64,000 bases of DNA, taken from positions 1 through 64,000 of the forward strand of contig CANKCB010000004.1 in NCBI GenBank assembly GCA_947480335.1, given 5' to 3'. A program made the position numbers and the translations under genes. The notes under the pieces were generated by a model, which saw nothing but the letters and a program-made list of their open reading frames with translations, searched no databases and was not told the origin of the DNA. Source of the stretch: Gammaproteobacteria bacterium. GTDB taxonomy: Bacteria; Pseudomonadota; Gammaproteobacteria; Eutrophobiales; Eutrophobiaceae. This document shows positions 1 to 64,000 of the stretch, piece after piece. Positions within the stretch are counted from its first letter, which is position 1. The number at the start of each line of letters is the position of its first letter.

Positions 1-83
1 ACCGTCTTGATGCCACGGATCGCTTCAAGTGCCACTTTGGCCTTGAACTCGCCACTAAAATTCTTGCGCTTACTTTCGCTCAT
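1..83 (-). CDS. IS3-family transposase OrfA, N-terminal fragment
   Basis: Reading from the ATG at 83-81 on the minus strand gives about 27 residues beginning MSESKRKNFSGEFK and continuing AKVALEAIRG. This is the characteristic N-terminus of IS3-group OrfA proteins, which carry a helix-turn-helix that binds the element's ends. A GGAGCAGG sequence lies just upstream of the ATG and supports this start. The rest lies outside the window, so it cannot be judged whether the transposase is intact or whether the programmed frameshift to OrfB is present. Confidence 0.8.
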   Translation of the reverse strand, partial: MSESKRKNFSGEFKAKVALEAIRGIKT

Positions 84-148
84 CACCTGCTCCTCAATTG
101 CAGCAGGTTACCACCTTAATTTATTGTCTGAAAATCGGGGTCCACTAT
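1..148 (-). mobile_element. IS3-family insertion sequence, left end (partial)
   Basis: The first ~148 bases, read on the minus strand, look like the left terminus of an IS3-family element. A TGGACCCCGATTTTC-type end lies at about 131-146, followed by a short leader, a GGAGCAGG ribosome-binding site and the start of an orfA transposase. The element continues off the left edge of the window, so its second end, orfB and any target-site duplication cannot be seen. The exact outer boundary is uncertain by a few bases (about 144-150). Confidence 0.75.
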
Positions 149-340
149 ATAGAGGCAGTTAACCCGTCAAAGAAAACGTCTGAAATTGCGGGCCCCACCA
201 GTGACGAAGCAACAGTGCAGATGTCAGAAATGAACCAGAAGTGTTACTGGAATGACGTGGTCTACAATCAGGGAATCCAGATCATGGTAGGCGAAGAGTG
301 TTACGAATGTAGCTTTGGCCGGTGGATACCGCGCGACTGA
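149..340 (+). pseudogene. DUF1496-like small protein, probably 5'-truncated by the IS
   Basis: An open frame runs out of the IS end and finishes at the TGA at 338-340. The part outside the IS has a C-terminal half with a CYWNDVVYNQG motif and then CYEC and a final W, resembling the small DUF1496 family (CxYx-YxxG...C pattern). No signal peptide or well-placed start codon remains between the IS boundary and this domain; the first in-frame ATG is at 221 and would leave only ~39 residues. The simplest reading is a small gene that lost its 5' end when the IS inserted. It could instead still be expressed from the ATG at 221 or as an IS-host chimera from the ATG at 98. The family call is tentative. 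Confidence 0.45.
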
Positions 341-348
341 TTAAATCA

Positions 349-912
349 TCAGGTGTGCAGGTGGAAAACATACCCCTGCGCATCCCGGGAGATTTCACCG
401 GTACGTATCCTGAATTGCCCGGCTTTTTTATCCTCATAGTAATACCGCAGTGTTTCCCGAATCACTGGAAAAGCCAGTAAATCCCAAGGAATGTCCTTTT
501 CCATATAGAGTCCAACTTCCAGACTTTCTCGTCCAGGCGAAAAATCCTGATCCAGCAATCGAGATCGATACATAATATAGACCTGATCCACATAGATCAG
601 ATTGACAACCATATATAAATCCAGCACCTCGACCCTGGCATTAGCCTCTTCCAGCGTCTCCCGTTTTGCCGCTTGCAGAGTTGACTCACCTACTTCCATA
701 TAGCCGGCAGGCAGTGTCCACAAACCATAGCGTGGTTCAATTGCACGCTTGCATAACAAAACCTGATCTTCCCACTCAACGATACAACCGGTCACAACTT
801 TTGGGTTCAGATAGTGTATGGTCTGGCAACGGCTACAGACATGGCGTTCACGCGTGTCATCTTCCGGTACTGTCAGCGAAACGCTGGCCCCGCATAAGCT
901 GCAAAAATTCAT
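349..912 (-). CDS. Nudix hydrolase with N-terminal zinc ribbon
   Basis: This is a 187-residue protein. The N-terminus has two CxxC pairs (FCSLCG and CSRC), forming a zinc ribbon as in NADH-pyrophosphatase-like Nudix enzymes. The Nudix box follows at about residues 70-92 (GYMEVGE...RETLEEAN) and carries the REx2EE metal-binding core. The glycine near the end of the classical box (EExGU) appears as N, a mild deviation. Such enzymes hydrolyse nucleoside-diphosphate derivatives (ADP-ribose, NADH, FAD); the substrate cannot be set from sequence. The start codon overlaps the tesA stop by 3 bases inside an ATGA-type junction, so the two are probably co-transcribed, tesA first. Confidence 0.85.
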   Translation of the reverse strand: MNFCSLCGASVSLTVPEDDTRERHVCSRCQTIHYLNPKVVTGCIVEWEDQVLLCKRAIEPRYGLWTLPAGYMEVGESTLQAAKRETLEEANARVEVLDLYMVVNLIYVDQVYIMYRSRLLDQDFSPGRESLEVGLYMEKDIPWDLLAFPVIRETLRYYYEDKKAGQFRIRTGEISRDAQGYVFHLHT

Positions 913-1529
913 GGTGAGATTTTCTTTAACATCACTTCGAGATCGATCCAGATATTGTCTAGCAAGAGTGGTTGTGCCTCCGCTGTCGGATGTATACCGT
1001 CCGCCTGCATCAGTTCTGGTCTGGTAGCCACACCATCCATAATAAACTTTCCCAGAGTAACACCGTATTTTTTTTCCAGATCGGTATAAATCTGACTGAA
1101 CTGATCGATATAGACCTTGCCGTAATTAGTTGGCAACAACATGGGTACGAGCAGTACACGGCTACCCTTTTTCAGCAGTAGCGCAATGATTTCATCCAGA
1201 TTCTTGCGAATTTCAGCTATAGGCAAGCCCCGCAAACCATCGTTACCACCCAGTTCAACAATGGTAACAACTGGTTGAGAATGACTGAGGATATCCTCAA
1301 GACGGGAACGGGCCGCATAGGTAGTATCGCCGCTGATGCTGGCATTTTCTACCCGAAATACATGCCCTGTAGCCTGTAACTTCTGCTGTAATAGGGATAC
1401 CCAGCCGTCCTCAATTGCGATACCGTAACTGGCACTCAGGCTGTCTGCGAGCACAAGCAGGGTTCGCTCAGCGGCATACAGCTGAAACGAAACCAGATAA
1501 ACCAGAAAAAAACATACGCTGCGAAACAT
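909..1529 (-). CDS. tesA: GDSL-type arylesterase / lysophospholipase L1 (TesA-like)
   Basis: This is a 206-residue periplasmic esterase of the SGNH hydrolase family. The chosen start gives a signal peptide ([20 protein letters not shown]) ending in a plausible cleavage site. The catalytic serine lies in LADSLSASYG (block I), the GGND of block III follows, and the Asp-His pair sits in DGIHPTAEAQ near the C-terminus. E. coli TesA has thioesterase I, protease I and lysophospholipase L1 activity. A Shine-Dalgarno AGAGG at 1542-1538 (minus strand) supports the ATG at 1529. That start overlaps the divergent ybbA start codon. Divergence from ybbA-ybbP is the same arrangement as in E. coli. Confidence 0.9.
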   Translation of the reverse strand: MFRSVCFFLVYLVSFQLYAAERTLLVLADSLSASYGIAIEDGWVSLLQQKLQATGHVFRVENASISGDTTYAARSRLEDILSHSQPVVTIVELGGNDGLRGLPIAEIRKNLDEIIALLLKKGSRVLLVPMLLPTNYGKVYIDQFSQIYTDLEKKYGVTLGKFIMDGVATRPELMQADGIHPTAEAQPLLLDNIWIDLEVMLKKISP

Positions 1530-2217
1530 GAATAATACCTCTGCTGTTATTGTGCAGGCTGAACATCTGACAAAGCAAGTCACCAGTCCGGATGGTCAAC
1601 TGACTATACTTGATGATATCAACTTCACCTTGCATACCGGCGAAAGTCTGGCCATTGTGGGTGTCTCTGGCTCCGGCAAATCCACACTGCTTGGACTGCT
1701 GGCAGGGCTGGATGTGGCCAGCCATGGCCGGGTCATACTCGACAATATTGATTTGAATACATTAAATGAAGATGGCCGTGCAAGATTGCGCAATCAGCGC
1801 GTAGGCTTTGTTTTTCAGTCCTTCCAGTTACTGAAAAGCCTTACTGCACTTGAAAATGTAATGCTGCCGCTGGAGTTGGCTGGCATGATATCGCCTGAAA
1901 AAATTGCCATAGAGAAACTGTCCCTGGTAGGTCTGGGTGCGCGACTGGGACATTATCCCAACCAGCTGTCTGGGGGAGAACAACAACGCGTTGCCATCGC
2001 CAGGGCTTTTGTCGTCGGCCCCAAAATCCTGTTTGCTGATGAACCTACCGGCAATCTGGACCAGCAAACAGCACGGCAAATAATTGAGTTATTGTTCCAG
2101 CTTAATCAGCAGCATGGCACGACACTGATTATGGTTACCCACGATCCAGCCATCGCCAGGCTATGCAAACGCAGACTGACACTGGCCGGTGGCAAGATTA
2201 TCCCCGATGAAACCTGA
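1528..2217 (+). CDS. ybbA: ABC transporter ATP-binding protein (YbbA/LolD family)
   Basis: This is a 229-residue ATPase. The Walker A motif is GVSGSGKST, the Q-loop is FVFQSFQLL, the ABC signature is [15 protein letters not shown], the Walker B motif is [12 protein letters not shown] and the switch histidine is in MVTHD. The LSGGEQQR form and the length place it in the LolD/MacB/YbbA group, which energises FtsX-type permeases rather than classic transport channels. It lies directly before the ybbP-type permease, overlapping it by 11 bases, and diverges from tesA with the two ATG codons interleaved at 1527-1530. The physiological role is not established; the E. coli pair is an orphan system beside tesA. 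Confidence 0.9.
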
Positions 2218-4696
2218 CATTCTGCAACTGGCCATCCAGTCTCTGCAACGCGACTGGCGTTCTGGAGAACTGGGGCTGATTGCAACGGCGATAATCATCT
2301 CGGTAGCCAGCCTGACATCCGTCAATTTTTTTACCAGTCGTGTCAAACAGGCCACGGAAATGCAAGCCACAGAATTGCTGGCAGCTGATCTGGTATTACA
2401 ATCACGTCAGGTGATTCCAGCAACTCTCAGACAACAGGCGCAGGAAACCGGTCTGCAAACGACCAGTTATATCAGCATGCAAAGCATGGTACTTGCAGGT
2501 GAACGCTTGCAAATGGCAGAAATCAAAGCCGTAGAATCCGGCTATCCACTCCGTGGCAAATTGAGAACAGCATCTGATTTGCACCAGCCAGAATCCATTA
2601 CGGATGACATTCCTGCACGAGGTAGCATATGGATAGACAGCCAGTTATACCAGCAACTGGAAGTACAAACCGGCACCTCAATTAATGTCGGAACATCCAG
2701 TTTCAAAGTCGACCGAGTCATTACCTATGAACCGGATCGCGGTGGCGATATGTTTAATATTGCACCCAGATTAATGATGAATCTTGCAGACTTACCTGAT
2801 ACCGGCTTGTTATTGCCCACCAGTCGGGTGGAATACAGTCTATTACTGGGAGGTTCTCCTGAGGCCATTGGTCAATTTAGGACCAATATTGTTGTTGGCA
2901 AGAATCTGAGAGTACAGGGAATACGAGAAACACGACCTGAACTTAAATCCGCACTTGAACGTGCAGAACAGTTTCTGGGTCTGGCTGCACTTGTTAGTGT
3001 TGCTCTGGCGGGATTGGCCGTTGCCATGTCAGCGCAACGTTATGTTAGCCGACATTTTGATAACTGCGCGATCTTGCGCTGTCTGGGGGCAGACCAGAAA
3101 ACCATAATCTCGATTTATCTCATGCAACTGCTAATACTATCGCTGTTGAGCAGTTTACTAGGCTGTATCATTGGTTATGCCGGACAACACTTTATAGGCA
3201 ACCTGCTGGCAGGCATGACCGCGAATTCATTGCCGCCTGCTGCCATCACACCGTGGTTTTCTGGTATGGCCGCCGGCACAGTGACTGCCATTGGATTTGC
3301 CCTGCCACAGATTCTGCGTCTGGGGAATGTTTCGCCTTTACGTGTACTCAGACGCGACATGGATCCATTACCGCTGGGTGCATTAAACAGTTACGGAATG
3401 GCCGTGCTGGCGCTGGCACTGTTAACGCCCTGGCAGTCGGGCAATCTGACGCTGACGCTCTACACCTTTCTGGGCCTCGCATTTACAGCACTGTTGCTGA
3501 CAGCTGGTGCCATGCTGCTGATTCGCGCACTTAATCTTTCACGCAAAAATGTCGGCATTGCTTTCCGCTTTGGGCTAGCCAATATCCGTCGTCGCGCAGG
3601 CTCGAGCACAGCTCAGATTCTGGGCATTGGGCTTGGGGTCATGGTCATGCTGCTGCTGACACTGGTACGAACAGACCTGCTTGATGAATGGCGCGGTCGA
3701 TTACCCGTAGGCACACCCAACTATTTCCTCATTAATATAAATGAAAAGGATGTCCCTGCGCTGAACCAGTTTCTCAATAGAAGTAGTAAGGCTGTTGCTG
3801 CCATCTACCCGATGATTTCTGCAAAAATGGTCGCCATCAATAATATCAAAGTCAATCCGGAAGCCTTTCCGACAGAAGCAGGTCAACGCTGGGCACGTCG
3901 AAACTATAACCTCACCTGGTCCGCCTCCATGCCCGCCGCCAATGAAATCAACCAGGGCAGCTGGTGGACCGAAACCGGCAAAGGGGGGGAACTGTTTTCC
4001 TTTGAGGAACAAATTGCACTGGATCTGGGTGTAAAAGTCGGCGACAAAATTACCTTTCTGATTGGTGGCCAGGAAGTCACTGGCACGATTGCCAACACCC
4101 GGACAGTGCAATGGGATTCTTTCAATGTGAATTTTTTTGTGGTGGCCAGCCCGGGTACATTGGACAACTTCCCGGCCAGCTATGTAACCAGCTTTTATCT
4201 CGGGAATTCCGACAAGAACCTGATTATCGATCTGGTCAAGGCGTTCCCCAGCGTGACAGTGTATGACGTGGATGCCCTGATTACGGAAGTACGTAAAATC
4301 ATGGATCAGGTAATCCGCACCATTGAGTTTGTATTCGGGTTTACCTTGCTCTCAGGCCTGGTTGTACTGGCCGCCGCCCTGCAAACCACTCACGATGACA
4401 GAACCTATGAAGCGGCATTATTATCTGCCATCGGCGCAAGTCGTCGACAAATCCTGTCAGGTCTAGTTGCTGAATTTGTCTGCATAGGCATGATTGCCGG
4501 TATACTGGCCGCATTCTCTGCCACGCTGGTTGAGGTTATCCTTGCGAAATATGTTTTTAAAATGGATATCGTCATAAACACGATGTTATGGCTGACCGGA
4601 CCATTGGTGTGTACGATTGTCATCGTGCTGGCAGGTCTGGCTGGAACGTGGCGTATGTTGACAATCCCTCCGGTCACAGCATTGAGACAGAACTGA
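2207..4696 (+). CDS. ybbP: FtsX-type ABC transporter permease (YbbP-like)
   Basis: The 829-residue membrane protein has the duplicated FtsX layout: an N-terminal transmembrane helix (about residues 20-40), a large periplasmic domain, a membrane cluster near the middle, a second periplasmic domain and three C-terminal helices. The double FtsX arrangement and its position behind a YbbA ATPase identify it as YbbP-like. I chose the ATG at 2207, which gives MKPDILQLA; an upstream ATG at 2189 would extend further into ybbA. The 11-base overlap implies translational coupling. Substrate unknown. Confidence 0.88.
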   Translation: MKPDILQLAIQSLQRDWRSGELGLIATAIIISVASLTSVNFFTSRVKQATEMQATELLAADLVLQSRQVIPATLRQQAQETGLQTTSYISMQSMVLAGERLQMAEIKAVESGYPLRGKLRTASDLHQPESITDDIPARGSIWIDSQLYQQLEVQTGTSINVGTSSFKVDRVITYEPDRGGDMFNIAPRLMMNLADLPDTGLLLPTSRVEYSLLLGGSPEAIGQFRTNIVVGKNLRVQGIRETRPELKSALERAEQFLGLAALVSVALAGLAVAMSAQRYVSRHFDNCAILRCLGADQKTIISIYLMQLLILSLLSSLLGCIIGYAGQHFIGNLLAGMTANSLPPAAITPWFSGMAAGTVTAIGFALPQILRLGNVSPLRVLRRDMDPLPLGALNSYGMAVLALALLTPWQSGNLTLTLYTFLGLAFTALLLTAGAMLLIRALNLSRKNVGIAFRFGLANIRRRAGSSTAQILGIGLGVMVMLLLTLVRTDLLDEWRGRLPVGTPNYFLININEKDVPALNQFLNRSSKAVAAIYPMISAKMVAINNIKVNPEAFPTEAGQRWARRNYNLTWSASMPAANEINQGSWWTETGKGGELFSFEEQIALDLGVKVGDKITFLIGGQEVTGTIANTRTVQWDSFNVNFFVVASPGTLDNFPASYVTSFYLGNSDKNLIIDLVKAFPSVTVYDVDALITEVRKIMDQVIRTIEFVFGFTLLSGLVVLAAALQTTHDDRTYEAALLSAIGASRRQILSGLVAEFVCIGMIAGILAAFSATLVEVILAKYVFKMDIVINTMLWLTGPLVCTIVIVLAGLAGTWRMLTIPPVTALRQN

Positions 4697-4717
4697 AATC
4701 GGGACTGGTTTGCCGGC

Positions 4718-5026
4718 ATGCGAAATATTTATTTTGGTGATTTCCGGGCAATGGTTGTTGAATACATCAAACAGATAGACAACACCCATCCTGACTTGCA
4801 ATCTACCGAATGGTTTCTGCTCCGTTACCTGAGACACATCGTCAAGGTTACCGAGCCTCCGGCAGAAGCCGGCAAGGTCGAAGGTGCAGTACGCTCACTG
4901 GTCAGGTTTTACGTAGACAATATAAATGAAAAAACGGAACTGGGAAGAATATGTCTGAATATATACGACGACTATCGCAAGGTTCTGCGCGAAAAACAGA
5001 AACAGGATGCCTTGCATTCTGGCTAA
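4718..5026 (+). CDS. Hypothetical protein, 102 aa
   Basis: I do not recognise this protein. It is a soluble, mostly helical, charged sequence with no signal peptide, cysteine cluster or membrane segment. A central hydrophobic/aromatic stretch (EWFLLRYLRHIVKV) and a basic C-terminal tail (RKVLREKQKQ) stand out. It begins 21 bases after ybbP and ends 22 bases before the hemH start on the same strand, so it probably belongs to the same transcript. A later ATG at 4751 (MVVEYIKQ) is an alternative start; neither has a convincing Shine-Dalgarno sequence. No close overlapping alternative frame explains the region, so I keep it as a real gene. Confidence 0.6.
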   Translation: MRNIYFGDFRAMVVEYIKQIDNTHPDLQSTEWFLLRYLRHIVKVTEPPAEAGKVEGAVRSLVRFYVDNINEKTELGRICLNIYDDYRKVLREKQKQDALHSG

Positions 5027-5048
5027 ACCAGGAAGCACACTACTAATC

Positions 5049-6137
5049 ATGTCCCGATATCTCGGCCAAACTGAACCGGCTCATACTGGCGATGCTGTCA
5101 CCGGCATTTTGATCACCAATCTGGGTACGCCGGACGCCCCCACCTCCAGTGCATTAAGAAAATATCTGGCAGAATTTCTTTCTGACCCGAGGGTCATAGA
5201 GACGCCAGCGTGGATCTGGTGGCCCATACTCTATGGAATTATTCTGACCCTGCGTCCAAGACGTTCTGCCGAGGCCTACTCAAAGATTTGGACCAGTGAA
5301 GGCTCCCCCTTGAGAGTCATTTCCGAACGTCAGGTCGAGGCTATCGCAAAGCAATTGGGTAACCCTGTTACCGGACCGGTGAAGGTAGAACTCGCCATGC
5401 GCTATGGCAATCCGTCGATAGGTTCCGCACTGGAACGTCTACGTAAGGCCAATGCCACAAAATTACTGGTGTTCCCGCTCTACCCGCAATATTCAGCTAC
5501 CACGACAGCATCCACCTTCGATGCTGTCGTCGAAGTGCTAAAAGGATGGCGCTGGATTCCAGAGATGCGCATGATAAATCATTATCATGATGACCCAGGC
5601 TACATCAGTGCGCTTGCTGAAAGTATCCGCCTGTATTGGGCCAGTAACGGTAAGGCTGACAAATTATTGTTCTCGTTTCATGGACTGCCCAAAAAATATT
5701 TCATGGCCGGTGATCCGTATTATTGTGAATGTCAGAAAACCGCCAGACTGGTTGCGAACCATCTGCAGCTTGAAAAGGATGAGTGGTCTGTCAGCTTTCA
5801 ATCCCGGTTCGGGCCGATGGAATGGTTAAAACCTTACACTGGAGACGTGTTGCAGTCTTTGGCCAAAGCCAGCAAGACCCGCGTACAAATCGTGTGTCCC
5901 GGCTTTGCGGCAGACTGTCTGGAGACGCTGGAAGAAATCCGGATCCAGTACTCCAGAATATTTATGGAGGCAGGTGGCAAACATTTCGCCTATATACCTG
6001 CATTGAATGACAACACGAATCACATCAACGCACTGACCGATATTATCAACAAGCATTGTCAGGGCTGGAACCATGAGCCGGCTGGACAACAGGCAGAAAC
6101 CATAAAGACACGAGTTGATACACTGAAATACAGTTAA
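5049..6137 (+). CDS. hemH: Ferrochelatase
   Basis: This is a 362-residue enzyme that inserts Fe2+ into protoporphyrin IX, the last step of protohaem synthesis, at the inner face of the cytoplasmic membrane. Diagnostic segments are GILITNLGTPDAP near the N-terminus, VFPLYPQYSATT, the catalytic histidine in LLFSFHGLPKKY and the acidic metal-path segment PGFAADCLETLEE. The upstream ATG at 5007 would overlap the preceding gene and add an unlikely N-terminus; the ATG at 5049 gives the usual length. It supplies haem for the exported cytochrome-type proteins elsewhere in the window. Confidence 0.95.
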   Translation: MSRYLGQTEPAHTGDAVTGILITNLGTPDAPTSSALRKYLAEFLSDPRVIETPAWIWWPILYGIILTLRPRRSAEAYSKIWTSEGSPLRVISERQVEAIAKQLGNPVTGPVKVELAMRYGNPSIGSALERLRKANATKLLVFPLYPQYSATTTASTFDAVVEVLKGWRWIPEMRMINHYHDDPGYISALAESIRLYWASNGKADKLLFSFHGLPKKYFMAGDPYYCECQKTARLVANHLQLEKDEWSVSFQSRFGPMEWLKPYTGDVLQSLAKASKTRVQIVCPGFAADCLETLEEIRIQYSRIFMEAGGKHFAYIPALNDNTNHINALTDIINKHCQGWNHEPAGQQAETIKTRVDTLKYS

Positions 6138-6251
6138 ACCAGTTTCTGGTTGTGTGTCATACTGCTTTAAATAACTTGAGTTTTACCAGCAGAATGCGGT
6201 AATTTACTCACCAGACGTTAGCCAGTGCGGGGAACAGCAATCATTCGATGT

Positions 6252-8246
6252 ATGAGATCTGAATCGGGAAAATTTCACAACCTGATAACCACGCTGGTAC
6301 TTACAGCCATACTGACACTGCTGTCTGCTTCAGGATGGGCAGACACCATCGAACAACAACGCAAACTTTATCTGTCTGCTAAAAAATCCCTGCGGGACGG
6401 CAATTTGTCTGCGTTCAAACAGGCAACGGGACGTCTGACGGATTATCCACTGTATCCCTACCTGATCTATGACTACATGCGTCCGCGGGTGTCGAGCCTG
6501 AAAGATGAGGACGTCACCGCTTTCCTGCAAAAATATCCTGATTCATTGCTGGCTGAGGACCTGCGGCAAGCCTGGTTAAAGTTGCTGGCACAACGCAAAC
6601 ACTGGCAACCCTATTTGCAACAATATGGTGTCCAGAAGGATGTCAGTCTGCAGTGCTATCAGCTACAGGCACGAATGAATACCGGACAACCGGCTGATAA
6701 AATTCTGGAGGACGCCAAATCGTTATGGCTGGCAGGTAAATCCCAACCGGATGCCTGTAATCCTGTTTTTGACATGCTGGCCAAAAGCAGTCTGATGACG
6801 GATGAATTGATCTGGCAAAGAATTCGCCTTTCCATGCAGGAAGGTCAGGTCGGACTTGCCGGGTTTCTTGGCAAGCAACTGGGCAAGGAAGATCAGCAAT
6901 GGGTCATACGCTGGATTGCAACCTATCAGAACCCGACCAAGACAACCAGTAAACCGGGTTACCCGGATGTTGCTATTGCACGAGAAATCCTGGTACACGG
7001 TATCAAGCGGCTAGTCATTAATGATGCCAAGACTGCGATTGCCAGATGGGAAGCACTGAAACCCGCCTACAAGTTTGATCAACAACAGATTACGGATGTT
7101 GAACGAACACTAGGTATCAAGGCGATGATTAAAAAACTTCCGCAGGCCAGACACTACCTGGACGCAATTGCCAATAAGGATGTCGACGAGGAACTTTTTC
7201 ATTGGCGCCTGCGTAATGCACTGGACAATATGGACTGGTCCTTGCTGGCCAGATGGACAGAAGGTGACCCGACTGAAGATACCGTCAAGCTACGCTGGTT
7301 ATATTGGCGAGCACGCGCACTGGAGCAGGCGGGACAGGAAGACGAGGCCAAATCAATATATCAACAGGTCTCCTCTGAACGTGATTACTATGGCTTCCTC
7401 GCCGCGGATCGAATTTCAGCTTCCTATAATATTGACTATCAGCCACTGCCTGATGATCCAGAAGCCTGGCAAGCCATCCGGGATCTGCCCGGTATCAAAC
7501 GTGCTCGGGAACTGTTTCTGACTGGAGGCGGATACCTGTCGCGTCGCGAATGGAATTACACCCTGAAGAACATGTCTGTGTATCACAAGGAAATCGCTGC
7601 AGCCCTCGCTTCAGAGTGGGGCTGGTATGATCGCGCCATACTGACTCTCGGTCAGGCGCAGTCCTATGGCAATCTGGTAGTTCGGTTCCCGGTCGCCTTT
7701 GAAGACAAAATGACAAAATTAGCCAAGATACGCAATCTGGACCTGGGTTGGTTGTTTGCCCTGACACGCGCCGAAAGTGCATTTATGGTAGATGCCAAAT
7801 CTCCTTCAGGGGCTCTGGGACTGATGCAGGTTATGCCCGCAACCGGTGCTGAAACCGCCAGGGCTATCGGTCTTAAAAATTTCAGCAGCCAGAACCTGCT
7901 GGACGCTGATAAAAACATTACGATCGGCACGGCCTACCTGAAACTGGTACACGACCGTTTCGACAACCGGGTATTGGCCACAGCGGCTTATAACGCCGGC
8001 CCCAATGCTGTGGCTAAATGGCTGGCTAAAACCGAGTGTACCGATCCGGATATCTGGGTGGAAAAAATTCCGATTTCGGAAACCCGCAAGTATGTTTCCC
8101 GTATCATGTTTTTTGCCACGGTATATGACTGGCGTCTGAATAATTCCATAACCCGTGTCAGCGAACGTATGGATCCTATCATTTCCAAAAATCCAAAATC
8201 AGCATCCGCCGCGACCTGTACTACCGCCAATCTGTCACAATTATAA
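6252..8246 (+). CDS. slt: Soluble lytic murein transglycosylase (Slt70-like)
   Basis: This 664-residue periplasmic enzyme cleaves the MurNAc-GlcNAc bond of peptidoglycan to give 1,6-anhydro ends. It has a Sec signal (LVLTAILTLLSASGWA), then a long helical superhelix (U- and L-domains, residues ~30-480), then the lysozyme-like catalytic domain. That domain contains the catalytic glutamate in LTRAESAF, the GLMQVMPATG motif and AAYNAGPNAV. The length is close to E. coli Slt70. I chose the ATG at 6252 because it gives a conventional signal peptide; an ATG at 6225 adds nine residues. It is preceded by a 114-base gap after hemH and probably has its own promoter. Confidence 0.93.
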   Translation: MRSESGKFHNLITTLVLTAILTLLSASGWADTIEQQRKLYLSAKKSLRDGNLSAFKQATGRLTDYPLYPYLIYDYMRPRVSSLKDEDVTAFLQKYPDSLLAEDLRQAWLKLLAQRKHWQPYLQQYGVQKDVSLQCYQLQARMNTGQPADKILEDAKSLWLAGKSQPDACNPVFDMLAKSSLMTDELIWQRIRLSMQEGQVGLAGFLGKQLGKEDQQWVIRWIATYQNPTKTTSKPGYPDVAIAREILVHGIKRLVINDAKTAIARWEALKPAYKFDQQQITDVERTLGIKAMIKKLPQARHYLDAIANKDVDEELFHWRLRNALDNMDWSLLARWTEGDPTEDTVKLRWLYWRARALEQAGQEDEAKSIYQQVSSERDYYGFLAADRISASYNIDYQPLPDDPEAWQAIRDLPGIKRARELFLTGGGYLSRREWNYTLKNMSVYHKEIAAALASEWGWYDRAILTLGQAQSYGNLVVRFPVAFEDKMTKLAKIRNLDLGWLFALTRAESAFMVDAKSPSGALGLMQVMPATGAETARAIGLKNFSSQNLLDADKNITIGTAYLKLVHDRFDNRVLATAAYNAGPNAVAKWLAKTECTDPDIWVEKIPISETRKYVSRIMFFATVYDWRLNNSITRVSERMDPIISKNPKSASAATCTTANLSQL

Positions 8247-8357
8247 ACGTACACTCAGCTGTTCATTTGGCAGCAAGCCAATAATACCTGCTATAAAAAT
8301 CCCTGTTTCTGCCTTACCATGACCACACTCCGGTAACGTTACAGGCTCTACATCATC

Positions 8358-9623
8358 ATGAAAATTTATCAGGTCGGCGGTGCAATACGCGATAAATTGC
8401 TGGGTCTACCGGTAAAGGACCGTGACTGGGTTGTTGTAGGTAGCACACCTGAGGAAATGGAAAGCCTCAACTACAAACCGGTAGGCAAGGACTTCCCGGT
8501 ATTCCTGCATCCACACTCGCATGAAGAATATGCACTGGCACGCACAGAGCGAAAATCCGGTACGGGCTATAAAGGATTTGTATTTAACACCTCTGTGGAG
8601 GTGACACTGGAGCAGGATCTGGCCAGGCGCGATCTGACCATAAATGCCATAGCAGAAGATGCAGATGGCAACATTATTGATCCGTATAACGGCAGAAGTG
8701 ATCTAAAAGCAGGTATCCTGCGACATGTATCACCGGCCTTCGCAGAAGATCCTTTACGTGTATTGCGCGTGGCTCGATTCGCCGCCCGCTTCAATTTTGC
8801 TCTGGCTGATGACACACTGCAATTAATGAAAGGTCTTGCCAGCTCGGGCGAATTATTAACACTGGTTCCTGAGCGCGTCTGGGCGGAACTGGAAAAAGCA
8901 CTGGGATCAAACTATCCGACACGTTTTTTTAAAACGTTGCGTGACTGCGGTGCATTACCACACATTCTGCCGGAAATCGAAAACCTGTTTGGTGTACCGC
9001 AAACAGAAAAATATCATCCCGAAATCGATACGGGTATTCATACCATGATGGTACTGGAACAGGCCGTACGACTGACTGAAGACACCAGCGTTCGCTTTGC
9101 GGCGCTGGTGCATGATCTGGGCAAGGCCACCACTCCGAAAGACATATTGCCAGCACATCATGGACATGAGGAACGTGGTGCAAAACTTGTAGAAAAACTC
9201 TGCCTACGACTACGTATACCAAATCGCTACCGGGATCTGGCTGTGATTGTTGCACGCTATCATTTTATCTGTCACAGGGTAATGGAACTGCGTGACGATA
9301 CTCTGGTTCACAAGCTGGAAGCACTGGATGCGTTCAGACGCCCTGAACGATTTGAACAATTTCTGCTGTCCTGTGAAGCAGATGCCCGCGGCAGAACAGG
9401 ATATGAAGAGTCTGCCTATCCACAGGCAGACTATTTCAGGCAATGTTTCAGGGCCGCCAGTACGATCGATACTTCAAACCTATCCTCACAAGGATTGGCA
9501 GGACCAGCTATCGCCGTGGCTATTCAGCAACTGCGAATCAATGCGATAATAAACATCCGGGCAACGCTTCCCGCCCCGGAAATCAACAAACCAGTAGCAC
9601 CAAACAAGGAACACACTGCATGA
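8358..9623 (+). CDS. cca: CCA tRNA nucleotidyltransferase, long form with HD domain
   Basis: This is a 421-residue enzyme that builds or repairs the 3' CCA of tRNAs. The nucleotidyltransferase head has GGAIRDKLLG, the metal-binding D-x-D in VKDRDWVVVG, RRDLTINAIA and the EDPLRVLRVARFAARF motif B/C region typical of class II enzymes. The C-terminal half carries an HD phosphohydrolase motif (ALVHDLGKATTP), as in the E. coli-type long enzyme with 2',3'-cyclic phosphodiesterase and phosphatase activities. Its TGA overlaps the next gene's ATG (ATGA), so the carrier that follows is translationally coupled. Confidence 0.95.
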   Translation: MKIYQVGGAIRDKLLGLPVKDRDWVVVGSTPEEMESLNYKPVGKDFPVFLHPHSHEEYALARTERKSGTGYKGFVFNTSVEVTLEQDLARRDLTINAIAEDADGNIIDPYNGRSDLKAGILRHVSPAFAEDPLRVLRVARFAARFNFALADDTLQLMKGLASSGELLTLVPERVWAELEKALGSNYPTRFFKTLRDCGALPHILPEIENLFGVPQTEKYHPEIDTGIHTMMVLEQAVRLTEDTSVRFAALVHDLGKATTPKDILPAHHGHEERGAKLVEKLCLRLRIPNRYRDLAVIVARYHFICHRVMELRDDTLVHKLEALDAFRRPERFEQFLLSCEADARGRTGYEESAYPQADYFRQCFRAASTIDTSNLSSQGLAGPAIAVAIQQLRINAIINIRATLPAPEINKPVAPNKEHTA

Positions 9624-10927
9624 CGAAGCTTGAACACAACAGATTTATCCGGCTAATTATAGGTGCTGCTGATGTTCAGGTTCATGAGATTAAGGCGACC
9701 GTAACCGCATTTGCCTTTATTTTTATTCTGATGGCGTCTTACTTCATTCTACGCCCGGTGCGAGATGCAATGGCCAGTGACTGGACGGATGCGGAAGTCA
9801 GCTTTTTGTGGACACTGCAATTCTTTATCAGTGCCGCAGTAATTGCACTGTATGGTTATGCCGTATCCAGGGTCAAATTCAAGCATCTGGTTCCGGGTAT
9901 TTACAGTATCTTTGCGGCTAGTTTTGTTCTGTTTTATCTGGCTACATTTTTATTCGAGGATCGAATCCTCATCGACAAAAGCTACTACGTCTGGGTCAGT
10001 ACATTCGCCCTGTTCAACACTTCCGTATTCTGGAGTTATATGGCTGACCTGTTTAACAAACAACAGGCCAAGCGTTTGTTTGCTATTATTGCTTCTGGTG
10101 CCAGTGCTGGCGCATTGGTAGGCCCGGCAATACCCACTTTTTTTTCCGGTATAGTCGGAGGCGACACGTTGACTCTGGTTGCCGCCATCATGCTGATACT
10201 GCCCATTCCTCTGGTACCGTATCTTGCCAGATTGAAAATTACCGACCTGCATAACGAGCACGTACAGGCCGATCTAGAATCCATAAAAATCGGTGGCAAT
10301 CCCTTTGCCGGTTTCAAACTGTTTGTGTCTGATCCGTACATGCTGGCAATAGGCTTGTTCTTGTTGCTATATACCGTGAATGGATCATTTATTTATTTCC
10401 AGCAAAAGAACTTGCTGGAAGTCTACGACAGGGAAACACGCACACAAATTCTTGGTAGTATCACCCTGTTAATCAACTTCCTGACTTTTGGTCTGGCCTA
10501 TTTTGCAACCGGAAGGCTGGTTAAAAAACTGGGCATGGGTATGACGCTGGCATTGATGCCGATGCTGATGGTCGTGGGTATGTCCATACTGGCATTTGCT
10601 CCAGTTATCTCCGTCCTGCTAGCCTTGAATGTGGTCAGAAATGCTGGAAATTATGCCGTAACACAACCGGCACGACAGATGCTGTTTACTGCAGTAGATA
10701 AGGAAACACGCTTCAAGGCTAAACCGGTAATTGACGTAGTGGTGTATCGGGGCGGTGATACGTTGACAGCTTGGTTCTTTACTTCACTCACTGAGGGTCT
10801 GGGGCTGGGTATGGCCGCCGTCAGCATCATTGGTGCTTTGATTGCCGGCTTGTGGGCCTATGTCGGATTTTATCAGGGCCGTGTATACGAAACCCGGCAG
10901 CCTCTAACCGGTGACACCAATGATTAG
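9620..10927 (+). CDS. ATP/ADP-translocase-like MFS carrier (COG3202-type)
   Basis: This is a 435-residue polytopic membrane protein with about 12 predicted helices. The conserved opening HEIKATVTAFAFIF...SYFILRPVRDAMAS resembles the Npt/Tlc nucleotide-transporter-related MFS proteins found in many free-living proteobacteria. In obligate intracellular bacteria this family exchanges ATP for ADP; in free-living species the substrate is unknown, so I do not assign nucleotide transport. The start at 9620 overlaps the cca stop by four bases and excludes a longer frame that would run over cca. A pair of basic residues after TM9 (GRLVKKLGMG) matches the MFS loop pattern. Confidence 0.8.
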   Translation: MTKLEHNRFIRLIIGAADVQVHEIKATVTAFAFIFILMASYFILRPVRDAMASDWTDAEVSFLWTLQFFISAAVIALYGYAVSRVKFKHLVPGIYSIFAASFVLFYLATFLFEDRILIDKSYYVWVSTFALFNTSVFWSYMADLFNKQQAKRLFAIIASGASAGALVGPAIPTFFSGIVGGDTLTLVAAIMLILPIPLVPYLARLKITDLHNEHVQADLESIKIGGNPFAGFKLFVSDPYMLAIGLFLLLYTVNGSFIYFQQKNLLEVYDRETRTQILGSITLLINFLTFGLAYFATGRLVKKLGMGMTLALMPMLMVVGMSILAFAPVISVLLALNVVRNAGNYAVTQPARQMLFTAVDKETRFKAKPVIDVVVYRGGDTLTAWFFTSLTEGLGLGMAAVSIIGALIAGLWAYVGFYQGRVYETRQPLTGDTND

Positions 10928-10960
10928 GTTCGGGTCACTATAAATGCTGCAGTAGGCTGA

Positions 10961-11755
10961 TCACAGATACAGATAGAACAGCATCGTTCCGAGCAGCATT
11001 CTGTAGATGACATACGGCATCATGCCAAAACGTTGCAGGAATTTGAGAAAAAAATGTATCGTCAAAAATGCCGTAGCAGATGAAACCACAACGACTGTAA
11101 ATACGGCACTCCAATCGACCGCTTCTGGCGACAGGATTAATTTCAGTGCGCCATAACCACCAGCCAACAATGTCACCGGTATAGATAATAAAAAGGAAAA
11201 GCGCGACGCCGAACGTCGATCCAGTCCCAGCAACAAGCCCGTTGTCATGGTGATCCCGGAACGGGATGTACCCGGCACCAGCGCCAGAATCTGAGCTGAA
11301 CCGATCAGTAATACATCTTTCCAGCGCAATGCCGATTCAGTTCGTGTTTGCTTGCCGATATAATCTGCCAAACCCAGCAATATTCCGTAACCAATAGTAG
11401 TGCAGGCAATGATTAATGGGTTGCGCAACATCCCCTCGGCCAGATCCTTGGTAAGAAACCCTGCCAACGCTGCTGGCAAGGTGGCCACCAGCACATACCA
11501 GACCATGCATGACTGTCTGTCTTGCAGACTGAAACCGGACCCAATCCAGCCAGTGAGCATTTTTTGCAAATCATGCCTGAAATAAAAAATCACGGCAGAT
11601 ACGGTCCCTACATGGGCCGCCAGATCGATGGACAAGCCCTGATCAACCCAACCCATCAACTCCGGCGCCAGTATCAGATGGGCTGAACTGGAAATTGGCA
11701 AAAACTCGGTGATGCCCTGTATTAACCCAAGCAAGATAAAGTGGAGGTGGTCCAA
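10961..11755 (-). CDS. uppP: Undecaprenyl-diphosphatase (UppP/BacA)
   Basis: This 264-residue membrane enzyme dephosphorylates undecaprenyl pyrophosphate to recycle the peptidoglycan and O-antigen lipid carrier; overexpression gives bacitracin resistance. Both family signatures are visible: the N-terminal LIQGITEFLPISSSAH (catalytic E-rich motif) and the PGTSRSGITMT motif. There are about eight hydrophobic helices and the length is normal. It is convergent with the carrier gene upstream, with only 33 bases between stops, and lies downstream of the MidA-like methyltransferase on the same strand after a 114-base gap. Confidence 0.95.
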   Translation of the reverse strand: MDHLHFILLGLIQGITEFLPISSSAHLILAPELMGWVDQGLSIDLAAHVGTVSAVIFYFRHDLQKMLTGWIGSGFSLQDRQSCMVWYVLVATLPAALAGFLTKDLAEGMLRNPLIIACTTIGYGILLGLADYIGKQTRTESALRWKDVLLIGSAQILALVPGTSRSGITMTTGLLLGLDRRSASRFSFLLSIPVTLLAGGYGALKLILSPEAVDWSAVFTVVVVSSATAFLTIHFFLKFLQRFGMMPYVIYRMLLGTMLFYLYL

Positions 11756-11869
11756 TGATGCGCGTCCTGTAGTCTGCTAAATTTTAGTCAATGAGCTGGC
11801 TCAGGCTTACCCAGTCAGTCTCAAGGTCGGTCATAATAGCCTGTATCCACAATGAAATACCATTGATGC

Positions 11870-13072
11870 CTACAGTCGATGTAGATGACTGCCAAAACTG
11901 AAACCCATCAAGGGTACCCGGATATTTTTACCCACCGCCATCACCTTGAATGTTTCCCCCATTTCACCTGGCAGGATTAATTTTCCGGCCTGCTGCGAAT
12001 ATCTCAGCATTGCCTGATCAGATCCTGCGCCAAGTTCACTGATGATTTTTTCCAGACCAGATGACACCAAAAAACCTGCCTGGGTGTTAAAACCGTAAAT
12101 CTCCAGCCCACTGGCATGGGCTGCCTCGGCGACCTGGGTAAAGTCTATCGAAGCGGTGATGTCCTGCAATCCGATCTGAATAAAAGGATTGTCATGTTGG
12201 CGATGCCGGTAATAACAGGCGAGTGTGCCTTGTGTTCGCTGCGGGTGATAATATTCGCGACGGGGGTAACCATAATCAGTCAGTAAAATTGCTCCATTCC
12301 CCAATGTGGTCGATAGCGTTTCAATAAACGGAGATAACATCGAGTTGTATTCTGTGACATAACCATCCGGTAGTTCACCCACAAGCTCACCGTATGTCTG
12401 CAACATTTGTTCCGGCATGAAACCAGCCTCAGACTCTCGCCAGATAAAACCCGCGTCATCAGTACCCACTAATAGTTCATGTGCCACATGCTTACGATAA
12501 CGAAGTCGATGCACCGGCAAGGCATCCAGCACTTCGTTGGCCAGTATGACTCCCTCTATCGGTACAGATGGTAGCTCATCAAGCCACACCAATCGATTAA
12601 GCAATTTCGGGTGACGCTGTTGCAGCAACTGTTGCTGCCGCTGACGCAAGTCAGCACTGGTTTCCAGAATCAGATATTGTGAGGGTAGGGCCTGGCGTCG
12701 TCCCAACTCATCCAGTATGTCGCACGCCATAATGCCGGTACCTGCACCTAACTCCAGCAGGGTTGAGACACCCTCCACCTGAAAAATCTGCTCACATTGC
12801 CTGGCCAGACAGATCGAAAATAAAGACGAGGTTTCAGGGGCGGTCGTGAAATCACCAGTGATTCCGAATTTTCTCGAACCGGCGCTGTAATACCCCAGCC
12901 CGGGCTGATACAAGGCCATTTCCATAAAACGGTCAAAGCCTATGGCACCACCGGCTAACGTGATCTCGTCGCGGATTAACTCAACCAGCTGAGAGCTTTG
13001 TGCAAGTGCATAGGCATCCGCTTCGGGCCAGTCATGTATCGGCGAGATGTCACTGTTTTCTGCTTTAATCAC
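11870..13072 (-). CDS. SAM-dependent methyltransferase, MidA/NDUFAF7 family (COG1565)
   Basis: This is a 400-residue class I methyltransferase. The family hallmark FDRFMEMALYQPGLGYYS opens the protein, FGITGDFTTAPE follows, and the SAM-binding glycine loop is LLELGAGTGIMA. The mitochondrial relative NDUFAF7 dimethylates an arginine of complex I subunit NDUFS2; the bacterial target has not been established to my knowledge. It diverges from the pteridine reductase gene (71-base intergenic region holding both promoters). This neighbour pair is common in gammaproteobacteria. Confidence 0.88.
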   Translation of the reverse strand: MIKAENSDISPIHDWPEADAYALAQSSQLVELIRDEITLAGGAIGFDRFMEMALYQPGLGYYSAGSRKFGITGDFTTAPETSSLFSICLARQCEQIFQVEGVSTLLELGAGTGIMACDILDELGRRQALPSQYLILETSADLRQRQQQLLQQRHPKLLNRLVWLDELPSVPIEGVILANEVLDALPVHRLRYRKHVAHELLVGTDDAGFIWRESEAGFMPEQMLQTYGELVGELPDGYVTEYNSMLSPFIETLSTTLGNGAILLTDYGYPRREYYHPQRTQGTLACYYRHRQHDNPFIQIGLQDITASIDFTQVAEAAHASGLEIYGFNTQAGFLVSSGLEKIISELGAGSDQAMLRYSQQAGKLILPGEMGETFKVMAVGKNIRVPLMGFSFGSHLHRL

Positions 13073-13143
13073 AATCCGGGTTTTGTCCTGTTCACAATTT
13101 GCTCTAGGATAGCGTTTTTAATCAGTGGAAACATCTGTTAGCT

Positions 13144-13881
13144 ATGACAACTGCAAGAACGGTATTAATCACTGGAGCGGCAAAACGTATTGGCGCAGCA
13201 CTGGCCCGGGATCTGCACGGCTACGGGATGGATATAATTATTCATTACCATCGCTCGGCACAGGAGGCAGGGATACTGGCAGACGAACTGAATAAAATTC
13301 GCGCAAGTTCTGCCTTTTTGTTACAGGGCAACTTACTGGATACCGGATCGTATGAATCGATTATTCAGAAGGCCATTGGTTTTACCGGCCGACTGGATGT
13401 ATTAATCAATAACGCCTCGCTGTTTTACCCTACCGCCATTGGCAAAACCACCGTTCAAAACTGGCAGGAAATTTTCGGGACTAACCTGGCTGCACCATTT
13501 TTTCTTGCCCAGGCGGCAGCAGACACACTGGCAGAACATCAAGGTTGCATCATTAACCTTACGGATATTCATGGTACACGTCCGTTGAAAGATCATCCTG
13601 TCTACAGCACCGCCAAAGCCGGCCTGATTATGCTGACCAAAGCGCTGGCAAAAGAACTGGGACCAGCCATACGTGTAAATGCAGTTTCTCCCGGCGCCAT
13701 CCTCTGGCCGGAAGGCTTGTCAGAGAGAAAGAAAGAACAAATCATCAACAAGACAATAATGAAACGTATGGGCAAGCCAGAGGATATTGCCGGGGCAGTA
13801 CGTTTTCTGATCAGGGATGCCGATTATATTACGGGCCAGGTTATTGTCGTCGATGGCGGCAGGACGTTTTTTGCAGACTAG
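13144..13881 (+). CDS. Pteridine reductase, short-chain dehydrogenase (FolM-like)
   Basis: This is a 245-residue SDR-family enzyme that reduces dihydropterins or dihydrofolate with NADPH. The cofactor motif is TGAAKRIGAALA, in which the R after TGxxK is typical of pteridine reductases. The NNASLF motif and the catalytic YSTAKAG (YxxxK) are present. The C-terminal VDGGRTF completes the fold. Together with folK and folB shortly downstream on the other strand, this forms a folate/pterin neighbourhood. The gene might act as an alternative dihydrofolate reductase (FolM) or in tetrahydromonapterin synthesis; which one cannot be told from sequence. Confidence 0.85.
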   Translation: MTTARTVLITGAAKRIGAALARDLHGYGMDIIIHYHRSAQEAGILADELNKIRASSAFLLQGNLLDTGSYESIIQKAIGFTGRLDVLINNASLFYPTAIGKTTVQNWQEIFGTNLAAPFFLAQAAADTLAEHQGCIINLTDIHGTRPLKDHPVYSTAKAGLIMLTKALAKELGPAIRVNAVSPGAILWPEGLSERKKEQIINKTIMKRMGKPEDIAGAVRFLIRDADYITGQVIVVDGGRTFFAD

Positions 13882-13902
13882 ATTAGCTACACTTTAAAAC
13901 CA

Positions 13903-14117
13903 TTTCCGCCTTCCATGGCGGCCCAGAGTTAATTGCTCGAAAACCTGTTCCTGACGTTTTCTACCGCCTACTTCCGTGTAGGCGTCCTGCATTACCAGTA
14001 TTTCCGCCATCTATGGCGGTCCACTGGTAATTGCTCGAAAACCTGCTCCCTACTTTTTCTACCGCCTACATCCCTGTAGGCGTCCTGCATTACCAGTATT
14101 TCCGCCATCCATGGCGG
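13903..14117. repeat. 98-bp direct tandem repeat with two hairpins per unit
   Basis: Three occurrences of TTTCCGCC start at 13903, 14001 and 14099, giving a constant 98-base period and about 2.2 copies. Each unit contains a CCGCCAT..ATGGCGG hairpin and a CGCCTAC......GTAGGCG hairpin. In the middle copy the first hairpin is extended by flanking ATTACCAGT (13991-13999) and ACTGGTAAT (14023-14031) arms. The unit bodies differ only at scattered positions. The block lies between two convergent genes and has no plausible coding frame of its own. It resembles a REP/BIME-type cluster and may also terminate transcription from both sides. Confidence 0.88.
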
Positions 14118-14519
14118 TCATTTAAACTGGGGGAAGTCGTTGTCGACATACCATTTTTTGGTTTTCGGTTCATACCACCAGGACTGTTTGTACTCGATAG
14201 TCTTCAATGTGCCGTATTCATTCTTGATGTAAGACAGTTCTCCGGTAACACTTGCCCCATTCATATCCGTCGTCAGGGTCTTTTCCTTGATGATAAACCC
14301 GGTTACCCGGACAGCGTCCATCATTTTGGTATCAATTACCGGTCGTGAGCCATCAGGTCGTCTATGGTACGCAACAGCATCTTCCTTACGCATCCAGCGC
14401 AAGGCGTAGGCGTAGTCATCAATCGACTTATCCAGATCCTCGATCTTGCTCCTGACAGCATTATCCGCACAGCCGCCCAGTGTCAGCATGAGTATCAGTA
14501 ATAATGTTTTTCGAATCAC
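14118..14519 (-). CDS. Hypothetical lipoprotein, 133 aa
   Basis: This is a small exported lipoprotein. A basic start (MIRKT), a hydrophobic stretch and the lipobox LGGC (Cys at residue 17) direct lipid attachment. The mature part is short and charged, with an aromatic segment near the C-terminus (SWWYEPKTKKWYVDND). I do not recognise a named domain. The start is GTG, supported by a GGAG ribosome-binding site nine bases upstream. It follows folK on the same strand after a 24-base gap, so it may be the last gene of folB-folK. The stop codon abuts the tandem hairpin repeat. Confidence 0.75.
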   Translation of the reverse strand: MIRKTLLLILMLTLGGCADNAVRSKIEDLDKSIDDYAYALRWMRKEDAVAYHRRPDGSRPVIDTKMMDAVRVTGFIIKEKTLTTDMNGASVTGELSYIKNEYGTLKTIEYKQSWWYEPKTKKWYVDNDFPQFK

Positions 14520-14543
14520 TTATCAGACTCCTTCAGATTATTT

Positions 14544-15044
14544 TTATGTATTCAGGCCCGTATCAAATTCAACAACCCATGTCGGTTGTTGGGAGCTATC
14601 AAATTTATCCCACAAGCTGTTGATTGTTATTCCAGTCTCTGGATGTTGTAACTGACCTGCAATTTCTGCCAATGGTCGTAACACAAATGCACAACCCAGA
14701 ATATCGGCTCTTGGTATATCCAGCACAACATCGTGGCGCACCAGCTCATCGTATAACAACAAATCCAGATCCAGGGTACGGGATGAAAATCTTGGTACAT
14801 CACGTAATCGTCCATACTGTTGCTCGATTTGGCGCAACTTGCCATTCAGTGTCTCAGCATCAAGACTGGTTTCCAGTCTGACTGTGAGATTATAAAAGTT
14901 ATCGCCGTCAAAACCGTACGCCTTGCTCTCATAAATCGATGAGACCTGCATTGATGTACCCAGCGGACGGATCGCCTTCAGACCGGCGCGGATATTTTCA
15001 TCCCGATTCACATTACTGCCTATGCCAATATACGCTGTGGCCAT
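14544..15044 (-). CDS. folK: 6-hydroxymethyl-7,8-dihydropterin pyrophosphokinase
   Basis: This 166-residue enzyme transfers pyrophosphate from ATP to hydroxymethyl-dihydropterin, the step before dihydropteroate synthase in folate synthesis. AYIGIGSNV at the N-terminus and the active-site signature RTLDLDLLLYD (metal-binding DxD) are diagnostic. The ATG at 15044 is favoured over one at 15062 because it leaves the family's usual N-terminus and starts one base after the folB stop. It is part of the folB-folK transcript. Confidence 0.95.
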   Translation of the reverse strand: MATAYIGIGSNVNRDENIRAGLKAIRPLGTSMQVSSIYESKAYGFDGDNFYNLTVRLETSLDAETLNGKLRQIEQQYGRLRDVPRFSSRTLDLDLLLYDELVRHDVVLDIPRADILGCAFVLRPLAEIAGQLQHPETGITINSLWDKFDSSQQPTWVVEFDTGLNT

Positions 15045-15045
15045 T

Positions 15046-15402
15046 TCAGCTCTTGTTACCACGCTCGATTATTACACCAACATCCCGCACACCACGTACA
15101 GCACCTTTTTTATTCAGACGGACCCGACACCAGGGTACCCGGAACTCTTCAAGCAACAGCGTCGCAATTCGTTCAGCCAGAGTTTCGACCAGATTGAATT
15201 CACTTTCACCCACATAGGTAAATAATCTTTTTGCCACGGCTTTGTAATCCAGCGTATTTTCTATGCTATCAGTCTCGGCTGCTCGCTTTATATCCGCACC
15301 CATTTCAATATCGAGAATCACAGTTTGCCTGGTGCGCCGCTCCCAGTCGTAAATACCAATGATCGTGTCTATACGTAAATCATTCAGGTATACAATATCC
15401 AT
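15046..15402 (-). CDS. folB: Dihydroneopterin aldolase
   Basis: This 118-residue enzyme converts dihydroneopterin to hydroxymethyl-dihydropterin and glycolaldehyde, directly before FolK. The start MDIVYLNDLRIDTIIGIYDWE, the DYKAVAKRL segment and the C-terminal LNKKGAVRGVRDVGVIIER with the catalytic lysine match the family. A longer frame opening at 15528 would run to within 9 bases of the divergent plsY start and adds 42 residues foreign to FolB, so I use the ATG at 15402. That leaves a 134-base divergent region to plsY for promoters. Confidence 0.93.
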   Translation of the reverse strand: MDIVYLNDLRIDTIIGIYDWERRTRQTVILDIEMGADIKRAAETDSIENTLDYKAVAKRLFTYVGESEFNLVETLAERIATLLLEEFRVPWCRVRLNKKGAVRGVRDVGVIIERGNKS

Positions 15403-15536
15403 TTTTTTCAGCCGGTAATTTGTGATGTGGATGTGTTCTGAATAGCATACCCTGATGCAGTCAGCTAAAACAGTCTGAAGATCAGATCGAATATTGAAAT
15501 GAAAGCCTTGAAATTCATCCTGAATCAACGTCCAAT

Positions 15537-16136
15537 ATGAACATGATTGTTAATCTGTTATTAATTCTGATTGCCTATTTATCCGGCTCACTCGCGAGTG
15601 CAATTATCGTCTGCAGATTGATGGGGCTGGGCGATCCAAGGCTGGATGGTTCTGGCAACCCGGGTGCGACCAATGTACTGCGTCTGCATGGCAAAAAGGC
15701 CGGTCTGCTCGCCCTGCTAGGAGATCTGCTAAAGGGGGTATTGCCCGTGCTGCTGGCCCGGTATCTGGATGCACCTGCTGTGGTGATCGCCATGACAGCC
15801 TTTGCTGCGTTTATTGGTCATCTGTACCCGGTGTTTTTCAATTTCAAGGGCGGTAAGGGTGTGGCCACATTGTTTGGTGTACTGTTCGCGCTAAACTGGC
15901 TGCTGGGTCTGTTATATGCACTGACCTGGGTAACTGTGGCTAAACTGTTCCGCTATTCTTCACTCGCAGGTATCGTCACTGCCATATTGACACCCGTGTA
16001 TACCTGGTTGTTAATGCCGCACCCTGCCTACACGATCTGCAATTTGATGATGTCGGGGTTATTGCTTTGGCGTCACCAAAGCAATATCCGTAAATTAATC
16101 AGCGGCGCCGAATCAAAAGTCGGAACACGCGACTGA
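15537..16136 (+). CDS. plsY: Acyl-phosphate glycerol-3-phosphate acyltransferase
   Basis: This 199-residue inner-membrane enzyme transfers an acyl group from acyl-phosphate to glycerol-3-phosphate, the first committed step of phospholipid synthesis. The three PlsY motifs are seen: GSGNPGATNVLR, GHLYPVFFNFKGGKGVAT and the C-terminal arginine/histidine-rich end (LLWRHQSNIRKL). Five hydrophobic segments fit the topology. It is divergent from folB and convergent with tsaD, only four bases apart at the stops. Confidence 0.95.
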   Translation: MNMIVNLLLILIAYLSGSLASAIIVCRLMGLGDPRLDGSGNPGATNVLRLHGKKAGLLALLGDLLKGVLPVLLARYLDAPAVVIAMTAFAAFIGHLYPVFFNFKGGKGVATLFGVLFALNWLLGLLYALTWVTVAKLFRYSSLAGIVTAILTPVYTWLLMPHPAYTICNLMMSGLLLWRHQSNIRKLISGAESKVGTRD

Positions 16137-16140
16137 CAGT

Positions 16141-17151
16141 TCACAACTCGCTGGCCGCCAGTGCCCAACGCGGATGCGCTGCAAAGGACAAGGGTTCGGA
16201 TTCGCCATTTATTAAACGTAGATAGCCAGCGTAGGCGATCATCGCACCGTTGTCCGTACAGAATTCGGGACGAGGATAAAACACCTTGCCGCCAATACTG
16301 GCTACCATGGACGCCAGCGCACTGCGCAACTGCCGGTTCGCACTGACCCCCCCTGCTGCAACCAGCGTATATATTCCGGTTTGCAACATCGCACGCTTGC
16401 ATTTGATCACCAGTGTATCCACGGCCGCATCAACAAAAGCACGTGCAATATCCGCACGGGTTTGTTCGTCATTACCTGCCTGCTTCAATGCATTAACGGA
16501 AGCGGTTTTCAATCCACTGAAACTGAAGTCCAGTCCAGGACGGTCTGTCATCGGTCTGGGAAAACTGAAGCGCAACGGATTACCCGTTTCTGCCAATACA
16601 GACAAGGCCGCACCCCCCGGGTAACCCAGTCCGAGCATCTTGGCTGTTTTATCAAAGGCCTCGCCTGCTGCATCATCCAGTGATTCACCCAGTAACCGGT
16701 AGTGTCCGGGTGCATCAACCTGGATGATCTGGGTATGACCACCTGATACCAGCAAGGCCAAAAACGGATTCTCGGGAGCTTCTTTCTCCAGCATCGGCGC
16801 GAGCAAGTGCGCTTCCATATGGTGGACACCCACAGACGGTATCTTCCAGGCATAGGCCAGGCTGCGCCCTACAGCCGCTCCGGTTAATAAAGCTCCAATC
16901 AGACCTGGTCCCGAGGTATAGGCAATGCCATCGATGTCCGTGCTGTGTAAGCCTGTCATAGACATAACTGATTGAATCATCGGGATAATACGTTGAATAT
17001 GATCGCGAGAAGCCAGTTCCGGAACTACGCCGCCATAATCACGATGGATTTCAGTCTGGCTATGTAACAGATTGGCAATAATGCCCGAATCCGGGTGATA
17101 GATAGCAATCCCGGTCTCATCGCAGGAGGTTTCAATCCCTAAAATTCGCAT
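16141..17151 (-). CDS. tsaD: tRNA N6-adenosine threonylcarbamoyltransferase
   Basis: This 336-residue ASKHA-fold protein transfers the threonylcarbamoyl group to A37 of ANN-decoding tRNAs (t6A), with TsaB and Tsa[19 protein letters not shown] is the family start. The metal-binding HxxxH lies in [11 protein letters not shown], and VSGGHTQ and [10 protein letters not shown] complete the signature. It is divergent from rpsU in the conserved tsaD / rpsU-dnaG-rpoD arrangement. The tRNA-Ile2 encoded further on is an ANN-type decoder and therefore a likely t6A substrate. Confidence 0.96.
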
Positions 17152-17189
17152 GGTATTCCTGTAATTTTATTAAAATATCTGAATTCATC

Positions 17190-17217
17190 TTGCATTTGGC
17201 CAATTTCTGACTAGAAT
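17190..17217 (+). promoter_or_regulatory. Candidate sigma-70 promoter for rpsU-yqeY-dnaG
   Basis: A TTGCAT at 17190-17195 and a TAGAAT at 17212-17217 are separated by 16 bases. They lie 55 bases before the rpsU ATG in the tsaD-rpsU divergent region. The -10 is a 5/6 match; the -35 is weak. The position fits, but the call rests on pattern only. Confidence 0.4.
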
Positions 17218-17271
17218 TCCACCTCTTTGTCACCCAACACCCAACAGGATAACACAAGGAATACTAACCTA

Positions 17272-17487
17272 ATGCCTTCGGTAAAAGTCAGAGATAATGA
17301 ACCGTTTGATATAGCACTTCGCCGTTTCAAACGCGCCTGTGAAAAGGCCGGTACACTGGCAGAAGTACATCGCCGTGAATTTTACGAGAAACCCACCCAG
17401 ATCAGAAAGCGCAAGGCCGCCGCTGCGGTAAAGCGTAATCAGAAGCGTGTTTTCAAGGAACATTCCAGACACACCCGTCAGTATTAA
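17272..17487 (+). CDS. rpsU: 30S ribosomal protein bS21
   Basis: This 71-residue ribosomal protein helps the 30S subunit base-pair with the mRNA Shine-Dalgarno region. The [20 protein letters not shown] start and the strongly basic C-terminus ([15 protein letters not shown]...RQY) are typical. The ATG at 17272, preceded by AAGGAATAC, gives the exact family length; a longer frame from 17227 is not conserved. It is the first gene of the macromolecular-synthesis operon. Confidence 0.97.
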
Positions 17488-17518
17488 TTACTGATAGTCG
17501 CCTGACCCCGTTTCGTCC

Positions 17519-17965
17519 ATGAGCAGTCTGAAAGATCGAATTAATGACGATGTAAAGACGGCCATGCGCAATAAGGACAAGGATCGCCTTGTCACCTTGC
17601 GCATGATTACTGCAGCCATCAAGCAGAAAGAAGTCGATGAACGGGTTGAGCTGGATGACACACGTATACTGGCCATCCTCGACAAGATGATCAGACAACA
17701 TCGCGATTCCATTTCGCAGTACGAATCCGCAGGTCGTCATGATCTGGTCGAAAAGGAAAAATCCGAACTGACCATTGTGCAATTCTATATGCCTGAGCAA
17801 CTGGGTGAAGACGAGCTTAAAAAACTTATCCAGTCAGCCATCCAGAGTACCGGAGCGACCACTGTAAAAGACATGGGTAAGGTCATGGGTATTATCCGTC
17901 CGCAAGTTCAAGGCCGTGCCGACATGGCTAAAACGGGTGAATTGGTAAAGGCCCTGCTGGGCTAA
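17519..17965 (+). CDS. GatB/YqeY domain protein
   Basis: This 148-residue helical protein matches the YqeY family, related to the tail domain of GatB (the tRNA-dependent amidotransferase subunit). MSSLKDRINDDVKTAMRNKDK, LRMITAAIKQKEVD and the C-terminal MGKVMGIIRPQVQGRADM segments are family hallmarks. A tRNA-binding role is suspected from the GatB relation; function is not established. Its location between rpsU and dnaG is a recurrent insertion in this operon in many proteobacteria. Confidence 0.93.
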   Translation: MSSLKDRINDDVKTAMRNKDKDRLVTLRMITAAIKQKEVDERVELDDTRILAILDKMIRQHRDSISQYESAGRHDLVEKEKSELTIVQFYMPEQLGEDELKKLIQSAIQSTGATTVKDMGKVMGIIRPQVQGRADMAKTGELVKALLG

Positions 17966-18048
17966 TCAAACGGCCCGAGCGGTTTAAGGGCTTAAATCTT
18001 TTTATAAATCTGTGCCTGAAGCGGCAACGCTGACTATACTTGAGCAGT

Positions 18049-19815
18049 ATGTCTGGAAGAATCCCACAATCCTTTATAGATGATCTGCTCGCCCGCACGG
18101 ATATCATCGATATCATCAATACCTTTGTCCCCTTGCGCAAGGCAGGCAAAAACTATCAGGCACTGTGCCCGTTTCACGACGAAAAATCCCCTTCATTCAG
18201 TGTCAGCCAGGACAAGCAGTTTTACCATTGCTTTGGTTGCGGTGCCAGTGGTACGGCGATTAGTTTCCTGATGGAATATAACCGGATGGAGTTCATAGAA
18301 GCCGTGGAAGAACTGGCCAATCGGGCAGGCGTCGAGGTACCACGCGATGGCAGTAAACCGGCAGCAGAAGATGGACTTACCGAATTATATGAACTGATGG
18401 AATTGATCGTCAGGTTTTTCCGCCAGCAACTACGCGAGCATCCGCAAGCAAATCGTGCGGTGGACTATCTGAAACAGCGTGGCTTGACCGGTGAAGTTGC
18501 CGGACACTTTGAGCTGGGATATGCCCCACCCGGCTGGGACAACCTGATCAAACAGTTCGGTCTATCCGATGCCGCGCAAGCCCGGCTGGGTAAAATCGGA
18601 ATGACGATACAACGCAGTGATACTGGCAAGGGATTTTACGACAGGTTCCGCGACCGCATCATGTTTCCAATCCGCGACCACCGGGGACGAGCCATAGGCT
18701 TTGGTGGCAGAACACTGGGTGATGAAAAACCAAAATATCTGAATTCTCCGGAAACCCCCCTATTTCATAAAGGCCGTGAATTATATGGTCTTTATCAGGC
18801 AAAACATCTGGCCAAACAACTGCCCCGTTTGTTTGTGGTGGAAGGCTATATGGACGTGGTCGCGCTGGTGCAGCATGGAATCACCAATGTGGTTGCCACA
18901 CTGGGCACGGCCGTAACAGCGGACCATCTGAACCGGATATTCAGAAATACTGATCAGGTTATTTTCTGTTTTGACGGAGATGAAGCGGGACGAAATGCCG
19001 CCTGGCGAGCCCTGGAAATTACCTTACCCCTGTTACGTGATGGTAAACAAGCCTGGTTCAGGTTTATGCCGGACGGCTATGATCCGGATGATTTTGTACG
19101 TGAAAAGGGTCGCGATTCTTTTGAGGATGCGGCCGGATTCATCCCCCTATCCGAGTATCTGATGAATACACTGAAGGCACGCAACGATTTATCTTCGCGC
19201 GAAGGCCGTTCGCGTCTGGTTGACACTGCCGTACCATTAATCTCTGAATTACCTCAAGGTGCCTTGCGACAGATTCTATTACGTGATGTGGCCAGTCTGG
19301 CCAAAACCCCTACCGAGGATATTGAGCCTTTATTGCATAACCAGAACAAGGCTCCCGGTAGATCCACCCTCAAACGTCCTGTTGGGAATAAAGAACGTAA
19401 TGCTGTAACTGCTATCATTGAGCTCATCCTGTTCCAGCCACAGCTGGCCATGTTGATTGAAAACCCGGCTGAGCTGGATGATATTCCGGTGGCAGGCACC
19501 GAGTTTCTGCGCCAACTCGTGGAACTGGTTCATAACCGGCCACAATTAACCTGTGCCGGATTAATCGAAAACTGGCGCGGCACCCGTTTTGAAACCAGAT
19601 TGAGAGAAATTGCCGCCTCCAGCGCAGACCGTACGTCCGAGCTGACCGAACCGGACCAGGAACTATTGGACGCGCTGGATGGACTGAGACAAGTGCGAAC
19701 CAGGCAATTACGCCAGCAAATGACATCTGTTGTTCGTATGAGCGACTTGTCTGAAGCCGACAAACAACAACTGCGAAACCCGAAGGGCAGACAGAAAACA
19801 CCGGTTGATAAGTAA
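18049..19815 (+). CDS. dnaG: DNA primase
   Basis: This 588-residue primase synthesises RNA primers for lagging-strand replication. The N-terminal CHC2 zinc finger is visible as CPFHDEKSPSF...FYHCFGCG (residues ~38-65). The Toprim catalytic core follows: VVEGYMDVVAL with the catalytic glutamate, TLGTAVT and FDGDEAGRNAA with the DxD. The C-terminal ~140 residues form the DnaB-binding domain. I chose the ATG at 18049 (MSGRIPQSF) over an in-frame TTG at 18040 because MxGRIPQ is the family start. It lies 83 bases after yqeY. Confidence 0.96.
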   Translation: MSGRIPQSFIDDLLARTDIIDIINTFVPLRKAGKNYQALCPFHDEKSPSFSVSQDKQFYHCFGCGASGTAISFLMEYNRMEFIEAVEELANRAGVEVPRDGSKPAAEDGLTELYELMELIVRFFRQQLREHPQANRAVDYLKQRGLTGEVAGHFELGYAPPGWDNLIKQFGLSDAAQARLGKIGMTIQRSDTGKGFYDRFRDRIMFPIRDHRGRAIGFGGRTLGDEKPKYLNSPETPLFHKGRELYGLYQAKHLAKQLPRLFVVEGYMDVVALVQHGITNVVATLGTAVTADHLNRIFRNTDQVIFCFDGDEAGRNAAWRALEITLPLLRDGKQAWFRFMPDGYDPDDFVREKGRDSFEDAAGFIPLSEYLMNTLKARNDLSSREGRSRLVDTAVPLISELPQGALRQILLRDVASLAKTPTEDIEPLLHNQNKAPGRSTLKRPVGNKERNAVTAIIELILFQPQLAMLIENPAELDDIPVAGTEFLRQLVELVHNRPQLTCAGLIENWRGTRFETRLREIAASSADRTSELTEPDQELLDALDGLRQVRTRQLRQQMTSVVRMSDLSEADKQQLRNPKGRQKTPVDK

Positions 19816-19845
19816 ATTAGAGTGGCACGACATGCACCCTTATGC

Positions 19846-19890
19846 TATAATAGTTGATTATTTTTCCGTTATTTTTGATTAAAAATCAAA
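19846..19890 (+). promoter_or_regulatory. Extended -10 promoter and AT-rich leader hairpin of rpoD
   Basis: A perfect TATAAT at 19846-19851 is preceded by TGC (extended -10, TGnTATAAT) and has no good -35. It lies about 60 bases before the rpoD ATG, after the dnaG stop, so rpoD can be transcribed separately from dnaG. The leader contains a TTTGATT/AATCAAA dyad at 19874-19890 close to the start region. Confidence 0.55.
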
Positions 19891-19909
19891 GGCTTATAAA
19901 GACCTGACT

Positions 19910-21817
19910 ATGCGAACAAAACAAACCAGACCTGCCAAACCAGTGCCAGCACCGATTGAGCCTGTAGAAGATGTGATAGATCCGAGTCTGGTGATCGACG
20001 AGGCCGATGAAGAATCACAACTGAAAATCCTGATTGCCAAAGGCAAGGAACAGGGTTTCCTGACCTACCATGAAGTCAATGAATCGCTGCCTGATGGCAT
20101 TGTCGATCCGGAACAGATAGAAGATATCGTTAACATGATTAACGATATGGGTATTGAAGTGCATGAATCACCGCCCGATCTGGACGTGTTAATGGCCGGC
20201 ACCGATGAGCCTGCCACCAATGAAGCAGCTCCTCCGCTGATAGGTGGCATTGAGAATGAATTCGGTCGCACCACGGATCCTGTGCGCATGTACATGCGGG
20301 AAATGGGTACGGTCGATCTGCTCACCCGTGAAGGCGAAATCAAGATAGCCAAACGGATTGAGGAAGGCATCTGTCAGATACTGACTGCACTGTCCACCTA
20401 CCCTGGCACGATCCAGTCCTTGCTGGACAGTTACAAGTCAGTCGAAAAGGAAGAAATGAAGCTGTCCGATATCATCATCGGATTTACTGATCAGGAAGAA
20501 TACCCGGACAGTGGTATTGTTGTTGAAAGTGCACTGGCTGCCAGTGTGGATACGGAAAGTGATGACGATGAAAGTGCTGAGGATTCAGATGATGAGCCTG
20601 AAGCAACGATAGACATTGAAGCCGTCAAGAAGAGTCTGGGTGAAGTCGGCAATATCTATGACAAGTTACTGAAATCCATCAAACGCAATGGTCGGCCGCA
20701 CAAAAAGACGGTTGAACTGAACAATGAATTGACCGAGAAATTTCTGGAGCTTCGGTTATCACCGAAATTTATCGAACGGCTGACCAGCAAGATTCGTGGA
20801 CTGATTGATCATATTCGTGGCACCGAGCGCGAAATCATGCGTCTGTGCGTAAAGACAGCGAACATGCCCCGCAAGGACTTTATCTCCTCGTTTCCAGGCA
20901 ATGAAATCAACACAAAATGGGCAGGTAATATCGCACGCTCGCAAAAAGCCTATGCGAAGGATATCAAGCTCATCCAGAATGAAATTGTCAGGATACAGGA
21001 ACGACTGGTCGCCATTTTTGATAACAGCCTGTTGACCCTCGATGAGGTCAAGGACATTAACCGCAAGATTTCAATCGGCGAAGCCAAGGCCCGTCGCGCG
21101 AAAAAAGAAATGGTTGAAGCCAATTTACGACTGGTCATTTCGATTGCCAAAAAATACACAAACCGTGGCCTGTTGTTCCTGGATTTGATACAGGAAGGTA
21201 ATATCGGTCTGATGAAGGCCGTTGATAAATTTGAATACCGTCGTGGTTACAAATTTTCAACCTATGCTACCTGGTGGATACGTCAGGCCATTACCCGTTC
21301 AATTGCGGATCAGGCCAGAACCATCCGCATTCCGGTGCATATGATCGAAACGATCAACAAGCTGAACCGCATTTCGCGTCAGATATTACAGGAAAAGGGT
21401 CGAGAGCCTACGCCGGAAGAACTGGCGGAAAAAATGGAAATGCCCGAAGATAAAATCAGGAAAGTGCTGAAAATTGCCAAGGAACCCATATCGATGGAAA
21501 CTCCGATCGGTGATGACGATGACTCACATCTGGGTGATTTTATCGAAGATACCAATACACTTGCACCGAATGAATTTGCCAATTTCGAGGGACTACGTGA
21601 TGCCACCAAGGCAGCGTTGGAAGGTCTGACTGCAAGGGAAGCCAAGGTGCTCAGAATGCGGTTTGGTATCAATATGAATACCGATCATACCCTTGAGGAA
21701 GTCGGCAAACAGTTTGATGTTACCCGTGAACGTATTCGTCAGATCGAGGCCAAGGCGCTGCGAAAACTGCGCCATCCCAGTCGCTCTGAAGAACTGAAGA
21801 CCTTCCTGGATCAGTAA
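19910..21817 (+). CDS. rpoD: RNA polymerase primary sigma factor (sigma-70)
   Basis: This is the 635-residue housekeeping sigma factor. Region 1.1 appears as [21 protein letters not shown], region 1.2 as [11 protein letters not shown] and regions 2.3-2.4 as [17 protein letters not shown]. Region 3 follows. Region 4.2 is [20 protein letters not shown] with the C-terminal [13 protein letters not shown]. About 35 residues rich in Pro and acidic residues precede region 1.1, longer than in E. coli. The non-conserved spacer between 1.2 and 2 holds an acidic run at about residues 216-235 ([15 protein letters not shown]), a feature shared with other gammaproteobacteria. Confidence 0.97.
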
Positions 21818-21827
21818 GCCGAATAAA

Positions 21828-21859
21828 ACGGAGGGATCCTGATATCCGGCTCCTTCCGT
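21828..21859 (+). terminator. Weak hairpin downstream of rpoD
   Basis: ACGGAGG at 21828-21834 can pair with CCTTCCGT at 21852-21859, with one mismatch or bulge. It lies 10 bases after the rpoD stop and is followed by a moderately T-rich stretch (GTATTCCTGTTTTC). It could terminate rpoD transcription. Pairing is imperfect and the T-run is poor. Confidence 0.35.
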
Positions 21860-21922
21860 GTATTCCTGTTTTCAGGATATACTGGCAGTATCGGGTTTGA
21901 CATCCTGCCAGAGTATCAAATC

Positions 21923-21999
21923 GGGCCTGTAGCTCAGTTGGTTAGAGCAGTGGACTCATAATCCGAAGGTCGTAGGTTCAAGTCCTACCGGGCCCACCA
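21923..21999 (+). tRNA. ileX: tRNA with CAU anticodon, probably tRNA-Ile2 (lysidine type)
   Basis: This is a 77-base tRNA with CCA encoded. The acceptor stem pairs GGGCCTG with CGGGCCC, the D-arm is GCTCAGTTGGTTAGAGC, the anticodon loop is CTCATAA in a GGA/TCC-closed stem, and the T-arm contains GTTCAAGTCC. CAU could mean Met or Ile2. The C4-G69 and C5-G68 acceptor pairs are known TilS determinants for lysidine modification in E. coli, the start GGG... differs from E. coli elongator Met (GGC...), and E. coli ileX also lies near rpoD. On these grounds I favour Ile2, reading AUA after C34 is changed to lysidine. Confidence 0.85.
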
Positions 22000-22308
22000 T
22001 TTTAATACCCTGCCCCCGTCGATACTGCGTATACGCTAAGCTCTTTTTTCAACACTACCTTGCAAGATTGCTTTGATGTGAATTGTAAAATTATTTGCAC
22101 AATTGCTTTTTTTTATCTACAAAACAATACTTTAGTGTTATAAAAAATCTGTTCAGGACGACGTCGACGCGATCAATGGAAAAATCGACTCCAAGGAAAT
22201 AGAAACGCCTGGAAAAGAAGCTGATGAGGCCGCTGACGAAGCAAAAGAAAATTCCAGGTAATCTTTTCATAAATAAAAACTATATAGATGTCTGCCCAGG
22301 AGGCATTT
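22000..22308. other. Intergenic region after the tRNA with a coding remnant
   Basis: There is no complete gene. The 5' part is AT-rich. At about 22152-22260 an open frame with no start codon and an in-frame TAG upstream encodes a charged tail ending KEADEAADEAKENSR before a TAA. It looks like the 3' end of a small exported or coiled-coil-type gene whose beginning has been lost. A CAGGAGG ribosome-binding site at 22297-22303 belongs to the next gene. Decay next to a tRNA gene is typical of an old integration or excision site, but no integrase or repeated tRNA end is visible here. Confidence 0.5.
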
Positions 22309-23082
22309 ATGCTGCAAATCAAAGTTCGTTGCGTCGATAAACTGGCACTTATCAATTCAGATAGACCTCTACGTCTGTCTGCAATTATTGCGATTCTCAC
22401 GACTGGCTATTCTTTATTTGCCTTCGCGGATACCGCCATTGAAACGGAAACCGCCCAGATTGGTAAATACGGCGAGATCGGAATCAGTCAGTCATATGAG
22501 TACGCGAAGGCAAAAGACGGCAAGTCTGGCGGGACGCTCACTCAATTTGAATATGGACTAAGTGATCGGGCAGAAATTCTGATAGAGCCGTTTTTTTATG
22601 TATGGGAAAATCCCGATGGCGAGTCAAAGGTCGATGGCTTGGGTGATTTGGAAATTACTCCATCGTACGAATTTGTCACCGAGGATAATGGGATGCCTGC
22701 TATGCTGGCTGCGTTTAAACTCAAGGTGCCAACCGGTTCAAAAGATGCGGGAGGCAGTGGTAAATTCGATTACATGCCCTATATCATTCTCGGGCAACAT
22801 TATGCCGGCTGGACGTTCAACGTAAATCTGGGCGTCAATATCGTAACGCCGACTGATGGTGGAAAGTATGAAAAAGTCGCTACCTGGGCCGTGGAAACGG
22901 AAAGGGAAATAATGCCAAATTTGACGCTGCTACTTGAAGCGTTCAGCACCGAGGATAACGTAAACACAATATCAACGGCCCTGGAATATCAGGTCAGTAA
23001 AGATTTCAATGTATTTGGGGCTGCGGGCTACACTGAGGAAAACGAAGCCATCTTGCGGGCTGGATTTAATCTGGATTTCTAG
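22309..23082 (+). CDS. Outer-membrane beta-barrel protein, MetA-pathway/transporter-like
   Basis: This is a 257-residue exported protein. After a long signal region ending in LFAFADTAIE, alternating hydrophobic strands run to the C-terminus, which ends in a beta-signal-like aromatic (AGFNLDF). Phrases such as LTQFEYGLSDRAEILIEPFF, LGDLEITPSYEF, AAFKLKVPTGS and VNLGVNIVTP are characteristic of the Phenol_MetA_deg / putative transporter barrel family. The start at 22309 is set by the CAGGAGG six bases upstream; an ATG at 22288 lacks one. Substrate unknown; it may act with the beta-propeller protein encoded next. Confidence 0.75.
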   Translation: MLQIKVRCVDKLALINSDRPLRLSAIIAILTTGYSLFAFADTAIETETAQIGKYGEIGISQSYEYAKAKDGKSGGTLTQFEYGLSDRAEILIEPFFYVWENPDGESKVDGLGDLEITPSYEFVTEDNGMPAMLAAFKLKVPTGSKDAGGSGKFDYMPYIILGQHYAGWTFNVNLGVNIVTPTDGGKYEKVATWAVETEREIMPNLTLLLEAFSTEDNVNTISTALEYQVSKDFNVFGAAGYTEENEAILRAGFNLDF

Positions 23083-23261
23083 TTTGGTTTGGGCGATTCA
23101 ATAGCAAGACCTCTAACTAACTCTGACGACACTGCAAATCCGGTTGTGTCTTTGTCATTGCTTTTATATACTATTAGTATCCAGGAGCCTATCATCACCG
23201 TAACAATTCATGCTGACAGTAGTTTCATCTTTCCAGCATTTTTATCATACAGGAGTCCAGC

Positions 23262-24272
23262 ATGCGTATAATTTCCGATTTATTAATGCTGGTCATGGTC
23301 GTTATTGCTTCCCAGGTACAGGCAGCGGGACAATATTCAAAATTGACAGAGATCAAGATTAGCGGCGCTGGTCGATTCGATTATCTGACTGCGGATGGGC
23401 CAGGCAAACGACTATATGTATCACATGGTACTGAAGTCGTTGTCATTGATACGTTGACAAACACCATCGCAGGCGTGATAGCAGATACCCAGGGAGTTCA
23501 TGGAATTGCTGTTGCGCCTGAACTAGGAAAAGTCTACACATCGAATGGACGTGCTAACAATGTCAGCATTGTCGATATTAAATCACTGCAGACTCTGTCA
23601 ATGGTGGCAACAGGGGAAAATCCTGATGCCATTACCTATGATCAAAAACATCAGCAGGTGTGGGCGTTTAATAATGATGGCGAATCATTGACTGTGATTG
23701 ATGCAGTCAACGGTAAGGAGATTACTACTACGCCTCTTTCCGGCGTAGCAGAAACAGGCCAGGCTGACGCATCCATCGCCCGTATGTTTATCAATATTGA
23801 AGATAAAGATTCTGTTGATGTGGTGGATATGAAGACATACAAAGTAATTGCCAATTACAAGGTCGCTCCGGCTACCAGTCCGACAGGTATGGCCGTTGAT
23901 GAAACAACCCACCATCTATTTATTGGCGGCGGTGAGGCCCTGGTGATGATGGACACCCGTACCGGCAAATTAATCGACACGGTCCCGATATGTAGTGGTA
24001 CCGATGCCACTTCGTTCGATGCCGGAACCAGCACTGCCTTTGTATCGTGCCGTGATGGGCACATAATGATTATAGCTGTAAACGATGACAGGCTTTTGGT
24101 CACACAAACTCTCGATACCGCTGTCGGTTCCCGTACCATGACGCTGGATCCACTGACACATCGGATCTATACCGCAGCGGTAGATTATCTGCCAGCAGAT
24201 CCCACCAAGCCAGAGGCACGACCCCAGGCTGCACCTGAATCAATGCGGGTACTGGTCTATGCCCCTGATTGA
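23262..24272 (+). CDS. Exported YVTN-type beta-propeller protein (YncE-like)
   Basis: This 336-residue periplasmic protein has a signal peptide ending in SQVQAA. It then has about seven repeats of a beta-propeller with the motifs GKRLYVSHGTEVVVIDT, GKVYTSNGRANNVSIVDI, HQQVWAFNNDGESLTVID and HHLFIGGGEALVMMDT. These match the YVTN/YncE family. Family members bind DNA or partner proteins, or act beside metal- or cofactor-related exporters; no specific function is assigned. A CAGGAG ribosome-binding site precedes the ATG. It lies 179 bases after the barrel gene. Confidence 0.8.
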   Translation: MRIISDLLMLVMVVIASQVQAAGQYSKLTEIKISGAGRFDYLTADGPGKRLYVSHGTEVVVIDTLTNTIAGVIADTQGVHGIAVAPELGKVYTSNGRANNVSIVDIKSLQTLSMVATGENPDAITYDQKHQQVWAFNNDGESLTVIDAVNGKEITTTPLSGVAETGQADASIARMFINIEDKDSVDVVDMKTYKVIANYKVAPATSPTGMAVDETTHHLFIGGGEALVMMDTRTGKLIDTVPICSGTDATSFDAGTSTAFVSCRDGHIMIIAVNDDRLLVTQTLDTAVGSRTMTLDPLTHRIYTAAVDYLPADPTKPEARPQAAPESMRVLVYAPD

Positions 24273-24657
24273 ACAACACTGACGGAACCACTGTATTCGG
24301 CGTTTCATGACTCCCATCCACCTGCACCGGTACGGTTTGCGCATTTGATAGGGAAGAGTCGATCGTTACTCGTCGCCAGTTGTTGGTCGCCCATAAATTG
24401 AGTATGTAGTAATCATACTTCACGAAGCATTGAGAAATTGTCTAATCGTCATTCTGCCGTATCAGACTGTGTAAAAAGTCTATTCTGGTCCAGGAACTTT
24501 GGTAAGAATAACAGATCAGATCGGATATATTCATTAGAGGATATTGACGATGAAACGGAATTCAATTTCTCATCATATCAAACTTGTATAATCAGCTAAT
24601 CCATTCTGAATATAGTGGGATTAAATAGATGTCAACGTCTTATCAATAGCTCAAAGA
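24273..24657. other. 385-base intergenic region, no convincing gene
   Basis: This lies between the beta-propeller gene and the convergent RND operon. A 13-codon frame (MKRNSISHHIKLV) starting at 24550 has a GAGG ribosome-binding site but ends at once, and looks like a gene start that has been truncated. On the minus strand at about 24290-24423 there is an open frame opening MKYDYYILNLWATNNW that then runs into the beta-propeller gene in antisense; it may be a decayed remnant. I see no T-rich terminator hairpin. Confidence 0.4.
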
Positions 24658-27600
24658 TCACTGCACGCCTGTTATTTCAGAACTGCTTCCAGATGAAATG
24701 CGCCAGACCAGTTCTGGTAGAAACAAAAGATTCAGCAAGGTCGCACTGGCGAGACCGCCCAACACAGCAATGGCAATCGGCGCCTCGATCTCATAACCTG
24801 CGTGTCCAATGCCGAGAGCCATGGGTACGAGACCAAGCGCAGCAATCAGTGCCGTCATTAACATCGGTACAAAGCGTCCCGATATTGCTCGCCGCAACGT
24901 TTCTCGTGACCAGGGCAGGCCTTCAATATCCATTAACCGTTCCAGATAAGCGAGAAACATGATGGTATTGCGTGCGCCTATTCCAAATACCGCGATTAAT
25001 CCCACCAGAGAACCCAGGGTAAGCCCAACCCCCGTCATAACAATCGCTATCATGCTGCCGATCAGGCAGAAAGGCACATTGACCAGGGTCAGAAAGGCAA
25101 ACTGTTTACGCCTGAAGGCCAGCGTCATTATCAGTACTATCATTATGATCGACGCTGCGCTCATAACGGCCAGACGTATCTGTGCCGCTTCTGCCGCCTG
25201 CGCCTGACCTGTATAACTGACATAAACGTCCTGTGGTATTTTGACTTGTTCAGCCACCCGTGCCTGCACTTCCGACATAATGTCACTCAGGGGGCGATCA
25301 GCCGCATTAAAAGTGACCGCTACCCGACGCTCGCTACCGACGTGTTGTATCACCGCACGATCCTGTACCAGACTAATGTCAGCTATATTATGCAAAGGAA
25401 CCTGCAGATTATTACCGGCTATCATCAAACCCTGAAGTGTTTCCATATTATTACGATCTACAGGAGACAGAATAGCGACAACATCCACCACTCGATTGCC
25501 TGTAAAGGTTTGTCCGAGCAAGGTCCCTGCAAATGCCGTCTCTACGGTTGCTACAGCCTGCTCATGGTTAATACCGTATGCAGCAAGTCGTGCTGGATCC
25601 ATACGGATTGAAAGTGCCGGTGTACCGGTAATCTCTGGTACACGCAGATCAGCAAGACCGGGAATGCCCTGTATAGCCTGACCTATATCAGTAGCCGTCT
25701 GCTCAATCGAATCCAGATAGGGACCAGATATAACGATTACGGCCTGGGAGGTTTCGCCGGTCAGGGATTCGCTGATACGATCACCCAGAAAGGTCAGTAC
25801 TTCATTTTGAATACCGGGAATCTCTTCAAGTACCTCCCGGATCTGCTCCTGTGCCTGCTCTTCTGATTGCTCAAGCCCGGGTTTCAATTCGATGTGCAAT
25901 TCACTCCGATTAGGCCCCCAGGTATCTTCTCCTGCCTCCGCTCGTCCGGCCTGGTCCTCGACAGTGGCAATAAAAGGTAGCTTGAGTATTTCCCGATTGA
26001 TATGTTGGCCGATACGCATCATTTCGGCGAAAGAGATACTGGCGTTATTCGTAGTAACCTGTGCCACAAAATGTCCTTCACGAAATTGCGGCATGAATTC
26101 CGTCGGCAAGCGAAATAATCCTGCAACAGCACAAAGAAAGGCAAGTGCAATAGCAAAAAACAGATATCCCCAGAAGTGCCTGACCCAGTCCAGCACTTTA
26201 AGTTGTAGTTTCTTCAGCGCTAATATCCAGGCAGGTTCTGTTTCCGCATCGCTCGCTCTGAGTATCAGAGCAGCAAAGGCAGGGGTAATCGTAAGCGCCG
26301 TCATGAGTGATGCTATAACAGCGAGACAAAAAGCCAATGCTAATGGACCGACAAATCTACCCTGAACTCCCTCCATCAGTAAAATCGGCAACAGTGATAT
26401 CAAGATTACCAACGTACCAAATACCATCGAACCACGTATTTCTATCGAGGCAGACTCGGTAATGGCACTGCGATCGACTACGCCACCTTTGAGACCCGCT
26501 TCACGCTGCCTGCGCAGTATGTTTTCAATATCTATTATGGCGTCATCGACAAGTATTCCAAGGGCGACGGCAAATCCGCCGAGTGTCATCGTATTCAGCG
26601 ACTCACCGGCAACACTGAGCACAAGAATTGCTGCCATCAGTGATGCTGGTATCGTCAAAAAGGAAATCAATGCCGCACGCCAACTACGCAGAAATGCGTA
26701 CAGAAAGATCAAAATTAATACGGCACCGATAGCCAGCGAGTGTTCAAAGTTTACCAATGCCCGTTCTATAAAATTTGCCGGACGGTGTAGCTCCGGATAA
26801 AGCGTTATACCACGGGCTTCCAGTGCAGGTTTCAGTTCAGCCAGAGTTGCTTCCAAAGCATGGGTAACTGTAAGAGTGTTCGCACCGAATTGACCTGAAA
26901 TAGTCAGCAACACTCCAGGTCTGTCCTGTATGAGCGCGTCCCCCATCATTACTGCCGGGGCAATCGTAACATCGGCAATATCACCTAACACTATCGGGAC
27001 CCCGTCCTTGACCGTCACGACTGTTTGGCTTAATGCCACCGGATCCGTTGTGGACACCGGTGTTTCAATCAGGATACGCTGTGCCGCAGTATCAATAAAT
27101 CCTGCACCATGCAGCACCAGCGCACTACGACCAGCATTTAATACATCAGTCAGGTTAAGGCCCAATGCCGTAAGTCGATCCAGATGGGGCTGGATCTGGA
27201 TTTGGCGTACCGCCCCTCCAAAGGTATTGACGCGGGCTATGCCCGGTACACTCAGTATTCGTGGTTTGATGAGCCAGTCTGCGGTGTCACGTAACTCAAA
27301 CGCATCAATACTGTCGGATACCAGACCCACTTTCAATAAATCCATCGTGCTTGAGGTGAGTGGCGAAAGCTTCGGCTGACCAACATTGCCGGGTAACTGC
27401 CCCGCCAGACTGCTTACCTGTTCAGATACCCCTTGACGCACAAGGTACGGATCGGCGCCTTCATCAAATGTCAGTGTTACGACAGAAAGACCGGGGATGG
27501 ACTCTGATCGCAGAGACGAAAGTCCTGGTGCACCGTTGACCGCAGACTCAACCGGGCGGGTGACGATTTCCTCAACTTGTTCCGGCGTAAGGCCTGGGGC

Positions 27601-27753
27601 TTCAGTCTGTATTGTTACCGAGGGCGGTACAAATTCCGGAAACACATCGAATGGTGCCTGCGTCACCATCGCGAAACCGGATATCAGTCCGAGTATGGTC
27701 AGGATGGCGACGATAAGTCGGTGGCGTATCGACCAGGCGATTAGTGCATTCAT
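24658..27753 (-). CDS. RND efflux pump, CusA/CzcA (HME) family
   Basis: This 1031-residue inner-membrane proton-driven pump has the RND layout of TM1, a large periplasmic loop, TM2-6, TM7, a second loop and TM8-12. The opening MNALIAWSIRHRLIVAIL, the periplasmic VESAVNGAPGLSSLRSES and TM4 GGFAVALGILVDDAIIDIENI (carrying the Asp and Glu of the proton relay) match heavy-metal-type RND pumps. TM4 is not identical to the textbook CzcA or CusA variants, so metal specificity (Cu/Ag, Zn/Co/Cd or another) is not called. It is the last gene of the three-gene operon with adaptor and outer-membrane factor; its ATG is eight bases after the adaptor stop. Confidence 0.88.
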   Translation of the reverse strand: MNALIAWSIRHRLIVAILTILGLISGFAMVTQAPFDVFPEFVPPSVTIQTEAPGLTPEQVEEIVTRPVESAVNGAPGLSSLRSESIPGLSVVTLTFDEGADPYLVRQGVSEQVSSLAGQLPGNVGQPKLSPLTSSTMDLLKVGLVSDSIDAFELRDTADWLIKPRILSVPGIARVNTFGGAVRQIQIQPHLDRLTALGLNLTDVLNAGRSALVLHGAGFIDTAAQRILIETPVSTTDPVALSQTVVTVKDGVPIVLGDIADVTIAPAVMMGDALIQDRPGVLLTISGQFGANTLTVTHALEATLAELKPALEARGITLYPELHRPANFIERALVNFEHSLAIGAVLILIFLYAFLRSWRAALISFLTIPASLMAAILVLSVAGESLNTMTLGGFAVALGILVDDAIIDIENILRRQREAGLKGGVVDRSAITESASIEIRGSMVFGTLVILISLLPILLMEGVQGRFVGPLALAFCLAVIASLMTALTITPAFAALILRASDAETEPAWILALKKLQLKVLDWVRHFWGYLFFAIALAFLCAVAGLFRLPTEFMPQFREGHFVAQVTTNNASISFAEMMRIGQHINREILKLPFIATVEDQAGRAEAGEDTWGPNRSELHIELKPGLEQSEEQAQEQIREVLEEIPGIQNEVLTFLGDRISESLTGETSQAVIVISGPYLDSIEQTATDIGQAIQGIPGLADLRVPEITGTPALSIRMDPARLAAYGINHEQAVATVETAFAGTLLGQTFTGNRVVDVVAILSPVDRNNMETLQGLMIAGNNLQVPLHNIADISLVQDRAVIQHVGSERRVAVTFNAADRPLSDIMSEVQARVAEQVKIPQDVYVSYTGQAQAAEAAQIRLAVMSAASIIMIVLIMTLAFRRKQFAFLTLVNVPFCLIGSMIAIVMTGVGLTLGSLVGLIAVFGIGARNTIMFLAYLERLMDIEGLPWSRETLRRAISGRFVPMLMTALIAALGLVPMALGIGHAGYEIEAPIAIAVLGGLASATLLNLLFLPELVWRISSGSSSEITGVQ

Positions 27754-27761
27754 TGCGGATA

Positions 27762-28664
27762 CTATTCTTCTTCAGGGGCTTCTGTTTCGATGGACAATAA
27801 CAAGCCGGCACCCTGAATCACGACGAGTGTTTCCGCCGTGTAACCTTCACTGACGAGATATCCTCCGCCTGAAAGAGGTCTGTCAAGTGGTACAGCATGG
27901 CGCTCGTAATTTTCCTGATCCTTCTGCAAATAACACCACGCTTGCCCCTCATCCAGAACGATGGCAGAGGCAGGTATAATTACGCCCTGTAGTGCTGTGT
28001 CAAGATCGGCGCTGGCTTTTAGTATTGCACCGGGTTGCCATTCTGTAGCACCAGGCACAATCACAAAATAACTGCTGCCAGGCAGGACCGGGTTCTTGAC
28101 AGGGGCTGGCCACGAATCCCTGGCGCGTACAACATTGCCGCTGTGCATCGAAATCAGTTGTATATCGTGTAACGATGCACTAACAGCAGAACTGAAGTCA
28201 ACTCTGCCCAGACTAATATTTCCGGCGCTGAGTTCATCAATCAGTTGCTTGCGTTTATCCGATTGAATAAACGGCGCACTGCCCCCCCATGTTGTGACCA
28301 GTCGCTGATTCAGTAAATCCAGTTGTACTGAATCACTGGCGGCCTGTTGTTTTGCGGATTCCAGTTCCTGCAGGGAAATAGATTGATCTTCATCATACAT
28401 GGCCTGATCCCGTTTCAGGATTGTCTGGCTTTGTGTCACTGCCGCAGTAGCAACCAGAATATCTGCATTAATTTGCAATAAGGCATCCGGGTTAAATATG
28501 CTGGCGATGCCCACAGCATTCTTGGCAACGGATGCTGACTCTAACGGAACTGTACGTATGAAACCGGCTGTGGAAGCAGGCACGGTGATCAAACCTTCCG
28601 CCAGGGTCAACCTTGAGTTTACGCAGCAGAATACAATTATGACGTAAAGGTAAACTGTCTTCAT
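27762..28664 (-). CDS. RND periplasmic adaptor (short CusB/CzcB-like membrane-fusion protein)
   Basis: This 300-residue exported adaptor is expected to bridge the RND pump and outer-membrane channel. Signal peptide MKTVYLYVIIVFCCVNSRLTLA; then a coiled-coil-prone segment (TQSQTILKRDQAMYDEDQSISLQELESAK) and beta-barrel parts with VIIPASAIVLDEGQAW, typical of MFPs. It is roughly 100 residues shorter than usual CusB/CzcB proteins and lacks the usual N-terminal lipoyl half in the standard form (a FIRTVPLESASV segment may be its remnant). An acidic EAPEEE tail ends it. Position between the outer-membrane factor (4-base overlap) and the pump makes the role secure; the short form is the unusual part. 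Confidence 0.8.
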   Translation of the reverse strand: MKTVYLYVIIVFCCVNSRLTLAEGLITVPASTAGFIRTVPLESASVAKNAVGIASIFNPDALLQINADILVATAAVTQSQTILKRDQAMYDEDQSISLQELESAKQQAASDSVQLDLLNQRLVTTWGGSAPFIQSDKRKQLIDELSAGNISLGRVDFSSAVSASLHDIQLISMHSGNVVRARDSWPAPVKNPVLPGSSYFVIVPGATEWQPGAILKASADLDTALQGVIIPASAIVLDEGQAWCYLQKDQENYERHAVPLDRPLSGGGYLVSEGYTAETLVVIQGAGLLLSIETEAPEEE

Positions 28665-30097
28665 AAGCGGTCCTTTTGATTAGGTATAGTCAATTGTGTA
28701 GCAGGCCAAAGCGGTCGCTGAATTGCATTTTCCAGCAACAGTGATGCATTTAAAAATGTTCTGTGCGCAGTAAATGCATCACCACGACTTTGAAGAGCGG
28801 ATAACTGATAAGCCATCAAGTCACCCTTGTCCGTTGCCCCGTTTTCAAAACGTTTACTTGCTTGCGTCAGTAATTGTTGCTGGATCGCGACCACTTTTTC
28901 AGCTTGTTGCCAGCTAACCCAACTGGTTTTATAGGCAGCAAAGGCCGTATCAATCGCAGCCAGTGCCTGTGTTTGTATCGTATCAAAATGACTGGCGGCT
29001 ATCGCCCGTTGTGCGTCAGCGAGGGATATGGCAACTGATTGGTCATGAAACAACGGTAGCTCTGCTGATACTCCGAGAGAAATCTTTTGACTACCACTGT
29101 CATAAGTTGTTGCGGGTGACAGAGTCAGGTCAGGGTAACGTCCAGCAACTTTGATACGGAAGTCAACATCTGCACGACCATATTCAGCCAGGGCATGGCG
29201 AATATCAGCGCGATTAATCAAGGCCCTTTCGCGTAGCTCACGTTGATCCAGCTCCGAGGGGGCAGGAGGACCGTCAGGAGTAAGTGGTGTAATTGTAACC
29301 CCGGATATTGCTTCAATTGGCACACCCAGCGTATTGGCCAGTTGTGATTGCGCCATTATCACTTCACCAGCGGCTTGTGAGGCCTGCGACTGAGCGGCCA
29401 TTTGATCAAACTCGGCGCGTAGTAATTCCGATCTCGCCAGACTGCCTGCAGCAAGTTTCCGCTGCACCCAGTCACGATAGGCCTTCCTGAGGATGAGGTT
29501 ATCGAGCGCAATTTCATTTGCCGTGTCTGCAGTTATTATATTGACAACTGCCTGACTAACCTCGACACGGATATTCCAGAATACCTGGTCGGAACCGGCA
29601 AGCCCGATCAAGATGTCCTGTTCTGCGCCGAGATTTGCGAGTGACCGTTTGCCCCCGGTCTGTGTTAGAAAGTCGGCAGCCAGTGTAACTACCCAGGGCA
29701 CAGCACCTGATACCGCATTGATAATATATTCCGGGGTAAGGGAAAAAACAGGATTGGGTCGTTCATTGGCCAGTTGTTTTGCGGCCAATGCTGCCTTGAT
29801 TTCTTCCCTGACTACTTTTATTTCCGGTCGCAATCCCCACGCCGCAATCGTGAGCTGATCCAGCGACCAGGGAGTATTTGCTTGATGATGAATGCCGAAG
29901 GATTGCAGGGCCTTATCTACTTCAGGATTGTCTAATGTCGTTTCAAGCAGATGACGAGCGCGAACATCAACATCCAACGGAGTCACTTCAGTCAGTCCAG
30001 TACAACCAACTAGCAATGATGAAATTAGTACCAATACCTTGGTTGAACGTACCCAGCAAAACGATAGTATCGAGACAGGGTACGTTCGAGTATGCAT
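28661..30097 (-). CDS. Outer-membrane factor, TolC/CzcC-like lipoprotein
   Basis: This 478-residue outer-membrane channel belongs to the RND operon. The chosen ATG at 30097 gives a signal with lipobox LVGC (Cys at residue ~32), typical of CzcC/NodT-type lipoproteins. Helical TolC repeats follow, with SQAVVNIITADTANEIALDNL and the conserved RAEFDQMAAQSQASQA. A TTG at 30163 would extend it by 22 residues through a dyad. It overlaps the adaptor ATG by four bases (ATGA). It is the first gene of the operon. Confidence 0.85.
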   Translation of the reverse strand: MHTRTYPVSILSFCWVRSTKVLVLISSLLVGCTGLTEVTPLDVDVRARHLLETTLDNPEVDKALQSFGIHHQANTPWSLDQLTIAAWGLRPEIKVVREEIKAALAAKQLANERPNPVFSLTPEYIINAVSGAVPWVVTLAADFLTQTGGKRSLANLGAEQDILIGLAGSDQVFWNIRVEVSQAVVNIITADTANEIALDNLILRKAYRDWVQRKLAAGSLARSELLRAEFDQMAAQSQASQAAGEVIMAQSQLANTLGVPIEAISGVTITPLTPDGPPAPSELDQRELRERALINRADIRHALAEYGRADVDFRIKVAGRYPDLTLSPATTYDSGSQKISLGVSAELPLFHDQSVAISLADAQRAIAASHFDTIQTQALAAIDTAFAAYKTSWVSWQQAEKVVAIQQQLLTQASKRFENGATDKGDLMAYQLSALQSRGDAFTAHRTFLNASLLLENAIQRPLWPATQLTIPNQKDRL

Positions 30098-30119
30098 ATT
30101 ATAAGGTATACAAGCTAGG

Positions 30120-30135
30120 TAGTATTGTGATACTA
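30120..30135 (-). promoter_or_regulatory. Candidate operator dyad upstream of the RND operon
   Basis: TAGTAT-TGTG-ATACTA is a perfect 6+6 inverted repeat located 23-38 bases upstream of the first ATG of the efflux operon. An ATTATA at 30098-30103 (TATAAT on the minus strand) lies between dyad and gene, but very close to the ATG. A repressor or MerR-type activator site is plausible; no regulator gene is adjacent. Confidence 0.4.
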
Positions 30136-30445
30136 GTGTACCTGTTGGACTAGATATCGACAACCTAATATTGACTTGTCTGGCAGTTATAACACCTTTT
30201 GATTCGGTCCCGAATCACCACAATCCAACAATATCATTATGGGCTTTCAGCAAAATTCCATCAATTCCATTTGCACTTCGAATGGTCGGTCGGTTTAAGC
30301 GGATTTATTCTGGAAGAATACAGATATGACTAAGATGTGCATCAGTAATAATTGCTGTCCTCGATCTGAATAATTGCCGACATCCTGTCAGGCATATTTG
30401 TCAGTTTTAGATTCTGCAGATCATCCTCTTTTCCTGAAACTGTTT
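30136..30445. other. Intergenic region between two minus-strand operons
   Basis: These ~310 bases hold no open frame I would defend. They separate the efflux operon start from the end of the hydroxylase gene. A GATTCGGTCCCGAATC dyad at about 30200-30215 (GATTCGG/CCGAATC) is the only structured element; it could serve as a stem-loop after the piuC gene's 3' end or as an operator. No T-run follows it. Confidence 0.4.
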
Positions 30446-31126
30446 TCAGGTATCTGCCCAGTTGCGTAACAGGTTGTGATAGATTCCGGCAAAATCCACC
30501 AACGTAGCATGTCCGGGCACATCCTGAGCCAGACTCTGGATTGCATTATCCAGCTGGAACAGCATGGTGCGCTGGCTCAAATCACGCACCATACTTTCGA
30601 TCCAGAAAAAAGAAGCCAGACGCGTCCCCCGCGTGACCGGAGCGACACGGTGCACGCTGGTACCAGGATATAAAACCATATCACCTGCAGCCAGCTTGAT
30701 ACTGCGTGCCCCAAACGTATCTTCAATCTGCAACTCTCCACCGTCATAGTCTGCAGGATCACTGAGAAAAATAGTTGCGGAAAGATCCGTACGAATCCGA
30801 TGTGGTGTTCCGGTTACCGGTCGTATCGCCCCATCGATATGAAATCCGTAGGTCTGACCCTGCTGATATTGGTTAAACAGTGGCGGTAGAATTTTCAGTG
30901 GTAATGCGGCTGAAGTAAATAATGAATTTCGATCCAGTGCCGCCAGTATGACTTCGCCGAGCCTGAGTGCCACCGGATCACGATCAGCAAGCTGAAAGTT
31001 ATGTTTCACACTCTGGGACAGATACCCGGCACTGTGACGTCCATCTGCCCAGTTTGCCTTCTGGAGTTCGCTACAACAGTAAGCAAGTTCATCGGCTGAT
31101 AATACCTGGGGAATCTGGATTAACAT
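30446..31126 (-). CDS. piuC: PKHD-type Fe(II)/2-oxoglutarate hydroxylase (PiuC/YbiX)
   Basis: This is a 226-residue dioxygenase. The iron ligands are the H-x-D in YGFHIDGA and the distal H in TSVHRVAPV; the 2-oxoglutarate-binding arginine lies in RGTRLASFFW. PiuC/YbiX genes typically sit next to TonB-dependent catecholate-siderophore receptors (PiuA, Fiu), and this one starts six bases after such a receptor stop. Role is thought to be linked to siderophore or iron handling; the substrate is not known. Length matches the family. Confidence 0.9.
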   Translation of the reverse strand: MLIQIPQVLSADELAYCCSELQKANWADGRHSAGYLSQSVKHNFQLADRDPVALRLGEVILAALDRNSLFTSAALPLKILPPLFNQYQQGQTYGFHIDGAIRPVTGTPHRIRTDLSATIFLSDPADYDGGELQIEDTFGARSIKLAAGDMVLYPGTSVHRVAPVTRGTRLASFFWIESMVRDLSQRTMLFQLDNAIQSLAQDVPGHATLVDFAGIYHNLLRNWADT

Positions 31127-31132
31127 GCGTTA

Positions 31133-33370
31133 CTAGTAAAACAGGTTGATCGCAAACATCGTTGTGAAACCCGGTGCCGGTACCACATGCCAGGGATGCA
31201 GCTGACTGAAATATTCCTTATCTGTCAGGTTGGTCATGTTCAACTTCAACAGAATCTGTTCAGACCATTGATAGCTACCCATTGCATCAAATCCCCAGTA
31301 CCCCGGTATCTGTTTGATGGGCGCAGAGTTGGTCGCCAGTCGTTCGGAAATATAACGGGCACCACCACCAAATTGCAGACGATCACTCAGATGATAGGTG
31401 GCCCAGCTTGAAAATGAATTCTCCGGTGTATCGACCATCTGTCTGTTGGAATCAATCACCTTGCCATCCAGATAGGTATAACCACCCCGTAATTCCAGTG
31501 CGTCAGTCAGATAACCGGAAACTTCCAGCGAGAACCCGTCTACCCGTTGTTCACCGGCCAGCATATTAAAACCGGGATGGGCCGGATCGGGTATGCGTGC
31601 ATTGGACTTGGTTATCCTGAACACTGCGCCATTGATGTCCAGCTTGTCATCAAACAACTCCCATTTGCTACCCAGCTCCAGACTACGATTGTGTTCCGGA
31701 TCCAGATCTCTATTACTGGTACCCAAACCACGGCCGGTAGCAATAAAGCTCAGTCCTTCTGAGGATGGATTGAACGAGGATCCCCAGGCCAGATAAACAC
31801 TACCGGTCTCCATTGGCTTAAAGACCAGTGCTGCACGGTAACTGTATTCCTTGTCCAGCTGCTGAATTGACTCATTGCTGTTACTGCCGGCACCCGTAAA
31901 ACGGGTCGGCGTTCCGGCAAAACGTGTTGCAGTGTAATCTGTATCAAACTTGTCCCAGCGTATACCGGTTACCAGTTGCCAGTGTGTACCATATTTCAAG
32001 GTGTCCAGCCCATACACGGCCAGACTCTTCGCATTCGTGTCAGCCACTACCCGGGTCTCCATGCGGGTAGCTGAAAAACCAGTGCCCTGCGAAGGATTGA
32101 GCAGGTTCGCTCCGGGCACGCCAACAGCAAATCCGAATGTCGGTTCCGAAGTTTCCTTACCCATTTCCACTCCGGTCACCAGCGTATGATCTATCGGAGC
32201 AGTACTAAACCGGAAGGTTGCGTTTGCCTGACCATACAGCATGGTTTCCAGTCCAGTGCCAAAAAACACATTACGATCGACTGTAATGTTGGCCAAGGGC
32301 GTACTGACCGGCACCGATGCCGCAATCAGCGGTTCTGTAATACGCACATCACGTGTGTAATGGGCATAGCGAACCTGGGTATTTAAATCAATATTTTCAT
32401 TATATTTATGAGCCGCTTCTGCGGTAAATATATCCGCATCTGTTTCAACGAAGTCGCTGTCAAACCCGTAGAAATTATTGCGTGGCACATCCGCCGGTCG
32501 TCCGTTATTAAACCAGGGCAGACCGTAGTCTGGTGTATCATCAGCCACCTGCTTCATGTAACTCAGGGTCAAACGACTGGCCGTTCCCAATCCAAATGCC
32601 AACGTAGGAGCGATACCATATCGATTGGCTTCACCACCATCACGCCCCTCCACCTCGGAACGATGACCCATGAGGTTAAGCCGGAAAGCGGTACCCTCAC
32701 CCAGTGCCGGCACAGGTCTGGACAGATCCACAGCGCCACGCAAAGTGGTATCCGTGCCTGCATTGAACTTGATTGTTGTCATAGGCTCCAGCAAGGGTTT
32801 CTTGCTGGACTGATTAATTACACCACCGGTTGATCCGCGACCGAATACCATTGAGGACGGCCCCTGCAAAACTTCAACCGATTCGAGATTAAATGGATCG
32901 CGTGAATAGCTACCAAAATCCCGAATTCCATCGAGGAACATGTCATTACGGGAAGAGAAACCACGCAGATTCGGATTATTACCTTGCCAACTGAACTCAC
33001 CGGCACCCAGAGTGATGCCAGGTACGGCACGTAACGCTTCTTCCAGTGAAGTCACCCCTTTCTTGTCGAGAAAATCACCGGTCAATACGGAAATTGACTG
33101 CGGCGTATCACGTAATGGCTCAGTCAGTTTCGTTAATGATGAATTCGTTCCATTGGCATTATTCTGCTCTCCAATCACAATAATTTCATCGCGCGCAGAG
33201 TTGTTTCCAGCCGTCTGGGCAATTACCGGCAACGTCGGGATGAACAATAAACTGGTACCCATACAAGCCTGAGCGACCGCGCTGGCGATACGTTTCTGGC
33301 TGATACCTTGAACGACTGCATTATGCAGAGACCGGTTTACAGCCTTGTCATATTTCGATGATCTACCCAT
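31133..33370 (-). CDS. TonB-dependent siderophore receptor (PiuA/Fiu-like)
   Basis: This is a 745-residue outer-membrane receptor. A long basic N-terminus with a signal ending VIAQTAG is followed by a TonB box-like segment (DEIIVIGEQ), the plug domain with LRDTPQSISVLTGDFL, LRGFSSRNDMFLDGIRDFGSY and ESVEVLQGPSSMVFGRGSTGG, and a 22-strand barrel ending in an aromatic residue (FTTMFAINLFY). These are siderophore-type receptor motifs; PiuC next door suggests catecholates. A GGAGG ribosome-binding site precedes the ATG. Two imperfect CATAATGC-type repeats lie 60-80 bases upstream and might be a weak Fur site. Confidence 0.88.
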   Translation of the reverse strand: MGRSSKYDKAVNRSLHNAVVQGISQKRIASAVAQACMGTSLLFIPTLPVIAQTAGNNSARDEIIVIGEQNNANGTNSSLTKLTEPLRDTPQSISVLTGDFLDKKGVTSLEEALRAVPGITLGAGEFSWQGNNPNLRGFSSRNDMFLDGIRDFGSYSRDPFNLESVEVLQGPSSMVFGRGSTGGVINQSSKKPLLEPMTTIKFNAGTDTTLRGAVDLSRPVPALGEGTAFRLNLMGHRSEVEGRDGGEANRYGIAPTLAFGLGTASRLTLSYMKQVADDTPDYGLPWFNNGRPADVPRNNFYGFDSDFVETDADIFTAEAAHKYNENIDLNTQVRYAHYTRDVRITEPLIAASVPVSTPLANITVDRNVFFGTGLETMLYGQANATFRFSTAPIDHTLVTGVEMGKETSEPTFGFAVGVPGANLLNPSQGTGFSATRMETRVVADTNAKSLAVYGLDTLKYGTHWQLVTGIRWDKFDTDYTATRFAGTPTRFTGAGSNSNESIQQLDKEYSYRAALVFKPMETGSVYLAWGSSFNPSSEGLSFIATGRGLGTSNRDLDPEHNRSLELGSKWELFDDKLDINGAVFRITKSNARIPDPAHPGFNMLAGEQRVDGFSLEVSGYLTDALELRGGYTYLDGKVIDSNRQMVDTPENSFSSWATYHLSDRLQFGGGARYISERLATNSAPIKQIPGYWGFDAMGSYQWSEQILLKLNMTNLTDKEYFSQLHPWHVVPAPGFTTMFAINLFY

Positions 33371-33527
33371 ATTTAAAACAACCTCCAGAATAAAAGTCTT
33401 GTTTGGTAAAATAGTCTGCGCGTTTGTTACAGCATTATGAAAAAAGCATTATATGTGTGACTGTGGTCAAAATGTAGGGTTTTTCTACCTGTACAGGGTT
33501 AGAGGCCATACCGGAACCGCAGACAGA

Positions 33528-33566
33528 TTGAGGCTGTCGGGTTGATAGAAACACCGACAGTCTCAA
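33528..33566 (-). terminator. Hairpin after the di-haem peroxidase gene
   Basis: TTGAGGCTGTCGG (33528-33540) pairs with CCGACAGTCTCAA (33554-33566), a 13-base stem with one mismatch, starting two bases beyond the peroxidase stop. The T-run (TTTTTT) lies on the plus-strand side, so the classic intrinsic form would read in the plus direction. For the minus-strand gene it is a strong stem without a U-tract. It probably still marks the transcript's 3' end. Confidence 0.6.
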
Positions 33567-33567
33567 A

Positions 33568-34938
33568 CTATTTTTTAACCGATTCTGTCTGCACCAGGTC
33601 AGCAGGTGGTGCCAGAAATTCCGGTGCAGTTGCCAATGGACCGGACAACGTACGCAAAAACGCTTCCAGATTTTGCAAATCGACTGGCGACAGATTGAGC
33701 GGTGATGCTTCCGAATGCCCTCTGACCGCCAGTGCGGCCACGTTATAGTGATTCAATACATCTGTCAGCGTGGCAATCTGCCCTGAATGCATATAGGGAG
33801 CTGTCTGGGCTACATTGCGCAAAGTCGGTACCTTGAATGCAGACAATAATTCCAGACCTTCCTTTCTTGCAAAACGAACGTGTTGACACTGATCCTCGCC
33901 AGCATCACTGTACTTGCCGGTGCAATTAAACGGATCGTCCATCACTGTCATAACCCCTTCCCTGCGCCCGAAATCCGGAGGCAAATCAGTCGCCGGAGCC
34001 ACACCAGTATTATGGAATGAGTGGTTCGTCAACAAGGGCCCGTTATGACAATTAATACAATGCGCACTACCTACAAACAACTGCAACCCCTGTGCCTCAG
34101 CCTCTGTCAGCTGCTTTTTCATTTCATCCAGATTCCCGGCCAGTGTCGCATCGATATAGGCGTCAAAGCGGGTCGGCCTTGGCATCAACAATCGTTCATA
34201 GGCCGCAATCGACTTGCCCATATTGCTGAATATACGATTAATGGTGTCCTGATCTTCCTCTGACATGGCCTTCCAGCCCGCACTGGCCGCCGGGTCCGAT
34301 ACTGGGCCAGCAGAGGCCGGGAACCGTTTTGCGTCAGATAAATCCGGGAACTTGCCAAAGAGCGTTTCATACGCGGCATGATAGTCTGCGTCGTTATCTA
34401 TTATGTGAGCATACTGGGTACGGTTACCACCATGCTCAACAGCACTTTCTGTCGGACCCAATGCCTGGGACCACATACTGTCCTTTCTGCCATCCCAGAA
34501 AAACCATTTGCTGTAGGCGACACCAACAAGGGTCATCGCCTTGCGTGGCGTTACTCCGACGCCCTTGGCACGAGCAAGTCCATCGGTAAATATTAATTCA
34601 GGTTTGTGGCAGGTCGAACAGGAGACTTCACCGTTTGAGCTGAAGCGTTTATCAAAAAATAGTTTATGGCCAAATTGTGCAGCCGCCGGATTGTCAGCGG
34701 CAGCATTTGACGGATCCGGTGGCAAGGGTGGCAAGCTCTTCAAAGATAAAGTCGCCAACAGTTCCTTTTGTTGTTGTGTCCACTGATAGGGGTCGACGAT
34801 AACCGCTTTTGCCGGAACCGGTGCCTGAGTAACAACCTCATTCGTAGTTAACTGGTTTGGTTTCAACGAGATGGCGGCAATCACAATCAGCCCGATCACG
34901 CTGATACCAACCACAGCGAGTAGTGTATTTTTATTCAT
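33568..34938 (-). CDS. Di-haem cytochrome c peroxidase (CcpA/MauG family)
   Basis: This is a 456-residue exported protein. An N-terminal hydrophobic segment (AVVGISVIGLIVIAAISL) anchors or exports it. Two c-type haem sites are visible, CSTCHKPE and CINCHNGP, each CxxCH. The order, spacing and segments such as FGHKLFFDKRFSSNGEVSCSTC and SFHNTG match bacterial di-haem peroxidases, which reduce H2O2 with electrons from cytochrome c. The N-terminal anchor plus the Pro/Ala-rich linker (QAPVPAKAV) suggests attachment to the inner membrane. It needs the ccm genes for maturation. It lies downstream of the YtkA-like lipoprotein gene. Confidence 0.88.
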   Translation of the reverse strand: MNKNTLLAVVGISVIGLIVIAAISLKPNQLTTNEVVTQAPVPAKAVIVDPYQWTQQQKELLATLSLKSLPPLPPDPSNAAADNPAAAQFGHKLFFDKRFSSNGEVSCSTCHKPELIFTDGLARAKGVGVTPRKAMTLVGVAYSKWFFWDGRKDSMWSQALGPTESAVEHGGNRTQYAHIIDNDADYHAAYETLFGKFPDLSDAKRFPASAGPVSDPAASAGWKAMSEEDQDTINRIFSNMGKSIAAYERLLMPRPTRFDAYIDATLAGNLDEMKKQLTEAEAQGLQLFVGSAHCINCHNGPLLTNHSFHNTGVAPATDLPPDFGRREGVMTVMDDPFNCTGKYSDAGEDQCQHVRFARKEGLELLSAFKVPTLRNVAQTAPYMHSGQIATLTDVLNHYNVAALAVRGHSEASPLNLSPVDLQNLEAFLRTLSGPLATAPEFLAPPADLVQTESVKK

Positions 34939-34974
34939 CGTAATTACCTGATTTTAGTATTGGCGAGGTACGCG

Positions 34975-35463
34975 TTATTGCAGGGTAATGCCAAACAGCA
35001 GATCGTCCAATTGGCTACCGGCGGTTATCGTGAATTTGACTTCCCAGTAACCACCCATCTGAAACTGTACACCTTCTATAAGATAATCACCGCCACCCAA
35101 ATTACGGGTCATCTGGGGATTCGTCGGCATGCCATGCGCGTGGGCTGGCATCGCACCGGCAATCGTCATGGTCGCCTGTTCTACCGGCTGACCATCCGCT
35201 GTCGTCAAATGCAGTGTCCAGTTGTGCATCTCATTAATAACCACCGGATTGAGTGAGCTGGTAATGCTGCCCTTGAACTGTTTATTGGCCGATTCGGCGG
35301 GTGCCACGGTACCCAGTGTTACTTGTGCGGCCGCTGGCTGGGGCGCACTGGCAACGACAGGTGCAGGTGTGGAAGCTGGCGCTGTAGCTGTTTGTTGATT
35401 CGCTTGTTCGCTGCATGCACCCAGTAGAAGAATTACTGGCAAGAGTAAATATCTGAATTTCAT
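34975..35463 (-). CDS. YtkA-like domain lipoprotein
   Basis: This 162-residue exported lipoprotein has a lipobox LLGAC, then a Gln/Ala/Pro-rich low-complexity linker (about residues 22-50). The folded C-terminal domain has NEMHNWTLHLTTADGQPV, IAGAMPAHAHGMPTNP and YLIEGVQFQMGGYWEVKF. The HxHGM-containing segment is typical of YtkA/FixH-like domains, which occur beside copper and cytochrome proteins. It sits 36 bases before the di-haem peroxidase and may partner it. I used the ATG at 35463; an in-frame start at 35469 adds two residues. Confidence 0.7.
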   Translation of the reverse strand: MKFRYLLLPVILLLGACSEQANQQTATAPASTPAPVVASAPQPAAAQVTLGTVAPAESANKQFKGSITSSLNPVVINEMHNWTLHLTTADGQPVEQATMTIAGAMPAHAHGMPTNPQMTRNLGGGDYLIEGVQFQMGGYWEVKFTITAGSQLDDLLFGITLQ

Positions 35464-35728
35464 GATCATGAACCACCACCCCCGTTTTTCGGAAACTACC
35501 TCACTATTTTATAATAAAACGGATACAAAATGGGAACTTTGATCTACATCAATGCTGCCTGTCTTTCGCCTATGCCCATCGTGGTACACGGTTCGTCCTC
35601 CAGGCGGGAAGGATTCCGTTAACATTCCCTTTTGTTGTCTGGACATAAGTGCACAGTTGTTGCACAGTTGACCTGTATTCCAACCCACTATGTTCGTTAG
35701 TAACTTTACCAACTCCATGGACATAAAA

Positions 35729-36706
35729 ATGAAGACAATTCTGCTATTGATTCCTGCACTCCTCATTCTGATGAGCTGTACGGGTGCGAATACACCAACT
35801 TACAAAATAGTCGGAACTGTGGCCAGACCCAGAATCGATCTGACAGCTGAAAGTAATGATGTCATTACCGCCATACATGTAAATGAAGGCGACGCCATCA
35901 GCAGTGGTACGATCATCGCAGAACAGGATCCTACCCTTTACCAGACCAGACTGGACCAATCTCTGGCCGTACGTGACAGGTTGGCCGCCCGTTTGGCCGA
36001 ACTGGAACGTGGCCCACGACCTGAACTGATTAGCGCTGCCAGAGCAAAATTACAAGGAACCGTCAGTAACCTCGCAATTCAGGAACGCGAATATTCCAGG
36101 GTTTCCCGTCTGGTTACTGACAAACTTGCCAGCGCCTCCTTGCTGGACCAGGCGCTTGAACATAAGGACCTAGCCCTCGCGGCACATGATCAGGCCCGGG
36201 CTGAACTGGAAGCCTTGCTTGCAGGGTCTACCACGGAAGAAATTGATCAAATCAAGGCATCATTGGCAGAAGCTGAAGCCCTCATCCATACCCAACAAAC
36301 CCTGTTACAGCGCTTACACATCGTTGCGCCCCGGGACGGCACTATCGATTCCTTGCCCTATGAAACAGGAGAAAGACCCTTACCGGGTTCCACGCTGGCG
36401 GTAATGTTGGCCAGTCAATTACCCTATGCCCGTGTCTATATTCCGGAGCCGATCCGGAGCCGGATCAAATCTGGCACCATCGCCACAATACTGGTCGACG
36501 GCATTACCACGACTTTTCAGGGCAAGGTACGTTATGTGTCTGCGGAAGCCGCTTTTACTCCTCACTATGCACTCACGCAGAGAGACCGCAGTCGACTGAG
36601 TTTTCTGGCTGAAATTGATTTTATCGATGACAGTGCAGCCGCCATTCCTGTCGGTCTCCCTGTCGAGGTGAGGTTTCCTGAACTGGATACAAACGCGGAC
36701 AACTAA
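35729..36706 (+). CDS. HlyD-family membrane-fusion lipoprotein of an ABC-2 exporter
   Basis: This 325-residue periplasmic adaptor has the signal MKTILLLIPALLILMSC with a lipobox-like LMSC. It has biotinyl-lipoyl-like halves (ITAIHVNEGDAISSGTIIAEQD and VAPRDGTIDSLPYETGERPLPGS) flanking a coiled-coil hairpin of about 110 residues rich in Ala, Glu and Arg. This matches YbhG/YhiI-type adaptors that pair with YbhFSR-like ABC-2 exporters. Two further starts upstream (35690, 35717) are possible; I prefer the one giving a compact lipoprotein signal. It is the first gene of a three-gene transcript with ATPase and permease. Confidence 0.8.
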   Translation: MKTILLLIPALLILMSCTGANTPTYKIVGTVARPRIDLTAESNDVITAIHVNEGDAISSGTIIAEQDPTLYQTRLDQSLAVRDRLAARLAELERGPRPELISAARAKLQGTVSNLAIQEREYSRVSRLVTDKLASASLLDQALEHKDLALAAHDQARAELEALLAGSTTEEIDQIKASLAEAEALIHTQQTLLQRLHIVAPRDGTIDSLPYETGERPLPGSTLAVMLASQLPYARVYIPEPIRSRIKSGTIATILVDGITTTFQGKVRYVSAEAAFTPHYALTQRDRSRLSFLAEIDFIDDSAAAIPVGLPVEVRFPELDTNADN

Positions 36707-36709
36707 ACA

Positions 36710-37642
36710 GTGGTATCCAATCCCGCCATCCTTGCCAAAGGTCTGACCCACAAGTTTGGAAAACTGGTGGCGGTCAATCATGTTTCATTACAGATAGAGA
36801 CCGGAGAAATTTACGGCTTTCTCGGACCAAATGGTTCTGGCAAATCAACAACCATCAGATTGTTATGTGGGCTATTGCATGCGCTCGAAGGTCAAGTTGA
36901 GGTACTGGGCTATAACATGCCGCAAGATGCCGATAAAATTCGTGGTCAACTCGGTTACATGACCCAGAAGTTTTCCCTGTACGAAGATCTCACTGTCAGG
37001 GAAAACCTCGACTTCCTTGCCCGGGTCTACTCGATACGTGGCAAGTTGCGCAGTACACGAATTCTGCGCGCGCTGGAAAAATACCAGATCGCTGACAGAC
37101 AAAAACAGTTCGTCGGTACCTTGAGTGGTGGTCAGAAACAACGTCTGGCACTCGCTGCGGTTACATTGCACGAACCCCGTCTACTCTTGCTGGACGAACC
37201 GACCAGTTCGGTTGATCCTCAGAGTCGACGTGAATTCTGGGCGGATCTGTTTGAGCTGGCAGCGCAGGGTACAACCATACTGGTATCAACCCACTACATG
37301 GACGAGGCAGAACGTTGCCACCGCCTGGCGATTCTTGATCATGGCAATCTGGTGGCAGAAGGGCCACCACAAACCCTGATTGATGATATTGATGCGATTG
37401 TGATCCGGGTCGATACCGATCGTCCTGCCGTTGCACAGAAATGTTTGCAGCAACTCAACTGGATACGCAGTATCGCCCAACTCGGCAAGCGTCTGCATGT
37501 ATTGGTAGACAAAACTGCGACAGCGCCGGTGCAGGCGATACTTGCCGAGTTGCAACAGCACAGGATAGACGCAAAGGTAACAGTAGCCATCGCTTCACTC
37601 GAAGACGTATTTGTTGCTGCCACCGGATACAGGAAAGGTTGA
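36710..37642 (+). CDS. ABC-2 exporter ATP-binding protein (CcmA/NodI/YbhF type)
   Basis: This is a 310-residue ATPase. Its Walker A is GPNGSGKSTT, Q-loop MTQKFSLYEDLT, signature LSGGQKQRLALA, Walker B LLLLDEPTSSVD and H-loop STHYMDEA. The MTQKFSLYxDLT form is shared with YbhF and DrrA-type exporters. The start is GTG, three bases after the adaptor stop. It has a single nucleotide-binding domain, unlike the duplicated E. coli YbhF. The substrate is unknown; related systems export drugs, polysaccharides or lipids. Confidence 0.85.
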   Translation: MVSNPAILAKGLTHKFGKLVAVNHVSLQIETGEIYGFLGPNGSGKSTTIRLLCGLLHALEGQVEVLGYNMPQDADKIRGQLGYMTQKFSLYEDLTVRENLDFLARVYSIRGKLRSTRILRALEKYQIADRQKQFVGTLSGGQKQRLALAAVTLHEPRLLLLDEPTSSVDPQSRREFWADLFELAAQGTTILVSTHYMDEAERCHRLAILDHGNLVAEGPPQTLIDDIDAIVIRVDTDRPAVAQKCLQQLNWIRSIAQLGKRLHVLVDKTATAPVQAILAELQQHRIDAKVTVAIASLEDVFVAATGYRKG

Positions 37643-37643
37643 T

Positions 37644-38741
37644 ATGTCCGCACCTGGCAGAATATTTGCGATTACCAGCAAGGAGTTGAAACAGCTATAT
37701 CGCGATCGTCCCAGCTTTATTATGGTTGCCGGCATTCCGCTTTTTATGATCATTCTGTTTGGTTATGCCATCAATCTGGATGTGCGCAACCTTAGTGCCG
37801 CTGTGGCCAATCAAAGTGGATCCGAACTTTCCTATCAACTGGTCGATGAATTGCAAGCCAGCCAGATCGTACACATTACCCGCAACGTACAAGATGAACT
37901 GGAACTGGTGAAGCTGCTTGATACCGGCAAGATCAAGGTAGGAATTTTTATACCCGCAGATTTTGAGCGCCGCATCACGGATAAAAGCCGCAATGCTGTG
38001 CAAATCATGATTGATGGTAGCGACCCTTCCATTACCCGGGTAGCCCGCAACATAACCAACTTGAGTTTCTCCGCTCACACAGGGCAGGCTGTGAGCCAGG
38101 TCGGATTTTTTGCTACCCGTGTCTATTACAATCCTGAAAGCCGCTCGGCCATGTTTATTGTGCCGGCCGTCAGTGGTGTCATCCTGCAACTGACTATGGT
38201 GCTGTTCACCGCGATTGCTATCGTGCGCGAACGTGAACGTGGCAATATGGAAATGTTGATCAGCACGCCGATCAAACGTTATGAACTGATGATCGGCAAG
38301 ATTCTGCCTTTCATTATCATCGGACTTATCCAGGCCTCGATTATTTTTCTGACCGGTTTCCTGTTATTCGATGTGTATGTTCAGGGCACCTTGCTCGATT
38401 TATATACGGCAGCACTGCTGTTCATTTCTGCCGTACTGGCACTGGGATTACTGATCTCCACCATTGCCAAGAACCAGTTTCAGGCCATGCAGATGACCCT
38501 GTTCACCCTGTTGCCCTCGATTTTTTTGTCAGGCTATATGTTTCCGTTTGATGGCATGCCCCAAACCGCACAATGGATAGGTCGAATGTTGCCACTGACA
38601 CACTATATCGCCCTGATACGCGGGATCGTCCTGAGGGGTGTAGCCATCAGAGAACTACCGGATCATATCCATGCACTGATGGGCTTTTTTGTGGTGTTTC
38701 TGCTGATCGCTATCCTGCGATTTAAAAAACAGCTCGACTAA
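37644..38741 (+). CDS. ABC-2 type permease (YhhJ/YbhR-like)
   Basis: This 365-residue membrane protein has an N-terminal helix (FIMVAGIPLFMIILFGYAINLD), a ~150-residue periplasmic domain and five C-terminal helices. RERERGNMEMLISTPIKRYELMIGKILP is the hallmark of ABC-2 exporters. The gene starts one base after the ATPase stop. Only one permease gene is present; YbhFSR-type systems often have two, so a homodimer is likely. It is convergent with the cyclophilin gene. Confidence 0.87.
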   Translation: MSAPGRIFAITSKELKQLYRDRPSFIMVAGIPLFMIILFGYAINLDVRNLSAAVANQSGSELSYQLVDELQASQIVHITRNVQDELELVKLLDTGKIKVGIFIPADFERRITDKSRNAVQIMIDGSDPSITRVARNITNLSFSAHTGQAVSQVGFFATRVYYNPESRSAMFIVPAVSGVILQLTMVLFTAIAIVRERERGNMEMLISTPIKRYELMIGKILPFIIIGLIQASIIFLTGFLLFDVYVQGTLLDLYTAALLFISAVLALGLLISTIAKNQFQAMQMTLFTLLPSIFLSGYMFPFDGMPQTAQWIGRMLPLTHYIALIRGIVLRGVAIRELPDHIHALMGFFVVFLLIAILRFKKQLD

Positions 38742-38787
38742 ATCCGCATGTACCTCGACCGTTGAGGCACAATTACCACGGCAATTT

Positions 38788-39378
38788 TTATTCTACCGAT
38801 CCCTTGCTAATCACTGTCACTGAATTGATGACGACCGGTTTGAGTGGCACATCCGAGAAATCGCCGACGATACCGGTTTCAACCTTGCCTATGGCATCAA
38901 CCACGTCCATGCCTTTGCTTACCTTGCCAAATACACAATAACCATAACCGGTTACGGATTTGGAACGAAAATCCCAGTCAGGATTATCCACCAGATTGAT
39001 AAAAAACTGCGAATCTGCCGAGTCCGGATCGTATAAACGAGCCATTGCTATCGCACCCCGCACATTCTTCAGCGCGTTATGTGCCTCATTCGCTATCGGC
39101 GGGTTAGTGTCCTTGGCTTTAAAGTCCTGGTCATAACCACCACCCTGGATAATCATCCCGTCAATTACCCGGTGGAATATCAGGTTATTGTAAAAACCGG
39201 CCTCGACATATTTGACAAAATTCGCGACCGTTTCCGGTGCCCGATCTTCATAGAGCTCAAGCTGAATACTGCCCAGGGTGGTCTCCATTTGTACTACTGT
39301 TACTGCCTGCGTGGTTCCGACGTACAAACTCATCAGTATCAAAACCAGCCTTATACTTTTCAGTGTCATATTGTTCAC
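38788..39378 (-). CDS. ppiA: Periplasmic peptidyl-prolyl cis-trans isomerase, cyclophilin type
   Basis: This 196-residue exported cyclophilin has a signal ending GTTQAVTV. Active-site segments FHRVIDGMIIQGGGYD (Arg), AIAMARLYDPDSADSQFFINL (Gln/Phe/Phe) and the C-terminal part form a bacterial PpiA-type domain. It catalyses proline isomerisation of exported proteins. The gene starts five bases downstream of the small 78-residue gene on the same strand, so the two are probably co-transcribed. Confidence 0.9.
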   Translation of the reverse strand: MNNMTLKSIRLVLILMSLYVGTTQAVTVVQMETTLGSIQLELYEDRAPETVANFVKYVEAGFYNNLIFHRVIDGMIIQGGGYDQDFKAKDTNPPIANEAHNALKNVRGAIAMARLYDPDSADSQFFINLVDNPDWDFRSKSVTGYGYCVFGKVSKGMDVVDAIGKVETGIVGDFSDVPLKPVVINSVTVISKGSVE

Positions 39379-39383
39379 CCGGG

Positions 39384-39620
39384 TTATCCTGTTTTCTGTA
39401 ACAGTGCTCGCACATGCAGTGCGGCCTGCTTGTCCACTTTCTTCTCTACTTTCTGTATGAGTTGTTCCGTTTTGAATCCTTTCTGTCTGACTTCCTTCAA
39501 TACTTCAATCACCGCATTGTCCGGCTTTTTATCTTTCAACGTCTGATAAAAAATTTCCAGTATAGTTTCTGTCCAGAGGGTCTTTGCTGTGGTCAGCGAA
39601 GTGGCGTCTTGATCATCCAT
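39384..39620 (-). CDS. Hypothetical protein, 78 aa, charged helical
   Basis: This is a small cytoplasmic protein I do not recognise, with no signal, no cysteines and a lysine-rich helical character (DKKPDNAVIEVLKEVRQKGFK). I used the ATG at 39620 because it is the natural start after pdxH; a longer reading frame through pdxH in another frame exists but is not credible. The gene ends five bases before the ppiA start. Confidence 0.6.
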   Translation of the reverse strand: MDDQDATSLTTAKTLWTETILEIFYQTLKDKKPDNAVIEVLKEVRQKGFKTEQLIQKVEKKVDKQAALHVRALLQKTG

Positions 39621-39663
39621 ACTGGTCTCGCAAGAGTATTTGTTTGTAATCTTATTATGACAA

Positions 39664-40305
39664 TCAAGGTGCCAGTCTGGCAATTGTCCACATTCCGGAT
39701 TCATTTCGCAGGTAGACCAGCCTGTCATGCAACCGGTTTTCCTGACCTTGCCAGAATTCAAAGGTATCGGGTTTGACGCAATAGCCAACCCAGTCCTCCG
39801 GACGAGGGACCGTTTTTTTTTCAAATTGTTGAGACAACTCCGTGACCCTGTCCTGCAAAAAATTCCGATCTGGAACAATACCGCTTTGCGGGGCGGCCCA
39901 GGTACTGATCTGGCTGCCGCGTGGCCGGCTGGCAAAATAACTGTCTGCCCGGTCTGCAGATAACTGTTCGACATTACCCTCAATACGAATTTGCCTGTGC
40001 ATCTGTCTCCAGTAAAACACCAGCGCCGCACGCGGATTTTCTGCCAGCTCCCTGCCTTTCTGGCTCAGACTGTTGGTATAAAACACGAACCCCTCATTAC
40101 TGAATTCTTTCAGCAATACATACCTGGCAGATGGCCTGCCATCACGATCGGCCGTAGCCAATACCATCGCGTTTGCCAGTTCATTGTCATGCGCCATCGC
40201 GGCTTGTAACCACTGGCCAAACTGCGCAAACGGATCACTGTCCAGCTCATGCTCGTGCAGACCGGCATGTTCATATTCAAATCGTATAGTGGAGATGTCA
40301 CTCAT
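39664..40305 (-). CDS. pdxH: Pyridoxamine 5'-phosphate oxidase
   Basis: This 213-residue FMN enzyme oxidises pyridoxine or pyridoxamine 5'-phosphate to pyridoxal 5'-phosphate. Family segments: DPFAQFGQWLQ, GRPSARYVLLKEFSNEGFVFYTN, AALVFYWRQMHRQIRIEG and the C-terminal IWQGQENRLHDR-like FWQGQENRLHDR and RLAP end. The length is normal. It sits 15 bases after ccmI and may be read through from the ccm operon; no terminator is obvious between them. Confidence 0.95.
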   Translation of the reverse strand: MSDISTIRFEYEHAGLHEHELDSDPFAQFGQWLQAAMAHDNELANAMVLATADRDGRPSARYVLLKEFSNEGFVFYTNSLSQKGRELAENPRAALVFYWRQMHRQIRIEGNVEQLSADRADSYFASRPRGSQISTWAAPQSGIVPDRNFLQDRVTELSQQFEKKTVPRPEDWVGYCVKPDTFEFWQGQENRLHDRLVYLRNESGMWTIARLAP

Positions 40306-40320
40306 ATTAAGGGATCATGC

Positions 40321-41586
40321 TCAAGGCATAACCTCGGAAATAATCAGGTTGAGCGTATCCGTTGTACCCACACTGACTTCGGCTATCTCACCATGCAAAT
40401 CACCTGGCTCAGGCTGGGCATTGCCGGACTTAGATATTCGCGCCTGCAGCTTTACCTTATCGAACCGGGATAATTTCATCGCCGGCATCATGGCCAGACT
40501 GTCATCCAGAACCACTTCCAAGGGCAGACTGGCTGCAGTATTTTTCACTACGGCCAGTGGCATGGGCGGACCATCCACGGCCTGAGCATAAACATACAAA
40601 GTATCTTCTGCGGAGAATTTTCCCGTCAGTGATGCCGCAACAGTTACGCTCACATGTAATGCGACCGGGACTGTATCTACAGCCACCGGGGTGTCTGTTA
40701 CGGCAGGAGCCTCTACACTGATTCCAGCATCCTTAAGTAACTGTTCGTTTCTGGCAATCAGATCATTGACCGTTTTCAACATATCCTCATTGCCCTGCAT
40801 CGCAGGCAAGAGTTTCCGGTAATATTGAATGGCTTGCTGGTACTCACCTGCTTCATCTGCCGCCATCCCTGAAAAAAACAGCGCCGTGTAATTTTCCGGC
40901 TCTATTGCCAGCAAACGTTTTACCAGTTCAGCCGGCTTGCCACCAAACTTGCCGTTATTGACCATCACCTGCAGATTCGCATACCTAAGTAACACTTCCA
41001 CATTATCACCGGTCAGTGCCAGTAAACGATCAAACGCGTTTACCGCTTCAGGATATTGTTTCAGGTTGGTATAAACATCTGCAAGCAACATCCAGCCGTT
41101 CGCATCCTGGGGATTTTTGCGCAGATGTGTCTCCAGAGACGGTGCCACACCATCCAGAGGTGGGGCTGTATCTCCATTGTTCTGTGCGGCCAGTTCACTG
41201 AAATGCTTCAAGGGAATTAATTGTGGATTGCCCAGATACAGATACAGCGGTATGGCCATCAACATAATCACTATCACCGGCACCGCCACTGACCAACGAC
41301 TCGCCGGAGCTTCCAGCGGTGACTTCCCTGCTGTGAGGACTTGATCACGCTCATAATCAGCCAGCAGGGACAGCTCGAGTTCACTTCTGACGTTAGTCAG
41401 CTGTTCACGCGTTAATAACCCCCGTTCAAACTCACGATCCAGTTCACGCAGGTTTTGCTGATAAAGAGAAACCCTTAAACGATCCTCTGTACCCTCACCG
41501 GCCTGCGCACGAGCAGACGTCCAGGGCTTGAGCAGCAAGGTTACGAGTAATAACAAAGACAGACTTATGATGATCCAGAAAAGCAT
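40321..41586 (-). CDS. ccmI: Cytochrome c biogenesis protein CcmI
   Basis: This 421-residue protein holds apocytochrome c for haem ligation. Two N-terminal membrane helices flank a cytoplasmic loop (LYQQNLRELDREFERGLLTREQ, a conserved CcmI/CycH motif). The periplasmic part has TPR repeats (about residues 150-290, e.g. ANGWMLLADVYTNLKQYPEA) and a C-terminal beta-rich domain. It is the last gene of the ccm operon; its ATG is two bases after the ccmH stop. Confidence 0.92.
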   Translation of the reverse strand: MLFWIIISLSLLLLVTLLLKPWTSARAQAGEGTEDRLRVSLYQQNLRELDREFERGLLTREQLTNVRSELELSLLADYERDQVLTAGKSPLEAPASRWSVAVPVIVIMLMAIPLYLYLGNPQLIPLKHFSELAAQNNGDTAPPLDGVAPSLETHLRKNPQDANGWMLLADVYTNLKQYPEAVNAFDRLLALTGDNVEVLLRYANLQVMVNNGKFGGKPAELVKRLLAIEPENYTALFFSGMAADEAGEYQQAIQYYRKLLPAMQGNEDMLKTVNDLIARNEQLLKDAGISVEAPAVTDTPVAVDTVPVALHVSVTVAASLTGKFSAEDTLYVYAQAVDGPPMPLAVVKNTAASLPLEVVLDDSLAMMPAMKLSRFDKVKLQARISKSGNAQPEPGDLHGEIAEVSVGTTDTLNLIISEVMP

Positions 41587-41588
41587 CG

Positions 41589-42056
41589 CTATGACCCGAC
41601 CTGTTTATCTGTGTTGCTATCAAGCAGGCGTGACAGGCGCTGCCGATCCACGGGGCTGACGATCACATCGACGGTTTTCGATTTGCGTACAAACCGGTAG
41701 ACACTCACAAGGCCATAGAGCAACAACGCAAACGGACCAAACCATAACAAAATCGTTGTCCATTTCAAAGGTGGTCGATACAGCACAAAATCTCCGTAGC
41801 GGGAAACCAGAAATTCAATAATGTTGTCATTGGTTTGCCCTGCGGCCACCATTTTATAAACTTCGTTTCTCAGATCCTGGGCCAGATCGGCATGCGAATC
41901 GGCCAAGGTCTGGTTCTGACACACCAGACACCGCAACTCCTCCAGCAGTTGTTGATACCGTTGCTGTTGTTCGCTGTTTTCAAATTGCAATGGATCGTCC
42001 GCAGCAAACAGCGTCAGACTGAAAAACAAACAGCCGATCATCAGCAAGCTTCTCAT
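41589..42056 (-). CDS. ccmH: Cytochrome c maturation protein CcmH (thiol oxidoreductase)
   Basis: This 155-residue membrane-anchored periplasmic protein keeps the apocytochrome CxxCH cysteines reduced for haem attachment. The active site is LRCLVCQNQTLADSHADLAQ, followed by VSRYGDFVLYRPP, an exact family match. Signal peptide at the start (MRSLLMIGCLFFSLTLFA), one TM helix near residue 105. No CcmI-type fusion, so the single-domain form. It overlaps ccmG by four bases. Confidence 0.95.
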   Translation of the reverse strand: MRSLLMIGCLFFSLTLFAADDPLQFENSEQQQRYQQLLEELRCLVCQNQTLADSHADLAQDLRNEVYKMVAAGQTNDNIIEFLVSRYGDFVLYRPPLKWTTILLWFGPFALLLYGLVSVYRFVRKSKTVDVIVSPVDRQRLSRLLDSNTDKQVGS

Positions 42057-42586
42057 GGCTGCACCCCTTTCAATTCATTGATGACCGGCAATATCACAGT
42101 CCTGATGGAGTCGACTGTCAGCGGTCCAATATGCTTGTAGCGAACAATTCCCTGTGCATCCAGAATAAAGGTCTCCGGCACGCCGTACACACCAAGGTCA
42201 ATTCCGGTATTGCCAGACTCATCGACAAACACTTGTTGATAGGGATTGTCCAGTTTTTCCAACCAGGCCAACGCATCAGTACGCACATCCTTGTAATTCA
42301 AACCGTAAATTTTAATATTCGCGCTACGCGACAAATCGACCAGTAACGGATGTTCCTGACGACAGGGTATACACCAGGTCGCCCACACATTTAAAATAGC
42401 TACGTCGCCTTTCATAATTCCTGATGACAAGCTGGTGGCTGGATCTTGCAGACCTGGCAATTCAAATGTAGGCAAAGGTTTGTCTATAAAGGGAGATGGC
42501 ACCAGCTTAGGATCGTTATACAGTCCAAATACAAATAGCAGTACCAGACCAACGAATACAATAAACGGAACCAGATACCGGTGCAT
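42053..42586 (-). CDS. ccmG: Thioredoxin-like CcmG/DsbE
   Basis: This is a 177-residue periplasmic thioredoxin-like protein that supplies reductant to CcmH and apocytochrome c. The N-terminal helix (LVPFIVFVGLVLLFVFGLY) anchors it. The redox motif is WATWCIPCRQEHP; GVYGVPETFILD holds the cis-proline of the fold. The start is six bases from the ccmF stop. Confidence 0.95.
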   Translation of the reverse strand: MHRYLVPFIVFVGLVLLFVFGLYNDPKLVPSPFIDKPLPTFELPGLQDPATSLSSGIMKGDVAILNVWATWCIPCRQEHPLLVDLSRSANIKIYGLNYKDVRTDALAWLEKLDNPYQQVFVDESGNTGIDLGVYGVPETFILDAQGIVRYKHIGPLTVDSIRTVILPVINELKGVQP

Positions 42587-42592
42587 GCGTTA

Positions 42593-44575
42593 TCAGGAAC
42601 CCGAAGGTATCGCCCCTGCAGCAAACGAGCTGGTCAGGGTCTGTCCGGCTTTTACCCGGTAACGTTTATCACTGGCTGCCATTATTCCACCCAGCATCAT
42701 TATTATCGCACCCAGCCATAACCAGCGCACAAAGGGGCGATAATAAAGACGTACGCTCCAGTCTCCATTGTCGAGCACTTCACCCAGTGAGATATACAAA
42801 TCGCGTAACAAATTACCGTCGATTCCGGCCTCGGTCATGGCAGTACCGACCACCGGATAGTAACGTTTCTGGCTGACGATGGTGGTAACGGCTTTATCGT
42901 TTTTTGTTACAGCGAATACGCCTTCTGTGGCTGTGTAGTTTGGTCCCTGAACTTCCTGCAGTGATTCCAGCTTAAAGGTGTAACCGGACATGGTTGTCGT
43001 ATCACCCACCCCCATACGTGCATGTACTTCCACGCTGTACTGGCTGGTGATACTGATACCAATGATCACAAAAGCAAATCCGGTATGGGCAAGACACATG
43101 CCGAGATAGGCCGCAGGCATGGCCGTAATTCCGGCCATTATTCCGTTGGTATGGCGGATACGCTCACGTATGGCGATCACCACACCGATCAGTATCCACA
43201 AGGCAATGGCCACACCCGCTGCAGTCCGGAAGACAAAGGAATCCGTCAGCATCAGGACCGTCACTAAACCGATTACCAGACTGGCCGCCAGAGCAAAACG
43301 TAAATGCGTCCACAAGCGTAACCATTCATCTGCACGCCAACGCGCAAACATACCCAGGGTCATGGCCAGGGCCACCGGTACCATAAGTGGGACGAATACA
43401 GCATTGAAATAAGGCACGCCGACTGAAATCTTGCCCATACCAAGCGCTTCCACTACCAGCGGATACAAGGTACCGAGCAATACCGCTGCTGTTGCCACGG
43501 ACAGCAGCACACTGTTGATCAGTAACAAGGTCTCACGCGATACCAGCGCAAAGGAATTGCTTTTACTCATGAACGGTGCACGCCAGGCATATAACAACAA
43601 GGAACCGCCAATGACAATACCCAACAAAGCCAGGATAAAGATGCCTCGCTCAGGATCTGTGGCAAATGCGTGCACAGAGGTCAACACGCCAGAGCGGACC
43701 AGGAAAGTGCCGAGCAAGCTGAGTGAGAAGGCACAGATGGCCAGCAGGATCGTCCAGTTTTTAAAAACGCCACGTTTTTCAGTGGCTGACAACGAATGTA
43801 TCAAAGCAGTGCCTACCAGCCAGGGCATGAATGAGGCATTCTCAACCGGATCCCAGAACCACCAGCCGCCCCAACCCAGTTCGTAATAGGCCCACCAGCT
43901 GCCGAGCGCAATGCCCAACGTCAGAAATGACCAGGCAATGATCGTCCATGGCCTTGACCATCTGGCCCAGACGATGTCTAGATTGCCACTGAGCAAGGCG
44001 GCAATGGCAAAACTGAACGCTACCGAAAAACCGACATAGCCTGTGTACAACATAGGTGGATGAATGATCAATCCCAGATCCTGTAACAAGGGATTCAGGT
44101 CGGCGCCATCCTGGGGACCGGGAAACAATCGGTCGAACGGATTCGATGTCATTAACATGAACAACAGAAAACCCGAGCTGATAAAACCGAGTACACCAAT
44201 CACACGGGCTACAAACAGTTCCGGCAAACCCTTGCTAAACAGGGTGACCGATACTGTCCACACACTGAGGATCAAGGCCCACAACAACAACGAACCTTCA
44301 TGGGCACCCCACACGGCCGAGATACGGTACATCAGCGGTAACATCGAATTCGAATTGGTGGCCACATAACGCACGGTAAAATCATTTTCAATGAACGACC
44401 AGGTCAGTGCGGCAAAGGCCAAAGCGACCAACATGAATTGTAGCTGGGCCGCAGGTCTGGCGATTCCGGTCCAGACGACATTACGTCTGGCGGCGCCCAC
44501 CAGTGGGACCACACATTGCAATACGGCGACGCATAAGGCCAATATCAGTGCAAAATGACCGAGTTCAGCAATCAT
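42593..44575 (-). CDS. ccmF: Cytochrome c haem lyase CcmF
   Basis: This is a 660-residue polytopic membrane protein that joins haem to apocytochrome c. The tryptophan-rich haem-handling motif WGGWWFWDPVENASFMPWL is present, flanked by conserved histidines on predicted periplasmic loops. About 15 helices, length as in E. coli. Its ATG overlaps the ccmE stop by four bases. Confidence 0.96.
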   Translation of the reverse strand: MIAELGHFALILALCVAVLQCVVPLVGAARRNVVWTGIARPAAQLQFMLVALAFAALTWSFIENDFTVRYVATNSNSMLPLMYRISAVWGAHEGSLLLWALILSVWTVSVTLFSKGLPELFVARVIGVLGFISSGFLLFMLMTSNPFDRLFPGPQDGADLNPLLQDLGLIIHPPMLYTGYVGFSVAFSFAIAALLSGNLDIVWARWSRPWTIIAWSFLTLGIALGSWWAYYELGWGGWWFWDPVENASFMPWLVGTALIHSLSATEKRGVFKNWTILLAICAFSLSLLGTFLVRSGVLTSVHAFATDPERGIFILALLGIVIGGSLLLYAWRAPFMSKSNSFALVSRETLLLINSVLLSVATAAVLLGTLYPLVVEALGMGKISVGVPYFNAVFVPLMVPVALAMTLGMFARWRADEWLRLWTHLRFALAASLVIGLVTVLMLTDSFVFRTAAGVAIALWILIGVVIAIRERIRHTNGIMAGITAMPAAYLGMCLAHTGFAFVIIGISITSQYSVEVHARMGVGDTTTMSGYTFKLESLQEVQGPNYTATEGVFAVTKNDKAVTTIVSQKRYYPVVGTAMTEAGIDGNLLRDLYISLGEVLDNGDWSVRLYYRPFVRWLWLGAIIMMLGGIMAASDKRYRVKAGQTLTSSFAAGAIPSGS

Positions 44576-45033
44576 TTGAGCTGGTGCTTGTCAGTATATT
44601 CATGTTTGACTCCGGCCTTTTCCAATGCGTCCGCCACTTCGGTCGGCATATAATTTTCATCGTGCTTGGCGAGCACTTCATCAGCGACAAACACACCATC
44701 TGCACGCAGCGAACCATTGGCTACAATACCCTGCCCCTCGCGGAACAGATCCGGCAAGATGCCTTCGTAGCTAACCGTGACGCTACTGATCGTATCTGTC
44801 AGAACAAAACTGACTTTCAGATCCTGCTGATTACGTTTGACACTCCCCCTGGTAACCAAACCACCTATACGGAAATTGCGGTTGGTTGGTGCCTCTCCCT
44901 TGACAACCTGACTCGGACTGAAAAAGTACATCAGATTTTCCTGAAAGGCCTTCAGTGCGAGCGTTGTGGCGGTACCAACCCCCAGCAGGATGAACAGGAC
45001 GATCATCAACAATTTTTTTCGTTTTGGATTCAT
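44572..45033 (-). CDS. ccmE: Haem chaperone CcmE
   Basis: This 153-residue membrane-anchored haem chaperone binds haem covalently at the histidine in LAKHDENYMP. A single N-terminal helix precedes an OB-fold beta-barrel. NRNFRIGGLVTRGSV and FVLTDTISSVTVSYEGILPDLFREGQG are typical. It is translated from an overlapping operon position between ccmD and ccmF. Confidence 0.96.
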   Translation of the reverse strand: MNPKRKKLLMIVLFILLGVGTATTLALKAFQENLMYFFSPSQVVKGEAPTNRNFRIGGLVTRGSVKRNQQDLKVSFVLTDTISSVTVSYEGILPDLFREGQGIVANGSLRADGVFVADEVLAKHDENYMPTEVADALEKAGVKHEYTDKHQLK

Positions 45034-45037
45034 TGCC

Positions 45038-45202
45038 CTAGCCGGACTTGCTGTCCTGTAATCGCTTCAGCTTGCGTATCAATTGCTGCTCACGTCGCGT
45101 GGGTAACCAGTAATTCAGAAACATGATCACCGCTGTCAAACCATACGAGGTCCACACATAGAACGCGTAGCCACCCATATGCAGAAATTCAGACAGGTTC
45201 AT
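45038..45202 (-). CDS. ccmD: Haem exporter protein CcmD
   Basis: This is a 54-residue single-helix protein required for release of holo-CcmE. FLHMGGYAFYVWTSYGLTAVI and the basic tail (RREQQLIRKLKRLQ) are typical. The ATG at 45202 (MNLSEFLHMGG) overlaps the ccmC stop by four bases; a longer frame from 45244 is not credible. Confidence 0.92.
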   Translation of the reverse strand: MNLSEFLHMGGYAFYVWTSYGLTAVIMFLNYWLPTRREQQLIRKLKRLQDSKSG

Positions 45203-45951
45203 ACTGATTGACCCGGTTGTTGCAATACAAGTTCCTGCACCCATTTACTACTGCGTTCCTGTTCGATAATTTCCAGTCGCGCTCGCACCAGCACCAGTGC
45301 AAAAAAGTAGCACATAAAGGCAGCAATCATAATCAGCAGGGGGATCAGCATCATCGTATCAATCGAAGGGGCATCCAGCTTGGATATCGTGGGGCCCTGA
45401 TGCAGTGTGTTCCACCAGATAACCGAATAATGAATAATCGGAATATTCACAACGCCTACCAATGCCAGAATCGCACCGGCACGTGCGGCCATACGGCGAT
45501 CATCAATCGCAGATTGCAGCGCGATATAACCCAGGTAGAGAAACAACAGAATTAATTCCGAGGTCAGCCGGGCATCCCATACCCACCACGCACCCCACAT
45601 TGGTTTGCCCCACAGCGATCCTGTGGTCAACGCCAGAAAGGTGAACGAGGCCCCGAGTGGTGCACAACTACGGGCAATCGCATCAGACACCTTGGTTTTC
45701 CAGATCAGTCCGGCTGCGCCTGCAACCGCCAGATTCATATAAATGAACATCGACATCCACGCACTGGGTACATGTACATAGATAATACGAAAGCTCTCAC
45801 CTTGCTGGTAATCCGCTGGCGCGTAAAACAATGATCCATACAGGCCGATTACAAGCAGCACTCCGGCGGCACGACCCAACCAGGGCGCCAGTCTATTCAC
45901 CAGCATATAAAAATGCATGGGTGAGGCAAACTTTATGATCCATTCCCACAT
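45199..45951 (-). CDS. ccmC: Haem exporter protein CcmC
   Basis: This 250-residue six-helix protein loads haem onto CcmE. The haem-handling motif WGAWWVWDARLTSELILLF is clear, with periplasmic histidines in YVHVPSAWMS and the IIHYSVIWWNTLHQG segment. Its ATG is five bases after the ccmB stop. Confidence 0.96.
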   Translation of the reverse strand: MWEWIIKFASPMHFYMLVNRLAPWLGRAAGVLLVIGLYGSLFYAPADYQQGESFRIIYVHVPSAWMSMFIYMNLAVAGAAGLIWKTKVSDAIARSCAPLGASFTFLALTTGSLWGKPMWGAWWVWDARLTSELILLFLYLGYIALQSAIDDRRMAARAGAILALVGVVNIPIIHYSVIWWNTLHQGPTISKLDAPSIDTMMLIPLLIMIAAFMCYFFALVLVRARLEIIEQERSSKWVQELVLQQPGQSV

Positions 45952-45956
45952 AGTTA

Positions 45957-46640
45957 TCAGGCCATTCTAACCTTTAGTGATGCAAGCACAGCAAACGGGG
46001 CAAGTGTTAAAGCCAGCGTCAGTAATGCACCCAGAAAATAGTATTCACCGGTTACCGATAAGCCCCTGGACACATTGCTGACTGCCGATACGGCAAAAAT
46101 CAGCAGGGGCATAAACAGGGGCAATATTAACAATGCCTGTAGCAGACCGCTACTGCGCAAACCGACGGTTAGAGCGGCGGCGATGGCGCCCACCAGACTG
46201 AGTACCGGAGTGCCGAGTAACAGGGTAACCAGCAGCGTCCAGGTGGCCGCATCAGGCAAATATAAAAGCACACCGGAAAACAATACAAATACGATGAGTG
46301 GCGCACCGGATAACAGCCAGTGTGCACTGATTTTGGCCATAATCAACAGTATTTTAGGCTGGGGAGACAATAACAGTTGTTCCAGCGAACCATCCTCATA
46401 ATCACTGCGAAAGATGCCATCCAGCGACAGACTTGAAGCCAGCACAGCCGCCACCCAGACGATGCCCGGAGCCAGTTTTTGCAGCGTGGATTGTTCCGGT
46501 CCCACCGTTAACGGGAACAGCGTGACCACAATGATAAAAAACAGTAAGGGATTCATCAGATCACTCTGGTTGCGCAGGCCAAGCACCAAATCCCGTTGTA
46601 ATAAGGCAGTAAATGCACGCAAGCCGGAAATTGATTTCAT
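45957..46640 (-). CDS. ccmB: Haem exporter protein CcmB
   Basis: This is a 227-residue, six-helix permease-like subunit of the CcmABCD complex, needed with CcmA to release haem-loaded CcmE. FTALLQRDLVLGLRN and LDGIFRSDYEDGSLEQLLLSP are family motifs. It starts two bases after the ccmA stop. Confidence 0.95.
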   Translation of the reverse strand: MKSISGLRAFTALLQRDLVLGLRNQSDLMNPLLFFIIVVTLFPLTVGPEQSTLQKLAPGIVWVAAVLASSLSLDGIFRSDYEDGSLEQLLLSPQPKILLIMAKISAHWLLSGAPLIVFVLFSGVLLYLPDAATWTLLVTLLLGTPVLSLVGAIAAALTVGLRSSGLLQALLILPLFMPLLIFAVSAVSNVSRGLSVTGEYYFLGALLTLALTLAPFAVLASLKVRMA

Positions 46641-46642
46641 GT

Positions 46643-47332
46643 TTACAGCCTGACGATTACCGGATGCGTATCATCCAGACCAATGGGTTCGTGAGAAGTC
46701 ACTATGATGATGCCACCTGCTGCGAGCTGTCGACGAAATTGTGCCTTGATCAACGTCTTGCCCTTTTCGTCCAATGAGGTGAATGGCTCATCGAGTATCC
46801 AGATATTGGACTGGGAGACTGACAGGCGTGCCAGCGCCAGCCTTCGTCGTTGTCCTGAAGACAGCATCTGCGCAGGCGTATGGATATACTGCCCCAGACC
46901 AAACTGATGCAACACCGCAGCATAGTCTTGTGTGTCCGGACTTGCGGCAAAGGCGCTGGCCATTTTCAGGTTTTCGCTACAGGTTAATCCCGGTTTGATT
47001 CCATTGTTATGACCGACATAGTGCATTTCCGCCAGATAGTCATCCATGCAGGCACGTATATCACTACCACGCCAGAGAACGGCCCCCTCATCCGGCAGGA
47101 TGAATCCGCACAAGGTTCGAAGCAAACTGGTTTTACCGCTGCCGTTCGCTCCTTCGATCAGTAACAGTTGTCCCGCTGTGACGGCAAAATTGATACGACT
47201 GAATAACACCTTGTCGCCACGACTACAGGCCAAATCCTGTACGCCGACCGTCAATGCCGAACGACCGGAATCAGAACGGGTCGCGGTATCCGGTTTTACA
47301 GCCAGTGTATTGTCATAACCCGAGAGATTCAT
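46643..47332 (-). CDS. ccmA: ABC ATPase CcmA
   Basis: This is the 229-residue ATPase of the cytochrome c maturation complex and the first gene of the operon. Walker A is IEGANGSGKTSLLRTL, the signature is LSSGQRRRLALARL and Walker B is IWILDEPFTSLD. I chose the ATG at 47332; an in-frame start at 47440 would pass through a hairpin and a T-run and is unlikely. About 20 residues precede the ABC domain, slightly longer than usual (normally ~205 aa). Confidence 0.94.
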   Translation of the reverse strand: MNLSGYDNTLAVKPDTATRSDSGRSALTVGVQDLACSRGDKVLFSRINFAVTAGQLLLIEGANGSGKTSLLRTLCGFILPDEGAVLWRGSDIRACMDDYLAEMHYVGHNNGIKPGLTCSENLKMASAFAASPDTQDYAAVLHQFGLGQYIHTPAQMLSSGQRRRLALARLSVSQSNIWILDEPFTSLDEKGKTLIKAQFRRQLAAGGIIIVTSHEPIGLDDTHPVIVRL

Positions 47333-47402
47333 TCGTAAAACCAGTATCAGCGAGAGAGAACAGCGAATCTGAAAAAGTGTAACACAGGGTGCCTGGCAAT
47401 TA

Positions 47403-47432
47403 CACGAAACTGGCGGTTTTCGTGCTTTTTTT
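47403..47432 (+). terminator. Intrinsic terminator on the plus strand between ccmA and the DUF4404 gene
   Basis: CACGAAA (47403-47409) pairs with TTTCGTG (47418-47424), followed by CTTTTTTTAT. This is a well-formed rho-independent terminator, but no plus-strand gene ends before it. It would stop antisense transcription entering the 5' end of ccmA, or attenuate a promoter just upstream of the DUF4404 gene. Confidence 0.6.
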
Positions 47433-47487
47433 ATAGTCATAAGAGGATAATACGGTCAAATACGATTGGACCATACAGGACACGCAT

Positions 47488-47751
47488 ATGAGCAAGGAAA
47501 ATCTGGTTAAGGATCTTGAACACCTACGCAAGGAAATCCATCAAGTCGCGGCAAATAATCCGGAGACCTACCTGAAATTGAACGGGCTAATCGCTGATCT
47601 GGAACGTCAGATTACAGACGACTCAGGTAAGGATAATGCAAGCCTGCTGGATCGGGTCAAAAATGAAATCACCCATTTTGAAACAGCTCATCCGCGTGCC
47701 ACCGCCATTTTGAACGATATACTGGTGACACTCAGTAATATTGGAATCTAG
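47488..47751 (+). CDS. DUF4404 family protein, 87 aa
   Basis: This is a small helical cytoplasmic protein with no signal or metal motif. MSKENLVKDLEHLRKEIHQ and the C-terminal ETAHPRATAILNDILVTLSNIGI match the DUF4404 family, whose function is unknown. It has its own upstream region (after the ccmA start) and ends before a long non-coding stretch. Confidence 0.8.
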   Translation: MSKENLVKDLEHLRKEIHQVAANNPETYLKLNGLIADLERQITDDSGKDNASLLDRVKNEITHFETAHPRATAILNDILVTLSNIGI

Positions 47752-48059
47752 CCCCGGCTGCAGACGCTCCGGAACCACTATAGTCTAATGCGGTTTGACC
47801 CTGCTAGATAACGACTTGCTTAAGCGACAACTGCGCAGCAGTTGTCCGGCATAGAGAACTTGTTACAGCTCTATTCATAATGAGTTCAGAGCCTAAATTT
47901 TGACAGCATTCTTTTCTTTTAGAAGTTGATAGACAAGTCTGCGCTGGATATTGATTCTTTAACAAAATCAGATCATCCACCCGCTCGAACGAGTCCGTGT
48001 TTGTCCATTCTGATATCCATTACCGCTGTGCGTTGCAACTGCTGCTGATAGTTGACCGG
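47752..48059. other. 308-base non-coding stretch with a perfect stem-loop
   Basis: No gene is visible. A perfect 9-base stem, GACAACTGC/GCAGTTGTC with a GCA loop, lies at 47826-47846 and is not followed by a T-run. It may be a short REP-like palindrome or a processing or termination structure for the DUF4404 transcript. Confidence 0.6.
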
Positions 48060-48248
48060 CTAACCTGCGGTGTACTCAATATTGTCCAGACGAAAACCAT
48101 AGGTCAGTTTGTCCTGTTTTGATCCTGTTCCATCCAGCGGTATGCTGAGGTAAAGCATTGCATGCGGTTTAACGGCTGATTCAAATGCCTGCGTGCTAAA
48201 TGAAATCAACGCAACAAACAGTATTGTTAAAATTCTGGAGTAGAACAT
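48060..48248 (-). CDS. Small exported protein, 62 aa (possibly truncated)
   Basis: It has a signal peptide (MFYSRILTILFVALISFSTQA) followed by about 40 residues including LYLSIPLDGTGSKQDKLTYGFRLD. The LSIPL...YGFRLD phrase looks like one repeat of a beta-barrel or exported-protein family that is usually longer, so this may be a truncated copy that ends early at a TAG. An AGGGGA ribosome-binding site precedes the ATG. Function unknown. Confidence 0.5.
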   Translation of the reverse strand: MFYSRILTILFVALISFSTQAFESAVKPHAMLYLSIPLDGTGSKQDKLTYGFRLDNIEYTAG

Positions 48249-48651
48249 GAAATTCCCCTGCTGGACACCGGATGGCTGATTTGAATTATAGGACGATTTG
48301 GTACAAGCTCAAAACATTGCTGTGAGGGTGCGGGCCAAGTGGGTGGTGAGACGGGTGATCAGGAGCAGATTTAGTGAGAACAGGTACCCGGCTCGGTTGA
48401 CAGTAATCTCTCGGGTGGGGAGAAAGGTTAATCGTTGTAACCAGGTACCCGCTCTCTGTAGTTATCTATCCAATAAGCGTGCCAACTCATTAACCCTTTA
48501 TATTCATATAGTTACAACATACCGATCATTGTCATCCTGATCCGTTACAGGGCAAACAGCGTAAATCTGCACCGCAATGACTCAAATCCTGAAAATGCAG
48601 GTATCAATTATCAATTTGCTTTCGGGTACGGCTTCTTTAAGATTGCGCGCC
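48249..48651. other. 403-base non-coding stretch upstream of the HIT gene
   Basis: I see no credible gene. Two copies of CAGGTACCCG (48381-48390 and 48442-48451) lie 61 bases apart in an otherwise unstructured, G-rich stretch. A longer frame starting at 48577 joins the HIT gene but its first 25 residues are not conserved-looking. Confidence 0.5.
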
Positions 48652-48990
48652 ATGGACACACTCTTTTCCAAAATTATCGATCGCAAGATTCCGGCTGACA
48701 TCGTCTATGAGGACGACTTGTGTCTAGCGTTTAAGGATATTCATCCGCAAGCACCCATACATATCTTGATCATTCCGAAACGACCGATTGCAAAAATCGT
48801 GGAGGCAACAACCGCTGATCAGCAACTGCTCGGTCATTTAATGCTGACCGCTGGCCGCATAGCCACCGACATGGGTGTAAGCGATGCGTATCGACTGGTA
48901 GTTAATAACGGTGCAGACGCCGGACAATCTGTATTCCATTTACATATACACTTGCTGGCTGGCCGGTCTTTTAACTGGCCTCCCGGCTAA
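48652..48990 (+). CDS. HIT-family nucleotide hydrolase (HinT-like)
   Basis: This 112-residue protein has the histidine triad SVFHLHIHLLAGR (HxHxHxx) near the C-terminus and the family start MDTLFSKIIDRKIPADIVYEDD. HinT-type enzymes hydrolyse adenosine phosphoramidates and aminoacyl-AMP derivatives. I used the ATG at 48652 for the usual family length. It precedes aroG by 27 bases. Confidence 0.93.
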   Translation: MDTLFSKIIDRKIPADIVYEDDLCLAFKDIHPQAPIHILIIPKRPIAKIVEATTADQQLLGHLMLTAGRIATDMGVSDAYRLVVNNGADAGQSVFHLHIHLLAGRSFNWPPG

Positions 48991-49017
48991 TTCACTCCGA
49001 CTTCGGGAAGATTAATC

Positions 49018-50073
49018 ATGAAGCACAACACAGAAGATTTACGTATTGAACAAATCAAGGCTGTCGCCACGCCCGCAGAAATCTGTGAGGAAATCACGAT
49101 TACAGACAAGGCCGCTGAAACAACCTTCCATGCCAGACAGGGCATACAACGTATCCTGCGCAAACAGGACGATCGCCTGCTGGTCATCGTAGGACCCTGT
49201 TCGATTCATGACACCACGGCTGCCAGCGAATACGGCACCAGACTTTTGCCGCTGATCGAAAAATACCGGGCAGATTTGTTGATTGTCATGCGCGTTTATT
49301 TTGAGAAACCCCGCACCACCGTTGGCTGGAAAGGGTTGATTAACGATCCGGATCTGGATGGCAGCTTCAAGATCAACAAGGGCTTGCGTCTGGCACGCCA
49401 GTTACTGCTGGACTTGAATAATCAGGGTATACCGGCTGGTGTTGAATTTCTGGACGTGATCACGCCGCAGTATATTGCCGATCTGGTCAGTTGGGGTGCA
49501 ATCGGCGCCAGAACCACGGAAAGTCAGGTACATAGAGAACTGGCATCCGGCCTGTCCTGTCCGGTCGGCTTCAAGAACGGCACCGATGGGACAGTACAAG
49601 TTGCAGTAGACGCGATTCGTGCTGCCGCCTCACCACATCATTTTCTGTCACTGCGCAAGGAAGGAAGCTCGGCTATCTTTGCAACGCGCGGCAATGAAGA
49701 TTGCCATGTCATTTTACGCGGTGGCAAACAACCCAATTATGACAGCGACAGTATCAATCAAGCGGCAGCGCAACTTGAGCAGGCCAAACTGCCGGTACGT
49801 ATCATGATTGATTTTAGCCATGCCAACAGCAGCAAGAAACACAAGAACCAGATGACGGTATCAACCGATGTAGCCCGTCAGGTCGCCGCTGGTGATAACC
49901 GCATTTTCGGTGTGATGGTGGAGAGTCATTTATGTGAAGGCCGGCAGGATGTCGTCGCCGGTAAACCACTGACCTACGGACAAAGCATTACCGATGCCTG
50001 TATCAGCTGGGAAGATACGGAAACGGTATTGCAGGAACTGGCCTCTGCAGCCAAAAAACGTAGAACAGCGTAA
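49018..50073 (+). CDS. aroG: 3-deoxy-7-phosphoheptulonate synthase (DAHP synthase, class I)
   Basis: This 351-residue enzyme condenses phosphoenolpyruvate and erythrose 4-phosphate, the first step of the shikimate pathway. LVIVGPCSIHD, MRVYFEKPRTTVGWKGLI, GARTTESQVHRELASGLSCPVGFKNGTDG and IMIDFSHANSSKKH are class I (AroF/G/H) hallmarks, including the metal ligands Cys, His, Glu and Asp. The feedback isoform (Phe, Tyr or Trp) is not called from sequence, so the symbol denotes the family rather than the effector. Confidence 0.93.
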   Translation: MKHNTEDLRIEQIKAVATPAEICEEITITDKAAETTFHARQGIQRILRKQDDRLLVIVGPCSIHDTTAASEYGTRLLPLIEKYRADLLIVMRVYFEKPRTTVGWKGLINDPDLDGSFKINKGLRLARQLLLDLNNQGIPAGVEFLDVITPQYIADLVSWGAIGARTTESQVHRELASGLSCPVGFKNGTDGTVQVAVDAIRAAASPHHFLSLRKEGSSAIFATRGNEDCHVILRGGKQPNYDSDSINQAAAQLEQAKLPVRIMIDFSHANSSKKHKNQMTVSTDVARQVAAGDNRIFGVMVESHLCEGRQDVVAGKPLTYGQSITDACISWEDTETVLQELASAAKKRRTA

Positions 50074-50098
50074 TCAGTCACAGGCTCTCATACTCACC

Positions 50099-50641
50099 AT
50101 GCCTGCATTGCAACGGATCCTTGCCAGACTGTATGTCTGGCTGTTGTTGCTCCCGCTGTCATTGCTGCCAACCGCTCAGGCGGCAGAGATTTTATATCCA
50201 GCGATTGATCCGTCGGGACTGAAACCGCTCTATGATAAAGAGGGCGAATCGCTACCGACGCTGACCGGCTCCAGTCTGCGTCAACATCCACAGGTGTACA
50301 AAACTGAAACCGTTGAAGCCGTGGTGAATCCACGATCAGAAATGGAGTTCATGACAAAAATTAATCAGGGTGAGGTGGTACTGTATCAATGGGAAACCAG
50401 CGAACCGCTGTATTTTGATTTTCATGGACACCAGCATGATGGCAATCCGGATGTGTGGACACGTTACGCAGAAGGCAAGACCAATCGTGATCAGGGCAGC
50501 CTGGTGACACCCTACACAGGCGAACATGGATGGTACTGGGCCAATCTGGGAACCAAACCGGTAACCATCAAACTGACGATATCCGGCTACTACGAGCTCA
50601 TCTACAAAATTGATTTAACCGCAGAAGCGCAAAAACAATAG
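50099..50641 (+). CDS. Exported protein of unknown function, 180 aa
   Basis: The signal peptide (WLLLLPLSLLPTAQA) is followed by a beta-rich domain. The phrases EVVLYQWETSEPLYFDFHGHQ, YTGEHGWYWANLG and TIKLTISGYYELIYKI resemble a family annotated as transmembrane-anchor or anchored proteins, often found in proteobacteria near metal-transport genes. No function is established. The ATG at 50099 gives the signal; a longer frame over the aroG end is not credible. It is convergent with znuB. Confidence 0.65.
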   Translation: MPALQRILARLYVWLLLLPLSLLPTAQAAEILYPAIDPSGLKPLYDKEGESLPTLTGSSLRQHPQVYKTETVEAVVNPRSEMEFMTKINQGEVVLYQWETSEPLYFDFHGHQHDGNPDVWTRYAEGKTNRDQGSLVTPYTGEHGWYWANLGTKPVTIKLTISGYYELIYKIDLTAEAQKQ

Positions 50642-50660
50642 ATCGGTTATTTACCTGTAC

Positions 50661-50680
50661 GGGCACAGCATGCTGTGCCC
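50661..50680. terminator. Perfect 20-base palindrome between convergent genes
   Basis: GGGCACAGCA/TGCTGTGCCC forms a perfect palindrome, flanked by TAC and CTAC, ending one base before the znuB stop codon. No T-run follows on either strand. It could terminate both convergent genes, and it also resembles the short dispersed GTAGGGGCA...TGCCCCTAC palindromes common in proteobacterial genomes. Confidence 0.6.
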
Positions 50681-51508
50681 CTACTTGCCATTACCAGACT
50701 GCAGCAGTCTGACTGTAATCGAGATCATATATACCACGCCGGACAGCAATACAATCACCGCACCCGATGGTAAATCCGGTCCATAAGACAAGGCCAGCCC
50801 ACCCAGCGTCGTTACCACACTCAGTATTATCGAATACAACATGATGCGGGGTAAGGAACCGGCAAATTGTGATGCGGCAGCGGATGGCAGAATCAACAGC
50901 GCTATCACCAGTATCAAGCCAACGATCTGAATCAACAACACCACCGTCAACGCGATCATAGCCAGCATCAAGATATAGAACAACTCAACATTGACCCCTC
51001 TGACCCGCGCATATTCCTCATCAAAAGCCGCCGCCAGAAACTGGCGATAGTACCGCTTGACCATCACGATGATGACCAGATCCAGGCCCAACATTCGCAA
51101 CAAATCGGCCTCAGACACCAGCAGGATATTACCGAACAGATAACTCATCAGATTGACGTTATAACCCGGCGTCTGTGAAATAAAAATAATACCGACCGCC
51201 ATACCAACCGACCAGAACGCGGCAATCAACACATCCTCGCCCTGTTTCATGCGCAGGTTAATCAAACCGATCAGGATAGCAGAAAACAGCGCCATTACTG
51301 TTGCACCGAGCATCGGTGAGACACCAAAAAAGAAAGCAATACCCATACCGGCCAGTACCGCATGTGCAATACCACCTGCCAGCGAGCCCAGCTGTTTAAC
51401 TACAACAAACGTTCCAATCACACCGCAGCCCACACTGGCGAGCAGACACGCAACAATCGCGTATTTCATGAAGCGGTAATCGATAACGGCCTGGATAAAA
51501 TCAGTCAT
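50681..51508 (-). CDS. znuB: Zinc ABC transporter permease
   Basis: This 275-residue membrane protein has about eight helices and belongs to the metal-ABC (ZnuB/MntB) family. GTFVVVKQLGSLAGGIAHAVLAGMG and PSAAASQFAGSLPRIML are family motifs. I used the ATG at 51508 (MTDFIQAVID); an upstream in-frame start at 51532 would extend over the znuC end. It overlaps znuC by eight bases and is the last gene of the zur operon. Confidence 0.92.
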   Translation of the reverse strand: MTDFIQAVIDYRFMKYAIVACLLASVGCGVIGTFVVVKQLGSLAGGIAHAVLAGMGIAFFFGVSPMLGATVMALFSAILIGLINLRMKQGEDVLIAAFWSVGMAVGIIFISQTPGYNVNLMSYLFGNILLVSEADLLRMLGLDLVIIVMVKRYYRQFLAAAFDEEYARVRGVNVELFYILMLAMIALTVVLLIQIVGLILVIALLILPSAAASQFAGSLPRIMLYSIILSVVTTLGGLALSYGPDLPSGAVIVLLSGVVYMISITVRLLQSGNGK

Positions 51509-52229
51509 GGTGGTGTGTGTGACTGTGGTCAATCATCTTGATTGGAGAGCCGTAAAGCTCTTCCATGGTTTTGCCTGTGATGTCTTCAGTACGATGACAA
51601 ACCATCGTGCGGTTCAAACAACCAGCTCGATGCACGAACCCCGAAATAAAGGCGACATCATGCGAGACTACGATGATGGTCATATGATCATTATACTGTC
51701 TGAGCAGACTGAAAATATTCTGTTCAGCACGCAGGTCGATATTCGCGGTTGGTTCATCCAGTATCAATAATTCAGGTTCACAGGCAAGCGCCCGGGCGAT
51801 CAACACTCTTTGTAACTGCCCGCCGGACAGGGTTCCAATCTGTCTGTCTGCCATATCGTCCAGCTCAAGCGCCTGCAATACATTGCTCAACTTGCCTGCC
51901 AGAATTTTCTCAGGATACACACTGCCGATTTGTCCTAACCTAGCCACTTCGGCAACCGTAATCGGAAAATCACGACGAAACATCGGATGTTGTGGCACAT
52001 AGCCTATACGGCTTCTGGCACGGGACGGATCTTCACCCAGTACGCTAATGCGGCCTGAATCCGGTTTATCCAGACCCAGGATCAACCGTAACAAGGACGT
52101 CTTGCCAGCACCGTTTGGACCGATGATGCCAAAAAATTCTTCCGCATGAATTTGCAGGTTGATATGTTCGAGTATGTGAACCTGACCGTAGGACAGGTTT
52201 ACGTCCTGGATATCAATGACGCTTTGCAT
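51501..52229 (-). CDS. znuC: Zinc ABC transporter ATP-binding protein
   Basis: This is a 242-residue ATPase. Walker A is GPNGAGKTSLL, signature LSGGQLQRVLIARAL, Walker B LLILDEPTANID and H-loop VVSHDVAF. Its C-terminus ends in a histidine-rich run (DHSHTHHHD) that may bind zinc and sense or buffer it. It starts one base after the znuA stop. Confidence 0.92.
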   Translation of the reverse strand: MQSVIDIQDVNLSYGQVHILEHINLQIHAEEFFGIIGPNGAGKTSLLRLILGLDKPDSGRISVLGEDPSRARSRIGYVPQHPMFRRDFPITVAEVARLGQIGSVYPEKILAGKLSNVLQALELDDMADRQIGTLSGGQLQRVLIARALACEPELLILDEPTANIDLRAEQNIFSLLRQYNDHMTIIVVSHDVAFISGFVHRAGCLNRTMVCHRTEDITGKTMEELYGSPIKMIDHSHTHHHD

Positions 52230-52230
52230 A

Positions 52231-53067
52231 TTATTTCAGCGCTCCGGCAATCTGATCACTGACCACAACCATATTGGCGAGATAGTCCGCTGCCAGCGGA
52301 TCCATTTCAACAATCACCGCGTCCAGCTCCTGAGCCAGACTTTTTACTACCGGAGTCTGGTACTGTTTGACCATAAACAGCGTATGTATATTCTCCTCAT
52401 GCGCCACACGGATCATATCGAGTAATGAACGTGGCCCACTCTCCTTGCCATTTTCTTCCAGAGCCAGTTGTACCAGACCGAACTGCTCCGCAAAATAACC
52501 CCAGGCCGCGTGCGAAACAATAAAGTAACGGGTACGCCGTGCGGCCAGTTTGTTACGGATGCTCGTGGAAAGTGCATCCAGCTCTGACGTAAATTGACGG
52601 AACCCTGTTTCATAGGACGACTGATGCGCGGGATCGATAACGGTTAATTCATCCCGAATCTGCTGCGCCAACAATTTCACATAATCGGGACTGCTCCAGA
52701 GATGCAGATCATGATGTTCATCATCTGCTGTCGCCGCGGCGCCAATAAATTGATCACAACAGGTGGCAATCCGGATATTCGGATTGACCGATTGTATGGC
52801 CGCTGTCCAGCTCACTTCAAACGGCACACCGATCTGGAAATAGAGTCTGGCGCCGGACAAGGATGCCAACATTCTGGGTGAGGGCGTATAGGTTTCCGGC
52901 GATTGTCCGGCAGGCAACATCACCTGCACATCAACGAGGGCTCCACCAATTTTTTCCACAAACTGCTTTTGCGGTGGAATACTGACGAATACCCGGATTT
53001 TTTCTGACTCGCTCGCAACGACTGTCAACGGCAACAGCAAATACAGAAGTATGATTAATCTGGACAT
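52231..53067 (-). CDS. znuA: Zinc-binding periplasmic protein (ZnuA-like)
   Basis: This 278-residue cluster-A-I substrate-binding protein has a signal ending TVVASES. Metal ligands are expected in the DEHHDLHLWSSPDYVKL segment, the HAAWGYFAEQFG segment and a C-terminal Asp/Glu (VVIVEMDPL). The His-rich loop is short compared with E. coli ZnuA. It begins 19 bases after the zur stop. Confidence 0.88.
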   Translation of the reverse strand: MSRLIILLYLLLPLTVVASESEKIRVFVSIPPQKQFVEKIGGALVDVQVMLPAGQSPETYTPSPRMLASLSGARLYFQIGVPFEVSWTAAIQSVNPNIRIATCCDQFIGAAATADDEHHDLHLWSSPDYVKLLAQQIRDELTVIDPAHQSSYETGFRQFTSELDALSTSIRNKLAARRTRYFIVSHAAWGYFAEQFGLVQLALEENGKESGPRSLLDMIRVAHEENIHTLFMVKQYQTPVVKSLAQELDAVIVEMDPLAADYLANMVVVSDQIAGALK

Positions 53068-53086
53068 GGTTCAGTGTCTGCCTGAT

Positions 53087-53518
53087 TCAGACGGCGCTGC
53101 AGGCTGTACACAAACCCTGCACTTCGATGGTTTGGTGTCTTGTGGTAAAACCCAGCTTGCCTGCCTTGTCGGCAATCAATCGCCCAATTTCCGGATCATC
53201 CAGCTCGGCCACCACACCACACCGATGGCAAATCAGAAACTGGGCCATGGTCTGGTGACCAGGCTCACCGCAACCGACATACGCATTCAACGATTCAATT
53301 CGATGGACAAAGCCCTGCTGCTGGAGAAAATCCAGCGCACGGTAGACCGTGGGGGGCGCCGCCCCTTTCATTTCCTGTTTAAGCACTTCGAGCAAATCAT
53401 AGGCTTTGACCGGTTCATGGCTACGCCAGACCAACTCCAGCACACGGCGTCGGGTAGAGGTCAAACGCAAACCCTGCTGTAAACAACTGGCCTCGGCCTT
53501 GGCCAAAGCGGTATCCAT
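53087..53518 (-). CDS. zur: Zinc uptake regulator Zur (Fur family)
   Basis: This 143-residue repressor has the winged-helix LTSTRRRVLELVW, the DNA-reading segment PPTVYRALDFLQQQGFVHRIES and the structural CxxC pairs (ICHRCG and LCTACSAV) that mark Zur. The start follows E. coli Zur (LAKAEASCLQQGLRLT). A longer start at 53578 is also possible. The gene leads its own zinc-uptake operon and is presumably autoregulated through the Zur box upstream. Confidence 0.92.
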   Translation of the reverse strand: MDTALAKAEASCLQQGLRLTSTRRRVLELVWRSHEPVKAYDLLEVLKQEMKGAAPPTVYRALDFLQQQGFVHRIESLNAYVGCGEPGHQTMAQFLICHRCGVVAELDDPEIGRLIADKAGKLGFTTRHQTIEVQGLCTACSAV

Positions 53519-53601
53519 ACAGTCAGAATGACAGTGGTCAACCGCCCTGAAAGGGCTAACAATTTGATTTATATGCATAAAGGTAAGGCCGGGAATAGTA
53601 A

Positions 53602-53618
53602 TTGTTATAGTATAACAA
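53602..53618 (-). promoter_or_regulatory. Zur box
   Basis: TTGTTATA-G-TATAACAA is a perfect 17-base palindrome matching the known proteobacterial Zur-box core (GTTATAnTATAAC). It lies 24 bases upstream of the longer possible zur start and 84 upstream of the preferred one. It should repress zur-znuA-znuC-znuB when zinc is sufficient. Confidence 0.9.
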
Positions 53619-53913
53619 AACGCGGGTTACAGGAAATTACTTTTTAACAGCTGTGAATAGTTAGTGGGTTAGTTTGGGTCGTATGGACAGTATAAAGATG
53701 TCTCATCTGCCAAAATAAATGTGATCCTCTCCAAAATAGTAAACACCTGGTTAAGAGAAGCAGGTTGGGGTCATGCAATAGTATTTGTGGTAATTCAAGA
53801 CCTGACCCCGGTTGTTCTTGGTTCAGAAATGTTACAAAACAAATAATGCTGATGAATCGGATTCGTGAGGTTCTGCATTTTTATTATTATGTGATCTCCA
53901 CGCAGTGGTAATC
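53619..53913. repeat. Intergenic stretch with a GGGGTCA/TGACCCC inverted repeat
   Basis: There is no gene in this stretch. GGGGTCA at 53767-53773 and TGACCCC at 53803-53809 flank 29 bases ending CAAGACC. The AAGACCTGACCCC motif is common in small dispersed elements of gammaproteobacteria, so this may be a tiny REP-like or MITE-like element. The remainder is unremarkable AT-rich DNA. Confidence 0.5.
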
Positions 53914-55581
53914 CTAATCCACCGACCCTTTTCTAACTCTCTTGCCAGTAAACGGTTTGGCGCCTAACTGCAGTAATAACTTCTCAATATCCTCGTTGGC
54001 GGGAATGCGACGATAGCGATCGTCATATCTGCCTATACCGATACTGCGGTAGTAACGCGATTCCGGATCACCCATGGCCAGCATCAGTGGTGTCATGCCG
54101 TAGCGGTCGGGAACATCCAGATTCGCTTTATTTTCTGCGAGAAAACTGATCATGTCTTTCCAGCCCGTGGTTACCGCGAAATGGGCTATCGTCCTGCCAT
54201 CTGCCTTGCCAGCACCTGGTCCATTCACCACACTTTTGTCTGTCAAACTGACATTGATGTTTTTGTCGCCCATCGACATCGCCAGTTTGGCGACTTCAAT
54301 CGACTGTTGCTCGTCCCGCATACCGGCTTCTGCGCCGCCTCCGGCTGCCAGCAATAATACTGATGCACCTCCGGCAGTCTTTAACGAAATATCCGCACCA
54401 TGTTCCATCAGGATGCGCATCGATTCCATATCGCCTGAAGCGGCAGCAAGATGCAACGGAGTAGCGCCGGTGATATGTATTTGCGACGGGTTATCGTTAC
54501 TGCGTAAAAACTCATTGTCCAGTTTGGGATATTCATAATCCACACGTACGTTCGGGTCTGCGCCAAACTCCAGCAACGCCTTCACCATGCCCGGCATGTT
54601 CTTGCGTTCCCAACCCAGCTTGTCACTGCCAAACGGAGATTGACCGTTCATAATCAACACGCCCTGATGCAAGGCATAATGTAGTGGAGCCAGTCCATAC
54701 CAGTCCTTCACGTTCGGGTTCGCGCCTTTCTCCAGCAGGTATTTGCCCAGTTCTTCATGACCGGAGGCGATGGCAACCATCAGCGCTGTTCCGTTTTCCT
54801 CATTTGAATAATCAAGATCGGCACCGGCTTCCGTTTCCAGCATGGCGCGGGCAGATTCCAGATCGCCTTGTTGTGCGGCAAACTGCAAGGCTGTGAAACC
54901 GCCGGTGAACTTGCGAAAACGGATACTCGGGGTGAAATTCAAGCCTGTGACACTGGGTACTTTGATTATGTGCGGCTCGGCAAACGGGACAATTCTGGAT
55001 TTGGCATTGACTTGAGCACCATTATCAACCAGTAGCTTGACCACATCCGCATGCTTTTCTGCTGCTGCCCACATCAGGGCAGTCTGATCATCTTCAGACT
55101 CAACCACATTCACATTCGCTCCTGAATCTATAAGCTGCTGTACGGCTGCGACAACCCCCATACCGGCACAGGTCATCAGCGGTGTTTCGCCAGTTAACTT
55201 TGGATTGTCCGGTTTGGCGTTTGCTTTCAATAACAGGCTGACAATTTCTGCATTCTGGTTGGCGCAGGCAAGATGGAGCGGATTGATTCCATATTCATTG
55301 GCCGCATTCACATCGGCGCCCGCCTGAATCAATTGTTCTACTGCATTGGTATCATCGTTATAGACAGCCCAACTGAGCGCGGTTGCACCATCTGCTTCGG
55401 GAATATTGACATCAACACCTGTTTTGAGCAGCGCTTCAATCTGTGTCGTGTCATCATTTTTCGCCGCCATGACCAGATCCAGGTCTGCTGACAATACCAC
55501 TGGCTGATATCCGGCGACAGCCAACGCGAGTATGGCGGACATGACTGTTCTGTTCTGAATAAGCTGCACTCCCACCCCCAA
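53914..55581 (-). CDS. Exported ankyrin-repeat protein
   Basis: The protein has up to 555 residues. After a signal-like N-terminus (VMSAILALAVAGYQPVVLSA) about ten ankyrin repeats follow, with motifs such as DGATALSWAVYNDDTNAVEQLIQAGADVNA, NPLHLACANQNAEIVSLLLKA, TPLHLAAASGDMESMRILMEHGADIS and TPLMLAMGDPESRY. It probably acts as a protein-binding scaffold in the periplasm. The start is uncertain: TTG at 55581, GTG at 55569 and ATG at 55542 are all in frame; all keep a hydrophobic leader. It lies 16 bases after the DUF1552 stop in the same operon. Confidence 0.8.
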   Translation of the reverse strand: MGVGVQLIQNRTVMSAILALAVAGYQPVVLSADLDLVMAAKNDDTTQIEALLKTGVDVNIPEADGATALSWAVYNDDTNAVEQLIQAGADVNAANEYGINPLHLACANQNAEIVSLLLKANAKPDNPKLTGETPLMTCAGMGVVAAVQQLIDSGANVNVVESEDDQTALMWAAAEKHADVVKLLVDNGAQVNAKSRIVPFAEPHIIKVPSVTGLNFTPSIRFRKFTGGFTALQFAAQQGDLESARAMLETEAGADLDYSNEENGTALMVAIASGHEELGKYLLEKGANPNVKDWYGLAPLHYALHQGVLIMNGQSPFGSDKLGWERKNMPGMVKALLEFGADPNVRVDYEYPKLDNEFLRSNDNPSQIHITGATPLHLAAASGDMESMRILMEHGADISLKTAGGASVLLLAAGGGAEAGMRDEQQSIEVAKLAMSMGDKNINVSLTDKSVVNGPGAGKADGRTIAHFAVTTGWKDMISFLAENKANLDVPDRYGMTPLMLAMGDPESRYYRSIGIGRYDDRYRRIPANEDIEKLLLQLGAKPFTGKRVRKGSVD

Positions 55582-55597
55582 CCGTGTTATTTGACCT

Positions 55598-56935
55598 CTA
55601 GACCGTATCCAGACCTTTCAGAATACCGGATGCGTCAGTCTTTTCAGTGAGATACTCGGCAGGTGAAACACCGGCCATGTCCATCACTGCCAGATGCAAA
55701 TCAGATAAGGCTGTGCCTTTTTCATACTGGATATGACGACCGCTCTTGATTTTGTTTTGCGCAGAACCCAGCACCAGCACCGGAATATTGGTATGTAAAT
55801 GCAGGTTCGCATCACCATGAGCGCCGCCCATGACAATAACGGAGTTATCCAGCAGCGTTCCATCCCCTTCCTTGATCGATTGCATTTTTTCAATAAAGTG
55901 AGCCAGCAGCGTAGATTGATGCAGCTCGATTTTTTTCACCAGCTCTATCGACACCGGGTTACCCTTATGATGGGTCAGGGAATGATGGCCGTCTTTCGCT
56001 CCCAGCTCAGTGTAGTTTCGATTGGAGCCTTCATGACCGAGCATAAAGGTGATCATTCTGGTCATGTCTGTCTGATAGGCCAGCACCATCATGTCAAACA
56101 TCAGTTTGACGTGATCTGCATAGACAGGCGGTATACCGGCCGGTCGCTGTAGTTCGGCAACCAGTTTTTGATCCGTAATCGCGGATTTGGATTCTGCCAC
56201 CTGGATACTGCGTTCAATATCGCGTACCGAATCCAGATACTCTTCCAGCTTGTGCCGGTCCCCTGCTCCTACGCTGCTCATCAACTGATTAACACGACCA
56301 GTGACATGGTCTAACACGCTGTTCTTTTTGGCCAGACGAATACGGGTGGCTTCAGGATCCAGTGTATCGGCATCACCAAACAGTCTTTCAAATACCTTGC
56401 GTGGATTTATCTGCATGGGCAACGGCGTGGTGGGATTACGCCAGGAAATCGTGCTGGTGTAATATCCGGCCAGACCATCCACCGCTCCAAAGGCGAGCTC
56501 AGGTGAATCCACTCCAATCTCCAGTGATGCCAACTGGGTTTGACTGGCCAGCTGCTTCGCAATAACCTGATCAACGGATATACCAACAGAATTGGACTCC
56601 TTGGAGGGTTTGATACCCGTCAGATAGGATGCACATGGGCCGGAATGAGAACCTTGACCTGCCTTGACATCCAGATTGCTCAAAAGCAAAAACTGATCAC
56701 GATAAGCAGTCAGAGGCTGCAATGTCGCTGGCATCTCGTAATCCGCACCTGTGGTGGCCGGTATCCAGGCTTCCGGAATTCTGCCGGTAGGTAAATAGAT
56801 ATAACCGATACGCAGCGGATGTGTTGCGCTGGCGGCAAAAGCTGGCACCATCGCATCCAGAAAAGGCAGTGCCATCGCTACACCGGCACCCCGTAGAAAT
56901 GTACGCCGTTGCATGGCTTTCCTGAATATCATCAT
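55598..56935 (-). CDS. Tat-exported DUF1552 protein
   Basis: This 445-residue protein begins with a Tat signal (QRRTFLRGAGVAMALPFLD), so it should be exported folded. The body shows the DUF1552 family pattern: RIGYIYLPTGRIPEAW, LLLSNLDVKAGQGSHSGPCASYLTG, the VDQVIAKQLA segment and a C-terminal VIVMGGAHGDANLHLH...IPVLVLGSA. It resembles the DUF1501/sulfatase-like group in its histidine- and aspartate-rich C-terminus, and may be a hydrolase. The start ATG overlaps the DUF1592 stop by four bases (ATGA), so the two are translationally coupled. Confidence 0.87.
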   Translation of the reverse strand: MMIFRKAMQRRTFLRGAGVAMALPFLDAMVPAFAASATHPLRIGYIYLPTGRIPEAWIPATTGADYEMPATLQPLTAYRDQFLLLSNLDVKAGQGSHSGPCASYLTGIKPSKESNSVGISVDQVIAKQLASQTQLASLEIGVDSPELAFGAVDGLAGYYTSTISWRNPTTPLPMQINPRKVFERLFGDADTLDPEATRIRLAKKNSVLDHVTGRVNQLMSSVGAGDRHKLEEYLDSVRDIERSIQVAESKSAITDQKLVAELQRPAGIPPVYADHVKLMFDMMVLAYQTDMTRMITFMLGHEGSNRNYTELGAKDGHHSLTHHKGNPVSIELVKKIELHQSTLLAHFIEKMQSIKEGDGTLLDNSVIVMGGAHGDANLHLHTNIPVLVLGSAQNKIKSGRHIQYEKGTALSDLHLAVMDMAGVSPAEYLTEKTDASGILKGLDTV

Positions 56936-59364
56936 GGTTCTGATCTCCTGTATTGAAATGATTTACTTTCGACAATACCCAGTATCAGTGATGACCAGGT
57001 ATGGTTCTCTGCTGCTGTTTTCTGGACGATTTCCCTTATAACAGGTTTATCGTAATACTGGATGCTCCTACCCATTGCATAGGTATACAGCTTGGTGGTT
57101 ACGGTATTGACAAATCTGTCGGAGTATTTCAGGAACTCTTTTTGGAACTCCATCGTATCGTTGAACTTGCTGCCATCAAATAACAGGCCTGAGGCATCCA
57201 CATCCGCATTGGCATCGTCATAGCGGGTGCGGAACTTGCCAATCGCATCGAATGTTTCCAGCGCGAGTCCTATCGGCTCCATCATTTTGTGGCAGTTGGC
57301 ACAGACCGGATTGGTACGATGCGCCTCCATGGATTCACGCATGGTAAGAATCTTGCCGGACTTGTCTGCTACCTTTAATTCCGGCTGGAAGGCATCTGCA
57401 GGAGGCGGTGGCGGTGCCATGGCCAGGATATTTTCCAGTATCCACTTGCCACGCACGACAGGAGATGTCCGGTTATTATAGGAGGTAATCGTGAGTATGC
57501 CCGCTTTGCCCAGCATACCTCTACGCAACGTATCATCGACATTTACCTTGCGGAACCGGCTACCACTCACACCCTGGATTCCATAATGACGGGCAAGTCG
57601 TTCGTTTACAAAGGTATAGTCTGATGTGAGCATCGCTGAAACACTTTCATTCTGACGGAACATATACGCAAACCAGAGTTCCATCTCCTTCTTCATGGCA
57701 TAGAGTAATTCACCATCAAATTCCGGAAATATCGCGACCTGTGGATCAACCAGATCAATCGCACGTAATGCCAGCCATTGTCCACCGAAATTCCTGATTA
57801 ATGCCTCGGCTCGTGGATCCTGCAACATGCGTTGCACCTGTTGTTTCAGTATTTCCGGATCGTGTAGTTCCGATTTTTCAGCCAGGGCCAACAATTCATT
57901 ATCCGGGATACTACTCCAGAGAAAGAACGATAATCGTGAGGCCAGATCCAGATCGGCAATTCGATAGGCCTTGCCTTTGTCCGCATCCGCTGGATTCTGT
58001 TCTATCCGAAACAGAAAATCCGGTCCGGCCAGAATACCTTGTAACGCCAGTTCTATTCCGCCTGCATGTCCTTCCAGTTCAAATCCGCTTCTGTACAACA
58101 ACATTAATCCTTCCACTTCTTCAGCGGACACGGGTCTGCGGTAGGCGAGACGGGCAAGTCTTTCAATGATGGATACAGCACAGGTTTCATCGGCAGGCGA
58201 GTCGGGCGTACAGGTAAATATCTTTTTGCGGCTGGGCGTTTCACCCGTTAGCTTGACTTTATAAGGGCCCGTTACAACAACATTGTATACCGTAGCATCG
58301 CCACCCTTGTAGCGTTCAAGATCAAGCAGTGATAGTTCGGGAGTGAGTATGCCAGGCTTCTTTACGCGATCCTTGAGAAAAGCCACGCCGACCTTGTGCA
58401 TGCCTGCCTTGACATCCACCTTGACCATCAAATTCTCGTCTGCCGAGAACTCATAGCCCACTTGATCCGCTTCACCTGCAAAATCGGCAATCGGGTTATG
58501 AAAGAGTGGGCCGGACTTGCCGTGGACTTCTCCACCCACCGTGATCATTTCAACCCGCTTTTGGTCGACACGTATATCCAGCAGATTCTTCTTGCGCATG
58601 CCGCGAATGTATCCATCCGTGGTTCGACCCAGACGCGCCCGTATCGTGTACTCGCCATCCAGCGGGAAATAATGCTGGAACGCGATACCACCGCGTGAAC
58701 CAAACGGCAGATCCTCGTTCATTCTGTCGTACTGTAAATATTCGTCCTGAACATCATAGGTTTTGCTTTCCGGCAACATGGACGACGGTCCGACTGCCAG
58801 CCGACTTACCCGTGCCGCAACCGCCATGTATTGATCCATCAGAACAGGAGACACCGCCAACACTTCAGCGATATTATCAAAACCTTCTGCCACGTTATCG
58901 ACGGGCAAAAACTCTGCCCCATCGATCTGCAAATCCAGTAAATCCCTGACAGCATTGGCATATTCAGTACGGTTTAACCGATGTACAGTGGATTTCCCTG
59001 GATTAAATTTTTCCTCAGCCAGATGTGTCAATGACTGTTCAAGATAAGTAACAAAAGCAACATATTCTGCTTCCTGCGGACGTACTGGCATACCCACTGG
59101 TGGCATCGCACGCAGGGTCAGTTTGGTTAATACCTTTTCCCAAAGGGCAGGATCCTTGCCAGGATTATCCACATCGGCCAGATCGAGCATCACATTCGCC
59201 GTCTTGAGTGTCTCGTTATGACAGCCCACGCAGTATTGGTTTAATAATGGGCGATAAGAAGCAGCTGAGCCTGATGTCGGTAGATTTTGGGCAAAGCTAT
59301 TGAAACTTATACCGGATAATAAAAACAGGAAGGCAAGATTTACCATGCATTTCCGGAATCGCAT
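56932..59364 (-). CDS. DUF1587/1592/1588/1585-type cytochrome-like exported protein
   Basis: This 810-residue exported protein begins with a signal peptide (LAFLFLLSGISFNSFAQ), then a c-type haem motif YCVGCHNETLK, followed by the DUF1587 segment VHRLNRTEYANAVRDLLDL. A beta-rich domain at about residues 210-370 (DGEYTIRARLGRTTDGYIRG) could bind carbohydrate. The DUF1595/DUF1592 region includes RLARLAYRRPVSAEEVEGL and LASRLSFFLWSSIPDNEL; DUF1588 includes RRGMLGKAGILTITSYNNRTSPVVRG; CANCHKMMEPIGLALE follows; DUF1585 ends it. ATG 59364 is preferred to TTG 59382. Domain order is standard for the family best known from planctomycetes. Function unknown. Confidence 0.88.
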   Translation of the reverse strand: MRFRKCMVNLAFLFLLSGISFNSFAQNLPTSGSAASYRPLLNQYCVGCHNETLKTANVMLDLADVDNPGKDPALWEKVLTKLTLRAMPPVGMPVRPQEAEYVAFVTYLEQSLTHLAEEKFNPGKSTVHRLNRTEYANAVRDLLDLQIDGAEFLPVDNVAEGFDNIAEVLAVSPVLMDQYMAVAARVSRLAVGPSSMLPESKTYDVQDEYLQYDRMNEDLPFGSRGGIAFQHYFPLDGEYTIRARLGRTTDGYIRGMRKKNLLDIRVDQKRVEMITVGGEVHGKSGPLFHNPIADFAGEADQVGYEFSADENLMVKVDVKAGMHKVGVAFLKDRVKKPGILTPELSLLDLERYKGGDATVYNVVVTGPYKVKLTGETPSRKKIFTCTPDSPADETCAVSIIERLARLAYRRPVSAEEVEGLMLLYRSGFELEGHAGGIELALQGILAGPDFLFRIEQNPADADKGKAYRIADLDLASRLSFFLWSSIPDNELLALAEKSELHDPEILKQQVQRMLQDPRAEALIRNFGGQWLALRAIDLVDPQVAIFPEFDGELLYAMKKEMELWFAYMFRQNESVSAMLTSDYTFVNERLARHYGIQGVSGSRFRKVNVDDTLRRGMLGKAGILTITSYNNRTSPVVRGKWILENILAMAPPPPPADAFQPELKVADKSGKILTMRESMEAHRTNPVCANCHKMMEPIGLALETFDAIGKFRTRYDDANADVDASGLLFDGSKFNDTMEFQKEFLKYSDRFVNTVTTKLYTYAMGRSIQYYDKPVIREIVQKTAAENHTWSSLILGIVESKSFQYRRSEP

Positions 59365-59604
59365 TATTTGAAAACTATCCAAGCCTTATCCCCCGATTTG
59401 ACTAGTAGTCTGCCTGAGTAAATTGCAGGCGGCTGCAGGTTCGCCAGTATATCAAGCGAAGTGGATATTAACCGGGAAAATTTACCTCGTTGGTAACTTG
59501 TAGTTCTGGAACTCTGAACCAATCAACCACGCGGTAGCACACAGGCCAGGATGTACACGGGAAACGATATAACCGCATGATTTATAAATTAATTATCACT
59601 AAAT

Positions 59605-59633
59605 ACACTCCACTCAATAAAGTGAGTAAGTGT
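59605..59633 (-). terminator. Hairpin after the TonB-receptor array
   Basis: ACACT/ACTCA pairs with TGAGT/AGTGT across a 6-base loop (two 5-base stems with a small bulge), starting six bases after the stop codon of the last receptor on the minus strand. The following minus-strand bases are AT-rich (ATTTAGTG) with no clean U-run. It separates the receptor array from the DUF1592 operon. Confidence 0.5.
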
Positions 59634-59638
59634 AGTGG

Positions 59639-61771
59639 CTAGAAGCTGCCGCTGACCCCAAAGTTTATACGCCATCCAGCTGATCGATTGCGGATGATAC
59701 GCGAGTCCACCGGACTCAAGTCTCGCGCACCGGTATAAAGTGTACGATCCCGCAATTCGTCATAATCAAGCAGGTTATTACCTTCAACACGGATCTTCAC
59801 TCCGAACCAGCGGGTGGTTTCAATAAAGGTATTAATCAGTACGCCTTCGTCATTGATCTCCAGTTCGTTCACCTTGTAGATAGGACGTTCGGCCTGCTCG
59901 GCAACCTGCCAGCCCCAGGCTACCCGTGCTGATTCAAAATCCTGTCGATAAGAAACGTTGTAGACATAACGGTTATCATTGCTGAAGCGAATAATAGGTG
60001 GTCCACTAAAACCACTGACCGCTTTCAAGGTTCTGTCACGACCGGTGACGGGATCCACCACACTGGAATTCTGCCAACGCAATTTTACATCCAGTCTGGC
60101 ACCCAATAATCCCAACCATTCCAGCGGCAGGGTATTTTCGATCTCTATGCCGTAGCGTTTGCCATCCCCGATATTGCCGGGGGCCTCAAAGGTTGCTGAC
60201 AAGGGCAGCAGATCCAGCACGTCCTTAATCCAGTGATGGAACAATGTCACCTTAACGACACTCTGCTTGCCAAAACGTTTTTCCTGTCCGATTTCCGCGA
60301 TCCAGGTGGTATCCGGTTTCAGGTTGGGATTTCCAAGCGCGAGATCATCATCTTCGTATACTGTCGCGCTGATAAAATCTTCAAAATCCAGCTGGGCAAC
60401 TTCTCGCGCGAGACGGAGCCGTGTCTGGTTGCCCTGGGAGGGTGAGTAGCTGAGCACAACAGCCGGTTTCACAAAAAAGAAATTCCGTTTCAGCTCGGCA
60501 TCACCACTCTGTGAGATGGTGGAGGTTTCTGCACCCAGACCATAATCGAGTTCAAACTTGCCCAGTGACCAGGTATCTTTCAACAGAAAATCGCCACGTA
60601 TTTCCTCAACCCTGGAATTGGCGCCAGGTACATCGACCGGCACTGGTCCTGCTCCACGATCGACCAATTGTTCCAGCGTGCCATCCAGCACGTTATAGGC
60701 CGTCTCCATATTCAATTGCCAGGCATGATTGGTCATACCGCTCCAGTCGAATTCGAAACGACCTATGCTCTCGGAATTGACCGATGCCGTATGAACCTGA
60801 CGAAAGGCCGTTTGCAAGCCGCTCAAGGCCCGGGTGCTTTGGGTGGTTAACACGTCATATTCTGTACGTGTATATAACAGTATGGCCTTACCCATCAGCT
60901 CGTTGGTCAGTACGTGTTCGGCATCCATACCCAGCTCATAGGTTTCACGATGCTGGCCATCCCTGAAGATGACATTAAACGGTTGTTTCGGTAACAAGGG
61001 AGTACGATTGGAATATCGAATTTCCGGTGCGTTGCTCAGACCAAATTTGCCATTGACCTGCACAAAGGTCTGCCCTATCCAGCTCGCTGTGTTCACAAAC
61101 AGTCCAGACAACATCAGGCCGGTTTCATCTTCGTTATCAAAGCGGGATTCAATTAACTTGCCGGTGCCATCGAATACATTTTCATCACCGTATTCGCCAT
61201 TGGAATTGCGCTCCAGCCCAAATCCAACATTGTATTCAATGTCTTTCCATCGATCAGACAACGAGGTCCGCAGTCCCGGTTTGACTGGCCCGGAACTGCT
61301 ATACAGTAAAAATGACTCCCAGCGTATCGCTGCCGGTGCATCGTCTCGTAACAGTACGTTGACTACCGCCTGTTGACCGAGCATGTCCAGACCCTGCATC
61401 TGTCCCCGAATCAATTCAATTCCGGCTACCTGACTGGCTGGGATACGTGACAAGGTAGCGGAAGGTCTGTCCTGCTTCGCACTCGGACGTCGGCCATTGA
61501 TCAGCACATTACCGGCGGTGGTAGCAAATCCGCGTGAGGTATCACCATCGTCCAGCTGAAAGCCCGGAACCTGTTTGACCATATCAAAAGCCGTATTGGG
61601 CTGGTATCGACTGAAAAAGGCACTATCATATTTAACAATCTGATCAGCTTGCGCAGGAGCAGCTTGCTCTGTTGCAACTTGCGCCTGTGTGCACGGAGCA
61701 CTCAGAGCCAACAGCAGAATCAGACTTGTCGACCCGTAGCGAATCAGTTTGCTTTCAATCATAAAAATCAT
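59639..61771 (-). CDS. TonB-dependent receptor (paralogue 1 of tandem array)
   Basis: This 710-residue outer-membrane receptor has a signal ending PCTQAQV. A plug domain begins with the family phrase KYDSAFFSRYQPNTAFDMVKQVPGFQLDDGD, then VLINGRRPSAKQDRPSATLSRIPASQV and a barrel ending RINFGVSGSF. The lack of siderophore-plug motifs and the PNTA(F/L)DMVKQ(V/L)PGFQLDDG phrase place it in a group of uncharacterised receptors common in alpha- and gammaproteobacteria. It is clearly related to the next gene along its whole length. The substrate is unknown. ATG codons at 61771 and 61762 are both usable. Confidence 0.88.
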   Translation of the reverse strand: MIFMIESKLIRYGSTSLILLLALSAPCTQAQVATEQAAPAQADQIVKYDSAFFSRYQPNTAFDMVKQVPGFQLDDGDTSRGFATTAGNVLINGRRPSAKQDRPSATLSRIPASQVAGIELIRGQMQGLDMLGQQAVVNVLLRDDAPAAIRWESFLLYSSSGPVKPGLRTSLSDRWKDIEYNVGFGLERNSNGEYGDENVFDGTGKLIESRFDNEDETGLMLSGLFVNTASWIGQTFVQVNGKFGLSNAPEIRYSNRTPLLPKQPFNVIFRDGQHRETYELGMDAEHVLTNELMGKAILLYTRTEYDVLTTQSTRALSGLQTAFRQVHTASVNSESIGRFEFDWSGMTNHAWQLNMETAYNVLDGTLEQLVDRGAGPVPVDVPGANSRVEEIRGDFLLKDTWSLGKFELDYGLGAETSTISQSGDAELKRNFFFVKPAVVLSYSPSQGNQTRLRLAREVAQLDFEDFISATVYEDDDLALGNPNLKPDTTWIAEIGQEKRFGKQSVVKVTLFHHWIKDVLDLLPLSATFEAPGNIGDGKRYGIEIENTLPLEWLGLLGARLDVKLRWQNSSVVDPVTGRDRTLKAVSGFSGPPIIRFSNDNRYVYNVSYRQDFESARVAWGWQVAEQAERPIYKVNELEINDEGVLINTFIETTRWFGVKIRVEGNNLLDYDELRDRTLYTGARDLSPVDSRIIRNRSAGWRINFGVSGSF

Positions 61772-61787
61772 TCGTCGTGTTTTACTG

Positions 61788-63908
61788 TCAGAAACTGCCG
61801 CTTACGGTCATATCCAACTGTCTGCCACGCTTGTTATCAATTAACTCACGGCGGCTTATGCCCGAACTGCCTCGTTCACCCAGATAGATCGTACGCACAC
61901 GATCCCGGGTGATATTAAAAATATCTTTCAGATTGAAACGAACCTTGACCCCGAACCAGCGTGTGGTTTCTGTGAATAGACTGACTTCGGTACCTTCATC
62001 GTATATGTCCAGTTCATTCACCTTGTAGAGCGTACGTTGATCACGGAAGCGGACGTCCCAGCCCCAGGCTACTTTTGCCGCCTGAAAATCCTGACGGTAA
62101 TCTATCGCTGCTGTGTATTTAATATCTTCGTCCTTGAATGCAATGGCGTTCACCAGACCGCTTTCTCCTGATAACACACGGTCGTTACCGGTAACCGGAT
62201 CCACAACGGTAGAATCCTGCCAGCGAGCACGTATATTCAACCTGGCATTGTCCAGCGCCAGCCAGTCCAGTGGTATGGTATTTTCAACTTTCAGTCCCCA
62301 GCGTCTGCCATCACCGATATTCCCCGGTGCTTCAAAGGTCGGTGACAGTGGCAACAGATCCACCACATCGGTGATCCAGTGATGAAACGCGGTTACCTTG
62401 ATAACACCGATATCCCCAAAACGCTGCTCCTGACTTACTTCCAGCACCCAGGTCTTGTCCGGACTCAGGTTCGGATTACCGAGTGCAAGGTCATCGTCCT
62501 GGAATACGGCCGCGCTGACAAAATCATTAAAGTCGAGCTGGGAGATTTCCCTGGCCAGTCGTAACCGGGTTTGACTGCCCTTGACTGGAGAGTAACTTAA
62601 CATGCTCTGAGGTTTCATAAAGATGAAATCACGTTCCAGTTCGGCATCACCGGTCTGGGAGATTTTCGAGACTTCAGCACCGAGTCCATAATCCAGTTCA
62701 AATTGACCGAGTGACCAGGTATCTTTCAGCAGAAAATCTCCGCGTTTTTCCTTGACTACAGTATTTGCTCCCGGCACCGTCTCCGCGACAGGTCCAGCAC
62801 CGGTATTGACTGTCTGGGTCAAACTATTGTCCAGTTTGTTCAGTGCGCCTTCCATATTGAATTTGATCGCATGGTCTGCAATACCTTCCCAATCAAACTC
62901 CAGTCGGCCTATTGATTCTGTGGTCAAGGTTCCTGTGTCAGAAATTCTGATCAGGGTTTGTTTGCCTGTCGAATTCACCACGGTTTGTGTCGATAATTCA
63001 TCCAGATTGTTCCTGGTAAAAAGCACAACTGGTCTGACAGTCAGGTCATCCGACAAGGCTCTCTCTGCATTTAAACCAATCTCAATACTGTGACTACGAC
63101 GATCATTATCAAACGTTTCTACACGCGGTGTGCTACCAACAGTCAATGGCACACGTTCAGCTCTGGTCACGTCTGTAATATCGTTGAAGCCGAGCTCTGA
63201 ATTCATTTGCAACAGCGTCTGCCCCATCCAGCCGCTGGCGTTCAGATTGCCTGACATCGTGAGGTGCTTGTTCACTGTCTTGTCATTGCGATCTTCTGTA
63301 CGAACCCCGGCACCATTTTCCGTATCACGGCTACCCTTGGTGATATGGGCATGATGATTACCTTCCAGTCCGGCGTTATAATCGATACCATTCCATTTGT
63401 CTGCCAGCGAAATGCTGCCGCCTGGCATAATGATTCCGGTATAGAAATTCTTCCAGACAAAACCTTCCCAGCGCACGGCGACGGGTGATTCTTCACGCAT
63501 GATAATATTGGCCACTACGGACTGCCCCAGCATGTCCACTCCACTTAGCTGCCCCCGAACCAGGTCAATACGAATCACGTTTCCTGCCGGTATACGACTC
63601 AGCACAGCTGAAGGTGTATCCTGTTTGACACTGGGACGTCTACCGTTGATCAATATATTGCCTACGGCAGCCGTGAATCCTCGAACACTTTCTCCATCGT
63701 CCAGCTGGAATCCGGGTAATTGCTTGACCATATCCAGCGCGGTATTGGGATGGTATTGAGCGAAAAAGATGGCTGGATACTCAACCACCTGAGCAGAATT
63801 TTCTGCTGTAGCGGCAGGATTCTGCTGTGCGTATGTGACTGGTAATAATCCGGCATACAACAGACCTAATCCGCTAACGATTGAAACGATTCTGTTACAG
63901 GTATTCAT
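61788..63908 (-). CDS. TonB-dependent receptor (paralogue 2 of tandem array)
   Basis: This 706-residue receptor is a paralogue of the previous one, with matching plug phrases (NTALDMVKQLPGFQLDDGE, NILINGRRPSVKQDTPSAVLSRIPA) and barrel segments (FEAPGNIGDGRRWG, TLYKVNELDIYDEG). The signal peptide covers the N-terminus (VSGLGLLYAGLLPVTYAQ). It ends in DMTVSGSF. The 16-base gap to paralogue 1 and 42-base gap to the third copy suggest one transcript, read from the third copy toward paralogue 1. Substrate unknown. Confidence 0.9.
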   Translation of the reverse strand: MNTCNRIVSIVSGLGLLYAGLLPVTYAQQNPAATAENSAQVVEYPAIFFAQYHPNTALDMVKQLPGFQLDDGESVRGFTAAVGNILINGRRPSVKQDTPSAVLSRIPAGNVIRIDLVRGQLSGVDMLGQSVVANIIMREESPVAVRWEGFVWKNFYTGIIMPGGSISLADKWNGIDYNAGLEGNHHAHITKGSRDTENGAGVRTEDRNDKTVNKHLTMSGNLNASGWMGQTLLQMNSELGFNDITDVTRAERVPLTVGSTPRVETFDNDRRSHSIEIGLNAERALSDDLTVRPVVLFTRNNLDELSTQTVVNSTGKQTLIRISDTGTLTTESIGRLEFDWEGIADHAIKFNMEGALNKLDNSLTQTVNTGAGPVAETVPGANTVVKEKRGDFLLKDTWSLGQFELDYGLGAEVSKISQTGDAELERDFIFMKPQSMLSYSPVKGSQTRLRLAREISQLDFNDFVSAAVFQDDDLALGNPNLSPDKTWVLEVSQEQRFGDIGVIKVTAFHHWITDVVDLLPLSPTFEAPGNIGDGRRWGLKVENTIPLDWLALDNARLNIRARWQDSTVVDPVTGNDRVLSGESGLVNAIAFKDEDIKYTAAIDYRQDFQAAKVAWGWDVRFRDQRTLYKVNELDIYDEGTEVSLFTETTRWFGVKVRFNLKDIFNITRDRVRTIYLGERGSSGISRRELIDNKRGRQLDMTVSGSF

Positions 63909-63950
63909 ACATTCACCTTACGTAGTAAAAACAATAATGGGATACTGATT

Positions 63951-64000
63951 CTAGAAACTGCCACTCAATACAAATTTAATCCTTCGACCGGCTTCACGTG
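63951..64000 (-). CDS. Third TonB-dependent receptor, C-terminal end (partial)
   Basis: The last 50 bases, read on the minus strand, give the tail ...REAGRRIKFVLSGSF followed by TAG at 63953-63951. The SGSF ending and a preceding (R/K)xxGRRI-like phrase match the ends of the two receptors downstream, so this is a third copy of the array whose body lies outside the window. Confidence 0.8.
   Translation of the reverse strand, partial: REAGRRIKFVLSGSF

Follow-up and report, generated by a model that had tools for sequence, protein, structure and literature searches.

Introduction

The locus described here raises the question of what a predicted haem protein of the DUF1592 type, a DUF1552 protein and an exported ankyrin-repeat protein accomplish together when their genes lie in a row. 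To our knowledge, no function has been assigned to DUF1592 or DUF1552, two widespread families of exported proteins. In the present study, we analysed a stretch of 64,000 nucleotides from a gammaproteobacterial contig (CANKCB010000004.1; hereafter the window) together with related loci. The reading that we favour, and to which we give about an even chance, is that of a redox unit with two haems in the periplasm, which has been duplicated to handle a variety of imported substrates. The open question of these DUF families becomes directly testable here: the genus has 10-20 diverged copies of the unit, there is a third partner, the DUF1552 fold is clear and its catalytic position altered, and the domain architecture points to a protein that matters for growth on cellulose. 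If the oxidative reading is true, a redox route for the bacterial processing of imported organic matter outside the cytoplasm has been named.

Organization of the trio

The window trio consists of three minus-strand ORFs, the DUF1592, DUF1552 and ankyrin genes:

56932..59382, minus strand: exported, predicted di-haem DUF1592 protein (ORF list, Pfam, haem motifs, alignment)
55598..56935, minus strand: DUF1552 (HXXSHH, PF07586) protein with Tat signal, sulfatase/alkaline-phosphatase fold and non-canonical catalytic position (445 aa; Pfam E 1e-91)
56888..56908, minus strand: twin-arginine motif RRTFLRG of the DUF1552 protein (sequence)
53914..55581, minus strand: third trio gene, for an exported protein of ankyrin repeats (555 aa; Pfam ankyrin repeats E 5e-64)

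The DUF1592 gene codes for 816 aa from a TTG start; position 59364, where an earlier note had started it, is an in-frame ATG six codons further on. This gene and the DUF1552 gene overlap by ATGA, and the gap between the DUF1552 and ankyrin genes is 16 bases with the TTG start at 55581 or about 55 with the first ATG (55542). The three genes and the tight junctions described in the earlier note were borne out by Pfam and the ORFs, and we consider the trio to be beyond chance because the unit recurs 13/13 times in the genome. The export of the products was borne out as well, by the Tat motif of the DUF1552 protein (RR stands within the first 40 residues of all 94 aligned members) and by a signal of the ankyrin protein that was read by eye, not with a predictor. 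The DUF1592 protein is composed of an N-terminal mono-haem cytochrome c domain, DUF1587, a beta-sandwich, DUF1595, DUF1592, DUF1588 with the second haem site, and DUF1585. The five DUF domains are in the expected order, each above the curated Pfam cut-off (E 6e-16 to 1e-44).

Copy number and linkage

The window trio is one of 13 in a 2.4-Mb genome, and in three genomes of the genus nearly every DUF1552 gene belongs to a trio (13/13, 20/20 and 17/18; 50/51 together). DUF1552 was found in 1/32 other genomes of the family. Of the 80 closest named loci, 79 contain a DUF1592-like gene. In 66 of the 80 the DUF1592-DUF1552 pair has an ankyrin gene right beside it, and 2 others have one no further than 4 kb away (68/80). 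The placement of the ankyrin gene varies: 47 are downstream, 17 upstream and divergent, 1 upstream on the same strand and 1 convergent, besides the 2 within 4 kb. No ankyrin gene was found at 12 of these loci, and at 5 of the 12 the left flank is shorter than 2 kb. Conversely, 75 of the 77 ankyrin ORFs in 1.30 Mb of these loci sit within 500 bp of a DUF1552 or DUF1592 gene.

In the class sample, the ankyrin gene stands beside the pair in 2/6 genomes with DUF1552, namely the window genome and G188, and none was found in the stretches from G087, G110, G176 and G178; therefore, the ankyrin gene marks a subfamily. The co-occurrence of the three genes, which the earlier note had proposed to count, holds in close relatives, where random separation was not seen, and for the ankyrin gene it does not extend to the class as a whole. 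Among the 13 genomic copies, the pairwise distances of the trio genes correlate at 0.95, 0.90 and 0.92 (0/9999 permutations as high), with agreement on the nearest copy in only 8, 5 and 5 of 13.

It may be argued that the three genes are only co-inherited and that their products do not work together. The copies in one genus share ancestry, therefore the repeated order is by itself weak evidence, and the ankyrin gene is missing in 4/6 class-sample genomes. Against this, linkage is kept at the 80 closest loci despite the differing orientations, and we regard pure co-inheritance as very improbable.

Haem sites and beta-sandwich of the DUF1592 protein

The features of this protein that bear on haem and carbohydrate binding, and a gene for haem maturation, are as follows:

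59218..59232, minus strand: first haem-c motif CVGCH, residues 51-55 (sequence and alignment)
57289..57303, minus strand: second haem-c site, CANCH at residues 694-698, within DUF1588 (sequence and Pfam)
58252..58785, minus strand: beta-sandwich, residues about 200-377 (fold comparison)
42593..44575, minus strand: CcmF-type gene for cytochrome c maturation, outside the trio

Two CxxCH motifs are present in 82/85 aligned DUF1592 proteins, and likewise in the window protein. Residue 93, within an MPP motif, is Met in 85/85 and is the likely axial ligand of the first haem, as judged from the alignment to the mono-haem cytochromes ScyA and cA. A PDB search with the N-terminal domain returned mostly cytochromes, these two among them (E 0.002 and 0.007, respectively); the PDB sequence search with the DUF1592 protein gave a weak cytochrome match. 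Cytochrome c maturation of the CcmF type is required for haem c. With two predicted haem-c sites and CcmF present in the genome, the haem binding that the earlier note had read from the CxxCH motifs gained ground.

The same note had called the protein possibly carbohydrate-binding. For the window protein this is left with a borderline match, in which the beta-sandwich is CBM35/36/6-like and equally TNF/C1q-like (Z 7-8), in VIA-align lists that can fill with one domain, so that unlisted families may fit as well, and that barely cover the helical DUF1592 parts. The case is stronger in class relatives with other architectures. In two of them (L145, L146), three CBM2 modules and cytochrome c accompany a DUF1587-1595-1592-1588-1585 block beside DUF1552, and a third (L147) has CBM26 modules with the DUF1592 block. 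These CBM-bearing relatives have cytochrome c fused to the block, one of them has a glucose/sorbosone dehydrogenase domain in the fusion as well, and in 2/3 the gene after DUF1552 codes for a flavocytochrome-c-type flavoprotein. A further class relative (L148) differs from the trio, as DUF1501 and not DUF1552 adjoins a flavocytochrome-c-type flavoprotein and a giant cytochrome protein that resembles DUF1592 only weakly, with no ankyrin gene.

Fold and catalytic register of DUF1552

The earlier note had described the second product as a hydrolase-like partner. Its fold is indeed of the sulfatase type. VIA-align superposed 266 residues on a sulfatase (Z 17.9, rmsd 3.6), and there were matches to sulfatases, phosphatases, phosphodiesterases and PafA, in a list that one domain can fill, so that families outside it may fit too. 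Two sites of the protein are listed here:

56645..56647, minus strand: His97, in the sulfatase formylglycine/nucleophile register (alignment; motif spacing)
55967..55987, minus strand: HHSLTHH motif, residues 317-323 (sequence and alignment)

Position 97 is His in 94/94 DUF1552 proteins, the register being set by spacing (ten residues before the Gly of LTG) plus fold. Position 50, in the metal-Asp register, is Asn in 77/94 and Thr in the window copy. By motif spacing, DUF1552 thus lacks the Cys/Ser/Thr nucleophile and first metal Asp that such enzymes require, and it carries extra invariant His residues in the 94-protein alignment. The H..[ST]HH motif occurs in 13/13 genomic copies; at the 80 loci motif conservation is biased, since the scan that yielded them used patterns with HxxSHH and PRxxFERLF. 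The label hydrolase-like is doubtful because the nucleophile register holds His and the metal-Asp register mostly Asn.

DUF1552 could instead be a phosphatase or sulfatase that depends on metal through unusual ligands, with the DUF1592 protein handling the electrons of another step in that pathway. This would agree with the clear fold match and with a local profile match to the C-terminal metal loop (hhalign against 13 sulfatases, E 0.0076, probability 5%). Because this profile alignment is weak, it is motif spacing together with the fold that places His97 in register. The residues at positions 97 and 50 speak against such an enzyme, and Sulfatase is absent from the 25 listed of the 30 families that matched the 94 members (E cut-off 1). 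We consider this explanation quite unlikely. DUF1501 matches 1/94 members, at E 0.11, and the PDB sequence search with DUF1552 returned no relative, its hits being three designed proteins (E 0.5 to 1).

Receptors and other neighbouring genes

An array of receptor-like genes begins directly upstream of the trio:

59639..61771, minus strand: TonB-dependent receptor-like gene, a possible associate of the trio and first of an array running past the window (ORF, Pfam)
61788..63908, minus strand: second such receptor-like gene in the array (ORF, Pfam)

A TonB receptor is directly adjacent to 7/13, 8/20 and 1/17 trios in three genomes (16/50), as counted with profiles from 25 sequences of one receptor type and 1 of another, which may miss other receptors. 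Within 4 kb a receptor was found for 9/13 trios against a mean of 4.4 (74/2000 shifts as high), within 2 kb for 7/13 (76/2000) and within 1 kb for 5/13 (262/2000). Linkage to receptors is therefore uneven, and their proximity exceeds chance only slightly.

The neighbour census covered 112 complete proteins of at least 100 aa within two genes of a trio, with TonB receptors and trio genes left out. It included Amidohydro_3 (10), PQQ dehydrogenase (7), FAD_binding_2 (4), metallo-beta-lactamase (4) and LPMO_10 (2). No accessory neighbour was constant across the trios; therefore, the neighbours single out no substrate. Small CxxCH proteins were also seen by eye among the neighbours. A search for PqqC gave no match in the genome, and none in the controls either.

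A polysaccharide function, in which the trio is a form of the Cbp2D system that feeds electrons to LPMO-type enzymes or is itself an oxidative glycan cutter, would fit the relatives with CBM2 and CBM26 modules. It would also fit the exported LPMO_10/sce4755-like protein whose gene immediately precedes a trio in both the window genome and G001, with a homologue about 6 kb from the trio of L094. On the other hand, the 112 neighbours span 129 families, and the 25 commonest of these include no glycoside hydrolase and no polysaccharide lyase of the kind that a polysaccharide utilisation locus has beside a TonB receptor. Across the class, no link between the LPMO-like sce4755 family (6/321 genomes) and DUF1592 (8/321) was found, as the two meet only in the window genome. 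Overall, we hold this function to be unlikely.

The trio may otherwise serve respiration, surface electron transfer or oxidative-stress defence and not the catabolism of particular substrates. Two haem sites per protein, an exported ankyrin partner as reported for catalase operons and the small CxxCH proteins nearby would suit such a role. Ten to twenty diverged copies with varied accessory enzymes favour substrate diversity over a single housekeeping role, and we put little weight on this possibility.

Proposed function of the trio

In the periplasmic redox unit that we favour, the DUF1592 protein would carry electrons through two haems c, one in the class I domain with probable His/Met ligands and one in DUF1588. 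The Tat-exported DUF1552 protein would be its constant partner and probably holds a substrate or metal site, and the exported ankyrin protein may act in assembly or as a scaffold, in analogy to AnkB and Cj1386. Substrates probably enter by TonB-dependent receptors and would be oxidised jointly with the neighbouring dehydrogenases. The genus has amplified the trio (10-20 copies), and each copy may plausibly serve its own substrate class. What the analysis shows is the linkage and co-divergence of the genes, the fold, the conserved residues, the haem motifs and the families of the neighbours; that the products form a complex, how electrons flow, where the unit acts, what the ankyrin protein does and how substrates are divided among the copies are inferences. 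A bolder form, which we put forward as a long shot, is that the trio is a new periplasmic oxidoreductase or oxygenase. A nucleophile-less sulfatase fold with a His-ligated metal site would trade electrons with a dedicated di-haem cytochrome, the ankyrin protein would assemble the pair, and the genus would run 10-20 of them on different imported substrates.

Comparison with known systems

The earlier note had considered the trio an undescribed system, which is right in part. The gene-neighbour pattern of such cytochromes has been in print since 2017, when He et al (PMC5615132) reported that PSCyt3 cytochrome genes usually adjoin a family of unknown genes, without assigning a function. These PSCyt3/PSD2-5 genes of Planctomycetes and Verrucomicrobia are described there as frequent in some genomes, predicted periplasmic or cytoplasmic, and inversely correlated with glycoside hydrolases (r -0.62). 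Their domain names are those of the window DUF1592 protein; they come from other phyla, and the main text of that paper has no ankyrin. The ankyrin partner is the part not found in print: the trio was not found in the open-access literature, where the papers found on DUF1592 or DUF1552 lack the word ankyrin in the main text, and no paper there was found to treat both families together.

The closest case for the polysaccharide function is Cbp2D of Cellvibrio japonicus, in which a DUF1587 domain is combined with a CxxCH module at the C-terminus (PMC8981238). LPMO reduction can be initiated by the X183 domain of Cbp2D, and without Cbp2D and Cbp2E growth on insoluble cellulose is not normal (PMC12542752). 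Cbp2D and TERTU_2913/TERTU_3803 of Teredinibacter are, like the window protein, exported redox proteins with a cytochrome c domain and a C-terminal one-CxxCH module (PMC8981238, PMC12542752, PMC10916295). DUF1587 beside the cytochrome c domain is common to the window protein and Cbp2D; X132 would be the DUF1592-1588-1585 block, and by their modules the CBM2-bearing relatives seem to resemble Cbp2D. In contrast to the Cbp2D type as published, the window protein has DUF1552 and ankyrin partners and is without CBM2, which speaks against a polysaccharide role. Its cytochrome domain may also lie outside the X183 family, as a PDB search with E values allowed up to 10 did not bring up CjX183 (7B21).

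DUF1552 shares its fold with the sulfatase/alkaline phosphatase superfamily and differs in the His at the nucleophile register, the Asn or other residue in place of the metal Asp, and the extra invariant His. A Dot/Icm effector ankyrin was rejected for the third protein, as the best score was 123.6 of 600 bits, far under the cut-off and in keeping with generic repeats. Closer in setting are AnkB of Pseudomonas aeruginosa, a periplasmic ankyrin protein that serves catalase, and Cj1386 of Campylobacter jejuni, a cytoplasmic one that binds haem and delivers it to catalase, as these are described (PMC7567364, PMC11442138). Each is, like the trio ankyrin protein, encoded beside a haem protein, whereas the partner in the trio is a putative c-type cytochrome and not a catalase.

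Results

Re-reading of the ORFs, domains and junctions from the window confirmed the gene triple as the earlier note had described it.

53914..55581, minus strand: ankyrin gene (gene 3)
55598..56935, minus strand: DUF1552 gene (gene 2)
56932..59382, minus strand: DUF1592 gene (gene 1)

The first product carries DUF1587-1595-1592-1588-1585 and two CxxCH motifs, the second carries DUF1552 and a twin-arginine signal, and the third consists of ankyrin repeats. Genes 1 and 2 share an ATGA overlap; between genes 2 and 3 there are 16 bases, or about 55 should the first ATG be the true start of the ankyrin gene. In the window genome (2.42 Mb, 27 contigs, 95% complete), the family searches turned up 13 genes of each of DUF1552 and DUF1592. 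When the other twelve loci were compared with the window, the same order was seen in all 13, with DUF1592 upstream of DUF1552 and ankyrin downstream on one strand. Genes 1 and 2 overlap by 4 bases in 8 of the 13 copies, and the gap to gene 3 is 16-50 bases in 11. The copies are old: their identity to the window copy is 43-70% (DUF1552), 45-65% (DUF1592) and 33-57% (ankyrin). The distance matrices of the 13 copies correlated at 0.95 (1552-1592), 0.90 (1552-ankyrin) and 0.92 (1592-ankyrin), values matched by none of 9999 permutations, although nearest-copy agreement was just 8, 5 and 5 of 13.

The relatives search covered 58 genomes, the own genome included. DUF1552 matches numbered 13, 20, 18, 17 and 10 in the five genus genomes (some of those in the fragmented G003 being partial); one match was found in 1 of 32 other family genomes and none in the 21 other class members. 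Detailed reading of three genus genomes placed 50 of 51 DUF1552 genes inside trios (13/13, 20/20 and 17/18), and the sole gene without DUF1592 and ankyrin neighbours is L128 (G002:C1:256558-257466). In a class sample of 321 genomes, own included, DUF1552 was present in 6 and DUF1592 in 8, the 6 all being within the 8. This rarity in the class, together with the high counts in the genus, therefore represents a genus-level expansion of a rare module. The module was also seen at four loci (L028, L062, L089 and L030) on MAG contigs labelled Klebsiella pneumoniae (CAMDWI010000004.1, CAMDWI010000007.1 and CAMDWI010000011.1); this label is presumably wrong, since the contigs are of the same lengths as contigs in the same-genus genome G001.

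When the collection was scanned with an alignment of DUF1552, using patterns that included the HxxSHH motif, at least 571 relatives emerged. The best 80 loci, mostly from Acidobacteria and Gammaproteobacteria, were kept; they are those closest to the window DUF1552 subfamily, and at least 7 belong to the genus itself (L028, L029, L030, L062, L089, L092 and L094). A DUF1592-like gene is present in 79 of these 80, the exception being L061, which begins 149 bases before DUF1552. An ankyrin gene accompanies the pair in 68 of the 80, directly following in 47, upstream divergent in 17, upstream on the same strand in 1, convergent downstream in 1 and within 4 kb in 2. The loci total 1.30 Mb and contain 77 ankyrin ORFs, 75 of which are no more than 500 bp away from a DUF1552 or DUF1592 gene. 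That the ankyrin gene occurs in different orientations argues for a functional link. Co-occurrence of all three, the check suggested in the earlier note, held in the genus and in most of the best 80 loci but not throughout the class sample, where ankyrin stands beside the pair in only 2 of 6 DUF1552 genomes (the window genome and G188, locus L149) and the stretches from G087, G110, G176 and G178 yielded no ankyrin ORF. The ankyrin partner is therefore the mark of a subfamily and not of every DUF1552 pair. Taken together, the trio is a genuine unit that recurs within the genus, and the subfamily in which it is conserved spans Gammaproteobacteria and Acidobacteria.

The surroundings of the trios were examined in three genomes, taking the 112 non-receptor proteins encoded at most two genes away from a DUF1552, DUF1592 or ankyrin gene. 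Most frequent among their families were Amidohydro_3 (10), PQQ dehydrogenase (7), FAD_binding_2 (4) and metallo-beta-lactamase (4), followed by NMT1 (3), dienelactone hydrolase (2), LPMO_10 (2) and Sulfatase (2). The 25 most frequent of the 129 families in these neighbours include no glycoside hydrolase. A TonB receptor is directly adjacent to 7/13, 8/20 and 1/17 trios in the three genus genomes, one more own-genome trio adjoins a receptor in an overlapping fragment, and the trio-to-receptor distance test in the own genome gave a weak signal. The LPMO-like proteins are near the NCBIfam sce4755 family, the window-genome copy being just below the cut-off (72 of 75 bits), and one such protein stands directly before a trio in each of G000 (the window genome) and G001. 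In ten gammaproteobacterial loci, DUF1592 is preceded by a two-domain gene of the glyoxalase/dioxygenase superfamily with a twin-arginine start (ten sequences, three of them domain-scanned), and in two loci (L053 and L063) a PQQ dehydrogenase follows the pair.

Window 59639-63908, extending to about 71.7 kb on contig C4: TonB-dependent receptor array upstream of the trio, with at least five receptor matches in a row (59.9, 62.0, 64.3, 66.4 and 70.7 kb)
Window 50681-53578, downstream of the ankyrin gene: zinc-uptake-like set recognized by eye (binding protein, ATPase, permease and Fur-family regulator)
Window 42593-44575: CcmF-type gene in a dense run of minus-strand ORFs that is probably an operon for cytochrome c maturation; its distance to the trio is about 9 kb
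L023:12400-12921 and L141:1898-2458, in genomes of the genus and not part of the window: exported LPMO-like proteins (sce4755/LPMO_10 type), each immediately preceding a trio
L094:18863-19393: LPMO-like homologue, separated from the trio of that locus by about 6 kb
L036, L039, L049, L057, L066, L067, L068, L073, L081 and L096: glyoxalase/dioxygenase-superfamily gene before the DUF1592-DUF1552 pair

Overall, the core of the trio is constant and the accessory enzymes are variable.

Discussion

The DUF1592 protein was confidently modelled by AlphaFold (mean pLDDT 92.4, pTM 0.90). A profile of its N-terminal domain, covering 47 of 84 sequences, matched the small mono-haem cytochromes ScyA (E 0.002) and cytochrome cA (E 0.007) over most of the domain length, and the Met of the MPP motif is invariant in the alignment. 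Because of these matches and the invariant Met, the domain is likely a class I cytochrome with His/Met ligands. The second CxxCH is located inside DUF1588, and His688, kept in 85/85 aligned DUF1592 proteins, could possibly be the second ligand of this haem. The earlier note also considered carbohydrate binding. Residues 200-377 of the model form a beta-sandwich to which CBM36, CBM35 and CBM6 modules match with Z 7-8. As the scores of C1q and TNF folds are similar, the model gives only a hint of such binding.

The DUF1552 protein had been regarded as a hydrolase-like partner. Its model (mean pLDDT 86, pTM 0.86) matched sulfatases, phosphodiesterases and the PafA phosphatase in Foldseek, with E-values as low as 8e-6, and VIA-align agreed with a sulfatase/phosphatase-type fold (Z 17.9, rmsd 3.6, 266 aligned). 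The catalytic position, however, holds His97 in 94/94 DUF1552 sequences, ten residues before the Gly of the LTG motif, at the register where sulfatases have Cys (CSPSRAGLLTG); this register is based on motif spacing and the helix start after the strand rather than on residue-level structural alignment. The first metal-Asp register is Asn in 77/94 and Thr in 7/94, including the window copy. His318, His322, His323, His379 and Asp122 are invariant in the same 94 sequences. His97, His379 and Asp122 are absent from the scan patterns, and thus their conservation is not a selection effect. Judged by model and alignment, the protein has this fold but lacks its defining catalytic feature, and we do not class it as a hydrolase.

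For the ankyrin protein, there are known examples of ankyrin proteins serving haem enzymes: periplasmic AnkB serves catalase KatB, and Cj1386 binds haem and hands it over to KatA (PMC7567364, PMC11442138). By analogy, a first guess is that the ankyrin protein may act in assembly; the scaffold proposed in the earlier note is the alternative. Most likely, the trio acts in the periplasm as a di-haem redox unit whose sulfatase-fold partner has been repurposed, and its copies have multiplied to deal with different imported substrates.

Among the class relatives, two loci (L145 and L146) encode three CBM2 modules, cytochrome c and the five-domain DUF1587-1585 block in one protein beside DUF1552, and a third (L147) combines CBM26 modules, a glucose/sorbosone dehydrogenase domain, cytochrome c and the five-domain block, likewise beside DUF1552. 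In L145 and L146, DUF1552 is followed by a gene for a flavocytochrome-c-type flavoprotein, and in L147 by one for a TonB-like protein. In L148 (G176), a DUF1501 protein, a flavocytochrome-c-type flavoprotein and a 3211-aa PA14/cytochrome protein lie in a row; the giant protein matches DUF1592 weakly (E 8e-5 and 5e-5, absent at 0.001 in another scan), and this is a parallel arrangement with DUF1501 replacing DUF1552.

L145 has the architecture of Cellvibrio Cbp2D, which consists of CBM2, cytochrome X183, DUF1587 and X132 with a CxxCH (PMC8981238); we infer that X132 corresponds to the DUF1595-1592-1588-1585 block. Growth on insoluble cellulose depends to an important extent on Cbp2D and Cbp2E, for which direct cutting through a novel mechanism was suggested (PMC12542752). 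In addition, a community table in a lignocellulose study includes a Cellvibrio-type CBM2-bearing DUF1592 protein (PMC6004670). For Planctomycetes and Verrucomicrobia, He et al. (2017, PMC5615132) noted that PSCyt3 cytochrome genes are usually neighboured by a family of unknown genes. As sequence families without an assigned function, both these cytochrome domains and the unknown genes next to them had been recognized before; what is new is the ankyrin partner, the expansion in the genus and the change at the catalytic position.
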